37,996 nt of DNA from positions 1-37,996 of the IMG/VR virus record IMGVR_UViG_3300028829_002233. One strand, 5' to 3'. The DNA is from a virus. How positions within the stretch are numbered: position 1 is the first letter of the stretch; each line of letters begins with the position of its first letter. Below, piece by piece: positions 1 through 37,996 of this stretch. The position numbers were made by a program, and so were the translations under genes. Under the pieces are notes generated by a model that worked only from the letters and a program-made list of their open reading frames with translations, searched no databases and had not been told where the DNA came from.

Positions 1-1
1 C

Positions 2-70
2 AAAAACAAATATGTTCGAACCGCAATTATTTCTGGAATTTTAGCAGGGCTTCTTTATAACGTTTTATAA
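2..70 (+). CDS. C-terminal end of a small membrane-type protein (partial, start outside window)
   Basis: An open frame enters at the window edge and runs 22 codons to TAA. The visible residues end in a hydrophobic stretch (AIISGILAGLLYNVL) that would fit a C-terminal membrane helix. The next gene begins 15 bases later after a good ribosome site (AAGGGG), which suits an operon arrangement. With so little sequence no family can be named, and a chance open frame is possible. Confidence 0.4.
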   Translation, partial: KNKYVRTAIISGILAGLLYNVL

Positions 71-85
71 ATAAGGGGCAGACTA

Positions 86-301
86 ATGGTTACGATTGAT
101 ATTGATATTACAGACGATGAGTACGTTACGCAGGCCATGGAAAAATTTAATATTGATATTGAGCTCACACAATATGGAGCACGGGTCACGGGACTACGCG
201 ATGACATCATGGGATACTTAAGGTCGGACTTACACGGGCTCGACTACACAGACGTTGAAGGGCTCTTCCCCGAGCTTATGGATAATTCAGGATACTACTA
301 A
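86..301 (+). CDS. Small acidic hypothetical phage protein (71 aa)
   Basis: I do not recognise the family. The ATG at 86 follows AAGGGGCAGACTA, a good ribosome site. The protein is acidic (TIDIDITDDEYVTQAMEKF at the N-terminus, DYTDVEGLFPEL near the end) with no Cys pairs or membrane segment. Its TAA overlaps the ATG of the next gene by one base (TAATG), indicating translational coupling in a small-gene operon leading to the methyltransferase-like gene. An early host-interaction role is only inference from size and position. Confidence 0.7.
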   Translation: MVTIDIDITDDEYVTQAMEKFNIDIELTQYGARVTGLRDDIMGYLRSDLHGLDYTDVEGLFPELMDNSGYY

Positions 302-474
302 TGAATGTAAATTGTTTGACATGCGGAAACGAAATGATTTGGAATAGTGATTTTGATGTATCAGAGGACGGACCTTACACTATGTTTAGTGTTTATACGT
401 GCTCAAATTGTAACGGGCTTATGGAGTTTTATGTAGCTGACGAAAACCACGAGGACTTTAAAAACCTTGGGTAA
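301..474 (+). CDS. Small zinc-ribbon protein (57 aa)
   Basis: A short gene between two others in a continuous operon. It starts at the ATG overlapping the previous stop and ends at TAA 472-474. It carries two Cys pairs, C5-x2-C8 (NCLTCGNEM) and C34-x2-C37 (TCSNCNGL), the signature of a zinc ribbon. The rest is acidic. The end overlaps the next start by 8 bases. Such mini zinc ribbons in phages often bind nucleic acid or a protein partner; which applies here cannot be seen. Confidence 0.65.
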   Translation: MNVNCLTCGNEMIWNSDFDVSEDGPYTMFSVYTCSNCNGLMEFYVADENHEDFKNLG

Positions 475-988
475 ACGAAGCAACTTCGACCGCGTCCCAC
501 GGGACTATTACCCCACGCCGTTGGAAGCTGTTGTTCCGCTTTTAAAACATCTCCCTGAAGACGTTCTTTTCGCTGAACCCTGTGCAGGAGATGGCAGACT
601 TATCACGCACATTGAAACACACTCCACGGCCCGCGCCTATCTCATGACGGACATCGAACCCCGTATCGAGTACGTTGGAGAATGTGACGTTTTTGATTTA
701 GAGATCCAAGGCTGTGACATGGCCATTACTAACCCGCCGTGGAATAGAAACATCTTGCACCCCCTAATAGTGCATCTTTCCAATCAAGTTCCGACGTGGC
801 TGTTGTTTGATGCTGACTGGATCCACACTAAACAAAGCGCGGACTTCGGATCACGGCTCACGAAAATAGTTTCAGTCGGAAGAGTAAAGTGGATTGAAGG
901 TAGTAAACACAAAGGCAAAGACAACGCCTGTTGGTATCTGTTTGACAAACCTGATCCAGAAAGAGTTTGCCAGTTTTTCGGACAATAA
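467..988 (+). CDS. DNA methyltransferase-like protein (class I, adenine-type NPPW motif)
   Basis: A predicted SAM-dependent nucleic-acid methyltransferase of a family common in phages. Visible motifs are the family start GKRSNFDRVPRDYYPTP, the SAM-binding motif I AEPCAGDGRL (about residues 36-45), and the catalytic TNPPW tetrad typical of amino-methyltransferases (about residues 88-92). At 173 residues it is a compact version without an obvious target-recognition domain. The start is TTG at 467, chosen because the family N-terminus begins there; a GAGGA sequence lies 12 bases upstream. It may protect phage DNA from restriction or act in regulation. The methylated base and site are unknown. 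Confidence 0.8.
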   Translation: MGKRSNFDRVPRDYYPTPLEAVVPLLKHLPEDVLFAEPCAGDGRLITHIETHSTARAYLMTDIEPRIEYVGECDVFDLEIQGCDMAITNPPWNRNILHPLIVHLSNQVPTWLLFDADWIHTKQSADFGSRLTKIVSVGRVKWIEGSKHKGKDNACWYLFDKPDPERVCQFFGQ

Positions 989-1012
989 AAAACCCCCGCC
1001 AAAGCGGAGGTT
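988..1012 (-). terminator. Intrinsic terminator, best oriented for the minus-strand gene
   Basis: Positions 991-999 (AACCCCCGC) pair with 1004-1012 (GCGGAGGTT) with one mismatch. Read on the minus strand the stem is followed by a run of T (complement of the A run at 985-990), so it fits as the terminator of the gene at 1019-1429. On the plus strand there is no T tract, so it would terminate the methyltransferase transcript only weakly. Confidence 0.7.
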
Positions 1013-1018
1013 AAGTCG

Positions 1019-1429
1019 TTAAGCGTTTTCTAACTCTCGTTTAGAATGTTCCTTAACTCTTTTTTCATGATACGCGTTTGCTTCAATCAACCAACCTTCA
1101 CAGTCCGTGTGATCCTCATTAAACTCGTTTTTACGAGCAGGCCTTACGGACCTGTCCGTCACCGTGAAGAAACCAATGGGTGTTGGAGGCCTGTCCACGT
1201 TCCATTGGTAACCACCGAAATCTGCCGCAGATAAATCCTCATCAAGACCGTAAACAACTAAGACTGGATTTTTGGATCCACCCTCGTATTTATGAGCTTG
1301 GCGGGCGGCGGTGATTGGATCAGTGGCCTTGGCCCACGAACCCGTCATCCCTCGAGTGATTGCGAGGAAAGTCGCGCCGTTTGGTAATACCCAATCTTTA
1401 GTTTCATTTTTTAAACTAGAATTAACCAT
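1019..1429 (-). CDS. Conserved hypothetical phage protein (136 aa), the only minus-strand gene
   Basis: The protein reads WVLPNGATFLAITRGMTGSW near the start, then an acidic middle with GGYQWNVDRPPTPIGFFTV, and ends in a charged helix (YHEKRVKEHSKRELENA). I recognise the pattern from hypothetical phage proteins but know no function. The start ATG is preceded on the minus strand by GGGACTATAAAT, a weak ribosome site. It has its own terminator at 988-1012, and a minus-strand TTGACA at 1573-1578 could be its -35 box. Transcription against everything else suggests separate control. Confidence 0.75.
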   Translation of the reverse strand: MVNSSLKNETKDWVLPNGATFLAITRGMTGSWAKATDPITAARQAHKYEGGSKNPVLVVYGLDEDLSAADFGGYQWNVDRPPTPIGFFTVTDRSVRPARKNEFNEDHTDCEGWLIEANAYHEKRVKEHSKRELENA

Positions 1430-1544
1430 ATTTATAGTCCCGTATACGCTTTGCTTTCACGGTTTCACCCGTAAAGCAATTTTTACTATTAACGATTTCA
1501 AACAGCATTCGGTCTTTCTGACCTCGACCAAGATGACGGTCGTA

Positions 1545-1578
1545 TCTACATAGTCGCATAAATCTATATACGTGTCAA
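1545..1578 (-). promoter_or_regulatory. Possible minus-strand promoter for the gene at 1019-1429
   Basis: On the minus strand a perfect TTGACA lies at 1573-1578. A weak -10 candidate (GACTAT) follows about 17 bases on. The leader to the start codon would be over 100 bases. The -35 box is good and the -10 box is poor, so this is tentative. Confidence 0.3.
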
Positions 1579-1659
1579 TCCACTAAAAACCTATCCTTAC
1601 CTATCCTTTTAGATAGGTATTTTAACCAAGGGTGCGACACCGTGCCGCACTTTTGGGTC

Positions 1660-1689
1660 TTTACTGACCACCCCCTAGGGTGCTATACT
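1660..1689 (+). promoter_or_regulatory. Sigma70-like promoter upstream of the 54-aa gene
   Basis: TTTACT (1660-1665) and TATACT (1684-1689) are spaced by 18 bases. The -10 box lies inside the left arm of the palindrome at 1681-1709, so a protein bound there would block or modulate this promoter. The transcript would carry the parS sequence in its leader and read into the gene at 1793. Confidence 0.5.
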
Positions 1690-1709
1690 ATACGAAGTAT
1701 AGTATAGCA
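1681..1709. promoter_or_regulatory. Perfect 29-bp palindrome (13-bp arms, GAA centre), candidate operator or DNA hairpin
   Basis: TGCTATACTATAC (1681-1693) is the exact reverse complement of GTATAGTATAGCA (1697-1709), separated by GAA. It overlaps the -10 box of the promoter at 1660-1689, so an operator is the simplest reading. The C-GAA-G loop is also the type known to give unusually stable single-stranded DNA hairpins, so an extruded hairpin role is possible. Confidence 0.7.
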
Positions 1710-1741
1710 GTTTCGGGAGAAAATTGTTGCTGTACTTTAGA

Positions 1742-1757
1742 TGTTTCACGTGAAACA
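1742..1757. promoter_or_regulatory. parS: Perfect chromosomal-type parS site (ParB-binding centromere)
   Basis: The 16 bases TGTTTCACGTGAAACA match the conserved bacterial parS consensus (TGTTNCACGTGAAACA) exactly. The palindrome extends one base further on each side (1741-1758). It lies in non-coding DNA, 35 bases before the start of the 54-aa gene at 1793. No ParA- or ParB-like protein is visible in the window, so the binder would be host ParB or a phage ParB encoded elsewhere. A given 16-mer is expected about 0.00001 times in 38 kb, so chance is unlikely. Function has not been shown. Confidence 0.8.
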
Positions 1758-1792
1758 TTTAATAATAACTTTAAAAATGAAAGGACATTATA

Positions 1793-1957
1793 ATGTCACA
1801 AAAAAGAATAACTCCAAGTGAGTATAAAAAGTTATCATCAAAAAATAAAATTAAAAAGATTACAGATGATCTCGATGCGCGAGGAATCGAGTGGGCCTTC
1901 GATCACAAGTTGAGCTCCGTGTTTGGAAGTCCTTCTGACAAGCCTTCTAAAAATTAA
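1793..1957 (+). CDS. Small basic hypothetical protein (54 aa) next to the parS site
   Basis: ATG at 1793 follows AAAGGACATTATA, a good ribosome site, and an AACTTTAAA leader element (1767-1775) also found before several other genes here. The protein is basic at the N-terminus (MSQKRITPSEYKKLSSKNK) and continues with ITDDLDARGIEWAFDHKL. I recognise no family. Its place just after the palindrome and parS makes a DNA-related or regulatory role possible, but this is inference from position alone. Confidence 0.6.
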   Translation: MSQKRITPSEYKKLSSKNKIKKITDDLDARGIEWAFDHKLSSVFGSPSDKPSKN

Positions 1958-1965
1958 AAAACTAA

Positions 1966-1983
1966 CCCCGCCTTCGGGCGGGG
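1966..1983. terminator. GC-rich hairpin with TTCG loop after the 54-aa gene
   Basis: CCCCGCC (1966-1972) pairs perfectly with GGCGGGG (1977-1983) around a TTCG tetraloop. It lies nine bases after the 54-aa gene. The plus strand has no clear T tract behind it, whereas the minus strand has TTAGTTTTTT, so it may terminate in both directions with different strength. Confidence 0.6.
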
Positions 1984-2034
1984 AAACTTAAACTTCGGCA
2001 GAATCTCAGGGTACAATCATACCAAGCCATCTTC

Positions 2035-2062
2035 AAAACGCTCTCAGCGGGCATCCTAGAGG
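2035..2062 (+). repeat. 28-bp dispersed repeat, copy 1
   Basis: Positions 2035-2062 match 9038-9065 at 25 of 28 bases (core ACGCTC-T-AGC-GGCATCCTA). Both copies are non-coding and in the same orientation, 7 kb apart. This copy precedes the gene at 2108 by 45 bases. It does not form a conserved stem in both copies, so a protein-binding or recombination site is more likely than an RNA fold. Confidence 0.6.
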
Positions 2063-2107
2063 ACTGAATTTTTCCGAAACTAACAAAAAACTTAAAAAGG
2101 AATTAAA

Positions 2108-2449
2108 ATGACTAAAGTATTAGATTACAAAATGAAAAAGAAAATAATGAAAGACCTTGTCAACATCGAGATCTTAGCCAACGATATTAATTCAAATGAA
2201 ATAGCCGAAGCAACGCGGAAACTCTGGCTCGTTGTTAAAGACCTGACAGGGGAAGAGACCCACACTGAACCCCCTAATTATGGTTTAGATTATGACGCCG
2301 AACATCTAAAGTTTGCGATGGTTAAATTTCAAAACGAAACTTGGAATGGTTCATTTCACGAAGGCGTTGAAGTCCAAGAGGCAGACGTGATCCAAGCTTG
2401 GCGAGCCGCGGCACACGAAACAGGGTACTTTAAACATGAGGAGGCTTAG
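2108..2449 (+). CDS. Hypothetical phage protein (113 aa)
   Basis: No family is recognised. The start ATG follows AAAAAGGAATTAAA, a good ribosome site. The N-terminal half is a charged helical stretch (DYKMKKKIMKDLVNIEIL), and the C-terminal half has ADVIQAWRAAAHETGYF. There are no Cys pairs or membrane segments. It ends in GAGGAGGCTTAG, which supplies the ribosome site for the next gene three bases on, so the two are a coupled pair between the hairpin at 1966 and the TGTAAC region. Confidence 0.7.
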   Translation: MTKVLDYKMKKKIMKDLVNIEILANDINSNEIAEATRKLWLVVKDLTGEETHTEPPNYGLDYDAEHLKFAMVKFQNETWNGSFHEGVEVQEADVIQAWRAAAHETGYFKHEEA

Positions 2450-2452
2450 GTC

Positions 2453-2689
2453 ATGGTAAGTGTAACAAAAAAATACCCCTTCAAAGAAGGTGATACATAT
2501 TACACTGTCGAAAATGGATTGCTCGTTTGCTCTTGTTGGGATGACACGAGCGAGGAACTTTATGACGCTGACCCCGAAAAAGTTTACTACTGCGTAAACA
2601 AATCGGGTTTAATCGAATGGGTTCCACAAAGCGGCGGAAACAAAAAACTCTGTAGCTTTCCCCCTGAGCTCTACCTCCGTAGGGCTTAG
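2453..2689 (+). CDS. Hypothetical small protein (78 aa), coupled to the gene before
   Basis: No family is recognised. The start ATG has a strong GAGGAG upstream, inside the end of the previous gene. The protein is small, aromatic-rich and probably beta-rich (GDTYYTVENGLLVCSCWDD, then KVYYCVNKSGLIEWVPQ). It has four Cys residues but not in a standard zinc-ribbon spacing. It is the last gene before a 325-base gap that precedes the small terminase gene. Confidence 0.7.
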   Translation: MVSVTKKYPFKEGDTYYTVENGLLVCSCWDDTSEELYDADPEKVYYCVNKSGLIEWVPQSGGNKKLCSFPPELYLRRA

Positions 2690-3014
2690 ACCACGGATCA
2701 CGGTTACATTAAAACGCCTTTTGTATATATAGAGCGAAAAATAAAAAAAAATATTTTTTCGTAAAATAGGTGTAACTGGTGTAACCGTGTAACTTTGGTA
2801 ATTAAGCTTATGTTATATATAGAGATTTTAGTTACATAAGTACAAAAACAAATATGTAACCGTACCAGAGTTTATGTAACCTTTGGGCGCCTTAATCTCA
2901 ATATTGCGTATAAGGGCTCAAATTTCTTTTTTTTTATTTTTATTTTTTCTTCCTATATAAGTAATAGCGTGTTATTAAAAAGTTAATCTAACTCTGATTA
3001 ACTGGACAAATCAA
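2690..3014. promoter_or_regulatory. AT-rich intergenic region with a TGTAAC array upstream of terS (candidate pac/cos or origin)
   Basis: No gene is seen here. TGTAAC occurs directly at 2771-2776, 2780-2785, 2788-2793, 2855-2860 and 2875-2880, and inverted (GTTACA) at 2703-2708 and 2831-2836. The array is interleaved with long A/T tracts and a TATATATAGAG sequence that occurs twice. Iterated short elements beside AT-rich DNA are typical of origins. Arrays directly upstream of a small terminase gene are also typical of packaging start sites. A TATAAG box near 2960 could drive terS. Confidence 0.65.
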
Positions 3015-3626
3015 ATGGCTAATAAAAAAGCATTACCTAAATCCCATATTCCTGCAAAACCCCAAGGCCGACCCAAGAGAACTAAGATCCAACCTCTGAC
3101 ACGACGTCAAGAATTGTTTGTGAAAGAACTTGTTTCTAAGGACGGTCAAATCACAATGCGCGAAGCCGCTATAAATGCAGGCTACCCTGCGAGCTCTGCT
3201 CACACGAGAGCTTATGAACTTACTAACCCAAATCATTCGCCTCATGTTGTCAACGCTATCCAAGCTTATCGAGCTGAATTGGATCAAAAGTTTGGTGTCA
3301 ATTATCAAAGGCATTTAAAAGACCTCCAAACCATTCGAGATATGGCTTTGACTAATGGAGCTTATTCGGCGGCTGTTCAGGCCGAGTACCGAAGAGGACA
3401 AGCGCAAGGTCAGATCTATATTAACAAGTCTGAGATTAGGACAGGATCGATTGATAGTATGTCGAAAGATGAAGTCTTGAAAGCATTAAAGGAGATTAAA
3501 CAAAGTTATGCCCCAATCACTATCGACGTTACTGCCGCAGGATCGGCAAATTCCTCAAACCGCTCAAAAGCGAGAAGCCGACTTATGGACGAAGATGAAG
3601 AAGGGGATGAAGGACTCGAAGCGTAA
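3015..3626 (+). CDS. terS: Terminase small subunit
   Basis: The DNA-recognition subunit of the packaging motor, which binds the pac or cos site and hands DNA to TerL. After a basic tail (KPQGRPKRTKIQ) comes the Terminase_2-type core LTRRQELFVKELV, then MREAAINAGYPASSA, the usual helix-turn-helix. A central oligomerisation-type helical region follows, and an acidic C-terminus (MDEDEEGDEGLEA). The 203-residue length is normal. Its 3' end overlaps the nuclease gene by 119 bases. The large subunit lies 5.6 kb away, beyond the small-gene cassettes, which is unusual because the two are normally adjacent. Confidence 0.85.
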   Translation: MANKKALPKSHIPAKPQGRPKRTKIQPLTRRQELFVKELVSKDGQITMREAAINAGYPASSAHTRAYELTNPNHSPHVVNAIQAYRAELDQKFGVNYQRHLKDLQTIRDMALTNGAYSAAVQAEYRRGQAQGQIYINKSEIRTGSIDSMSKDEVLKALKEIKQSYAPITIDVTAAGSANSSNRSKARSRLMDEDEEGDEGLEA

Positions 3627-3972
3627 CTTTCAAGCGACCCGTTTAGAAACTTGGGCCACTCCCGGTGTTCCTGACGTAGTTTTATTGGACGAAAAAGGTA
3701 ACTTTCACTTTATTGAATTAAAGGCTACCAGTAGCAAAGCGGTGGACTTACGCCCGCATCAAGTTGCTTGGTTATGTAACCACAGGCATGGAAGCGTTTG
3801 GGTTCTTGTAAAGAAATTAAAAACTAAAAAACTAGAGCAACAGCTCTTTTTGTTTGACGGTTCTGATGCAATGGATCTTAAACTGGAGGGCTTAAAATTT
3901 ACGCCCAAATTACATCAAATAAAAGATTTTGATTGGAGTGAAGTTTTTAACTTGATTAGTCCTATAGATTAG
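3508..3972 (+). CDS. VRR-NUC-like PD-(D/E)XK nuclease
   Basis: A predicted Mg-dependent endonuclease of the Holliday-junction-resolvase-like superfamily, here perhaps helping to resolve or trim replication concatemers before packaging. The motif order is visible: EADLWTKMKKG (residues 23-33), GVPD with catalytic D56, the IELK motif with E70 and K72, and HQVAWL with Q85. I chose the ATG at 3508 because EADLW-x-x-MK is a normal family N-terminus. Starts at 3595 or 3607 would remove it but would avoid the long overlap with terS. Confidence 0.8.
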   Translation: MPQSLSTLLPQDRQIPQTAQKREADLWTKMKKGMKDSKRNFQATRLETWATPGVPDVVLLDEKGNFHFIELKATSSKAVDLRPHQVAWLCNHRHGSVWVLVKKLKTKKLEQQLFLFDGSDAMDLKLEGLKFTPKLHQIKDFDWSEVFNLISPID

Positions 3973-4015
3973 TATACTCTAATATACATAACTTTAACTT
4001 TTGGAGAAATCAAAA

Positions 4016-4165
4016 ATGTTTGTCTTAATTACTTTACAAAAAACTAAAATCTTAGGTGTTGAATTATGGCCTGTAGATTCTGCCGAATCTTACGAGGAAA
4101 TGCAAGACGCCGCAAAAGAAGTTGAATTGCAAGGATATCGTTGCGAAATCCATAAAGCTTATTAA
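4016..4165 (+). CDS. Small hypothetical protein (49 aa)
   Basis: ATG at 4016 follows TTTTGGAGAAATCAAAA, a strong ribosome site. The protein reads MFVLITLQKTKILGVELWPV and continues with an acidic helix and GYRCEIHKAY. It looks like a compact beta-hairpin plus helix domain; I know no function. It opens the run of small genes between the terminase subunits. A possible TATACT at 3973-3978, with no good -35 box, is the only promoter hint. Confidence 0.65.
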   Translation: MFVLITLQKTKILGVELWPVDSAESYEEMQDAAKEVELQGYRCEIHKAY

Positions 4166-4178
4166 CGGGAGAATAAAA

Positions 4179-4448
4179 ATGACTATGTTGACTAAAGATG
4201 AAATAAAGGAATTGAAGGTTGCTTCAGTAATCTCAAATTTTAAAAAACAATTAATGAGAAAGTGGGAAAGAAAAGGTGGATATGAAAACTTCGGTGCAAA
4301 AGAAGAAAATACAATAAGAGAAATGTTTAAGGTAAATATTGGTTCCCCCTCTGAAAGAAAAATTTCAAAAATGATTAATGAATTTCATAACTGGGCAAAC
4401 GATTACGAAGGTGACAAATGTGAGATATGGAGGGGTTATAATGACTAA
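4179..4448 (+). CDS. Hypothetical charged helical protein (89 aa)
   Basis: I place the start at ATG 4179, behind ACGGGAGAATAAAA, rather than at an upstream TTG inside the previous gene. The protein is helical and basic (SNFKKQLMRKWERKGG) with no recognised motif. Its end overlaps the next start by 8 bases (GGTTATAATGACTAA), so the two are coupled. It belongs to the AT-rich small-gene block after terS. Function unknown. Confidence 0.65.
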   Translation: MTMLTKDEIKELKVASVISNFKKQLMRKWERKGGYENFGAKEENTIREMFKVNIGSPSERKISKMINEFHNWANDYEGDKCEIWRGYND

Positions 4449-4599
4449 AAACAATTTTACATATTTAGTTGAATATTCAACCCCCAATCAATTTATAGTG
4501 GAGGCCTCTAATTTGGCTGAGGCTAAAAAGAAAGCCTATCAAAAATTAATTGATGTAGATGAAAAAATAATTTTAACAGTAAAGCAGGTGACCACATGA
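4441..4599 (+). CDS. Small hypothetical protein (52 aa)
   Basis: The start at ATG 4441 follows GGAGGGGTTATA, a strong ribosome site inside the preceding gene. The protein reads MTKNNFTYLVEYSTPNQFIV and then a Lys/Ala helix (EASNLAEAKKKAYQKL), a small beta-beta-alpha pattern. No family is recognised. It overlaps the next gene by four bases (ATGA), consistent with translational coupling. Confidence 0.65.
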   Translation: MTKNNFTYLVEYSTPNQFIVEASNLAEAKKKAYQKLIDVDEKIILTVKQVTT

Positions 4600-4811
4600 A
4601 ATATTATGAAGTAGATAGAAAAACCCCTTATGCACGAGGCGAGAGCGACTATTGGTATCGGAGACCTTATAACCCTCATAAATATTACGACGGTAGTTAT
4701 CGCGAACCTAAGCCGAATTACAAGCTTACACAAGCGGAGCGCGATGAGTACGCTAGAGGATTTAATGACGCCAATGATAAAGAAATAAGTTTCACAAGGT
4801 GGAAAAAATAG
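4596..4811 (+). CDS. Tyr-rich hypothetical protein (71 aa)
   Basis: It begins at an ATGA overlap with the gene before, behind CAGGTGACCAC. The first half is very rich in Tyr, Arg and Pro (RRPYNPHKYYDGSYREPKPN), and the second half is a helix with AERDEYARGFNDANDKE. The composition suggests an unstructured, basic N-terminal tail with a short helix. No family is known to me. The stop is followed directly by the ATG of a 29-residue frame. Confidence 0.6.
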   Translation: MKYYEVDRKTPYARGESDYWYRRPYNPHKYYDGSYREPKPNYKLTQAERDEYARGFNDANDKEISFTRWKK

Positions 4812-4901
4812 ATGTTTTTATTTAAATGGATCTATGTAAAAATTTACGGTCAAGAGTGTTGGGACGAAGCTATGAATCCCACTAAAAAGAAAAAAAGGTA
4901 A
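4812..4901 (+). CDS. Possible 29-aa peptide gene
   Basis: An ATG directly after the preceding stop opens a 29-codon frame with AAGGTGG (4797-4803) as a plausible ribosome site. The peptide has an aromatic N-terminus (MFLFKWIYVKIYG) and ends in a Lys/Arg run. It is followed by a terminator at 4922. The spacing fits a real last gene of the operon, but it is too short to test by composition. Confidence 0.4.
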   Translation: MFLFKWIYVKIYGQECWDEAMNPTKKKKR

Positions 4902-4921
4902 TAAAAAAATTGTAAAGAATT

Positions 4922-4946
4922 AACCTCGCTTTGGCGGGGTTTTTTT
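4922..4946 (+). terminator. Intrinsic terminator closing the 4016-4901 block
   Basis: AACCTCGC (4922-4929) pairs with GCGGGGTT (4934-4941) through eight positions including one G-T, around TTTG, followed by T to 4946. The cassette promoter at 4952 starts six bases later, so terminator and promoter form one joined unit. Confidence 0.85.
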
Positions 4947-4951
4947 AGGGC

Positions 4952-4980
4952 TTGTATTCTATCGCATATTATTCTATATA
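4952..4980 (+). promoter_or_regulatory. Cassette promoter A
   Basis: TTGTAT (4952-4957), spacer 17, TATATA (4975-4980). The spacer contains TATCGCATA (4960-4968), shared with other promoters of the window. The next 20 bases run into the AACTTTAAA leader element (4993-5001). This sequence closely matches the promoter at 5551-5579. Confidence 0.75.
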
Positions 4981-5031
4981 TGTGACATCTTAAACTTTAA
5001 AAAAAAATAACAACAACAAATGGAGAGACTA

Positions 5032-5271
5032 ATGACTAAACCATATGAATATTTTGTAGTGGTAGCCAGTGGTGAGTTTTTACTTTCGAACTTCCCTTCT
5101 GAAGATATGTCAAAAGATGAAATGTTTGAATTCTTTACAGATAACGTTTGTGAAGGGTATGAGTGGAATCTTCCTGAAGACCTACTAGAGAAGATATACA
5201 ACCTTGCTCACACCTTAGAAAACATCTACACTTTAGGATACAAGGAAGGTGTAGAAAGCTTTAACCAATAA
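5032..5271 (+). CDS. Hypothetical acidic protein (79 aa), first gene of cassette A
   Basis: I use ATG 5032, behind AATGGAGAGACTA, the usual ribosome site of this block, not the in-frame ATG 12 bases upstream. The protein is acidic (NFPSEDMSKDEMFEFFTDN) and helical at the end (LGYKEGVESFNQ). No family is recognised. It has its own promoter (4952-4980) and is followed after 32 bases by a second small gene without a terminator between, so the two share a transcript. Confidence 0.65.
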   Translation: MTKPYEYFVVVASGEFLLSNFPSEDMSKDEMFEFFTDNVCEGYEWNLPEDLLEKIYNLAHTLENIYTLGYKEGVESFNQ

Positions 5272-5303
5272 AGAGAATAATAAACTTTAAAAAAGGAAAC
5301 AAT

Positions 5304-5489
5304 ATGGGTAATTATAAATATATTGTATGGGTCGGTGGTTGTGAGGACTACTATAGTACATACGAGAGAGCAAAAGAACACTATGACGAATGGATTGATA
5401 AAGGATATGATGACGTACACATACTGGAGATATTAGCCTCTACTGAATCACCTTTACCTTATAGCCCAATAGACGTTTTGACTTGGTGA
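5304..5489 (+). CDS. Small hypothetical protein (61 aa) with YIVWVGG start
   Basis: ATG 5304 follows AAAAGGAAACAAT and the AACTTTAAA element at 5283-5291. The protein begins NYKYIVWVGGCEDYYSTYER and continues with EHYDEWIDKGYDDVHILEIL, a pattern I associate with short hypothetical proteins of marine phages, with a beta-strand, helix and beta-strand order. No function is known. Second gene of cassette A; the terminator at 5523 ends the transcript. Confidence 0.65.
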   Translation: MGNYKYIVWVGGCEDYYSTYERAKEHYDEWIDKGYDDVHILEILASTESPLPYSPIDVLTW

Positions 5490-5522
5490 AAGGGAATCTA
5501 TGAAAACCTTTAAAATGAAATG

Positions 5523-5547
5523 CCGCCTCTTTGGGGCGGTTTTTTTT
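5523..5547 (+). terminator. Intrinsic terminator of cassette A
   Basis: CCGCCTC (5523-5529) pairs with GGGGCGG (5533-5539), one G-T included, around TTT, then eight T (5540-5547). The next promoter starts at 5551, only three bases after the T run. Confidence 0.85.
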
Positions 5548-5550
5548 GTC

Positions 5551-5579
5551 TTGTATTCTATCGCATATTATCTTATACT
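5551..5579 (+). promoter_or_regulatory. Cassette promoter B
   Basis: TTGTAT (5551-5556), spacer 17, TATACT (5574-5579). The spacer holds TATCGCATA (5559-5567). The promoter and leader, up to the AACTTTAAA element at 5592-5600, are near-identical to promoter A, although the genes they drive are unrelated. Confidence 0.75.
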
Positions 5580-5612
5580 TCTAACATCTTAAACTTTAAA
5601 GGATCAAAAAAA

Positions 5613-5843
5613 ATGAAAGTTTCAAATTTTATAAGTAACTTATTCAATGAATATGAAAGCGCTTTTCATAGTGAATACCGCAAAGATGGCGAGCTTTACC
5701 GCCTTTACGAATTAGCCGAGCCTCTTCCCCGTGCTGAACTTAAAAAAATTAGAAAGCGTAAAGACGTTACTAGTTGCGCAATTCAATGCGAATACGCGCC
5801 CGAGATTGTCCGCCCCGCTTTTGCTGTTAAGTGGGAGTCTTAA
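5613..5843 (+). CDS. Hypothetical protein (76 aa), first gene of cassette B
   Basis: ATG 5613 lies behind AAAGGATCAAAAAA. The protein is helical and charged (SNLFNEYESAFHSEYRKDGE, then PRAELKKIRKRKD). It ends in EIVRPAFAVKWES. No family is recognised. The stop codon is followed with no gap by the ATG of the Cys-rich gene, so the two are translated together. It may be a partner or regulator of that protein. Confidence 0.65.
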   Translation: MKVSNFISNLFNEYESAFHSEYRKDGELYRLYELAEPLPRAELKKIRKRKDVTSCAIQCEYAPEIVRPAFAVKWES

Positions 5844-6554
5844 ATGTTAAAAATTGTCGAAACATCCACCGCAAAAAAAACAGTCGGACTCGCGATAACC
5901 TACCGCGCGGGATCTAAAGATAAGTATGGAACTTGTCCGAGCGTCTGCCCCTTAAACTGCTCAAAAAAGAAAGAGAAAGAAAAGGTAGACTCCGACTACC
6001 TCGACGCGCTCTTGAAAGCTAAACCCAAGCGGGGTTTATCATTCACCTACTCCGCCGCCGACCCGTCTAATTATGCCCACCGACTAAACGAGGACTCAAC
6101 AGTTATAAATTACAGCGCGCCGACTCCTGACGTAGCCGTTGAAAAATTCAAAACAATGCCCGTCGCTGTTGTCTATCCTTGGAAACCCGAACAAAAAAAC
6201 GCGAGGCATAAAGGCGCTTTAATCGTTCGTTGCCCTGCTGAATATAAAGCCGTTAGGGGTTGCGCGGACTGTGGCGGCGGCGTCCCGCTTTGCGCAAGAT
6301 TAAATCGAAATTATATAATTGGATTTGAGCCCCACGGGGCACAGAAAAAAAAGGCCGCCGACCCAAACATAAAAGGCGGATGTTATGCCGCCAACGGTCA
6401 CACTAATCTACATTGGACGGCTACCACCTTGCAAGAGCAAGGGGATGAAACCGACGCCGAGCGCGTGACTCGTTTTGTTCGAGGCTTGCCGCCAAGGGCT
6501 ATTATTCGCCATCACATAGCTGGCGACGTGATGCAAGACTCCGCACAGGATTAA
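5844..6554 (+). CDS. Cys-rich HHIAGD-motif phage protein (DUF7227/GP88-like, unknown function)
   Basis: A 236-residue protein with a strikingly conserved-looking set of residues: GTCPSVCPLNC (C31, C35, C39), C130, C140-x2-C143, C150, GGCYAANGHTNLHW (C180), and RHHIAGDV (H223, H224, D228) at the end. I recognise the layout as a phage family of unknown function (DUF7227 or GP88-like; the exact family name is from memory). Clustered Cys plus invariant His/Asp suggests a metal- or Fe-S-bound enzyme, not a structural protein. It is coupled to the 76-aa gene before and ends just before the hairpins at 6568-6617. Confidence 0.7.
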   Translation: MLKIVETSTAKKTVGLAITYRAGSKDKYGTCPSVCPLNCSKKKEKEKVDSDYLDALLKAKPKRGLSFTYSAADPSNYAHRLNEDSTVINYSAPTPDVAVEKFKTMPVAVVYPWKPEQKNARHKGALIVRCPAEYKAVRGCADCGGGVPLCARLNRNYIIGFEPHGAQKKKAADPNIKGGCYAANGHTNLHWTATTLQEQGDETDAERVTRFVRGLPPRAIIRHHIAGDVMQDSAQD

Positions 6555-6567
6555 AACAGTTAAATAA

Positions 6568-6623
6568 GGCGGGCTCCGCCCCTCGGCCGTTGCTCCAAAC
6601 CTACGAGGCGCAACGGCTTTTTT
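6568..6623 (+). terminator. Double hairpin terminator of cassette B
   Basis: A first stem GGCGG/CCGCC (6568-6572 with 6576-6580) is followed by a perfect 8-bp stem GCCGTTGC/GCAACGGC (6586-6593 with 6610-6617) and six T. CCTCG (6581-6585) can alternatively pair with CGAGG (6604-6608), so the two folds compete. The next promoter follows at 6635. Confidence 0.8.
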
Positions 6624-6634
6624 CATATGCGATA

Positions 6635-6663
6635 TTGACAAGGGGCTGTTATTCGTCCATAAC
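6635..6663 (+). promoter_or_regulatory. Cassette promoter C
   Basis: TTGACA (6635-6640), spacer 17, CATAAC (6658-6663). An inverted copy of TATCGCATA lies directly upstream of the -35 box (6626-6634, read TATGCGATA). The leader carries AACTTTAAA at 6686-6694. Confidence 0.6.
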
Positions 6664-6710
6664 GGGTCATGAGCCACGGCTCTAAAACTTTAAAAAATGG
6701 AGAATTAACT

Positions 6711-7031
6711 ATGAAAAATATTTTTACAATAACGCTGGAACCCGTTGACGTTCGCGCCGTGATAGACGCGAATAATATTAAATGGAAACCGACGGACGCT
6801 CAATGTATCGACATTCTTGAGGAGGCTTATAGAATCAGTTGCAAAACCAACGAGGTAGGGTTGAGCGAGTCTACTATTTTATGGGCCATTGAAGAGCACC
6901 TAGACTTTGACGACTTTTGCAAAGAGGAGTTAAACACCGACTCCGATATCTACAGATATGGTTGTAAAAATTGGGAAGAAGAACTTGCGGAATCCAAGGC
7001 GCAAAACGTTTGGGGGTATGGTGATGTTTGA
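6711..7031 (+). CDS. Hypothetical acidic protein (106 aa), first gene of cassette C
   Basis: I use ATG 6711, behind AATGGAGAATTAACT. The protein starts MKNIFTITLEPVDVRAVIDA and is mostly helical and acidic (EEHLDFDDFCKEELNTDSD). No motif is recognised. Its end overlaps the next gene (start 7024) by eight bases. It has its own promoter (6635) and no close neighbour upstream. Confidence 0.65.
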   Translation: MKNIFTITLEPVDVRAVIDANNIKWKPTDAQCIDILEEAYRISCKTNEVGLSESTILWAIEEHLDFDDFCKEELNTDSDIYRYGCKNWEEELAESKAQNVWGYGDV

Positions 7032-7281
7032 TATTTATTGCTCACGTTGCGGAGAAGCTTGGTCGCAAGACTACTTGCACGAACCCGAAGAATTAGACGG
7101 GCCAGAAAACCTAACATATGAGAAAGCCGCTCACCTGTTTAGAGCTAATGGCTGTGGTTTGTTTCAACCCGAGCCGAGCCCCTGTAAACGTCCCCCGATA
7201 CAAGCCGCTGAAAAACTGCTTGCAATTAAAGCGGGCCAATCTTTGAGCGAACACCCTGACGAGTGGGCAGGCTTTATTTGA
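7024..7281 (+). CDS. Zinc-ribbon-like hypothetical protein (85 aa)
   Basis: The ATG at 7024 is preferred because GGGGG lies seven bases upstream; ATG 7018 is also possible. The N-terminus MFDIYCSRCGEAWSQDYLHE contains C6-x2-C9, and a second pair GC-x(10)-C follows (NGCGLFQPEPSPCK). I recognise the start as a widespread phage hypothetical family of the type 'xDIYCxRCGExWxxDxLH'. A structural zinc site is likely, the function unknown. It is the last gene of cassette C. Confidence 0.65.
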   Translation: MFDIYCSRCGEAWSQDYLHEPEELDGPENLTYEKAAHLFRANGCGLFQPEPSPCKRPPIQAAEKLLAIKAGQSLSEHPDEWAGFI

Positions 7282-7316
7282 TTAAATCTTGAGCCGCGAA
7301 CCATTAACCCTTGAAA

Positions 7317-7347
7317 GGTCGCCTATCTCCGTTGGCGGCCTTTTTTT
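7317..7347 (+). terminator. Intrinsic terminator of cassette C
   Basis: GGTCGCC (7317-7323) pairs with GGCGGCC (7334-7340), including one G-T, across a 10-base loop, followed by seven T. The right arm and the T run are identical to the terminator at 7961 and are joined to the next promoter by ATGGGAG. Confidence 0.8.
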
Positions 7348-7354
7348 ATGGGAG

Positions 7355-7384
7355 TTGACTCCTTATCGCATATCATCCTATAAG
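7355..7384 (+). promoter_or_regulatory. Cassette promoter D
   Basis: TTGACT (7355-7360), spacer 18, TATAAG (7379-7384), with TATCGCATA in the spacer (7364-7372). Transcription should start near 7391, exactly where the leader hairpin begins. Confidence 0.8.
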
Positions 7385-7390
7385 TAAGTG

Positions 7391-7406
7391 GCGGGAACAA
7401 TTCCGC
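7391..7406 (+). promoter_or_regulatory. 5' leader hairpin of cassette D
   Basis: GCGGG and TCCGC (7391-7395 with 7402-7406) can pair with one G-T around a six-base loop. The hairpin lies at the expected 5' end of the mRNA and recurs at 8026-8041 and 8663-8678. Such 5'-terminal hairpins are known to slow mRNA decay. Confidence 0.55.
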
Positions 7407-7431
7407 GCAAACTTTAAAACGGAGAATCAAA

Positions 7432-7932
7432 ATGACAAATACACAAGAAAAAATGAGCGATATTGAATTTAATGTTAGGTCAATAGTTAATGATATTGAA
7501 CAAGGCATTACAATTACAAAAGACGATATTGAGTTTAATAATTATGACACTGATTATCGTGAAGGCGATATGTTATCAGCATATGACTATAGAGGGGACG
7601 TACAAGAAACAACATATCTAGTACATAAAAATGATTTAAATGATTTTAATGCAGATGATTTTCATAAATGGGACAATGAATATTATAGATTATCCGAAAC
7701 AGATTACAAAGAATTGCTAAAAATTAACCCCGATCATATATGCGAAGGCTTTGCAATTCTTGTATCTTATGGTGGACCAAATATTTGGATCAATACAAAG
7801 GATAGACAAGTTGAGGGTTACTGGTGGGGCGATAACTTTACCTTACCATATAAGAATGATGAGATGGGCATTCATGATTGCGAAATTGATTTAATAGGGT
7901 GTAACCTTATATTATACGGGTTCCATCCATAA
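7432..7932 (+). CDS. Hypothetical AT-rich protein (166 aa), single gene of cassette D
   Basis: ATG 7432 follows ACGGAGAATCAAA, a ribosome site identical in three cassettes. The N-terminal half is acidic and Asn/Asp-rich. The C-terminal half reads GFAILVSYGGPNIWINTKD and VEGYWWGDNFTLPY, a pattern I have seen in short phage and plasmid proteins of unknown role. The gene is visibly richer in A+T than its neighbours, which suggests separate acquisition. It has its own promoter and its own terminator (7961). Confidence 0.65.
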   Translation: MTNTQEKMSDIEFNVRSIVNDIEQGITITKDDIEFNNYDTDYREGDMLSAYDYRGDVQETTYLVHKNDLNDFNADDFHKWDNEYYRLSETDYKELLKINPDHICEGFAILVSYGGPNIWINTKDRQVEGYWWGDNFTLPYKNDEMGIHDCEIDLIGCNLILYGFHP

Positions 7933-7960
7933 ATACATAACAACGGAGGATTAATAAAAG

Positions 7961-7985
7961 GGCCGCCACTGGGCGGCCTTTTTTT
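7961..7985 (+). terminator. Intrinsic terminator of cassette D
   Basis: A perfect 7-bp stem GGCCGCC/GGCGGCC (7961-7967 with 7972-7978) around ACTG, followed by seven T. The next promoter begins at 7993. Confidence 0.9.
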
Positions 7986-7992
7986 ATGGGAG

Positions 7993-8020
7993 TTGACTTT
8001 ATTGCATATAATTCTATAAG
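7993..8020 (+). promoter_or_regulatory. Cassette promoter E
   Basis: TTGACT (7993-7998), spacer 16, TATAAG (8015-8020). The sequence from the terminator T run through this promoter is almost the same as at cassette D. The shared motif is degenerate here (TTGCATA). Confidence 0.75.
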
Positions 8021-8025
8021 GGGGT

Positions 8026-8041
8026 GCGGGAATAATTCCGC
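8026..8041 (+). promoter_or_regulatory. 5' leader hairpin of cassette E
   Basis: GCGGG (8026-8030) and TCCGC (8037-8041) pair with one G-T. The position relative to the -10 box is the same as in cassettes D and F. The 3' arm differs from cassette F in a way that keeps pairing. Confidence 0.55.
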
Positions 8042-8065
8042 GCTTTGTCAAAACGGAGAATCAAA

Positions 8066-8572
8066 ATGACAACACAAACTAAAAAAGCAAAGTTCGCGCC
8101 TATAAATTTATTGGTCGAGGATTTAATTACGGATATTAAATTCAATCCTCTTAAGAGCAAACATCTCGACCAGTGGACACCCCCGCAACAAAGAGAAATG
8201 GCGGGACTTCTTCCCCGCTTCTTTCTTTCTGCTTTTTACGATATCGTCGAAGCTTTAACAGACAACAACCTATTCACCATTAGAGTTGAAGAGTTGTTTA
8301 CTAAACTTAAAACAGGCGTGAGTAATAAGTATCACTACGGGTCAGGTTTTACTAATGCCGCACATTGGAAAAAAGGTAATGTCGATAATGTAGGACTTTA
8401 CACCTACCCAAAAGACTCCGACCTTAGCCCAGTGATGACTTTAAATATTAAAGCTTCGGATTATAAGAATGAGGAGTGGGCTACTATCATATCCTGCCAT
8501 ATCTACGAAAGCGGTATGATAGCCATACGGAATCAAGTATCAGGTGAATGGGATATGACTCGAATGGATTAA
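8066..8572 (+). CDS. Hypothetical protein (168 aa), single gene of cassette E
   Basis: I use ATG 8066, behind ACGGAGAATCAAA, rather than an in-frame TTG in the leader. The protein begins MTTQTKKAKFAPINLLVEDL. A helical middle follows (LLPRFFLSAFYDIVEAL), then a Gly/Tyr-rich stretch and ATIISCHIYESGMIAIRNQ, probably a beta hairpin. No family is recognised. It has its own promoter, leader hairpin and terminator, like the neighbouring cassettes. Confidence 0.65.
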   Translation: MTTQTKKAKFAPINLLVEDLITDIKFNPLKSKHLDQWTPPQQREMAGLLPRFFLSAFYDIVEALTDNNLFTIRVEELFTKLKTGVSNKYHYGSGFTNAAHWKKGNVDNVGLYTYPKDSDLSPVMTLNIKASDYKNEEWATIISCHIYESGMIAIRNQVSGEWDMTRMD

Positions 8573-8597
8573 CCCGACTCAACCAAGACAAGGAAGG

Positions 8598-8620
8598 CCG
8601 CCCTCGAGGCGGTTTTTTTT
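8598..8620 (+). terminator. Intrinsic terminator of cassette E
   Basis: CCGCC (8598-8602) pairs with GGCGG (8608-8612) around CTCGA, followed by eight T. The stem, loop and T run are identical to the terminator at 8960-8982. Confidence 0.85.
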
Positions 8621-8627
8621 ATGCCAT

Positions 8628-8657
8628 TTGACATATCATTCTATATCATTCTATAAG
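8628..8657 (+). promoter_or_regulatory. Cassette promoter F
   Basis: A perfect TTGACA (8628-8633), spacer 18, TATAAG (8652-8657). The spacer repeats TATCATTC where the other promoters have the TATCGCATA motif. Confidence 0.8.
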
Positions 8658-8662
8658 GGGGT

Positions 8663-8678
8663 GCGGGAATTACCCCGC
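8663..8678 (+). promoter_or_regulatory. 5' leader hairpin of cassette F
   Basis: GCGGG (8663-8667) and CCCGC (8674-8678) pair perfectly. Compared with cassettes D and E the 3' arm changes from TCCGC to CCCGC, turning a G-T into a G-C pair, which supports a selected RNA structure. Confidence 0.6.
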
Positions 8679-8702
8679 GCTTTGTCAAAACGGAGAATCA
8701 AA

Positions 8703-8930
8703 ATGACAGTATCAACAAAACAAATCGAGACTATAAAATTTCAACTTGAGTTCATGGTTATGATGCAGGATTGCGGAAGGTTGGCCGAGGCTAACCAAAG
8801 CCTGTTGAAAATCACTACACTAATGAACCAACTCTTCGGGGTTGATGCCGTTTGGATTTTAAGGCGCGACCTGTTCGAGGCGTTAAAGTCTATTAACGAA
8901 GGACACCGAAACGAGTTAGAGGAGGCGTAG
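8703..8930 (+). CDS. Small helical hypothetical protein (75 aa), single gene of cassette F
   Basis: I use ATG 8703, behind ACGGAGAATCAAA, the third identical ribosome site. The protein looks all-helical (ETIKFQLEFMVMMQDCGRLA, then DLFEALKSINEGHRNEL). No family is recognised. It is the last gene before the terminator at 8960 and the intergenic region upstream of the large terminase. Confidence 0.65.
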   Translation: MTVSTKQIETIKFQLEFMVMMQDCGRLAEANQSLLKITTLMNQLFGVDAVWILRRDLFEALKSINEGHRNELEEA

Positions 8931-8959
8931 ATTCCAATTAGAATTTTAAAAACGAAAGG

Positions 8960-8982
8960 CCGCCCTCGAGGCGGTTTTTTTT
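8960..8982 (+). terminator. Intrinsic terminator of cassette F
   Basis: CCGCC (8960-8964) pairs with GGCGG (8970-8974) around CTCGA, then eight T. It is an exact copy of the terminator at 8598, and the following bases ATGCC also match. No promoter follows directly, so this is the end of the cassette array. Confidence 0.85.
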
Positions 8983-9037
8983 ATGCCCGCTATCCGCGAT
9001 TGAATACCTCTTATGGGGTTACCTATCCAGAAATTAG

Positions 9038-9065
9038 AAAACGCTCTTAGCAGGCATCCTATAGG
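9038..9065 (+). repeat. 28-bp dispersed repeat, copy 2
   Basis: Matches 2035-2062 at 25 of 28 bases, same orientation. Together the two copies bracket the genes from 2108 through cassette F, including terS. This copy lies 211 bases before the terL start. Confidence 0.6.
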
Positions 9066-9207
9066 GTCCCTTATGCAATTAAGGTTATAGGTAGGCGTCA
9101 AGCAGGGCGGCGGATTTTTCAGGATTTTTTTACATTTTTTTACACAACAAGGGTAAAGACCATGTTCCGCGCAAATAATTACATGAAAATTTGAATCAAA
9201 AAAATTA

Positions 9208-9248
9208 TCCTATATTTATGCTTTTTATCGCATACTATATGTGCTAAG
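9208..9248 (+). promoter_or_regulatory. Candidate late promoter 1 (terL/portal block)
   Basis: The sequence starts TCCTATATTT (9208-9217), contains TATCGCATA (9226-9234) and a TATATG box, and ends TGCTAAG (9242-9248). The same start and end, with a similar centre and almost the same length, occur at 15800-15841. It lies 28 bases before the terL start codon. Confidence 0.6.
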
Positions 9249-9275
9249 TAATAAAAAAAACGGCTAGGGACCCCT

Positions 9276-10739
9276 ATGAGCTTAGATAAAAATGTATTGT
9301 TAGAAGAGAAGAAACTTAAGTTAGAGCTTCGTCTTGCACAGCTCGAGAAGAATGATAAATGTAAAAATGATTTTTTAACTTTTGTAAAAACGGTTTGGCC
9401 TGATTTCATCGCGGGCCGTCATCATAAAATCATTGCGGAGAAGCTAGAGCGCGTGGCGCGTGGTGAGTTGAAGCGTTTAATTATTAATATGGCTCCGCGG
9501 CACACGAAGAGTGAGTTTGCTTCCTATTTATTTCCTGCGTGGTTCATGGGCCGTATGCCGAATAAGAAGATTATTCAAGCGACGCATACGACGGAACTTG
9601 CGGTAAACTTTGGTCGTAAGACTAAGAACTTGTTGGAGTCTGATGAGTTTCGAGATATTTTTCCTGAAGTAAAGTTAGCGGCAGACAGTAAGGCTAGTGG
9701 TCGGTGGGACACGAACAAGGGTGGAATGTATTATGCGGTGGGTGTGGGTTCAAACCTCGCGGGCCGTGGTGGTGACTTAGTGATTATTGATGACCCGCAT
9801 TCGGAACAGACGGCTATGTCTAATTCAGGATTTGAGGATGCTTGGGATTGGTACACTGGGGGCCCCCGCCAGAGGCTCCAACCGGGAGGTTCTATTGTTT
9901 TGGTTCAAACGCGGTGGTCCGAGAAGGATATGACGGGTCAACTTTTAAAAGCTATGGCTAAAGATCCATTAGCGGATCAATGGGAAGTTGTTGAGTTACC
10001 TGCAATTTTTGATGACGGGACCCCTTGTTGGCCTGAGTTTTGGAGCCTCGATGATTTAATCTCGGTCCGCGCATCTATACCCGCGTCTAAATGGAACGCG
10101 CAATATCAACAAAAACCTACGGGTGAGGAAAACGCTATAATAAAGCGTGAGTGGTGGAATATATGGGAAAAGGAGAAGATACCACAGCTTGAGTATGTTA
10201 TACAAAGTTATGATACGGCGTTTAGTAAAAAGCAGACGGCTGACTTTTCTGCGATTACGACGTGGGGCGTGTTTTATCCTAATGAGGGTGGTTCGGGTCC
10301 CAATATTATTTTATTAGATAGTAAGAAGGGTCGTTGGGATTTTCCTGAACTTAAGCAGATTGCTTTAGATAATTATAAATTTTGGGAACCGGACTCAGTT
10401 ATTATAGAAGCGAAAGCGAGTGGGACCCCTTTGACACAAGAATTAAGAAATCTAGGAATACCCGTTGTTAACTTTACACCGAGCCGCGGTAATGATAAGG
10501 TGACACGAGTACATAGTGTATCACCACTTTTCGAAGCGGGTATGGTTTGGGCTCCTGATGAAACATTTTCGGATGAATTGATTGAGGAGGTTGCAGCTTT
10601 TCCGAATGGGGAGTATGATGACTTAGTTGATAGTATGACACAAGCCTTGATGCGTTATAGACAAGGCAACTTTGTTCAGCTACCAACAGATGACTGGGAT
10701 CAAGAGGAAACCTCTGCTAGAGTAAAGGTTTATTATTAA
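9276..10739 (+). CDS. terL: Terminase large subunit (packaging ATPase and nuclease)
   Basis: The motor that cuts concatemeric DNA and pumps it through the portal. The ATPase domain has a Walker A-like APRHTKSE (residues 73-80), Walker B LVIIDDP (168-174), and a QTRW coupling motif (211-214). The RNase H-fold nuclease has SYDTA with D312, IIEAKASG with E378, and YDDLVDS with acidic residues near 448-452. The 487-residue length is normal. The start ATG follows CTAGGGACCCCT and the late promoter sequence at 9208-9248. The small subunit lies 5.6 kb upstream, not next door. Confidence 0.95.
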   Translation: MSLDKNVLLEEKKLKLELRLAQLEKNDKCKNDFLTFVKTVWPDFIAGRHHKIIAEKLERVARGELKRLIINMAPRHTKSEFASYLFPAWFMGRMPNKKIIQATHTTELAVNFGRKTKNLLESDEFRDIFPEVKLAADSKASGRWDTNKGGMYYAVGVGSNLAGRGGDLVIIDDPHSEQTAMSNSGFEDAWDWYTGGPRQRLQPGGSIVLVQTRWSEKDMTGQLLKAMAKDPLADQWEVVELPAIFDDGTPCWPEFWSLDDLISVRASIPASKWNAQYQQKPTGEENAIIKREWWNIWEKEKIPQLEYVIQSYDTAFSKKQTADFSAITTWGVFYPNEGGSGPNIILLDSKKGRWDFPELKQIALDNYKFWEPDSVIIEAKASGTPLTQELRNLGIPVVNFTPSRGNDKVTRVHSVSPLFEAGMVWAPDETFSDELIEEVAAFPNGEYDDLVDSMTQALMRYRQGNFVQLPTDDWDQEETSARVKVYY

Positions 10740-10761
10740 TGTTTGAATTAGAAGGTACCAA

Positions 10762-11463
10762 ATGGACACTATAGTAAATCTAGGGGCAGGCGGTTTTATT
10801 AATTACTTACAGGACGGCGGTGCGGCTGTAGATTTTCCAGAACCATTGAACATGAATGATTATAAGGTTTTCCCATATGAGGAGCCTAGTTTTGACCCTT
10901 ACCGCCCAGACGAGATATACGAACCTGCTAATACTTATGATACAACAGAATCACGTCCTATATTTGGTGTAGGTCTTGAATCTTTAAGGGACCGTGTTGA
11001 AGACATGCGGGCCGCGGACCCCGAATCTACTATGGATCTTACGCGCGAAGGTATTCTTTCTATGAAAGATCAGATGGAAAGTTTACAAGAACAATTTTCG
11101 GGAGCGAAACCTTACCATTTAAGTGATCCGGGAGCGGAACCTTACCCTTTAGGTGAGATGTACGAACCTGCTAATACTACAGAATCAGTGGAAGAGTCTA
11201 TGCGCCCTACACATGAGGGCTTAGGTATTTCAGCGTTAATAGAAACGGATGGATCACCTGATGCTGTGCGTAAATACCTAATGGAAGCTGTAAGAAAAGA
11301 GGCTCCTGCTCGTAAGATGGATAAACGCAACCAAGCAGTAGAGCAACGTATATTTAACGCGGCAGGTATGGAAGCTAGAGGCGAGCGTCTTGCTAATGAA
11401 GAAATGTTAAAGCAGCTTGAACGTATTATGGAAAGAGGACGTTCAAGTAACGGCGAGGATTAA
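10762..11463 (+). CDS. Hypothetical protein between terL and portal (233 aa)
   Basis: No family is recognised. The N-terminus has GAGGFINYLQDGGAAVDF, a Gly-rich segment of the type also seen in the long virion proteins at the far end of the window. The middle repeats itself: YEPANT occurs twice (about residues 54 and 134), and PYHL/PYPL follow DPGAEP. The C-terminal 70 residues are charged and helical (EAVRKEAPARKMDKRNQAVE). It ends three bases before the portal gene, so a head or packaging accessory role is likely. Internal duplication of an acidic, probably disordered region is visible. Confidence 0.7.
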   Translation: MDTIVNLGAGGFINYLQDGGAAVDFPEPLNMNDYKVFPYEEPSFDPYRPDEIYEPANTYDTTESRPIFGVGLESLRDRVEDMRAADPESTMDLTREGILSMKDQMESLQEQFSGAKPYHLSDPGAEPYPLGEMYEPANTTESVEESMRPTHEGLGISALIETDGSPDAVRKYLMEAVRKEAPARKMDKRNQAVEQRIFNAAGMEARGERLANEEMLKQLERIMERGRSSNGED

Positions 11464-11465
11464 GA

Positions 11466-13919
11466 ATGGCAAATGGTTCACCAAATGCAGGTCTGATGGA
11501 TATACCGTCACAAATTGACCGCGAAGATATCGCCGCAGAAATTGTTTTAGAAGTTCCTAATAGTGACGTTATGATGGCTACCGAAGTAGACTCGGACGGT
11601 ATAGAAATCACGGCTGAAGAAGACGGAAGTGTTGTAATTGACTTTGATCCACAGGACCAACGCGGAACAAATGATGACTTTCATGCAAACCTTGCTGAGG
11701 AGATACCCGATAGGGAACTTGCAAGAATATCGAGTGAACTACTAGGTGACTTTGATGCTAACAAGGCGTCAAGACAAGATTGGGAAGACGCTTACACGAA
11801 TGGTTTAGAGCTTCTTGGTTTTACTTATGACGAGAGAACACAGCCTTTTAGAGGAGCCTCGGGGGTTACGCACCCTTTACTGGCGGAAGCAGCCACACAA
11901 TTTCAAGCGCAAGCTTTTAATGAACTACTTCCTTCGGGTGGTCCTGTAAAAACTGTTGTTATGGGTGACGATACACCTGAAAAGATACAACAATCGACGC
12001 GCGTTCGTCAGTTTATGAACTACTACATTACGGATGTAATGGAAGAATATACACCTGATATGGACCAGATGTTGTTTTATTTACCTTTAGCGGGTTCCAC
12101 ATTTAAAAAAACATACTATGATGAAACCCTAGGCCGCGCAGTATCTAAGTTCGTTCCCGCAGAAAATTTAGTTGTTCCTTACGAGACTGCCGACCTAGAA
12201 ACCTGCCCTAATATCACGCAAGTTGTACGTATGTCTCTTAATGATTTACGTAAAAGACAGGTTGCGGGTACGTATTTAGACGTTGATGTTATTCCTGCAC
12301 AAGGTGAAATGTCTGAATTAGAAGGTGAAATGAACCGTATTGAAGGTTTTGAACCTAATCAAATAGATTATGACTGTACTATACTGGAATGCCATGTAGA
12401 TTTGGACCTAGAAGGTTATGAAGATTTAGGCGAAGACGGTGAACCTACAGGAATTAAGGTACCCTATATTGTTACTATTTCCGAGGACAACGGTGAAATA
12501 CTCTCTATTCGTAGAAATTACTTAGAAGACGACGAACGTAAGAAAAAAATACAATATTTTACACATTTCAAATTCTTACCGGGGTTTGGTTTCTATGGTT
12601 TAGGGTTAATTCACACTATTGGTGGTTTATCTCGAGCCGCTACTTCTTCTTTAAGACAATTAATTGATGCGGGTACACTTTCGAACCTTCCTGCGGGTTT
12701 CAAGGCCCGCGGCCTACGGATCAGGGATGACGATGATCCATTACAACCGGGCGAATTTAGGGACGTAGACGCTCCGGGCGGCGCTATTCGTGACAGTTTA
12801 ATGCCGCTTCCTTTCAAAGGACCTGACCAGACCCTATTCAATTTGCTAGGTTTTGTTGTACAAGCCGGTCAACGGTTCGCGACTATTACAGATATGCGCG
12901 TGGGCGACGGTAACGAGAACGCGGCCGTCGGAACAACGATGGCTATGATGGAACAAGGCTCACGTGTCATGAGCGCTGTTCATAAAAGATTACATTATGC
13001 GATGCGTAAAGAGTTTAAGATCTTATCGCGTGTTATGTCTGAGAGTTTACCGCAGCAATATCCATATTCTGTGGCAGGTGCCGATGAAACGGTGATGAGC
13101 ACAGACTTTGACGGTAGAGTTGATATAGTACCTGTAAGTAATCCTAATGTATTCAGTCAATCGCAACGTATTGTACTGGCCCAAACGAAGTTACAGTTGG
13201 CTACACAAGCGCCTGAATTACATAATTTACCTGAAGTTTTCAGAGATATGTACGAAGCTTTAGGTATTACAGATGTCGATAGAATAATGAAACAGGTTCC
13301 GCCTAATCAGCCAACTCCTGTAGACCCTGCGCAAGAAAACATTGATGTTTTGGATATGATACCTCTTCATGCTTTTGAAGGTCAGAATCACACGGCGCAT
13401 ATTACAGCACATTTAATTTTTGGTATGAGCCCTATGATTTCAGGTAACCCCGCACATGCCGCGTCCTTACAGAAACATATTATGGAGCATGTACAGATTG
13501 AAGCTAAGGAAAAAGCAGCGGTTGCATATTTACAGCAGGTACAGCAAAAAGGTGGCCAATCGGCTTCCGAGGGTGATATGTTAGAAGTTGAAAGTTTAGC
13601 GGCGCAGTACATGGCGGAAGGATTGCAGCAAGTACAACAACTTAACCAGCAATTGTCGGGAGCAGGTCAGCCTGATCCTCTTGTTCAGCTTAAAGAGAAA
13701 GAGTTGCAGATACGAGAGCAGGATAATCAAGCGTCTCAACAGTTGGATCAAACTAAGGTACAACTTGACGCGCAGAAAGCTCAGTCCCGTAATGAACAGT
13801 TTGATAGAAGACTTGAATCACAAGAAGCTACGTCTCAAGCTAGGATTGATTCGTCTATGCAGAGAGAAATATTAAAACAACAAGCAAAAGCAGCGTCTAC
13901 AAAAGGAGAAGGCTCATGA
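11466..13919 (+). CDS. Portal protein
   Basis: The dodecameric ring at one head vertex, the channel for DNA packaging and ejection and the anchor for the tail. After an acidic N-terminal region comes the portal core (GFTYDERTQPFRGASGVTHP, then LLAEAATQFQAQAFNELLP), a pattern I know from portals of marine short-tailed phages. At 817 residues it is long, even compared with P22 gp1. The last 130 residues are Gln-rich coiled coil (QQLNQQLSGAGQ, LQIREQDNQASQQLDQTK), like the barrel of P22-type portals. Its stop overlaps the next start by four bases. Confidence 0.85.
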   Translation: MANGSPNAGLMDIPSQIDREDIAAEIVLEVPNSDVMMATEVDSDGIEITAEEDGSVVIDFDPQDQRGTNDDFHANLAEEIPDRELARISSELLGDFDANKASRQDWEDAYTNGLELLGFTYDERTQPFRGASGVTHPLLAEAATQFQAQAFNELLPSGGPVKTVVMGDDTPEKIQQSTRVRQFMNYYITDVMEEYTPDMDQMLFYLPLAGSTFKKTYYDETLGRAVSKFVPAENLVVPYETADLETCPNITQVVRMSLNDLRKRQVAGTYLDVDVIPAQGEMSELEGEMNRIEGFEPNQIDYDCTILECHVDLDLEGYEDLGEDGEPTGIKVPYIVTISEDNGEILSIRRNYLEDDERKKKIQYFTHFKFLPGFGFYGLGLIHTIGGLSRAATSSLRQLIDAGTLSNLPAGFKARGLRIRDDDDPLQPGEFRDVDAPGGAIRDSLMPLPFKGPDQTLFNLLGFVVQAGQRFATITDMRVGDGNENAAVGTTMAMMEQGSRVMSAVHKRLHYAMRKEFKILSRVMSESLPQQYPYSVAGADETVMSTDFDGRVDIVPVSNPNVFSQSQRIVLAQTKLQLATQAPELHNLPEVFRDMYEALGITDVDRIMKQVPPNQPTPVDPAQENIDVLDMIPLHAFEGQNHTAHITAHLIFGMSPMISGNPAHAASLQKHIMEHVQIEAKEKAAVAYLQQVQQKGGQSASEGDMLEVESLAAQYMAEGLQQVQQLNQQLSGAGQPDPLVQLKEKELQIREQDNQASQQLDQTKVQLDAQKAQSRNEQFDRRLESQEATSQARIDSSMQREILKQQAKAASTKGEGS

Positions 13920-14143
13920 CAGGTAAAGTAAAGTATATGGGTAAAGCCCCATCACCCACCCCAAAAGCAGTAACATATGCGCAGATAGACGACCAAGGTA
14001 GAATACCTTATGGGAGTACAGCGTCCGTATCAATTCCTGCGGCTGTAGTAGATTACAAGGGCGATGCTTCAAAACCTGTTGTTAAGAAAACAGCACGAGG
14101 AATGGGTGCGGCTAAACGTGGTGGTAGTTACATAGGCTGTTAG
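13916..14143 (+). CDS. Small basic virion-associated-type protein (75 aa)
   Basis: It starts at an ATGA overlap with the portal gene. It is basic and Gly-rich, with the tail ARGMGAAKRGGSYIGC, a pattern that recurs in short proteins after marine phage portals. The middle is Ser/Ala/Val-rich. Function is unknown; a head-associated or DNA-contacting role is inferred from charge and position. A basic 30-residue frame follows two bases later. Confidence 0.65.
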   Translation: MTGKVKYMGKAPSPTPKAVTYAQIDDQGRIPYGSTASVSIPAAVVDYKGDASKPVVKKTARGMGAAKRGGSYIGC

Positions 14144-14144
14144 T

Positions 14145-14237
14145 ATGCGTGTTAAAAAAAGACCTACTAAAAAGACAAAAGCGATAAAGCGTTTTAGCCC
14201 CATAGCTAGGCCTCAACGCTTTCAAGGAGTGTTATAA
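14145..14237 (+). CDS. Possible 30-aa highly basic peptide
   Basis: An ATG two bases after the previous stop opens a frame of 30 codons rich in Lys and Arg (MRVKKRPTKKTKAIKRF). Its TAA overlaps the next ATG (TAATG), and its last codons supply the next ribosome site (AAGGAGTG). The tight fit supports a real gene, but its own ribosome site is poor and it is very short. Confidence 0.45.
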   Translation: MRVKKRPTKKTKAIKRFSPIARPQRFQGVL

Positions 14238-14947
14238 TGAGTTTATTTAATAAAATGCTGTTTGATGCAACTAAGGGACCTTCTGGTTTTGACCAAACGG
14301 TAAAGGTTCCACCTCCTGTAGCAATGGCACCTCCTGTAGCAATACCGTCACCCCCTGTAGCACCTACTCCTGTGCCGCCCACCTTATTACCCGTACAAGA
14401 AAACACACCTATGCCTGAAGGTATTATGGACTTACCAACCAATATGATGACAGCCGAACAAGCGGCGGCCTTAAGTTCTTTTACAAGCGGTCCCACAGGT
14501 TTTGTTCCTAGACCTACTTTAGTAGAAGAAAGAACTCCATACGCTGCACCTCCTTCTACGGTACCGACAACTTATAGCGGTCCCACCTCAATGGGACTCA
14601 GCCCTATCAGAATACCTCCTTCTATGATCCAAGATCTGGTTCCTTCTACGGTACCGACAACTTATATGGGTAATGTTCAGACACCCGCCTATACTGGGGA
14701 TAGAAACACGGTTTCTACACCTAGTGGCAACTACAGTGTATCTGTGGACCAACCTTCTTTCTTTTCTACCGAGGTACCTATGGTTGCAACCGAATATGAG
14801 CTCAAAGGACTACAACCAGACAGAACAGGTCAAAATCCTTTTGCTAGGCCCGGACCTAATACAGTAAGTATGCAAGCTAACGAAACTATTATGGGCGGTA
14901 AGAATCCCTTGTCACAACTTTACTACACACCTCAAGATTTAAAGTGA
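14237..14947 (+). CDS. Pro-rich hypothetical protein (236 aa) with internal repeats
   Basis: No family is recognised. After a short helical start (SLFNKMLFDATKGPSGFD) comes a Pro/Val repeat (PPVAMAPPVAIPSPPVAP), then two copies of PSTVPTTY (about residues 107 and 137). The second repeat comes from an exact 26-base DNA duplication (14551-14576 and 14641-14666). The protein looks largely disordered. It sits between portal-associated genes and the lysis pair, so a minor structural role is likely but unproven. Confidence 0.65.
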   Translation: MSLFNKMLFDATKGPSGFDQTVKVPPPVAMAPPVAIPSPPVAPTPVPPTLLPVQENTPMPEGIMDLPTNMMTAEQAAALSSFTSGPTGFVPRPTLVEERTPYAAPPSTVPTTYSGPTSMGLSPIRIPPSMIQDLVPSTVPTTYMGNVQTPAYTGDRNTVSTPSGNYSVSVDQPSFFSTEVPMVATEYELKGLQPDRTGQNPFARPGPNTVSMQANETIMGGKNPLSQLYYTPQDLK

Positions 14948-14951
14948 TAAA

Positions 14952-15347
14952 ATGTTAAAGGCTTTAATATCACCTATATCTAGTTTATTAGATAAATTTA
15001 TCCCTGACGCGGATGAACGTGCTAAGTTGGCTCACGAAATAGCTACTATGGCTGAAAAACAAGCCCATGAAGCTAATATGGGTCAACTTGAAATAAACAA
15101 AATTGAAGCCCAACACCGTTCGATTTTTGTGGCAGGTTGGCGGCCTTTTTTAGGGTGGGGTTTATCCTTTGCTATGGTTTGGCATTTTGTTTTAGCGCCC
15201 ATGCTAATATTTGTTTTTGCCTATACGGGACTAGAAACACCTGAACTACCCGAGTTTGACATGGGTAGCCTCATGACCGTTCTTATGGGTATGTTAGGTT
15301 TAGGCGGTCTACGTACTTTTGAAAAAACAAAAGGTCTTACAAAATGA
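14952..15347 (+). CDS. Holin (GTA_holin_3TM-like)
   Basis: A small membrane protein that makes the inner-membrane hole at lysis. The N-terminal 60 residues are an amphipathic, charged helix region (LDKFIPDADERAKLAHEIAT). Hydrophobic segments then follow: WRPFLGWGLSFAMVWHFVL through FVFAYTG (about 63-93) and MGSLMTVLMGMLGLGGL (about 104-120). The charged C-terminus is FEKTKGLTK. The pattern 'GWRPFLGW' is typical of the GTA_holin_3TM family. It overlaps the endolysin gene by four bases (ATGA), the classic holin-endolysin pair. Confidence 0.8.
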   Translation: MLKALISPISSLLDKFIPDADERAKLAHEIATMAEKQAHEANMGQLEINKIEAQHRSIFVAGWRPFLGWGLSFAMVWHFVLAPMLIFVFAYTGLETPELPEFDMGSLMTVLMGMLGLGGLRTFEKTKGLTK

Positions 15348-15799
15348 CATTTAAGCTTTCTCGTAGAAGTTTGAGAAAGCTTAAGGGGGTAGATCCTAAG
15401 CTTGCTTATCTTGTAAAGGTAGCCATTACAAAAACAAACGTAGACTTTGGCGTGGTGTGCGGATTGCGCACTATGAAAGAGCAGATTGAACTTGTTAAAC
15501 AGGGGGCTAGTAAAACATATAAATCAAAACATTTAGAAGGATTAGCTGTAGACTTGATGGCCTACTGCGGTTCTAGGGCAAGTTGGGAAATAAGTTTATA
15601 TGACGACATAGCCGAAGCTATGGCAGAATCTGCAAGAGAATTAAATGTTAAGATACGATGGGGAGCGGCTTGGACTGTTCCAAATATAGCCGAGTGGAAC
15701 GGTACCATGGAGGAGGCTATGAATAGTTATATTGACCTCAGACGTATGCAAAACCGAAGACCCTTCATTGATGCACCTCACTTTGAAATAATCCCATAA
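15344..15799 (+). CDS. Endolysin, M15-type L-alanyl-D-glutamate/D-Ala peptidase
   Basis: A zinc peptidase of the VanY/M15 family that cuts peptidoglycan peptides at lysis, similar to the phage T5 endolysin. The zinc ligands are visible as H63 (SKHLEG), D70 (AVDL) and H146 (PHFE), and D143 three residues before the last His fits the catalytic Asp of the T5 enzyme (D-x-x-H). The 151-residue length is normal, and there is no signal peptide, so the holin must let it out. The lysis pair lies inside the structural block, before the scaffold genes. Confidence 0.88.
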   Translation: MTFKLSRRSLRKLKGVDPKLAYLVKVAITKTNVDFGVVCGLRTMKEQIELVKQGASKTYKSKHLEGLAVDLMAYCGSRASWEISLYDDIAEAMAESARELNVKIRWGAAWTVPNIAEWNGTMEEAMNSYIDLRRMQNRRPFIDAPHFEIIP

Positions 15800-15841
15800 T
15801 CCTATATTTTTTCCTAGCGCATCGTATATATATTTGCTAAG
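15800..15841 (+). promoter_or_regulatory. Candidate late promoter 2 (GroES/scaffold/capsid block)
   Basis: TCCTATATTT (15800-15809), a GCGCATCGTATATATA centre, then TGCTAAG (15835-15841). Both ends are identical to the sequence at 9208-9248 before terL. A further TATAAC box (15861-15866) lies downstream. The next gene starts at 15881. Confidence 0.6.
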
Positions 15842-15880
15842 GGGTTTATATAACATAATTCTATAACGTGTGAGGTGTTG

Positions 15881-16078
15881 ATGGATGAAATATTAATTGC
15901 GGAAGCGACTTTCAGAATCTTGAGAGAAAGACGCCAAGCGATCATAGATTTGATGCAGTTTGGAAATGTAAAATCTATGGAGCAGTATCGTGAGCTTATG
16001 GGCAACATTGAAGCCTTAAATCACGTGGAACAGGAACTCAAGGGCCTGCTAGAGAAACAGGAGCGATCTCATGACTAA
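15881..16078 (+). CDS. Small helical hypothetical protein (65 aa)
   Basis: ATG 15881 is preferred because GAGG lies five bases upstream; a GTG six bases earlier is in frame. The protein is all-helical and charged (TFRILRERRQAIIDLMQFG, then MEQYRELMGNIEALNHVEQE), probably a coiled coil. The end overlaps the GroES-like gene by 8 bases. Its position at the head of the capsid operon suggests a head-assembly or scaffold-related role. No family is recognised. Confidence 0.65.
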   Translation: MDEILIAEATFRILRERRQAIIDLMQFGNVKSMEQYRELMGNIEALNHVEQELKGLLEKQERSHD

Positions 16079-16568
16079 ATCTAAAATAGATTTGTCTGCA
16101 CTACCTAAAACTATAAAAAGCAGTTTAAAGGCGGGTGCATCAGAACCAATAAAAACATCAGATAAACCTAATCTTGCTGATGCTTACACAGATAAGCCTC
16201 GGTTAAATCCTGATATGATTGGTAAATCTCTTCTTGACAGAATGCCTGAGCCTACGGGTTGGCGTATATTAGTTCTACCTTACCAAGGCAGGGCTAAAAC
16301 GGCAGGCGGTATATTTTTACCGCATGAAACACAGGAAAAAAGTCAAATATCCACACAAGTGGGTTACGTACTAAAAACAGGGCCACTTGCCTATGGAGAC
16401 AAAACTAAGTTTCCATCGGGACCGTGGTGCGTGGAAAAACAATGGGTATTATTTGCTCGTTACGCAGGTTCTCGTTTCCAGATAGATGGCGGAGAAGTCC
16501 GTATTCTAAATGATGACGAGATACTTTCAACAATTTTAGATCCAGAAGATATTCATCAATTAACATAA
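16071..16568 (+). CDS. GroES-like co-chaperonin (Cpn10 fold)
   Basis: A phage co-chaperonin expected to cap host GroEL, as T4 gp31 does, so that the capsid protein folds. The Cpn10 core starts at PTGWRILVLPYQGRAKTAGG (residues 61-80). The mobile-loop tripeptide is GGIFLP, matching the GGIVL of GroES, followed by VGYVLKTGPLAYGD and the KQWVLFARYAGSRF strand. A 60-residue N-terminal extension of unknown role is present, so at 165 residues it is much longer than the roughly 97 of GroES. No GroEL gene is seen. The location just upstream of scaffold and capsid genes supports a folding role. Confidence 0.88.
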   Translation: MTKSKIDLSALPKTIKSSLKAGASEPIKTSDKPNLADAYTDKPRLNPDMIGKSLLDRMPEPTGWRILVLPYQGRAKTAGGIFLPHETQEKSQISTQVGYVLKTGPLAYGDKTKFPSGPWCVEKQWVLFARYAGSRFQIDGGEVRILNDDEILSTILDPEDIHQLT

Positions 16569-16580
16569 AGGAAAAGACTT

Positions 16581-17456
16581 ATGGAAAACCAAGAAGAAAC
16601 CGTCGATATAGAAATCGAGGTTGAGGAAGCAGGACCCGAGCCCTCGGAGGTGTCTGTCGAAACTGCCCCTGATTCGAAAGACGACCAGTTTAAAAAAGCG
16701 GAGAGTTCAACACAAAAGCGTATTGACCGTCTTACAAAAAAAATGCGCGAAGCAGAACGTCGTGAAAAAGAAGCGATTCGTTATGCGCAGGGGTTACAAA
16801 CCGAATCACAGAGCTTAAAAGCACGTATGCAGAATTTAGATAATAATTATGTGTCTGAATTTAGTAACCGCGTGACGAGTCAAATGCAGCAAGCCGAAGC
16901 CGCTTTAGCTAGAGCTATAGACCTAGGTGACGCCGCTGCAACGGTTGAGGCGCAACGTAATCTTACAACTTTAGCTATCCAAGCGGACAGAGCTAACCAA
17001 GCTAGGGCGCAATCGGAACGGGCACAACAACAACAAGCGGCGGCACAGCAGCAGGCAGCGGCGGCACAACAGTACGCTTCTCGTCAGCCCATGCCCGCGC
17101 AACAACCTAAAAGACCAGACCCAAAAGCAGAGAAATGGGCTTTACAAAACAGTTGGTTTGGCTCAGACGAGGCTATGACATATGCCGCTTTTGGTATACA
17201 TAAAAAGTTAGTTGAAGAAGAAGGGTTTGACCCGACGTCCGATGACTACTATAGTGAACTAGATAACCGTATTGCTTCAAAGTTTAATACGGGTAAACAG
17301 GCTGCTAACAAACGACCCGTTCAGACGGTTGTTGGAGCCTCTAGAAATAATTCTGGACGCAGTGGGAAAAAGGTTAGACTCACTCCTAGCCAAGTCGCGA
17401 TAGCGAAGAAATTGGGTGTGCCGCTTGAAGAATATGCGAAATACGTGAAGGAGTAG
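16581..17456 (+). CDS. Capsid scaffolding protein
   Basis: A coiled-coil scaffold that guides procapsid assembly and later leaves the head. It has an acidic N-terminus (QEETVDIEIEVEEAGPEPSE), a long charged coiled coil (residues about 40-130), a Gln/Ala-rich linker (residues about 145-175), and a conserved-looking C-terminal region (KAEKWALQNSWFGSDEAMTY, then KLGVPLEEYAKYVKE). Acidic plus helical plus Gln-rich, with a basic C-terminal part and a place before the capsid gene, is the usual scaffold signature. ATG 16581 follows AAAGGAAAAGACTT. Confidence 0.8.
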   Translation: MENQEETVDIEIEVEEAGPEPSEVSVETAPDSKDDQFKKAESSTQKRIDRLTKKMREAERREKEAIRYAQGLQTESQSLKARMQNLDNNYVSEFSNRVTSQMQQAEAALARAIDLGDAAATVEAQRNLTTLAIQADRANQARAQSERAQQQQAAAQQQAAAAQQYASRQPMPAQQPKRPDPKAEKWALQNSWFGSDEAMTYAAFGIHKKLVEEEGFDPTSDDYYSELDNRIASKFNTGKQAANKRPVQTVVGASRNNSGRSGKKVRLTPSQVAIAKKLGVPLEEYAKYVKE

Positions 17457-17460
17457 ATCG

Positions 17461-17946
17461 ATGACAGAACAAACAAAACAAACAGGTTCAACAATCAATA
17501 GGGCCCCTCGCGCCAACCAAACTAGGGAAAAACAGGCAATTCGTAAGCCTTGGGCTCCCCCGTCAATGTTAGATGCACCACCTGCCCCTGAAGGATTTAA
17601 GCATCGTTGGATACGTGCCGAAACGCGCGGTTTTGATGATACTAAAAACATCAGTGCGAAAATGAGAGAAGGTTGGGAATTAGTTCGTAAGGACGAGTAC
17701 CCTGACTTTGAGTCTCCAGTAGTTGAAACAGGTAAATATCAAGGTGTCTTCGGTGTAGGCGGACTGCTTCTTGCCAGAATACCGTTAGAAACAGTAGCCG
17801 AGAGGACTGATTATTTTAGAAAAAGAAGTCAGGACCAAATGGAAGCTGTGGATCACGATATGATGCGTGAGAATGCACATTCATCAATGAGGATCAGTAA
17901 TGCTGATCGTCAATCTCGTGTAACCTTTGGTGGCCCTAGAAAATAA
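17461..17946 (+). CDS. Hypothetical head-region protein (161 aa)
   Basis: Lies between scaffold and head proteins and looks like a conserved marine phage protein. The N-terminus is basic and disordered (INRAPRANQTREKQAIRKPW). The core reads GFKHRWIRAETRGFDDTKN and GVGGLLLARIPLETVAER, and the end is RQSRVTFGGPRK. The role is unknown; its position between scaffold and capsid genes points to head assembly. The start ATG is five bases after the scaffold stop, behind AAGGAGTAGATCG. Confidence 0.7.
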   Translation: MTEQTKQTGSTINRAPRANQTREKQAIRKPWAPPSMLDAPPAPEGFKHRWIRAETRGFDDTKNISAKMREGWELVRKDEYPDFESPVVETGKYQGVFGVGGLLLARIPLETVAERTDYFRKRSQDQMEAVDHDMMRENAHSSMRISNADRQSRVTFGGPRK

Positions 17947-17976
17947 AAAGGTCCACCCTCTTTAGGAGAAAATCTT

Positions 17977-18627
17977 ATGGCAAACCAAAACACTGCCTAT
18001 GGTCTACGTCCTATCGGGCTCAATGGCTCTGCGGCTAACTCTACTGGGGTGACTCAGTATGAAATCGCATCCAATAATACTAATGCTATATTTCAATATG
18101 GTCTTTGCGTGCCTTTGGCCGCAGGCGTTATTGATCGTGCAGGTGCTACTAATGGTGGTACTACGCAGGCGTTAGGTGTCCTGATGGGTGTAGAATACGT
18201 TGACTCAGTTTCAAAGAAACCAGTCTTCATTAACTACTGGCCCGGTTCGGGTTCTGTTAGCGTTGATACAAACCACCCTGTAAAGGCGTTTGTTGCTGAC
18301 AATCCAAATCAGCTATTTAAAGTTGCGTCTGACGCTTCTTTAACAGATAGAGCAACAGCTCAAGCCGCAGTCTTCGCGAATGCGTCTTTAGGTACGTCTG
18401 CTCGTACAGGGTCTACCGACAATGGTAACTCTAATTCCGCCTTGGGCGTTTCAACAATTAACACTACAGCGACGCTACCGCTTCGTATCGTAGGTGTTAT
18501 GGATGATGCAGCAAACAGCGATTTCGCTTCTGCCGGCATTCCTTTGATTGTTCGTATTAACGCTCATTTCAATGCACCAACTAGCCGTTTTGATTCGCAG
18601 ACTACCGCGACATCAACTGGTATATAA
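17977..18627 (+). CDS. Head structural protein (decoration or minor capsid type, 216 aa)
   Basis: A probably beta-rich virion protein just upstream of the major capsid gene. The start NQNTAYGLRPIGLNGSAANS is a pattern seen in proteins paired with marine phage capsid genes. It has several Ser/Thr/Asn/Gly-rich stretches and no charged coiled coil. It may decorate the head surface or be a second capsid component. ATG 17977 follows TTTAGGAGAAAATCTT, a strong ribosome site fitting a highly made protein. Confidence 0.7.
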   Translation: MANQNTAYGLRPIGLNGSAANSTGVTQYEIASNNTNAIFQYGLCVPLAAGVIDRAGATNGGTTQALGVLMGVEYVDSVSKKPVFINYWPGSGSVSVDTNHPVKAFVADNPNQLFKVASDASLTDRATAQAAVFANASLGTSARTGSTDNGNSNSALGVSTINTTATLPLRIVGVMDDAANSDFASAGIPLIVRINAHFNAPTSRFDSQTTATSTGI

Positions 18628-18639
18628 GGAGGTTAACTA

Positions 18640-19548
18640 ATGGCTATTTCAAGAAGTCAACTAGCTAAAGAGCTAGAACCCGGCCTTAATGCTTTATTTG
18701 GGCTAGAATACAATCGTTACGAGAACGAGCATGGCGAAATCTTTGAAGAGGAAAGTTCCGACAGAGCCTTCGAAGAAGAAGTAATGCTTGGTGGATTCTC
18801 AACAGCACCTGTTAAAGGCGAAGGCACAGCCATCAGCTTTGACGATGCTCAAGAGACATACACAGCTCGTTACACCCACGAAACTATTGCGCTTGCATTC
18901 TCAATCACTGAGGAAGCTATTGAAGACAATCTTTATGATCGTCTTGCATCGCGTTACACCAAGGCATTGGCTCGTTCAATGGCTCAAACCAAGCAAATAA
19001 AAGCTGCTGCTATATTGAACAATGCGTTCACAGCAGGCGCTTCTGCTATTGGTGATGGTGCAGCTCTATGTTCAAACGCGCACCCTAGTTTATCTGGAAA
19101 CCAAACTAACCTTCTCGCAACAGCGGCTGACCTTAATGAAACTTCATTAGAGCAGATGCTAATCGAGATCGCAGGTATGACAGACGAACGTGGTCTTAAG
19201 ATTGCCGTACGCGGCATGAAGCTTGTAATTCCAAAAGAGCTTCAGTTTATCGCAGAAAGAGTAATTAACTCTAACCTACGTTCAGGTACTGCGGATAACG
19301 ATCTTAACGCAATGAAAAACATGGGTATGTTACCTGATGGAGCAGTGGTAAACCACTTCCTCACAGATAGCGACGCATATTTCATCAAAACAGATGCACC
19401 AAACGGCTTCAAATTCTTCAACCGTTCGCCAATTAAAACGGCAATGGAAGGTGATTTTGACACTGGTAACATGCGTTTCAAAGCGCGTGAGCGTTATAGT
19501 TTTGGCGTTTCAGACTGGCGTAGCGTATTCGGTACACCCGGAGCGTAA
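18640..19548 (+). CDS. Major capsid protein
   Basis: The main shell protein, expected to have the HK97 fold. The N-terminal region is acidic and helical (ALFGLEYNRYENEHGEIFEE), followed by DDAQETYTARYTHETIALAF and SITEEAIEDNLYDRLASRY, a pattern I recognise from Mu gpT-like and related capsid proteins. The end is KARERYSFGVSDWRSVFGTP. The 302-residue length fits with no cleaved prodomain. The ribosome site is strong (AAGGAGGTTAACTA). A strong terminator follows 24 bases after the stop, as expected for an abundant late protein. Confidence 0.88.
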   Translation: MAISRSQLAKELEPGLNALFGLEYNRYENEHGEIFEEESSDRAFEEEVMLGGFSTAPVKGEGTAISFDDAQETYTARYTHETIALAFSITEEAIEDNLYDRLASRYTKALARSMAQTKQIKAAAILNNAFTAGASAIGDGAALCSNAHPSLSGNQTNLLATAADLNETSLEQMLIEIAGMTDERGLKIAVRGMKLVIPKELQFIAERVINSNLRSGTADNDLNAMKNMGMLPDGAVVNHFLTDSDAYFIKTDAPNGFKFFNRSPIKTAMEGDFDTGNMRFKARERYSFGVSDWRSVFGTPGA

Positions 19549-19572
19549 GCTTAGTTTCATAACTAAAAACCG

Positions 19573-19606
19573 GAAAGGGGTGACGAAAGTTACCCCTTTC
19601 TTTTTT
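19573..19606 (+). terminator. Strong intrinsic terminator after the capsid gene
   Basis: A 12-bp stem (19573-19584 with 19589-19600, one G-T) around a GAAA tetraloop is followed by six T. It separates the capsid operon from the later structural genes. A TATCTTATACT sequence just behind it (19608-19618) resembles the -10 part of cassette promoter B, but no proper -35 box is in place. Confidence 0.92.
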
Positions 19607-19682
19607 GTATCTTATACTGTATTATAAAATAACCCTGACAGTTACATTGTGTGACTGACATTAGCCACGACAGGAGATACAC

Positions 19683-19892
19683 ATGGCTCGATCAACTTTT
19701 TCAGGTCCCGTCAAATCAGACGCGGCCTTCATATACCCCGTAGTAACTACAGCAAACCTACCTGCATTTGGTTCTGTGCCCGCAGGAACTGTTTACGTTA
19801 TCAGCGATAACGGTGCAGGTAATAACGAATATTGTTTAGTGATTAACACAGGTGCCGCTTGGGTAACTGCCGTTGGTGCAGCGCTCTCTTAG
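19683..19892 (+). CDS. Small structural-type protein (69 aa)
   Basis: ATG 19683 follows ACAGGAGATACAC. The protein reads RSTFSGPVKSDAAFIYPVVT and then PAGTVYVISDNGAGNNEYCL, a short beta-rich pattern of the kind found in phage capsid-decoration or fibre base proteins. It opens the operon after the capsid terminator, and two paralogous 90-residue proteins follow. A function cannot be named. Confidence 0.65.
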   Translation: MARSTFSGPVKSDAAFIYPVVTTANLPAFGSVPAGTVYVISDNGAGNNEYCLVINTGAAWVTAVGAALS

Positions 19893-19900
19893 AGTGACCT

Positions 19901-20173
19901 ATGGCAGGTTCTGATGTAAGATCAAAACGCTTGACAAGCACCGGTTCTGCCGGTGTTGGTCCTGCTCGTATTCGACAAGTTCAAGTAAAAACAACCACAG
20001 GAACACCTCGTATTACCTTCACGGATGGTAATGGCGGAGCGACTGTTCTTGATATGGATTTAGATGCCTCTGACACACATTCTGTAAACATACCCGACGA
20101 AGGTATACGTGTAAGCGATATTTACGTTTCAACGTTTACAGCATGTACTTCGGTTACTGTGTTCTGGGCGTAG
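19901..20173 (+). CDS. Small beta-rich virion-type protein, paralogue 1 (90 aa)
   Basis: Similar to the next gene: both start AxSDV, have LT-x-[ST]G, an R-[IV]-[RK] strand, a central D/G-rich turn, PDEG, and a final V-T-V-F strand. This copy has RQVQVKTTTGTPRITFTD and SVNIPDEGIRVSDIYVS. Both look like small single-domain beta sandwiches, perhaps head decorations or spike parts. The ribosome site is weak, so expression may depend on coupling to the previous gene 8 bases upstream. Confidence 0.65.
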   Translation: MAGSDVRSKRLTSTGSAGVGPARIRQVQVKTTTGTPRITFTDGNGGATVLDMDLDASDTHSVNIPDEGIRVSDIYVSTFTACTSVTVFWA

Positions 20174-20185
20174 TAAGGATTTAAA

Positions 20186-20458
20186 ATGGCCTCAGATGTC
20201 AAAGCTACCCATTTAACCGCTTCAGGTGCTGTGTTTGGTGGACGAACTCGCGTAAAAGCAATTCACTACACCTGTGGAACCAGTCCCACCTTAGTTTTAA
20301 AAAATGGTTCTGACGCAAACGGAACTACTTTTTTAACGTTAGCTTTTGCCAATAATACAGACGATAACGTTTATGTACCCGACGAAGGTATGGTTTTTCC
20401 AGAGGGTTGCTTTGCTGTATTAACAAACATTTCTAACGTTACTGTGTTTTATAATTAG
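20186..20458 (+). CDS. Small beta-rich virion-type protein, paralogue 2 (90 aa)
   Basis: A tandem, diverged duplicate of the gene before (same length, shared PDEG and VTVF near the end: NVYVPDEGMVFPEG, NISNVTVFYN). It contains two Cys residues not found at the same places in its partner. Tandem paralogues of this size suggest two related capsomer or tail decorations. The start follows TAAGGATTTAAA. No family is known to me. Confidence 0.65.
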   Translation: MASDVKATHLTASGAVFGGRTRVKAIHYTCGTSPTLVLKNGSDANGTTFLTLAFANNTDDNVYVPDEGMVFPEGCFAVLTNISNVTVFYN

Positions 20459-20467
20459 GAGACGAGT

Positions 20468-20752
20468 GTGGCTTCTACTAAAAACGTTACACGTACTCCA
20501 TCTGGTAAAATAAAATACAGGGGTGAAGTTTTTTCAGGGTACAATAAGCCTAAACGAACTCCCGGTAAGAATAAAAAAAGCGCTGTTCTAGCTAAAAAGG
20601 GGGATCAGATTAAACTTGTTCGGTTTGGTGATCCTAACATGAAAATAAAAAAAGCACAGCCCGCTCGCCGAAAAAGCTTCAGGGCTAGGCACAAATGCGA
20701 AACGTCTAAAGATAAGTTTAGTGCACGATACTGGTCGTGTAAGGCTTGGTGA
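20468..20752 (+). CDS. Basic hypothetical protein (94 aa)
   Basis: Starts with GTG at 20468 behind AGGAGACGAGT. It is very basic (TPSGKIKYRGEVFSGYNKP, KLVRFGDPNMKIKKAQPARR) and ends ARHKCETSKDKFSARYWSCK, with a C-x(15)-C near the end. I know the 'DPNMxIKKxQPARRKSFRARHxC' pattern from marine and cyanophage hypothetical proteins (possibly DUF6321; name uncertain). The high charge suggests DNA contact in the virion or packaging. The HNH gene starts four bases later. Confidence 0.7.
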   Translation: MASTKNVTRTPSGKIKYRGEVFSGYNKPKRTPGKNKKSAVLAKKGDQIKLVRFGDPNMKIKKAQPARRKSFRARHKCETSKDKFSARYWSCKAW

Positions 20753-20755
20753 AGT

Positions 20756-21232
20756 ATGGGACGTGATCGCGTATATCGTAAAATATATGTAAAGGCACAC
20801 GGTCCTGTGCCTAAAGGATACCATATACACCATATAGATGGCGACCCAAACAATAACAATATTGAAAACTTGATAGCTGTTACCCCCGAGGAGCATTATC
20901 GTCTTCATATTGAAATGGGTTTTCCTTGGAAAGGTGGCAAAAAAGGTTGGTTTATAGGTGCTGCGGAGGCGGGTTCTAAGGGTGGTAGAGCTAAGTGGTT
21001 AAAAATACAAGAAAAGCTAAACCCCGAAAAAATAACAGAAGTAATGCGGAACCTGTCCAATAAGTCTTCTCGTTTTGAAGGTAAGTCGCATACTAAAGAA
21101 AGCATAGCAAAAATGAAAAAAACCTTTGCAAACAAACCTTTTTGGGTTTGCAAGTGTGGTAAAAAAATAAAACTTAATAAAGGTAATATACTACAACACC
21201 AACGAGCCTGCTCAGAATGGATTTTACAATGA
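20756..21232 (+). CDS. HNH endonuclease with NUMOD3-type motif and C-terminal zinc finger
   Basis: A probable homing-type endonuclease. The HNH core is HHIDGDPNNNNIENL (H25, H26, D28, N35) with H47 in EEHYRLH. A NUMOD3-like DNA-binding stretch lies at about 106-124 (RFEGKSHTKESIAKMKKTF). The C-terminus carries a zinc finger, C132-x-C134 ... H148-x3-C152. Such enzymes are often free-standing selfish genes, though some help packaging. It lies in the structural operon with a 4-base overlap to the next gene, so it is well integrated and not a recent blunt insertion. Confidence 0.85.
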   Translation: MGRDRVYRKIYVKAHGPVPKGYHIHHIDGDPNNNNIENLIAVTPEEHYRLHIEMGFPWKGGKKGWFIGAAEAGSKGGRAKWLKIQEKLNPEKITEVMRNLSNKSSRFEGKSHTKESIAKMKKTFANKPFWVCKCGKKIKLNKGNILQHQRACSEWILQ

Positions 21233-21411
21233 GAAACGAGGATATTTTAGCTAGACTTGAAAAACATGAAGCCGAGTGCAATTTACGTTATAAACGTATT
21301 GAGGAAAGACAAAATGAGTTTTTGACTTCATTAAAGTCCGTGGGCAACAAACTTTGGGGTGTTATTATTATAATAATAGGAATGCCTTTTTTCCAAGCTT
21401 TTATAGGTTAA
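21229..21411 (+). CDS. Small coiled-coil plus membrane-anchor protein (XhlA-like, possible holin or antiholin)
   Basis: I choose ATG 21229 because it overlaps the previous stop as ATGA; ATG 21217 would add four residues. Residues 1-40 form a charged coiled coil (EDILARLEKHEAECNLRYKR), and about 42-60 is one membrane segment (LWGVIIIIIGMPFFQAF). This layout resembles haemolysin XhlA-type phage proteins that assist lysis. The main holin is at 14952, so this could be a second holin, an antiholin, or an unrelated virion membrane protein. Confidence 0.6.
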   Translation: MRNEDILARLEKHEAECNLRYKRIEERQNEFLTSLKSVGNKLWGVIIIIIGMPFFQAFIG

Positions 21412-21414
21412 AAT

Positions 21415-21600
21415 ATGGCGTATTCAAAAAAATCTAAAAAAGCATCACCGAAAAGTAAAGGTAGTAAGATTTGCCCAAAAGGTAAAGCTTGGGCAGAAAG
21501 AACTTTTGATACTTATCCGTCAGCGTATGCTAATCTAGCTGCATCTAAATATTGTAAAGATCCTAATTACGCAAAGGCTAGTAAAAAAAAGAGTAAGTAA
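21415..21600 (+). CDS. Small Lys-rich protein with KxWAxRTFDxYPSAYAN motif (61 aa)
   Basis: Very basic, with Lys/Ser tails at both ends. The core is KGKAWAERTFDTYPSAYANL then ASKYCKDPNYAKA, a pattern known from marine phage hypothetical proteins. It starts three bases after the previous stop, and its own stop is followed directly by the next ATG. The family is probably DNA-packaging or virion-associated; no function is established to my knowledge. Confidence 0.65.
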   Translation: MAYSKKSKKASPKSKGSKICPKGKAWAERTFDTYPSAYANLAASKYCKDPNYAKASKKKSK

Positions 21601-21927
21601 ATGGGTAAATTAAAGGAGTGGTTAAATGAAGACTGGGTCAGAGTTGATAGCAGCGGTAACATCGCGGGTAAATGCGGTACTTCAAAAAACAAAAAGAATC
21701 CTGATAGGTGCTTACCAAGGGCTAAAGCGAATAGTCTTAGCAAGTCTCAAAGGGCTACAACAGCTCGTAAAAAGAAGCGTGAAGGCGCTAAAGGAAAGCA
21801 AGTTGTTTCAAACACTAAGGCGGCCAAAGTAAAACGCATGTCTAAGGGTGGTGTTGTTGCAAAAGGTTGCGGCAAAATTCTATCAAATCGTCGTAAACTC
21901 ACAAAAGGGTCGGTTTCTAGGTTATGA
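21601..21927 (+). CDS. Basic protein with SKGGVV tail (108 aa)
   Basis: Starts without gap after the previous gene. The N-terminus reads GKLKEWLNEDWVRVDSSGN then KCGTSKNKKNPDRCLPRAKA, a recurrent pattern in marine phage proteins. The second half is Lys/Arg-rich and ends RMSKGGVVAKGCGKILSNRR. The M-x-x-GG-x-V element is shared with other proteins of the window. The strong positive charge suggests DNA contact. Its stop overlaps the next start (ATGA). Confidence 0.65.
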   Translation: MGKLKEWLNEDWVRVDSSGNIAGKCGTSKNKKNPDRCLPRAKANSLSKSQRATTARKKKREGAKGKQVVSNTKAAKVKRMSKGGVVAKGCGKILSNRRKLTKGSVSRL

Positions 21928-22508
21928 ATTTAGATTTCTACAGTGATCCTATTGAAAAGGAAATTGTAACCGAAGTCATGAGGTGGTCGGAAGAAGTTTT
22001 ATCTATACCTTCCCCGCTTTTTAATAACCTACCGCCGTGCCCTTACGCAAAAAAATCTTTATTAGAGCAGAAAACAGCGCTACTTTTTAAAAAAGAAGAT
22101 AATTATCAGCAGTTGTATTCCTGTATTTCCCAGTTTGACGATAATTTTGAACTAGCTATCATCATTGATTTAGCGAACGATAAAAGCGCAGAAGAGTTTC
22201 ATGAGTATTTTCATGATTTAAACGAAGCTATATCCAACGGTATGTTTATTGATAAGGATATATGGGTTATGGGTTTTCACCCGGATGACGAGCCCAGTGA
22301 GTTTGTGGAAGAAGTAACTTTTGATTATGAAAATGAAACAACTTATTGTATGATATTTGTACAAAGGTTATCCGTTTTACAGAAAGCCGCAGATAAGTTG
22401 AATAAAAAAGGTTATTATGCTAGTTATGGTGACGAGTACGATGCTGAAGACATATATGAAATTAGAAAACAGCTATATAGGAGACTAAAAAATGGCGATG
22501 AAACCTAG
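21924..22508 (+). CDS. Acidic hypothetical protein with LPPCPYAKK motif (194 aa)
   Basis: Starts at an ATGA overlap with the basic protein before it, though it is acidic itself. The motif NNLPPCPYAKKSLLEQ (about residues 35-50) recurs in cyanophage and marine phage proteins. Later regions read DNFELAIIIDLANDKSAEEF and DIWVMGFHPDDEP. A compact alpha/beta fold is likely, with a possibly reactive Cys. It overlaps the next gene by 17 bases. No enzyme activity can be assigned. Confidence 0.65.
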   Translation: MNLDFYSDPIEKEIVTEVMRWSEEVLSIPSPLFNNLPPCPYAKKSLLEQKTALLFKKEDNYQQLYSCISQFDDNFELAIIIDLANDKSAEEFHEYFHDLNEAISNGMFIDKDIWVMGFHPDDEPSEFVEEVTFDYENETTYCMIFVQRLSVLQKAADKLNKKGYYASYGDEYDAEDIYEIRKQLYRRLKNGDET

Positions 22509-22719
22509 AAAAGTAAAGAAAAAACCTGTTAAGAAAATAAGAAGAGTAGCGGTTGATGGACCAAAATTAATAGAAAAAGGTAAAGGCGGAGCTGTTAAGA
22601 AAATGCGAGGCGGTGGCATGGTTAAGAAAATGCGAGGCGGTGGCATGGTTAAGAAAATGCGAGGCGGTGGCATGGTTAAGAAAATGCGTAAAGGCGGAGC
22701 CGTTAGAAAGAAGAAGTAA
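22492..22719 (+). CDS. Lys-rich protein with three exact 9-residue repeats (75 aa)
   Basis: Starts at ATG 22492, eight bases after AGGAG inside the previous gene. The N-terminus is basic (KPRKVKKKPVKKIRRVAV), and the second half is a tandem repeat of MRGGGMVKK units from 27-base DNA repeats (22594-22674, plus a partial unit to 22688). It is almost purely Lys, Arg, Gly, Met and Val, so it is probably disordered and may bind DNA or pack in the virion. The repeat number may vary between relatives. Confidence 0.65.
   Translation: MAMKPRKVKKKPVKKIRRVAVDGPKLIEKGKGGAVKKMRGGGMVKKMRGGGMVKKMRGGGMVKKMRKGGAVRKKK
22594..22688 (+). repeat. 27-bp tandem repeat, 3.5 copies, inside the Lys-rich gene
   Basis: Three identical 27-base units (22594-22620, 22621-22647, 22648-22674) begin GTTAAGAAAATGCGAGGCGG, followed by a 14-base partial unit. 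The unit length keeps the reading frame. Exact identity, even at third codon positions, indicates recent expansion or ongoing repair between copies. Confidence 0.9.
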
Positions 22720-23388
22720 ATGGCCTTATCGGGTAGTAAAGACTTTGAATTAGACGTAGCCGATTACGTTGAAGAAGCTTTTGAGCGTTGTGGCTTGGAG
22801 GTACGTACAGGCTATGATCTAAAAACAGCGAAACGGTCGCTTAATCTATTGTTAGCGGATTGGGCTAACAGAGGCTTAAACCAGTGGACAATAAAACAAC
22901 GATCACAAGCGCTTGTTCAAGGTACGGGTAATTACAATCTGGATAAGGATATTATTGATATTTTATCAGTTGTTGTTCGAAGAGACGGTACGGACTATTC
23001 TTTGGAAAGATTAAGCCGTGACGAGTATTTAACAATACCCACAAAGACTACGCAAAGTCGTCCGAATCAATTCTTTTTGGATAGACAGCTAACACCTAGC
23101 TTAAAGTTATGGCCTGTACCAGAAAACAGTACAGATGTTGTATATTACGATGCATTAACCCGTATGGATGACGCGGATGTTTATACCAATACGATGGACT
23201 TACCGTTTAGGTTTTACCCCTGTTTAGCGGCAGGTCTGGCGTATTATATTGCTTTAAAAAGAGCGCCTCAACGTATACAGGTCCTTAAGTCCATTTATGA
23301 GGAAGAGTTTCAAAGAGCTGCGGAAGAAGACCGAGATCGCGCTTCCTTTAACGTAGCCCCTAGCTTTTCGACGTACAGGATAGGCTGA
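22720..23388 (+). CDS. Head-tail adaptor (P22 gp4-like)
   Basis: A probable connector that docks under the portal to extend the channel and receive the tail. The start FELDVADYVEEAFERCGLEV then SLNLLLADWANRGLNQWTI is a pattern widely labelled as head-to-tail joining or P22 gp4-like protein. The middle is beta-rich (LKLWPVPENSTDVVYYDAL), and the end is helical and charged. The 222-residue length is somewhat longer than P22 gp4 (166). The stop overlaps the next ATG (TGATG). Confidence 0.75.
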   Translation: MALSGSKDFELDVADYVEEAFERCGLEVRTGYDLKTAKRSLNLLLADWANRGLNQWTIKQRSQALVQGTGNYNLDKDIIDILSVVVRRDGTDYSLERLSRDEYLTIPTKTTQSRPNQFFLDRQLTPSLKLWPVPENSTDVVYYDALTRMDDADVYTNTMDLPFRFYPCLAAGLAYYIALKRAPQRIQVLKSIYEEEFQRAAEEDRDRASFNVAPSFSTYRIG

Positions 23389-23747
23389 TGGCTAAGTTTG
23401 CGTCTGGTAAGAAATCATATGCTATATCAGACCGATCAGGTTTTCGTTATCGTTATAAGGATATGCGGAAAGAATGGAATGGGTTACTGGTGGGACCAGA
23501 CGAGTTCGAAGCTAAACAGCCTCAACTAGGACCCTTTCGTAAGGTAAACGACCCTCAAGCTTTGAAAGAGGCTCGACCACAACCTAATAATCCGACCAGT
23601 GCTTTTTTGGTGGTAACCACAAACGGTATAGTGTATTTAGGTAACGGTAATTGGAGCACGGCAGGCGTAGCCGAAATGCCTTCTGAGCTTGATATAACCA
23701 ATGCCTTAGACGGGGGTGTTGGTACAGTAACGGTGGTAACAACATGA
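23388..23747 (+). CDS. Minor virion protein with VTVVTT C-terminus (119 aa)
   Basis: The pattern YRYKDMRKEWNGLLVGPDEF is common in short-tailed marine phages after the adaptor gene, and the role is probably structural. The C-terminus ends in VGTVTVVTT, closely like the end of the protein at 32370 (AGSVTVTTT) and the repeat unit of the protein at 25145. It overlaps its neighbours on both sides by 1 and 4 bases. Confidence 0.7.
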   Translation: MAKFASGKKSYAISDRSGFRYRYKDMRKEWNGLLVGPDEFEAKQPQLGPFRKVNDPQALKEARPQPNNPTSAFLVVTTNGIVYLGNGNWSTAGVAEMPSELDITNALDGGVGTVTVVTT

Positions 23748-24394
23748 GTTTTACATATGCACAGCTAAAAACCGCAGTACAGGATTATGCAGAAAACGAT
23801 GAGACGTCTTTTGTAAACAACTTACCTGTATTTATAAGACAAGCTGAAGAACGTATACTTAAAAACGTACAATTAAGTTTGTTTCGTAAAAATGTCAGCG
23901 GTAACATGAGCATAAATAACCAGTACCTTGCCTGCCCTTCTGATTTTTTAGCACCTTTTTCCCTATCATTCACTGATGCTGATTCTAATAAAATATTTTT
24001 GGATTTTAAAGACACTGATTTTGTACAGTCTTTTAATCCTAATTCAGCGACAACAGGTAATCCTAGATACTATGCCTCTTTTGATGTTGATAATTTTATA
24101 ATAGGACCAACGCCAGATGCGTCACGAGTAGTTGAACTACATTACTTTTATAGACCGGCAAGTTTGACAGCAGGCTCTGACAGTGGCACCACGTGGCTAA
24201 GTGAAAACGCGCAAGTAGCTCTCCTGTATGGAACACTTGTTGAAGCTTATATATATATGAAGGGTGAACCTGATATTATGGCGCAATATGAAAAGCGTTT
24301 TGCTGAGTCGATAAATAGTATGAAGATGCTAGGTGAATATAAAGAAGTTACAGATCAATACCGTCAAGGGTTGGTGATAAGGGAGAAATCATGA
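23744..24394 (+). CDS. Tail/adaptor structural protein (216 aa)
   Basis: The start SFTYAQLKTAVQDYAENDET then PVFIRQAEERILKNVQLSLF is a common pattern in phage structural operons, often placed with the adaptor genes. The middle is beta-rich and the last 60 residues helical (EAYIYMKGEPDIMAQYEKRF). It probably belongs to the neck or tail adaptor ring, like T7 gp11 or P22 gp4-type partners. ATGA overlaps occur at both ends. Confidence 0.7.
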   Translation: MSFTYAQLKTAVQDYAENDETSFVNNLPVFIRQAEERILKNVQLSLFRKNVSGNMSINNQYLACPSDFLAPFSLSFTDADSNKIFLDFKDTDFVQSFNPNSATTGNPRYYASFDVDNFIIGPTPDASRVVELHYFYRPASLTAGSDSGTTWLSENAQVALLYGTLVEAYIYMKGEPDIMAQYEKRFAESINSMKMLGEYKEVTDQYRQGLVIREKS

Positions 24395-24690
24395 CATTTC
24401 CTGCCCTTAAGTTAGATTTAAATCCCGATTACGCTGTTGACGTACACACTACAACGAATCGGGGTTTCACACCAGAGGAAGTTGCGGAGCGATGCGCGGA
24501 TAAAATTATCTCAATTAGCGACAATGCCGACCCTGCTATAAAGGCTCAAGCACGTGCCTTTCGTAAGCATATTGTAAAAGTTTTAGAATTTTATATGCAC
24601 GAGGCGATAAAAAGTGATAGAACCACTGTGTATAACGCGATAAAAGATGCCGGACATCTCGACCTTGCAAACTTAATTAGGAGACTATAA
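24391..24690 (+). CDS. Conserved small structural-region protein (99 aa)
   Basis: Reads TPEEVAERCADKIISISDNA then TTVYNAIKDAGHLDLANLIR, a pattern very widespread in tail/neck gene clusters of marine phages. All-helical. No activity is known; assembly or tail completion is inferred from location. It overlaps the previous gene by four bases. Confidence 0.7.
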   Translation: MTFPALKLDLNPDYAVDVHTTTNRGFTPEEVAERCADKIISISDNADPAIKAQARAFRKHIVKVLEFYMHEAIKSDRTTVYNAIKDAGHLDLANLIRRL

Positions 24691-24692
24691 CC

Positions 24693-25145
24693 ATGGCTTT
24701 TTCAGGCAATTTCATGTGTACGTCGTTCAAGAAAGAGCTCTTGTATGGTGTCCACGACTTCGATCTCTCTTCGGGAGATACTTTTAAAATAGCGCTTTAC
24801 ACCAATTCAGCGACATTTACCGCAGCTACTACAGCTTATACAACAGGTAATGAAGTAAGTGGTACAGGATACACTGCGGGCGGCGGTGCGCTTACAAACG
24901 TAGATCCAACATCTTCGGGCACAACAGCCTTGACAGATTTTGCGGATGAGACGTTTTCTAACGCGACTATTACTGCTCGAGGTGCGCTAATATACAATAC
25001 TACACCAAATACAACGAGCTTATCGGTTACAAACCCTTCTGTTGTTGTTTTAGATTTTGGTTCAGATAAATCATCTTCGTCAGGTGACTTTACTATTGTA
25101 TTTCCAACAGCCGACGCAACTAATGCCATTATTCGGATAGCGTAA
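24693..25145 (+). CDS. Beta-rich minor structural protein (150 aa)
   Basis: The start MAFSGNFMCTSFKKELLYGV then HDFDLSSGDTFKIALYTN is a known pattern of small phage structural proteins. The remainder is Thr/Ser/Gly-rich beta sequence, ending FTIVFPTADATNAIIRIA. A tail or fibre-base role is likely. The stop overlaps the next ATG by one base (TAATG). Confidence 0.7.
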   Translation: MAFSGNFMCTSFKKELLYGVHDFDLSSGDTFKIALYTNSATFTAATTAYTTGNEVSGTGYTAGGGALTNVDPTSSGTTALTDFADETFSNATITARGALIYNTTPNTTSLSVTNPSVVVLDFGSDKSSSSGDFTIVFPTADATNAIIRIA

Positions 25146-26047
25146 TGTCCAGTGTTACCGTTGCTTTCTCGGGGTGGAACTCTTCCACCCAAGGATGGGG
25201 CAGTGGTGGTTGGGGTGAAGATGTTGCTTTACCCAATGCGGCGGGATCGGTTGGTACGGTTACAGTAGACGCGGAAGCTAATGCTCCCGTAACAGGTCTT
25301 TCCGCTACAGGTAGTGTGGGATCCGTATTAGTTACAGCGGTAACTAGCGTATCGGTTACAGGGGTATCTGCTACAGGCGCGGTAGGGTCCACTACCGTTA
25401 CATTAGGTGCAAATGTTTCTGTTACAGGAGTATCCGCTACAGGTAATGTAGGTTCCACCACGGTTGTTATAAATACAGAGGCACCTGTTACAGGGGTACC
25501 TGCTGTAGGTAATGTAGGATCCTTATCGGTCAATGGTGATGCCAATACAAGTGTTACAGGGCTATCCGCTACAGGTTCAGTGGGTGGAGTAACAACTGCA
25601 ATAGGATCTACGGTAAGTGTAACGGGTCTTTCCGCTACAGGTGCGGTAGGGACAACTACCGTAGAGGTGTCGCAAACAATAGATGTAGTAGGTCTTTCTG
25701 CTACAGGCGCTGTAGGAACAGCAGGTGTATCTGCGGCAGGTAACACCGATGTAACAGGAATATCTGCTACTGCATCTGTAGGTTCTACTACTGTAAAAGT
25801 AGGACAAACGGTTGTTGTTACAGGGTTGTCGGCTACAGGTACTGTGGGATCCGTTACGGCAAACGGCGGAGCTTCGATAGTTGTCTTAGGTGTATCGGCA
25901 ACAGGAATTGCAGGAAATGCTTTAGTTTACGGAAACATAATACCGAATCAAGACCCTAACTACAATGGTATTGAACCTAATCAAGATCCGAGCTATAGTG
26001 AGGAGCAACCAAATCAGAACGCACAGTGGACACAAATTGCAGCATAA
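25145..26047 (+). CDS. Repeat-rich beta protein (about 11 VTGLSATG units, 300 aa)
   Basis: The N-terminus reads FSGWNSSTQGWGSGGWGEDV. Residues about 35-255 are a run of some 11 units of 20-25 residues built on SVTGLSATGAVGTTTV, with small changes. This suggests an elongated beta-solenoid or stacked Ig-like fibre. The tail has three NQ-type units (IIPNQDPNYNG, IEPNQDPSYS, EQPNQNAQW). Such proteins are common in marine phages next to the tail fibre. A fibre, decoration or adhesion role is likely, with no proven function. Confidence 0.75.
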   Translation: MSSVTVAFSGWNSSTQGWGSGGWGEDVALPNAAGSVGTVTVDAEANAPVTGLSATGSVGSVLVTAVTSVSVTGVSATGAVGSTTVTLGANVSVTGVSATGNVGSTTVVINTEAPVTGVPAVGNVGSLSVNGDANTSVTGLSATGSVGGVTTAIGSTVSVTGLSATGAVGTTTVEVSQTIDVVGLSATGAVGTAGVSAAGNTDVTGISATASVGSTTVKVGQTVVVTGLSATGTVGSVTANGGASIVVLGVSATGIAGNALVYGNIIPNQDPNYNGIEPNQDPSYSEEQPNQNAQWTQIAA

Positions 26048-26057
26048 GGATAATTAA

Positions 26058-28991
26058 ATGCCAAGTACATATACAGTAAATCTAGGTATTCAGAAACCTG
26101 CTACGGGAGAACAGTCTGGAACATGGGGTAACACCACAAACGCCAACTTTGATATTTTAGATCAAGGTATTAATGGCGCTTTACGTTTAACCCTAACAAG
26201 CGCAGGTTCGTCTGGTTCTCCTAATGCTTTAGCTATAAATGAAGGATCCGTTTCAGATGGTCATAATAAATGGATAGAGTTCTACAGTTCAAGTGATTTA
26301 GGGGGTAACGTTTTTGTACAGTTGACCCCAAATGATGCTGAAAAGATTGTTTTTGTCCGTAATAGTTTAGCAGGAAGCCGCTCTGTTTTGCTTTTCCAAG
26401 GTACTTACAACTCTGGTAGAGACTTAGAGATACCTGCGGGTGTAGATATGGTTGTTAAGTTTAGCGGGGGTGGAGCATCTGCGGCGACAGTAACGGACGT
26501 TTACACAAAACTACGTGCTACCGAGATAACAACACCTTCTCTTACGGCAACAACTGCTGATATAAACGGAGGTACTATAGATAACTCCATAATAGGGGGA
26601 TCTACTGCCGCTGCTGTAACAGGTACGGCTATAGTTGCTAATACAAGTCTTAATATTGCGGGCGACGGCGCTACCGTTACAGGAATTAAAGACGAAGATA
26701 ACATGGCAAGTAATAGTGCTACTAAACTCGCTACACAGCAGTCAATTAAAGCATATGTAGACGCGCAGGTAGGTACAGCAGATACCTTATCAGAGGTGCT
26801 AGGACTTGGTAATACTACAGGCGGTACAGATATAGCAGTATCAGCTAATGACGACATAACATTTACAGATAGTAGTAAAGCAATCTTTGGTGCAGGCTCA
26901 GACTTACAAATCTATCACGATGGTAGTAACTCTATTATTGATGATAGTGGTACAGGCAATCTGTATATACGTTCAAATGATGTATTAATTGACAAATACA
27001 CAGGTGAAAGAATGATACGTGCGATTGCTGATGGCGCAGTAACATTGTATTACGATAATGCAGAAAAACTAGCTACAACATCTACAGGTATAGATGTAAC
27101 AGGTGTAACAAAGACTTCTGGTAGTGGTTACAACCCTGCTAATACAGGTTGGGCAACTAATGCGTCACTTATTACAAGTGGTTCATATGGTGGTGGTCTA
27201 ACATTTTTAGATGGAAGTGCGGGTTATTCTATTCGTGTAGAAAACTCAGGAGCAGACCTTGTTATTGGACAAGGTGCTACTAGTGGTGCATTAACACAAA
27301 AAGTAAAAATAGATGCTAATGGTATAGATGTAACAGGTACAGTAGAATTTGATGGCTTGTCTGGTACTGGCTCAGTCACAGTTACAGATATACTAGACGA
27401 AGATAACATGGCTTCCAACAGCGCGACCAAGTTAGCCACACAACAATCTATTAAATCCTATGTAGACACACAGGTGGCGACTATACCTACAGGCGATATT
27501 ACAGGTGTTACAGCAGGTACACAATTAACAGGTGGTGGTACATCAGGAACAGTTACTCTTAATGTGTCGCAAGGAGCAGGTTCTGGATTAGATGCAGATA
27601 CATTAGATGGTATTCAAGGTGCTGATTATCTACGCGCAAAAACTAGGGCAACTTGGAATACATCACCCTCAGTTATAGGTAATGTTGTTGGTGAGTTGGC
27701 ATGGAAAAACTACGGCAATAATCATACTATATTTGACGCATCAGCAGGTACTACACCTAGTGGAGGTTCTTGCAGTAACACAGACCCTAGTGTTGCTTGG
27801 TCTGCAACTTATCCAACTCTTATGGGTTTTAATGGCACTGACACTTATGGGGTTAGGGTTGATAGAGCAAAACAAGCAGATAATTTAGATGGAATTGACA
27901 GCACACAATTTCTTAGAAGCGATACATCTGATACCTTTACGGGTACGTTGACAATGGCAGGTACGTTAGCAATGGGTGCTAATATTATTGACAATGTTGA
28001 GGATATTCATTTAAAAGCTAAATTGTATCACCACGGTGATACAGATACCTACATGGGATATGATACCAACACAATAAACTTTCTTACAGGTGGCACTAAC
28101 AGACTGCAAATAGACGATTCACAAGTAACGGCAAGTGGTGAGTTTCAAGCGTTGAGACTAAGAGCAACTTCTACAGGTGACGCTTCAAACACAAGTACAA
28201 CCCATGGACTTCAGGTTGGTTCAACAAGTAGCACAAATATTCGTATTGATGGTAATGAAATACTTGCTGTAGATAACGGTGCTAACGCGCAACTTAACCT
28301 ACAAGTTGAAGGGGGTAATACAAACGTCGGTGGTGCACTCACGATACCGTCACAAATAATACACGCAGGTGATACAGACACTTATTTACAGTTCCATGCG
28401 GCAAACCAATTTAGAGTTGTAACAGGTGGTACTGAAAGACTTGAAGTTAATGATTCACAAGTAACTGTCCAAGGGGTCTTAGGAGTGAATACTGCTATAG
28501 ATTTAGCAGACAATAAACTTCTAAGATTTGGTAGTAGTAATGACGTAGAGTTTTTCTTCAATGGTTCGCATATGTATACTGATTTAAATCTCGGAGATTG
28601 GTATATTAGAGACGGTACAACAAGTAGGTTCTTATTTAATGACAACGGAGACTTCCATGCTGACGCAAACATATTTGCTTATTCAACTTCGGTAGGTTCT
28701 GATAGAAAATTAAAAGATAATATAGAACTTATAGAAAGTCCGTTAGAAAAAATACAAAAACTAAATGGTGTTACTTTCAACTGGAAAAGAGACGGTGAAG
28801 CATCAGCAGGTGTTATTGCTCAAGATGTTCAAAAAGTTTTACCTAGTGCTGTTAAAGAGGTCAAACAGTTAAGTAATGAGGGTGAAGATGCCACAAGACT
28901 TAATGTGGACTATAATCAAATAATAGGTCTGTTAGTTGAGTCGGTAAAAGAACTGAAAAAAGAAATCGAAGAACTGAAAAAAGGTAAATAA
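26058..28991 (+). CDS. Tail fibre with C-terminal S74 intramolecular chaperone domain
   Basis: The likely host-binding fibre. The N-terminus (MPSTYTVNLGIQKPATGEQ, then SGTWGNTTNANFDILDQGIN) is a known virion-attachment start. The shaft has several repeated units, including two copies of DEDNMASNSATKLATQQSIK and two of GDTDTY...GGT-x-RL-x-[IV]. The last ~95 residues are an S74 domain: SVGSDRKLKDNIELIE, GVIAQDVQKVLPSAV and a C-terminal Leu/Lys coiled coil, which helps trimerisation and is usually cut off by itself. The 977-residue length is typical of a fibre. Confidence 0.88.
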   Translation: MPSTYTVNLGIQKPATGEQSGTWGNTTNANFDILDQGINGALRLTLTSAGSSGSPNALAINEGSVSDGHNKWIEFYSSSDLGGNVFVQLTPNDAEKIVFVRNSLAGSRSVLLFQGTYNSGRDLEIPAGVDMVVKFSGGGASAATVTDVYTKLRATEITTPSLTATTADINGGTIDNSIIGGSTAAAVTGTAIVANTSLNIAGDGATVTGIKDEDNMASNSATKLATQQSIKAYVDAQVGTADTLSEVLGLGNTTGGTDIAVSANDDITFTDSSKAIFGAGSDLQIYHDGSNSIIDDSGTGNLYIRSNDVLIDKYTGERMIRAIADGAVTLYYDNAEKLATTSTGIDVTGVTKTSGSGYNPANTGWATNASLITSGSYGGGLTFLDGSAGYSIRVENSGADLVIGQGATSGALTQKVKIDANGIDVTGTVEFDGLSGTGSVTVTDILDEDNMASNSATKLATQQSIKSYVDTQVATIPTGDITGVTAGTQLTGGGTSGTVTLNVSQGAGSGLDADTLDGIQGADYLRAKTRATWNTSPSVIGNVVGELAWKNYGNNHTIFDASAGTTPSGGSCSNTDPSVAWSATYPTLMGFNGTDTYGVRVDRAKQADNLDGIDSTQFLRSDTSDTFTGTLTMAGTLAMGANIIDNVEDIHLKAKLYHHGDTDTYMGYDTNTINFLTGGTNRLQIDDSQVTASGEFQALRLRATSTGDASNTSTTHGLQVGSTSSTNIRIDGNEILAVDNGANAQLNLQVEGGNTNVGGALTIPSQIIHAGDTDTYLQFHAANQFRVVTGGTERLEVNDSQVTVQGVLGVNTAIDLADNKLLRFGSSNDVEFFFNGSHMYTDLNLGDWYIRDGTTSRFLFNDNGDFHADANIFAYSTSVGSDRKLKDNIELIESPLEKIQKLNGVTFNWKRDGEASAGVIAQDVQKVLPSAVKEVKQLSNEGEDATRLNVDYNQIIGLLVESVKELKKEIEELKKGK

Positions 28992-29584
28992 TGGCAGTTC
29001 CATCGTCAGGACAAATATCTTTAAATGACTTCCATGTTGAAGCAGGGGGAACAACCGGTACTGCCTGTAATCTTAATGAAGCCGATATTAGAGCCTTGAT
29101 CGATAAAGCTTCTGGGGCTGCAATGAACTTTGCTGAATGGTATGGGGCAAGTGCCTCAATACATGGCACGGCTATATCTGCGGTATATACGGATGGTCAG
29201 TATTTTGACGAAAGTGGGTACTCAGAAGGGGCGTATGGCAGTATAACTGACGCAACCATCGATTCTTTCCAGAGTAGTTCTCTTTGTAAAATTACATTCA
29301 TTGTAAACATAGCCGGAACATTAAACTTTTACATTGGTGTGACTTCAGGTTCCAAGACTTTCACTAACAGTGGATTTACAACACTTAACTTATACCTTGG
29401 ACAAACCACTAATAGCGGAAGTCCTGATGTAGCCTTAGCAAGAACTTCTGCAAATTTTACGCAAGGAACTAATCGAGGGCAATGGAGTTGGGATGTAGCA
29501 ACTTTGGGTGGAAACACTAGCCCTACTTTTGTAAACGGTATTTTCGGCCTCTCTACAACTAACAACTTTATAGAAATGGTGTAA
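28991..29584 (+). CDS. Tail-associated protein (197 aa)
   Basis: The start MAVPSSGQISLNDFHVEAGG then SGAAMNFAEWYGAS is a pattern shared by many phage proteins encoded beside fibres. The rest is beta-rich with GTLNFYIGVTSGSKTF. It may be a fibre tip, collar or adhesin partner of the S74 fibre just upstream. Its start overlaps the fibre stop by one base, so they are coupled. Confidence 0.7.
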   Translation: MAVPSSGQISLNDFHVEAGGTTGTACNLNEADIRALIDKASGAAMNFAEWYGASASIHGTAISAVYTDGQYFDESGYSEGAYGSITDATIDSFQSSSLCKITFIVNIAGTLNFYIGVTSGSKTFTNSGFTTLNLYLGQTTNSGSPDVALARTSANFTQGTNRGQWSWDVATLGGNTSPTFVNGIFGLSTTNNFIEMV

Positions 29585-30432
29585 TGACGTTTACTTATTC
29601 ACATATAACGAGAGACGGTATTCAAATAACGATCCTAACCGATACAAACCAGAGAATAGCTGAAGTTCATTCTGTTTTAAACGCGGACGATACGGTAAAC
29701 ATCCCGCTTTCAAATAAAGCTGCTGAAAGTTTATATTATCAATCCACTACGGTACAGGATCAAATGGATCGTATTTCCTTGATTGATTCAGCGCAGGTAA
29801 AAGATACCACCTATTTAAACGGAAGTGCTGCAAGAACAGATTATGCTGTAGATACTACCGAGGGTCAGGTACTAGTAACAAAGTTAAATAATGAATTTTC
29901 AGGAGAAGTCCCTTCTTATGATGATAACTCTATGAACCTTGTTGGAGAGTATACAGCACAAAGACCGCCGTATAATGTAAACAATACAATTTCATTTTAT
30001 AATTTTGATGCTTTAACAGATACAATAAAAACTCGATTTGGCGCTACTTACCAAGAGTATAGAAAATGGTATGGTTTAAAGTTTGATACTGTTACGACAG
30101 ATGTTTTAGCAAAATTTGTTATACCAGACGGGGAAATGAAGCGCGTTGATGTAGATAATTATAATAAAATAAACGACGCTCTTCCCGCCGTTAGTTATCC
30201 ATTTTACGCCCGCATTCACGATGAGTCGGGTAATGTAAATGAAAACGTTGACGTGTACTTTCAAGCCGACCCTGATGTAATGCAAACATGGTGTACGAAT
30301 AATTCTCACGTTTTTCCATACGACACGACCGACACGACTATTGTACCTATGTTGTTTATCTGGGGATGTGTGTATAATACAACGACAGAGGAGATAACAC
30401 ATGTTAAAGCCTACACAAGAACAACTGCATAA
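29584..30432 (+). CDS. Hypothetical tail-region protein (282 aa)
   Basis: No family is recognised. It begins MTFTYSHITRDGIQITILTD; the first third is beta-rich, and the middle has FGATYQEYRKWYGLKFDTV. The C-terminal part ends FIWGCVYNTTTEEITHVKAY. It sits between two tail genes and shares stop/start overlap with the protein before it, so it is probably a virion component or fibre chaperone. Confidence 0.65.
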   Translation: MTFTYSHITRDGIQITILTDTNQRIAEVHSVLNADDTVNIPLSNKAAESLYYQSTTVQDQMDRISLIDSAQVKDTTYLNGSAARTDYAVDTTEGQVLVTKLNNEFSGEVPSYDDNSMNLVGEYTAQRPPYNVNNTISFYNFDALTDTIKTRFGATYQEYRKWYGLKFDTVTTDVLAKFVIPDGEMKRVDVDNYNKINDALPAVSYPFYARIHDESGNVNENVDVYFQADPDVMQTWCTNNSHVFPYDTTDTTIVPMLFIWGCVYNTTTEEITHVKAYTRTTA

Positions 30433-30447
30433 AGAAAGGTAGCTTAT

Positions 30448-32373
30448 ATGCCTTTGCAGAAATTACAATTTAGACCCGGTATCGTTAGGGAAACTACTGC
30501 TTACAGTAATGAAGGCGGGTGGTACGACTGCGATAAGGTTAGGTTTAGGTTTAGCACTCCTGAGAAAATTGGAGGTTGGATAAAACAATCATCAGATACG
30601 TTCTTAGGAACCTGTAGAGCCCTTAAGCCGTTTGTGGCTTTAAACGGGTCTTTCTATATAGGAACAGGCACGAATTTTAAATACTACATATCCGAGGGCG
30701 GTGGTTTCAACGACATTACACCTATCCGCGCAACAACTGCGGCGGGAGATGTAACGTTTGGCGCGACCAACGGATCTTCAACAATCTTAGTAACAGACGT
30801 GGCCCACGGAGCGGAGGTAAATAATTTTGTTACGTTTAGCGGGGCAGTTACATTAGGTGGTAATATAACCGCAGCGGTGTTAAACCAAGAATACCAAATA
30901 ACGCAGATTGTTAGCGCAAACTCTTACAATATAGAGGCTCGTGAGGTAAATACGGTATCGGCTATTACAGTAAACGGGGTTTATACCCCAGTTCCTGTAA
31001 CAGCTAACGCTTCAGATACAGGTAATGGTGGTTCGTCTGTGGTGGGTGCTTATCAAGTTAACACGGGTTTAGACACAACTGTGGCGGGTATCGGTTGGGG
31101 TTCAGGTACTTATGGCCGTGGTTCATGGAGCTCTGGTGCTAATTTTCCGACAACGGGTGAAATTCTACGTATATGGACTAACGACAACTTTGGCGAAGAC
31201 CTACTAATAAATGTAAGGGACGGGGGTATTTTTTATTGGGATTCCTCAACATCGGCTAACCCCTACCTACGTGCTGTTGCTTTATCGGACCTAGCGGGCG
31301 CGGACGCTACAACACCGACTGTCGCTAAACAAGTTATGATATCGGACCGTGACAGGCACGTCATTGTTTTTGGTTGTGATCCACAAGACAATATTGGGGT
31401 TCAAGACCCCTTACTGATTCGTTTTTCAGACCAAGAAAACCCACTTGTTTGGTCAGCTCAAGCTACAAACACAGCGGGTGATCTACGGATAGGTACAGGT
31501 TCTGAAATAATCACGGCCCTCGAAACACGGCAACAGATACTTGTTTTCACTGACAAGTCTTTACACGCTATGCAATATTTAGGTGCTCCTTTTACTTTTG
31601 GTATTTCAATGATTTCAGAAAATATAACGGTAGCGGGTCCTTTGTCTGCTATTGCGGTGGACGATACTGTGTTTTGGATGGGCGAAGAAGAGTTCTATAT
31701 TTATACAGGTCAAGTTCAAAGGCTTCCTTGTACTGTAAGGGCTTACGTGTTTAATGATTTTAATCAGCTACAAGCTGAAAAAGTGTTTGCTGCTGTTAAT
31801 TCGTCTTACTCGGAAATATGGTGGTATTATCCTTCTGCTGATTCTGATGAAATAGATAGATATGTAGTTTACAACTATACGGAAAAAGCTTGGTATTACG
31901 GTAACTTAGCTCGAACGTTTTGGATAGATCGCGGTATTGACCAATACCCTATCGCGGCAAGTACGGACGGACATCTGTATTATCACGAGTTTGGTGATGA
32001 TGATGGTAGTGTTAACCCTCCTGCGGCCATAGACGCTTTCATACAGAGCAGTCCTGTATCTATTGGAGCGGGTGATAACTTTGCTTTTTTAAGTAAGTTA
32101 ATACCTGACGTTACATTTGACGGATCTACCGACCCTTCCCCTAGTGTAGACTTTACTTTAGAAGTTAAGGATTTTCCCGGAGCTAATTACGACGGAACAA
32201 AGTCAAGCACAATTAATCGTACTGCAACGGTACCTGTGGAGCAGTTCACGAATCAGGTGCGTATAAGGTTACGAGGACGTTCTTTTGGATTAAAAATAGA
32301 ATCTTCAGAAACAGGCGTAATGTGGAGGTTAGGGACGCCGCGCGTAGAAATTAGGCAGGACGGTAGAAGATGA
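30448..32373 (+). CDS. P22 gp10-like DNA-stabilisation / tail hub protein
   Basis: The N-terminus MPLQKLQFRPGIVRETTAYS then NEGGWYDCDKVRFRFSTPEK matches the pattern of the phage_stabilise (P22 gp10-like) family. That family forms the lower tail ring below the adaptor and helps keep packaged DNA in. The remainder is beta-propeller-like (repeated short strands with W and D turns, e.g. SEIWWYYPSADSDEIDRYVV). The 641-residue length is above the 472 of P22 gp10. Together with the gp4-like gene at 22720 it argues for a short P22-type tail. Confidence 0.8.
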   Translation: MPLQKLQFRPGIVRETTAYSNEGGWYDCDKVRFRFSTPEKIGGWIKQSSDTFLGTCRALKPFVALNGSFYIGTGTNFKYYISEGGGFNDITPIRATTAAGDVTFGATNGSSTILVTDVAHGAEVNNFVTFSGAVTLGGNITAAVLNQEYQITQIVSANSYNIEAREVNTVSAITVNGVYTPVPVTANASDTGNGGSSVVGAYQVNTGLDTTVAGIGWGSGTYGRGSWSSGANFPTTGEILRIWTNDNFGEDLLINVRDGGIFYWDSSTSANPYLRAVALSDLAGADATTPTVAKQVMISDRDRHVIVFGCDPQDNIGVQDPLLIRFSDQENPLVWSAQATNTAGDLRIGTGSEIITALETRQQILVFTDKSLHAMQYLGAPFTFGISMISENITVAGPLSAIAVDDTVFWMGEEEFYIYTGQVQRLPCTVRAYVFNDFNQLQAEKVFAAVNSSYSEIWWYYPSADSDEIDRYVVYNYTEKAWYYGNLARTFWIDRGIDQYPIAASTDGHLYYHEFGDDDGSVNPPAAIDAFIQSSPVSIGAGDNFAFLSKLIPDVTFDGSTDPSPSVDFTLEVKDFPGANYDGTKSSTINRTATVPVEQFTNQVRIRLRGRSFGLKIESSETGVMWRLGTPRVEIRQDGRR

Positions 32374-32666
32374 GTCGTGGCTTAGTATACCCGCTTTTTC
32401 CAAATGCTCCTCAAGAGTATGACGCTATTTTTATGTCAGAGGTGGTTCGGGCTTTCTCCGTATTTATTCAACAAGTTAATAATCCGGGACCTTGGCAAGC
32501 TTCGTCTTTGACGCTACCAGAATTACAAACAGACAACTATAACCTCCCTATTGGCGGGGTTTTTCAGTATGGAGACGAGCTTCGTATAACAGTAGCTAAC
32601 AAACCTTATTTGAGAGGTTCTTCAGCAACAGGGGGCGCGGGAAGCGTAACGGTGACAACAACATGA
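32370..32666 (+). CDS. Small structural-type protein with VTVTTT C-terminus (98 aa)
   Basis: Begins at an ATGA overlap with the tail hub gene. It has helical first residues (EYDAIFMSEVVRAFSVFIQQ), then PELQTDNYNLPIGGVFQYGD, and ends GGAGSVTVTTT. That end is nearly the same as the C-terminus of the protein at 23388, including the DNA sequence around the stop. A minor virion role is likely. It overlaps the next gene by four bases. Confidence 0.65.
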   Translation: MSRGLVYPLFPNAPQEYDAIFMSEVVRAFSVFIQQVNNPGPWQASSLTLPELQTDNYNLPIGGVFQYGDELRITVANKPYLRGSSATGGAGSVTVTTT

Positions 32667-32896
32667 GCGATGAAACAATTTTTACAATGGATGATGGCAG
32701 CGTTTGGAGGCCCGCCTCCAGTCGTGACGTAGTTAGTTGCACTTCGTGTGGTAATGAGGTAGACACTATAGAAGAGATAAATTCTTATCCTGATGGATTT
32801 TGCCCAATGTGCAATTCTACATGGACGGGAGCAGAAAAAAGAAGTACAATGGTACAAGTAACTATGCCCGAGAGCATTACCGGCGGAGCAGCATAA
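32663..32896 (+). CDS. Zinc-ribbon protein (77 aa)
   Basis: Has C26-x2-C29 (SCTSCGNEV) and C47-x2-C50 (FCPMCNSTW), a full zinc-ribbon spacing. The N-terminus contains MDDGSVWRPASSRD. Zinc ribbons inside phage structural operons are of unknown role; it may be an assembly factor or bind RNA polymerase or DNA. It is coupled to its neighbours by ATGA and TAATG overlaps. Confidence 0.7.
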   Translation: MSDETIFTMDDGSVWRPASSRDVVSCTSCGNEVDTIEEINSYPDGFCPMCNSTWTGAEKRSTMVQVTMPESITGGAA

Positions 32897-34767
32897 TGGC
32901 AAAAGAAGCATTAAACATCGAAGAGTTTGAAGAAGAGGACTTTGATGAAGTGTCTTCGGAAGAGGAAATAGACGCGGATGTTGATGTAGAAGATGTACCT
33001 GACGGAGGTATAGGCGATTTTGTTATGTCCGACGAAGACCTTGATGCGGTTTACGGTGAAGACGACGAAGACCTTGACGACGAAAGAGTTGCAAGTTTAC
33101 CTGCAATCGCGGCAAGAATGGCGGAATATGGTCGTAATGAAGACGATACCTTAGCTCACGTTGCTACAGGAGAGCTTGTAATACCTGCACAGTTTTTAAA
33201 AGACGATGTAATTAAACAGCGTATCTATGATATTTTAAGTGAAGCGGGTGTTGATAACCCTGAAGCTTATGTTGTAGGTGCTGAGGAAAACGACCTTAAC
33301 CCTGACACAGGATTACCCGAGTTTTTCTTAAAGAAAATATTTAAAGGTATTGGTAAAGCTATAAAAGGTGTTGTTAAAGTTGTTAAGAAAGCATTACCTG
33401 TTGTATTGCCTATAGCTCTTTCCGTATTTGGCCCGTTAGGTCCTGTATTTGGCGCGGCCCTCGGATCAGGTATCGGAACACTTGTTAGCGGCGGTAGTAT
33501 TGGTGATGCTCTTAAATCAGGCTTGATGTCTGGTGCAGCAGGAGGAATTTTTGCGGGCTTCTCTGGTAACACAGGTTCCTTTATGGGCAACTTAAGAGAA
33601 GCTACTGGCGGCATAGGTGAAAGATTTTCACAGTTTGGTACGGGTATCAAAGAAGGTGCTCAAAACCTAGCTTCTGGAGATGTTGGTGGATTTTTTGACA
33701 GCGTTAGCGGAGAGTATGTACCCGCAGCGGCAACAGGTACACCAACTGCAGTTACGGATGCAGTTACGGATGCAGTTGCGGATGTAACACGAACAGTAAC
33801 AGTTAATTCTGGTGATAGCCTTTCTAAAATTGCTGCGCAACAAGGTATTACAGTTGATGATTTATTGAAACTAAATCCGAAATATGCTGCCAATCCAGAG
33901 TTTATAGATGTTGGCGATGTTATAAAGCTGCCTTCTGTTTCTACAGGAGCGGGAGAAGGCCTTATTTCTAGAACTTTCGAGGCTGCAAAGAAAAACCCCA
34001 TTAAAACAGGCGCTGCGTTAATAGGCGGATCCGCCCTCGTGGGTGGTTTAGGTACAACAGAAGCCAACGCTCTTGATCCAAAATTTACTACTACGGGCGA
34101 TATGCTGTTAAGGGATCGTCCCGAAGACTTTATGGTTAATTCACTAGGTAATCTTGTTTTTGATGGGGAAACTAACACGTATATTACTCGTGAAGAGCGT
34201 GATAGAAGAGAGCGGGAACGAAACAAAGTGGGCGGTGAAAATATACCACCTGCAATATCTCAAGTACAAGGGTATCAAGGTCCAAATCTTTCCACACCTG
34301 CTTTGACAATTAAAGAGGGTGTCGGTAGGACTTTCTACAAACCTACAGATGCTGCTATGACTTTACCGAATTATATGGCTAAGGATATATACGGCGCCCC
34401 TATTTACAGGCCCGGAGATCCGCGAGACGTGGGCCAAGGCCCTGTATTCGAAAGTCGTCCTTACGTCAGTCCAGAATTTAATCCTGTCGGCCCAACGCCG
34501 ACACGAGAAGAGGTTGATGCCTTTTTAGCTCGGCAACAAAATATAGGAATGGCCGACGGTGGTCATGTTTTCCCGAGACGCAACGGCGGGATATCACCTG
34601 ACGAAGGTATTGCGGGTAAGGATAGCGTGAAAGCTATGTTAATGCCCGGAGAGTTTGTCATGACAACAAAAGCTGTTAGGGGTCTAGGCAACGGCGACCT
34701 TAACAACGGCATTAAAAACATGTACTCTGTTATGAGAAACCTAGAAAAGCGTGGAAGGGCCGCGTAA
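32896..34767 (+). CDS. Large virion protein with LysM domain and hydrophobic segment (likely ejected)
   Basis: I use ATG 32896, overlapping the previous stop, not an in-frame start inside the zinc-ribbon gene. There is an acidic N-terminus (about 1-60), then DDTLAHVATGELVIPAQF. A long hydrophobic, Gly/Ala-rich segment (about 166-215; PIALSVFGPLGPVFGAALGS) follows a Lys-rich stretch. A LysM domain (about 298-346; VNSGDSLSKIAAQQGIT) could bind peptidoglycan during entry. The C-terminus has MADGGHVFPRRNGG and MLMPGEFVMTTKAVRGLGNG, common in marine phages. The layout suggests an internal protein helping DNA through the envelope. Confidence 0.75.
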   Translation: MAKEALNIEEFEEEDFDEVSSEEEIDADVDVEDVPDGGIGDFVMSDEDLDAVYGEDDEDLDDERVASLPAIAARMAEYGRNEDDTLAHVATGELVIPAQFLKDDVIKQRIYDILSEAGVDNPEAYVVGAEENDLNPDTGLPEFFLKKIFKGIGKAIKGVVKVVKKALPVVLPIALSVFGPLGPVFGAALGSGIGTLVSGGSIGDALKSGLMSGAAGGIFAGFSGNTGSFMGNLREATGGIGERFSQFGTGIKEGAQNLASGDVGGFFDSVSGEYVPAAATGTPTAVTDAVTDAVADVTRTVTVNSGDSLSKIAAQQGITVDDLLKLNPKYAANPEFIDVGDVIKLPSVSTGAGEGLISRTFEAAKKNPIKTGAALIGGSALVGGLGTTEANALDPKFTTTGDMLLRDRPEDFMVNSLGNLVFDGETNTYITREERDRRERERNKVGGENIPPAISQVQGYQGPNLSTPALTIKEGVGRTFYKPTDAAMTLPNYMAKDIYGAPIYRPGDPRDVGQGPVFESRPYVSPEFNPVGPTPTREEVDAFLARQQNIGMADGGHVFPRRNGGISPDEGIAGKDSVKAMLMPGEFVMTTKAVRGLGNGDLNNGIKNMYSVMRNLEKRGRAA

Positions 34768-35714
34768 TGTCTGAGATTACTACACAGGTTGTCCGAGAAG
34801 CGCCTGAACTTGAAGCGCGGCGACTGGGTTTATATGAGTCGGCTAGAGGGTTAGCTCAATCAGGTATACCTATTCCTACTCAGCAGATGGCGGCTATGTC
34901 TGGATTGCAGTCTCAGGCGGCAGATTTAGCGGAAGCGGGTATCGGTAGCTATCAACCTTACTTACAACAAGCGGGCTATTCTTTAGGTGATGCAGGACAA
35001 GGTATACAGCAAAGCGTTGCGGGTCTTGGTGGAACAACACAGATGTATGATCCTCAAACAGCACAAAGGTTTATGAACCCTTATGAAGATGCCGCCGTTC
35101 AGCAGGCTTTATCTGATATACAACGCCAAGGAGATATTCAGGCGGCGCAACAAGGTTCGCAGGCCGTGGCGGCAGGAGCTTTTGGCGGGGCCCGTCAAGG
35201 TATACAAGAGGCTGAATTAACACGTAACATACTGGACCAACAAGCGCGTACCGCGTCTCAAATGCGTCAAGTAGGTTTTGAAAATGCAGCTAATCGTGCT
35301 CAATCTGCCTTTGAATCCGCGAAAGGAAGAGGCCAAACTGCGGCACAACTGGGTATTGCAGGCGGTCAAGCGATGGGCGGTCTTGGATTACAGCAAGCTT
35401 CTTTAGGCGAATTAGGTCAACAATTAGGTCAACGTGATATACAATCTGCTTATGGCATGGGTTCTGCGCTACAACAACAGCAGCAACTAGGTCTTGATGC
35501 TCTTTACAATGCACAACAAGCTCAGTATCAACAACCGTATCAACAGCTAGGTTTTGTTTCTGATATACTGTCGCGCGTTCCGACAAGTCAGCAACAAATA
35601 ACACAAACGTCGGGCGGTCAGCCCTCGGGTTTAACAACAGCTTTGGGCTTAGGTATTGGCGGCTTAAGCGCGGTAGCGGGCGCAAGACAAGCAGGATTAT
35701 TTCCAAAAGGGTGA
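34767..35714 (+). CDS. Gln/Ala-rich internal virion-type protein (315 aa)
   Basis: Helical, with many Gln, Ala and Gly residues (QRQGDIQAAQQGSQAVAAGA, then AAQLGIAGGQAMGG). The C-terminal part carries a short hydrophobic Gly/Leu-rich stretch (LTTALGLGIGGLSAVAG). This composition resembles ejection-type proteins of short-tailed phages (P22 gp7/gp20, T7 gp14). A family name cannot be assigned. The stop of the LysM gene overlaps its ATG, so both are made together. Confidence 0.7.
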   Translation: MSEITTQVVREAPELEARRLGLYESARGLAQSGIPIPTQQMAAMSGLQSQAADLAEAGIGSYQPYLQQAGYSLGDAGQGIQQSVAGLGGTTQMYDPQTAQRFMNPYEDAAVQQALSDIQRQGDIQAAQQGSQAVAAGAFGGARQGIQEAELTRNILDQQARTASQMRQVGFENAANRAQSAFESAKGRGQTAAQLGIAGGQAMGGLGLQQASLGELGQQLGQRDIQSAYGMGSALQQQQQLGLDALYNAQQAQYQQPYQQLGFVSDILSRVPTSQQQITQTSGGQPSGLTTALGLGIGGLSAVAGARQAGLFPKG

Positions 35715-35718
35715 AATT

Positions 35719-37929
35719 ATGATGAGTAGAGATGTAATGGGTAGACAAATGTTTGCAAATGGTGGCCCTGCGATGCCGCAACCTGAAATGGGTATGGATC
35801 AAATGGCGATGATGGCACAAGAACAAGGTGTTGACCCTGCTCAACTGCAAGGCGCACTTGAAATGGCTCAAGGTCAGATGCAGCAAATTGATAATGCCGA
35901 GAATTACGAGCAAGTTATTAACGGTATACGCGGCGACCAACAGCCTATTGAAGCGCGGTACGCGGAACTTACAAGTGTTGTAGGTCAAGAAGACTCACAA
36001 GCAACACCTGAGTCGGTTCTTACTTTACTGCAACCCGTAATGCAGATGGCGGCAGTAGACCAAGGAATAGGAGGTCTCGCGGCGGAAGAGATGACGGCAC
36101 CCATAGAAGGCCCGATGGCCGAGGGGATTATGTCCACTGTAGGAATGGGAGAACCCGACCCCGTAAATTTTAGCCAAGGGGGACCTGTTATCCACATGGC
36201 AGAAGGCGGAGAGCCAAATGCTAAATTAGCAGAAGAATTAGAAGAATTTCAGAGGCAAAGAGACCTTTACGCTAGTGTATTAGGCACCGAGGACCGCGAA
36301 GCGGCTCTCGCGGACCAAAGACGTATGACTCAAGCACAAATGCTTTTTGATATTGCTCAAGGCGGTTTAGCTCTTGCTTCTCCGACAGAGCGTAGCATGA
36401 GCTTTGGCGAAAGGTTAGCAACGTCTTTTAATCCTGTATTTGGTAACATCGGTGCGCGGGCCGGGGAACTTGAGAAATTCAAACAAGGTCAAGCCGCCGA
36501 GCAACGCGCCTTAGATCTACAAGCTCTTGGTCAGGCTCAAAACGTGATTGCTGCCCAAGACGCTCGGGCACATGACTTTGCTATGCTGAGCCGTAGGTTA
36601 GGGGCTGAGAAAGCCCTTGAATTAGAGAAATATACGAAGGAACAAGAACCACTTTATGAAGGAGTTGATTTAACCGATTTTAGCCCCAAAAACCTTCCTA
36701 ATGTTGTTCAAAACCCAAGGGTTTTCGTACCTTACGCTCTGGAGGACGCGGAAAAAACAAACATCAAGATAGCGCAATGGGAGCCTGCTTACCTAAATTA
36801 CCTTTTTCAAGAGGCTGCACCCAAGACGCTTTTAGACGCAAATGGTAGACAGGTTAGTGTACCGGGTCGTCGTTTAACTACAGACGAGATTAATATTTTA
36901 GCTATTAAAAACCCGTCTCTATTAAAGGATATAAAAAGGTTTGACGAAGGGATAACTAGAATACCTACGGCAGAAGAGGCTAAAAAAGCTCTACAAATAA
37001 AGTATTATGGTACCTCATCGGCCGAAACTTCAGGTGAAACACCAATAGCAGAAGAGTACGGTGGGTACAGGTTTATGGAAGAAAAGCCGCAGATTTTAGG
37101 TCCAAACGAGTCGGAGGACTTAAACGCCGCACGTGCAGACGAATCAGGCGACGGTTTAGGTGAACAATACAGGTCATTAGTTATAAGAGACAAAAACAAT
37201 AATGTAAAAGTTGATTTAGCTCATGATAAATTACACAAACCATTGTCACCCTCAGTCGCAGAGGAGGTGCCCGGAATATTTGTTGTTGGTTCAGGTTTAG
37301 GTAAAACAGTAAATGTAAAGAACTTAGCAGGTAAAGTGAAAAATAGGTTAAGTGAAGTTTTAGGTGCGGGCGTGAAACCTGCTTTTCCTTTGGACGTATA
37401 TACGGGAAATGTAGTCAGGGCAGAGAGAGAGTTGGAAGACGTAAGAAACCGTATGTTGTTTTTGATGATGAAAGACGCTCCGGGAGGAAGGATACTTAGA
37501 GACTTATTAGAACCTTACAAAGCACAAGTAGATAAGATTACTATGAGTACACAAGATAGAGAAGTTGCAGGGGTCTTAGAAGCTTTAATAAAAAATACTC
37601 TTGAACCTGCTGTTAGACATGCGACAAATAAGATTTCAGACTATGCAGGGTCCACACCCGAACTTTATAGTCCTGAACAAATTCAAGACGCGCGGAAAAC
37701 TTTACAATACGCACTCCCTTTACTTAACAGATCGTTGGTAATCTACGAAGACTTTGCAGCATTCCCGCAACTGAATCTACCAAGCTTTAAAGACAATCGT
37801 GTGGGAGCTGTATCGGGTATAAGAAAACCTACTAACCCTCAAAACACTAACCCTGAACAAGAAGTTACAACCTCAAGTGGCTTTGGGGGTTTGGCTAATA
37901 GAATCAAAAAGAACACGGTAATAAAGTAA
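35719..37929 (+). CDS. Large internal virion-type protein (736 aa)
   Basis: Starts MMSRDVMGRQMFANGGPAMP and is Met/Gln-rich for the first 90 residues, with a second GG element (HMAEGGEPN, about residue 160). Helical charged regions follow (EELEEFQRQRDLYASVLG, then AEQRALDLQALGQAQNVIA). The second half is mixed, with GEQYRSLVIRDKNNNVKV. No catalytic motif is seen. Size, composition and position after the LysM and Gln-rich genes suit the third of three ejection proteins. ATG 35719 and 35722 are both possible. Confidence 0.7.
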   Translation: MMSRDVMGRQMFANGGPAMPQPEMGMDQMAMMAQEQGVDPAQLQGALEMAQGQMQQIDNAENYEQVINGIRGDQQPIEARYAELTSVVGQEDSQATPESVLTLLQPVMQMAAVDQGIGGLAAEEMTAPIEGPMAEGIMSTVGMGEPDPVNFSQGGPVIHMAEGGEPNAKLAEELEEFQRQRDLYASVLGTEDREAALADQRRMTQAQMLFDIAQGGLALASPTERSMSFGERLATSFNPVFGNIGARAGELEKFKQGQAAEQRALDLQALGQAQNVIAAQDARAHDFAMLSRRLGAEKALELEKYTKEQEPLYEGVDLTDFSPKNLPNVVQNPRVFVPYALEDAEKTNIKIAQWEPAYLNYLFQEAAPKTLLDANGRQVSVPGRRLTTDEINILAIKNPSLLKDIKRFDEGITRIPTAEEAKKALQIKYYGTSSAETSGETPIAEEYGGYRFMEEKPQILGPNESEDLNAARADESGDGLGEQYRSLVIRDKNNNVKVDLAHDKLHKPLSPSVAEEVPGIFVVGSGLGKTVNVKNLAGKVKNRLSEVLGAGVKPAFPLDVYTGNVVRAERELEDVRNRMLFLMMKDAPGGRILRDLLEPYKAQVDKITMSTQDREVAGVLEALIKNTLEPAVRHATNKISDYAGSTPELYSPEQIQDARKTLQYALPLLNRSLVIYEDFAAFPQLNLPSFKDNRVGAVSGIRKPTNPQNTNPEQEVTTSSGFGGLANRIKKNTVIK

Positions 37930-37935
37930 AATTTT

Positions 37936-37996
37936 ATGGTAGATGAAAACAAAAACGTAGGATTAAAGTTATTTTCAAGCGGTGAAGATCTTGAAG
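37936..37996 (+). CDS. Start of a further gene (partial, cut by window end)
   Basis: An ATG six bases after the previous stop opens a frame that runs off the window (MVDENKNVGLKLFSSGEDLE). Only 20 codons are visible, with no clear ribosome site except AAAGTAAAA. It continues the structural operon; identity cannot be judged. Confidence 0.5.
   Translation, partial: MVDENKNVGLKLFSSGEDLE

Follow-up and report, generated by a model that had tools for sequence, protein, structure and literature searches.

Why should near-copies of one small switch stand in a row between two packaging genes, and do they serve in the exchange of the genes that they separate? This arrangement is found in a lineage of uncultured marine viruses of bacteria, represented here by a stretch of 37,996 nucleotides (IMG/VR record IMGVR_UViG_3300028829_002233; hereafter the window). 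In the interval between terS and terL, small genes are set apart by six composite units, each consisting of an intrinsic terminator, a promoter, a leader and a ribosome site (Table 1). A first-pass annotation had recognized this array and had likened it to the PeSL (promoter early stem-loop) cassettes of T4-type phages. The array itself is confirmed, with unit coordinates correct to within a few bases.

Table 1. Features of the terS–terL interval of the window. L numbers denote relatives and R1 is the unit model.
Feature	Positions	Strand	Description
U1, subclass A	4922..5031	+	Terminator, promoter TTGTAT-17-TATATA, leader without hairpin, ribosome site
Cassette genes 5032-5271 and 5304-5489	5032..5489	+	Missing from L083 and L003
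U2, subclass A	5522..5612	+	Matched by R1; shuffle alignment; terminator fold
Genes 5613-5843 and 5844-6554	5613..6554	+	5844-6554 is a DUF7227 protein, conserved in the clade
U3, subclass C	6581..6710	+	Long-stem terminator, TTGACA-17-CATAAC, GAGC/GCTC leader hairpin, ribosome site
Cassette genes 6711-7031 and 7021-7281	6711..7281	+	Gene 6711 sits behind U1 in L003
U4, subclass B	7315..7431	+	5' leader hairpin; R1 62.1 bits
Captured cassette gene	7432..7932	+	Missing from L083, L003, L006 and L002
U5, subclass B	7961..8065	+	Leader hairpin; R1 75.6 bits
Clade-core gene	8066..8572	+	Family in most relatives examined
U6, subclass B	8598..8702	+	Leader hairpin; R1 62.2 bits
Cassette gene	8703..8930	+	Order relative to 8066 reversed in L003, L004 and L006
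Closing terminator, bare	8957..8980	+	Identical to the U6 terminator; end of the array
TATCGCATA motif	9226..9234	+	Upstream of terL; also present in the unit promoters

The units fall into three subclasses. U4, U5 and U6 share the terminator, the TTGAC- and TATAAG elements, the leader hairpin and AACGGAGAATCAAAATGACA, and end in ATGACA (Met-Thr codons), such that the unit reaches through the ribosome site and the second codon. U1 (22.5 bits by R1) and U2 carry TTGTATTCTATCGCATATTAT and have no hairpin. U3 is not matched by R1 and forms a third, more divergent subclass; it is also present in L003, L083 and L002, there upstream of differing genes. Local alignment against dinucleotide shuffles gives z-scores of 38 for U5/U6, 33 for U4/U5, 23 for U4/U6, 20 for U1/U2 and 12 for U1 or U2 against U4, compared with 5.5 at most for control intergenic regions, and U3 scores close to background (about 1–5) against most other units. 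The junction similarity is thus far above background, and the close match claimed for U1 and U2 holds. The claim that U4, U5 and U6 are near-identical stands with respect to their shared elements but is somewhat too strong for U4, which departs from the other two in the spacer and the terminator loop.

The terminator of every unit folds well, and the first 20 kb hold more terminator-like sites than expected (32 versus 18.4). A promoter scan returned 39 sites against 39.9 expected, without excess, because TATAAG fails the rule of the scan; the promoter call is therefore based on conservation. The units are described here as putative promoters and terminators, and the cassettes may be expressed early. 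In the leader, the arms pair better with their own partners than as chimeras in 67 of 71 cases (p = 2 × 10−4). In the class with a GGGCAA loop, which occurs in sister clades, both sides have changed in 5/6 pairs. These patterns indicate that the 5' leader hairpin covaries in the clade, although covariation is not demonstrable in the window's own subclass. Its most likely role, near the 5' end, would be to stabilize short mRNAs or to bind a protein. An Rfam search gave nothing near a gathering score and a tRNA search gave no hit.

Gene loss exactly between units is seen in L083, a single metagenomic contig of 5.4 kb with 91–99% nucleotide identity to the window. Two window cassettes are missing from it, each excised precisely between two units, and a hybrid unit is left in each place, in which the left half comes from one window unit, the right half from the unit that follows, and the crossover falls within the promoter. 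The left half of the hybrid at U1/U2 comes from U1 and its right half from U2; the right half of the hybrid at U4/U5 comes from U5. A single crossover accounts for 65/70 and 50/52 informative sites in the two hybrids, and 0 of 10,000 permutations was as good. The hybrids lend direct support to a PeSL-like mechanism. Short-read metagenome assembly could in principle create such indels and hybrids artificially at repeats, given that both hybrids stem from this one contig and that the units have exact stretches of about 20–30 bp in common. This explanation is very improbable, however, as the hybrids carry private differences present in neither parent unit, L003 and L004 have the same gene order although they derive from different metagenomes, and the combinatorial pattern described below recurs in many independent contigs.

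Relatives differ from the window in gene content and order, contrary to what a static locus would display. In L003 the counterpart of gene 6711 lies behind U1, its homology to the window starting inside the leader (window position 6681), and the counterparts of 8703 and 8066 are reversed, the 8066-type gene leading directly into the closing terminator; yet the proteins of terS and terL match at 100% identity. Tens of contigs from related viruses carry nearly the same unit, and cassettes 8066, c6 and c11–c15 of the clade occur behind it in varied orders and combinations. In 32/32 units, siblings from one genome resemble each other more closely than the median cross-clade ortholog, which shows that units within a genome evolve in concert. 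No unit match was found in DSL-LC04 or, at the E-value limit used, in the nearest named phages HTVC027P and 023Pt_psg01; the array therefore seems to be specific to this clade.

Besides exchange between units, a second route of gene entry is apparent. Gene 7432-7932 is 92% identical in nucleotide sequence to an ORF of unrelated phages, and the match starts exactly at the start codon and stops at the stop codon of that ORF. A bare ORF was thus placed behind a unit already resident there, the gene being the part that moves and the regulatory unit the part that remains. In L083 an extra gene near window positions 4171–4186 is flanked by 16-nt RBS–start repeats, without any unit. Nor is turnover concentrated at units when unit and non-unit junctions in the region are compared: the fraction of broken junctions is 0.47 with units versus 0.72 without over all pairs, and 0.51 versus 0.50 among close relatives. 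Units therefore represent one route of turnover and not the sole one.

These three observations would also fit a view in which the units are ordinary promoter–terminator spacers, alike through selection for the same host polymerase and regulator, with turnover arising by illegitimate recombination at gene ends and the units as bystanders. This view is considered unlikely because both L083 indels leave a hybrid unit with a single clean promoter switch, and because the likeness of the units is not limited to the promoter hexamers and is greater inside one genome than across genomes, which selection on function alone does not readily predict. A still smaller probability than that of assembly error is given to the repeated elements being mobile DNA, for example a MITE or a site-specific cassette system, that inserts between genes. 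Other relatives have the 8066 and 8703 families side by side without a unit, and the window and L083 have one between them, as such insertion would produce; however, strong unit matches in whole records are confined to the terS–terL interval and all lie in one orientation, terminal inverted repeats are not evident and no recombinase is recognized among the genes of the region.

On the reading that is considered probable, phages of this short-tailed marine lineage carry autonomous transcription units in a modular array; these recombine at the composite units and also capture bare ORFs. Each cassette would comprise a small gene or gene pair after a terminator, a σ70-like promoter, a structured 5' leader and a ribosome site. 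Each unit would stop the preceding transcript and start the next from a promoter used by the host polymerase, so that a gene between two units would be expressed regardless of its neighbours. As direct repeats, the units would allow homologous recombination via about 20–40 bp of near-identity in the promoter, presumably by a recombination enzyme, which would delete, insert and reorder cassettes and homogenize units inside one genome. New ORFs would additionally be captured right behind a unit, at the conserved ATGACA end. A more tentative extension, on balance doubtful, is that the locus acts clade-wide as an open cassette dock, in which a homogenized unit at a fixed position is both crossover site and acceptor of bare ORFs that come from unrelated, co-infecting phages and would be expressed at once, and the leader hairpin is a regulatory RNA bound by a phage or host protein.

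Among known systems, the morons of lambdoid phages are self-contained promoter–gene–terminator insertions and likewise set a gene, together with a promoter and terminator of its own, between other genes; they are not known to have one common repeated regulatory unit acting as recombination homology. PeSL cassettes reportedly combine a terminator stem-loop with a σ70-like promoter, in copies that lie between small, non-essential genes in a variable region of T4-type phages; recombination of these copies is said to shuffle genes. Promoter and terminator activity in vivo and encapsidated mini-circles would be further traits of such cassettes. Arbiol et al. 2010 and Comeau et al. 2014, the studies reported to describe them, are both cited in PMC4503421. 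The present array resembles them in the repetition of a stem-loop terminator and a σ70-like promoter (here called by conservation only) in one genome, in lying in a variable region whose small genes have no known function, and in unit-bounded indels or replacements between close relatives, with recombination inside units (two hybrids, one relative). It differs in being one compact terS–terL locus, in units that have an additional structured leader hairpin and extend through the ribosome site and second codon, in the capture of bare ORFs, in turnover that is not concentrated at units, and in belonging to an unrelated, short-tailed lineage rather than to T4-type myoviruses. The terL is nearest to those of pelagiphages HTVC027P/HTVC023P, and HTVC023P-type phages are described as Podoviridae (PMC9599517). 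Membership of the PeSL family is not claimed because of this different lineage and the extra covarying hairpin.

The first-pass interpretation, an accessory island working like PeSL cassettes, is thus partly supported, here in a lineage that is distinct and has a 5' hairpin in addition. The hybrids and the cassette turnover argue for it, but unit junctions are not broken more than others in the region, at least one gene entered as a bare ORF joined at its start codon, and the supposedly accessory 8066-8572 family occurs in most relatives examined.

Repeated intergenic promoter elements also occur in other tailed viruses. The haloarchaeal virus HGTV-1 has PeSL-like motifs with a suggested role in shuffling (PMC3950731), and the promoter-bearing intergenic repeats of halovirus HF2 were tested as promoters, the available part of that report describing no cassette recombination at them (PMC8707807); both differ from the present units in having archaeal TATA-type promoters. 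In cluster K mycobacteriophages, the accessible portion of the source describes a conserved 13-bp GGGATAGGAGCCC-type element (SAS) 3–7 bp before the start codons of non-structural genes, about half with an upstream inverted repeat (ESAS), spread across the right half of the genome and with no terminator in the unit (PMC3203893). The likeness lies in a conserved element that abuts start codons and, in about half, the inverted repeat upstream; the 3' end of the present unit is AACGGAGAATCAAAATGACA and not the element described there, so that the two are not the same.

Phages gain and lose small host-takeover genes quickly, and usually the route can no longer be read from the degraded junctions. 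Close relatives here keep intermediates, namely hybrid units whose crossovers can be mapped and a gene taken exactly, start codon to stop, from an unrelated phage, so that how new phage genes are delivered and expressed can be tested in a marine lineage that is frequent in virome data. The results suggest PeSL-like shuffling outside T4-type phages, and the unit could be used as a DNA signature for locating accessory-gene islands in marine viromes.

When the cassette proteins were searched in Pfam, PHROGs, NCBIfam and PADLOC, the sole matches above cut-off were DUF7227 (5844) and, in relatives, DUF932 (c2) and Kyano_Gp96 (c11); an anti-defence role is therefore not proposed. Genes 5032-5271 and 5304-5489 have no family match above curated cut-offs, and a search for relatives of gene 5032 found none. 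The single-sequence structure model of gene 7432 is poor. For the 8066 family the model has high confidence (pLDDT 87), with no match to its fold in the PDB or BFVD, and alleles of gene 8066 share 26–58% amino-acid identity in relatives with terL 98–99% identical in DNA.

The small genes between the terminase genes of the window all lie on the same strand and are separated by composite units, each consisting in order of a GC-rich terminator hairpin with a T run, a sigma70-like promoter, a leader, and a ribosome-binding site (RBS) with start codon. The units fall into three subclasses: U1/U2, characterized by TTGTATTCTATCGCATATTAT and lacking a hairpin; U4-U6, with TTGACT/A ... TATAAG and a 5' hairpin, GCGGGA-N-TTCCGC; and U3. 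Against dinucleotide shuffles, pair similarity reached z = 38 (U5/U6), 33 (U4/U5), 23 (U4/U6) and 20 (U1/U2), with U3 weakly similar to the others, versus z ≤ 5.5 for control intergenic regions; the unit resemblance noted in the first-pass annotation thus exceeds background.

Terminase genes, composite units and closing terminator in the window
Feature	Positions	Remark
terS	3015-3626	
U1	4922-5031	subclass A
U2	5522-5612	subclass A
U3	6581-6710	own subclass
U4	7315-7431	subclass B
U5	7961-8065	subclass B
U6	8598-8702	subclass B
Closing terminator	8957-8980	identical to U6 terminator
terL	9276-10739	

The unit terminators show good predicted folding. Because a consensus promoter scan gave no excess of promoters, the promoters are putative ones, identified by conservation. 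The motif TATCGCATA occurs exactly five times (4960, 5559, 6626 on the minus strand, 7364 and 9226; 0.2 expected and a maximum of 2 in shuffles), and across the whole window is confined to unit promoters and the region upstream of terL; it may be a site bound by a regulator or the core of a promoter. A hairpin between the -10 element and the RBS is found across 71 distinct leaders (mean z of -2.4 versus mononucleotide shuffles), and in 67 of the 71 the leader's own two arms give a better pairing than chimeric combinations do (p = 2e-4). Leaders within the window's own subclass vary too little in sequence for covariation to show; the GGGCAA-loop class has changes on both sides in 5/6 pairs, its loop invariance being a product of hand-picking sequences by loop. 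Since 5'-terminal hairpins can act as stabilizing elements in bacterial mRNA decay, a first guess would be that the leader hairpin has this role; alternatively, it may be a protein-binding site.

Cassette loss exactly between units, which the first-pass annotation had suggested looking for in related genomes, is observed in the viral contig L083 (5.4 kb, for the most part 91-99% identical to the window). Genes 5032 and 5304 are missing at U1/U2, where a single unit combines the U1 terminator side with the U2 leader side, and gene 7432 is missing at U4/U5, where the U4 terminator and -35 element are joined to the U5 leader. A single switch accounts for 65/70 and 50/52 informative sites, respectively, with 0/10,000 permutations fitting as well, and both switch points lie inside the promoter, placed to within 5-7 alignment columns. 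Both hybrids derive from this one metagenomic contig. L083 also differs outside the units, at a stretch near window 6935-6970 and by an extra gene near window 4171-4186. The latter is bounded by a 16-nt RBS and start-codon repeat (L083 942-957 and 1169-1184) with no units there, which suggests microhomology capture without a full unit.

Relatives were collected as viral contigs with terL 84-100% identical (L001-L080), with others added via terS and the unit pattern. In L003, terS and terL are identical to those of the window in protein and the array is different: the 6711 homolog lies behind U1, with homology starting inside the leader (window 6681), a new gene follows U3, and the 8703 and 8066 homologs are in reversed order, the latter leading directly into the closing terminator. 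L002 has a terL 99% identical in DNA, yet the 8066-type gene behind its unit is 26% identical in protein. With R1, a sequence model for the unit, matches were obtained in tens of related contigs, every one on the same strand as terL. Whole records, about 21-57 kb long, have strong matches in the terS-terL interval alone, and three control contigs from unrelated loci have none. Cassettes 8066, c6 and c11-c15 occur behind units across the clade in varying order and combination. Same-genome units are closer to each other than to the median cross-clade ortholog in 32/32 comparisons and than to the best ortholog in 20/32, which indicates that units within one genome have been homogenized; co-adaptation to a lineage-specific regulator could also contribute.

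Gene 7432 has homologs in other contigs (L172-L174, 84-92% nucleotide identity; L175, 77%). L172 and L173 come from phages whose terL is unrelated to that of the window and shares about 52-55% identity with the terL of Sulfitobacter phage pCB2047-A and others. Homology begins at the ATG (24-29% identity over the 80 nt upstream, versus 92% in the ORF body for L172) and extends as far as the stop codon of the ORF in the other phage. Subclass B units have ATGACA as their conserved 3' end, which is also the sequence at the joined start and gives a microhomology of six bases. Because the gene is missing from the near relatives examined, transfer into the window lineage would be the simpler direction. 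Separately, a 28-nt repeat lies on both sides of the terS-to-terL block (2035-2062 and 9038-9065); the copy at 2014-2065 matches L172 3347-3398, L173 4695-4746 and L177 312-363 at 81-85%; in those unrelated phages this sequence reads as the end of a coding region (NHTK..KRSQR.S) close to the 7432 homolog.

In a gene-order comparison, breakage was not commoner at unit junctions than at junctions without units, although the simple ORF caller used may have raised the value for non-unit junctions by calling small spurious ORFs. The whole region is therefore hypervariable, with the units one route of turnover among others. For the promoter early stem-loop cassettes (PeSLs) of T4-type phages, a shuffling role is stated in PMC4503421. 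The architecture and the recombination evidence seen here agree with what has been reported for PeSLs. The PeSL comparison of the first-pass annotation holds to that extent; unlike PeSLs, the window units belong to another lineage and location, carry an added leader hairpin and show ORF capture at the start codon, and the breakage pattern does not favor them. PeSL-like motifs have also been suggested in a haloarchaeal virus (PMC3950731).

The source record, a virus contig of 38 kb, is linear. Its terL shares 55-63% identity with the terL of Pelagibacter phages HTVC023P and HTVC027P; HTVC023P-type phages are classed as Podoviridae (PMC9599517), and the portal and DNA-ejection-type proteins are consistent with a short-tailed virion. 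Among assembled genomes, terL matches were located in alphaproteobacterial MAG bins and in one unassigned bin, weakly hinting at an alphaproteobacterial host. The clade-core protein at 8066-8572 has a confidently predicted fold (pLDDT 87) without significant match in PDB or BFVD. A 396-residue DUF932 protein directly precedes the first unit in most relatives (e.g. L030 6312-7502), and neither the window nor L003 was seen to carry it. A VRR-NUC-like nuclease ORF (3508-3972) overlaps the terS 3' end by 119 bases in another frame, and this overlapping pair is kept in relatives.
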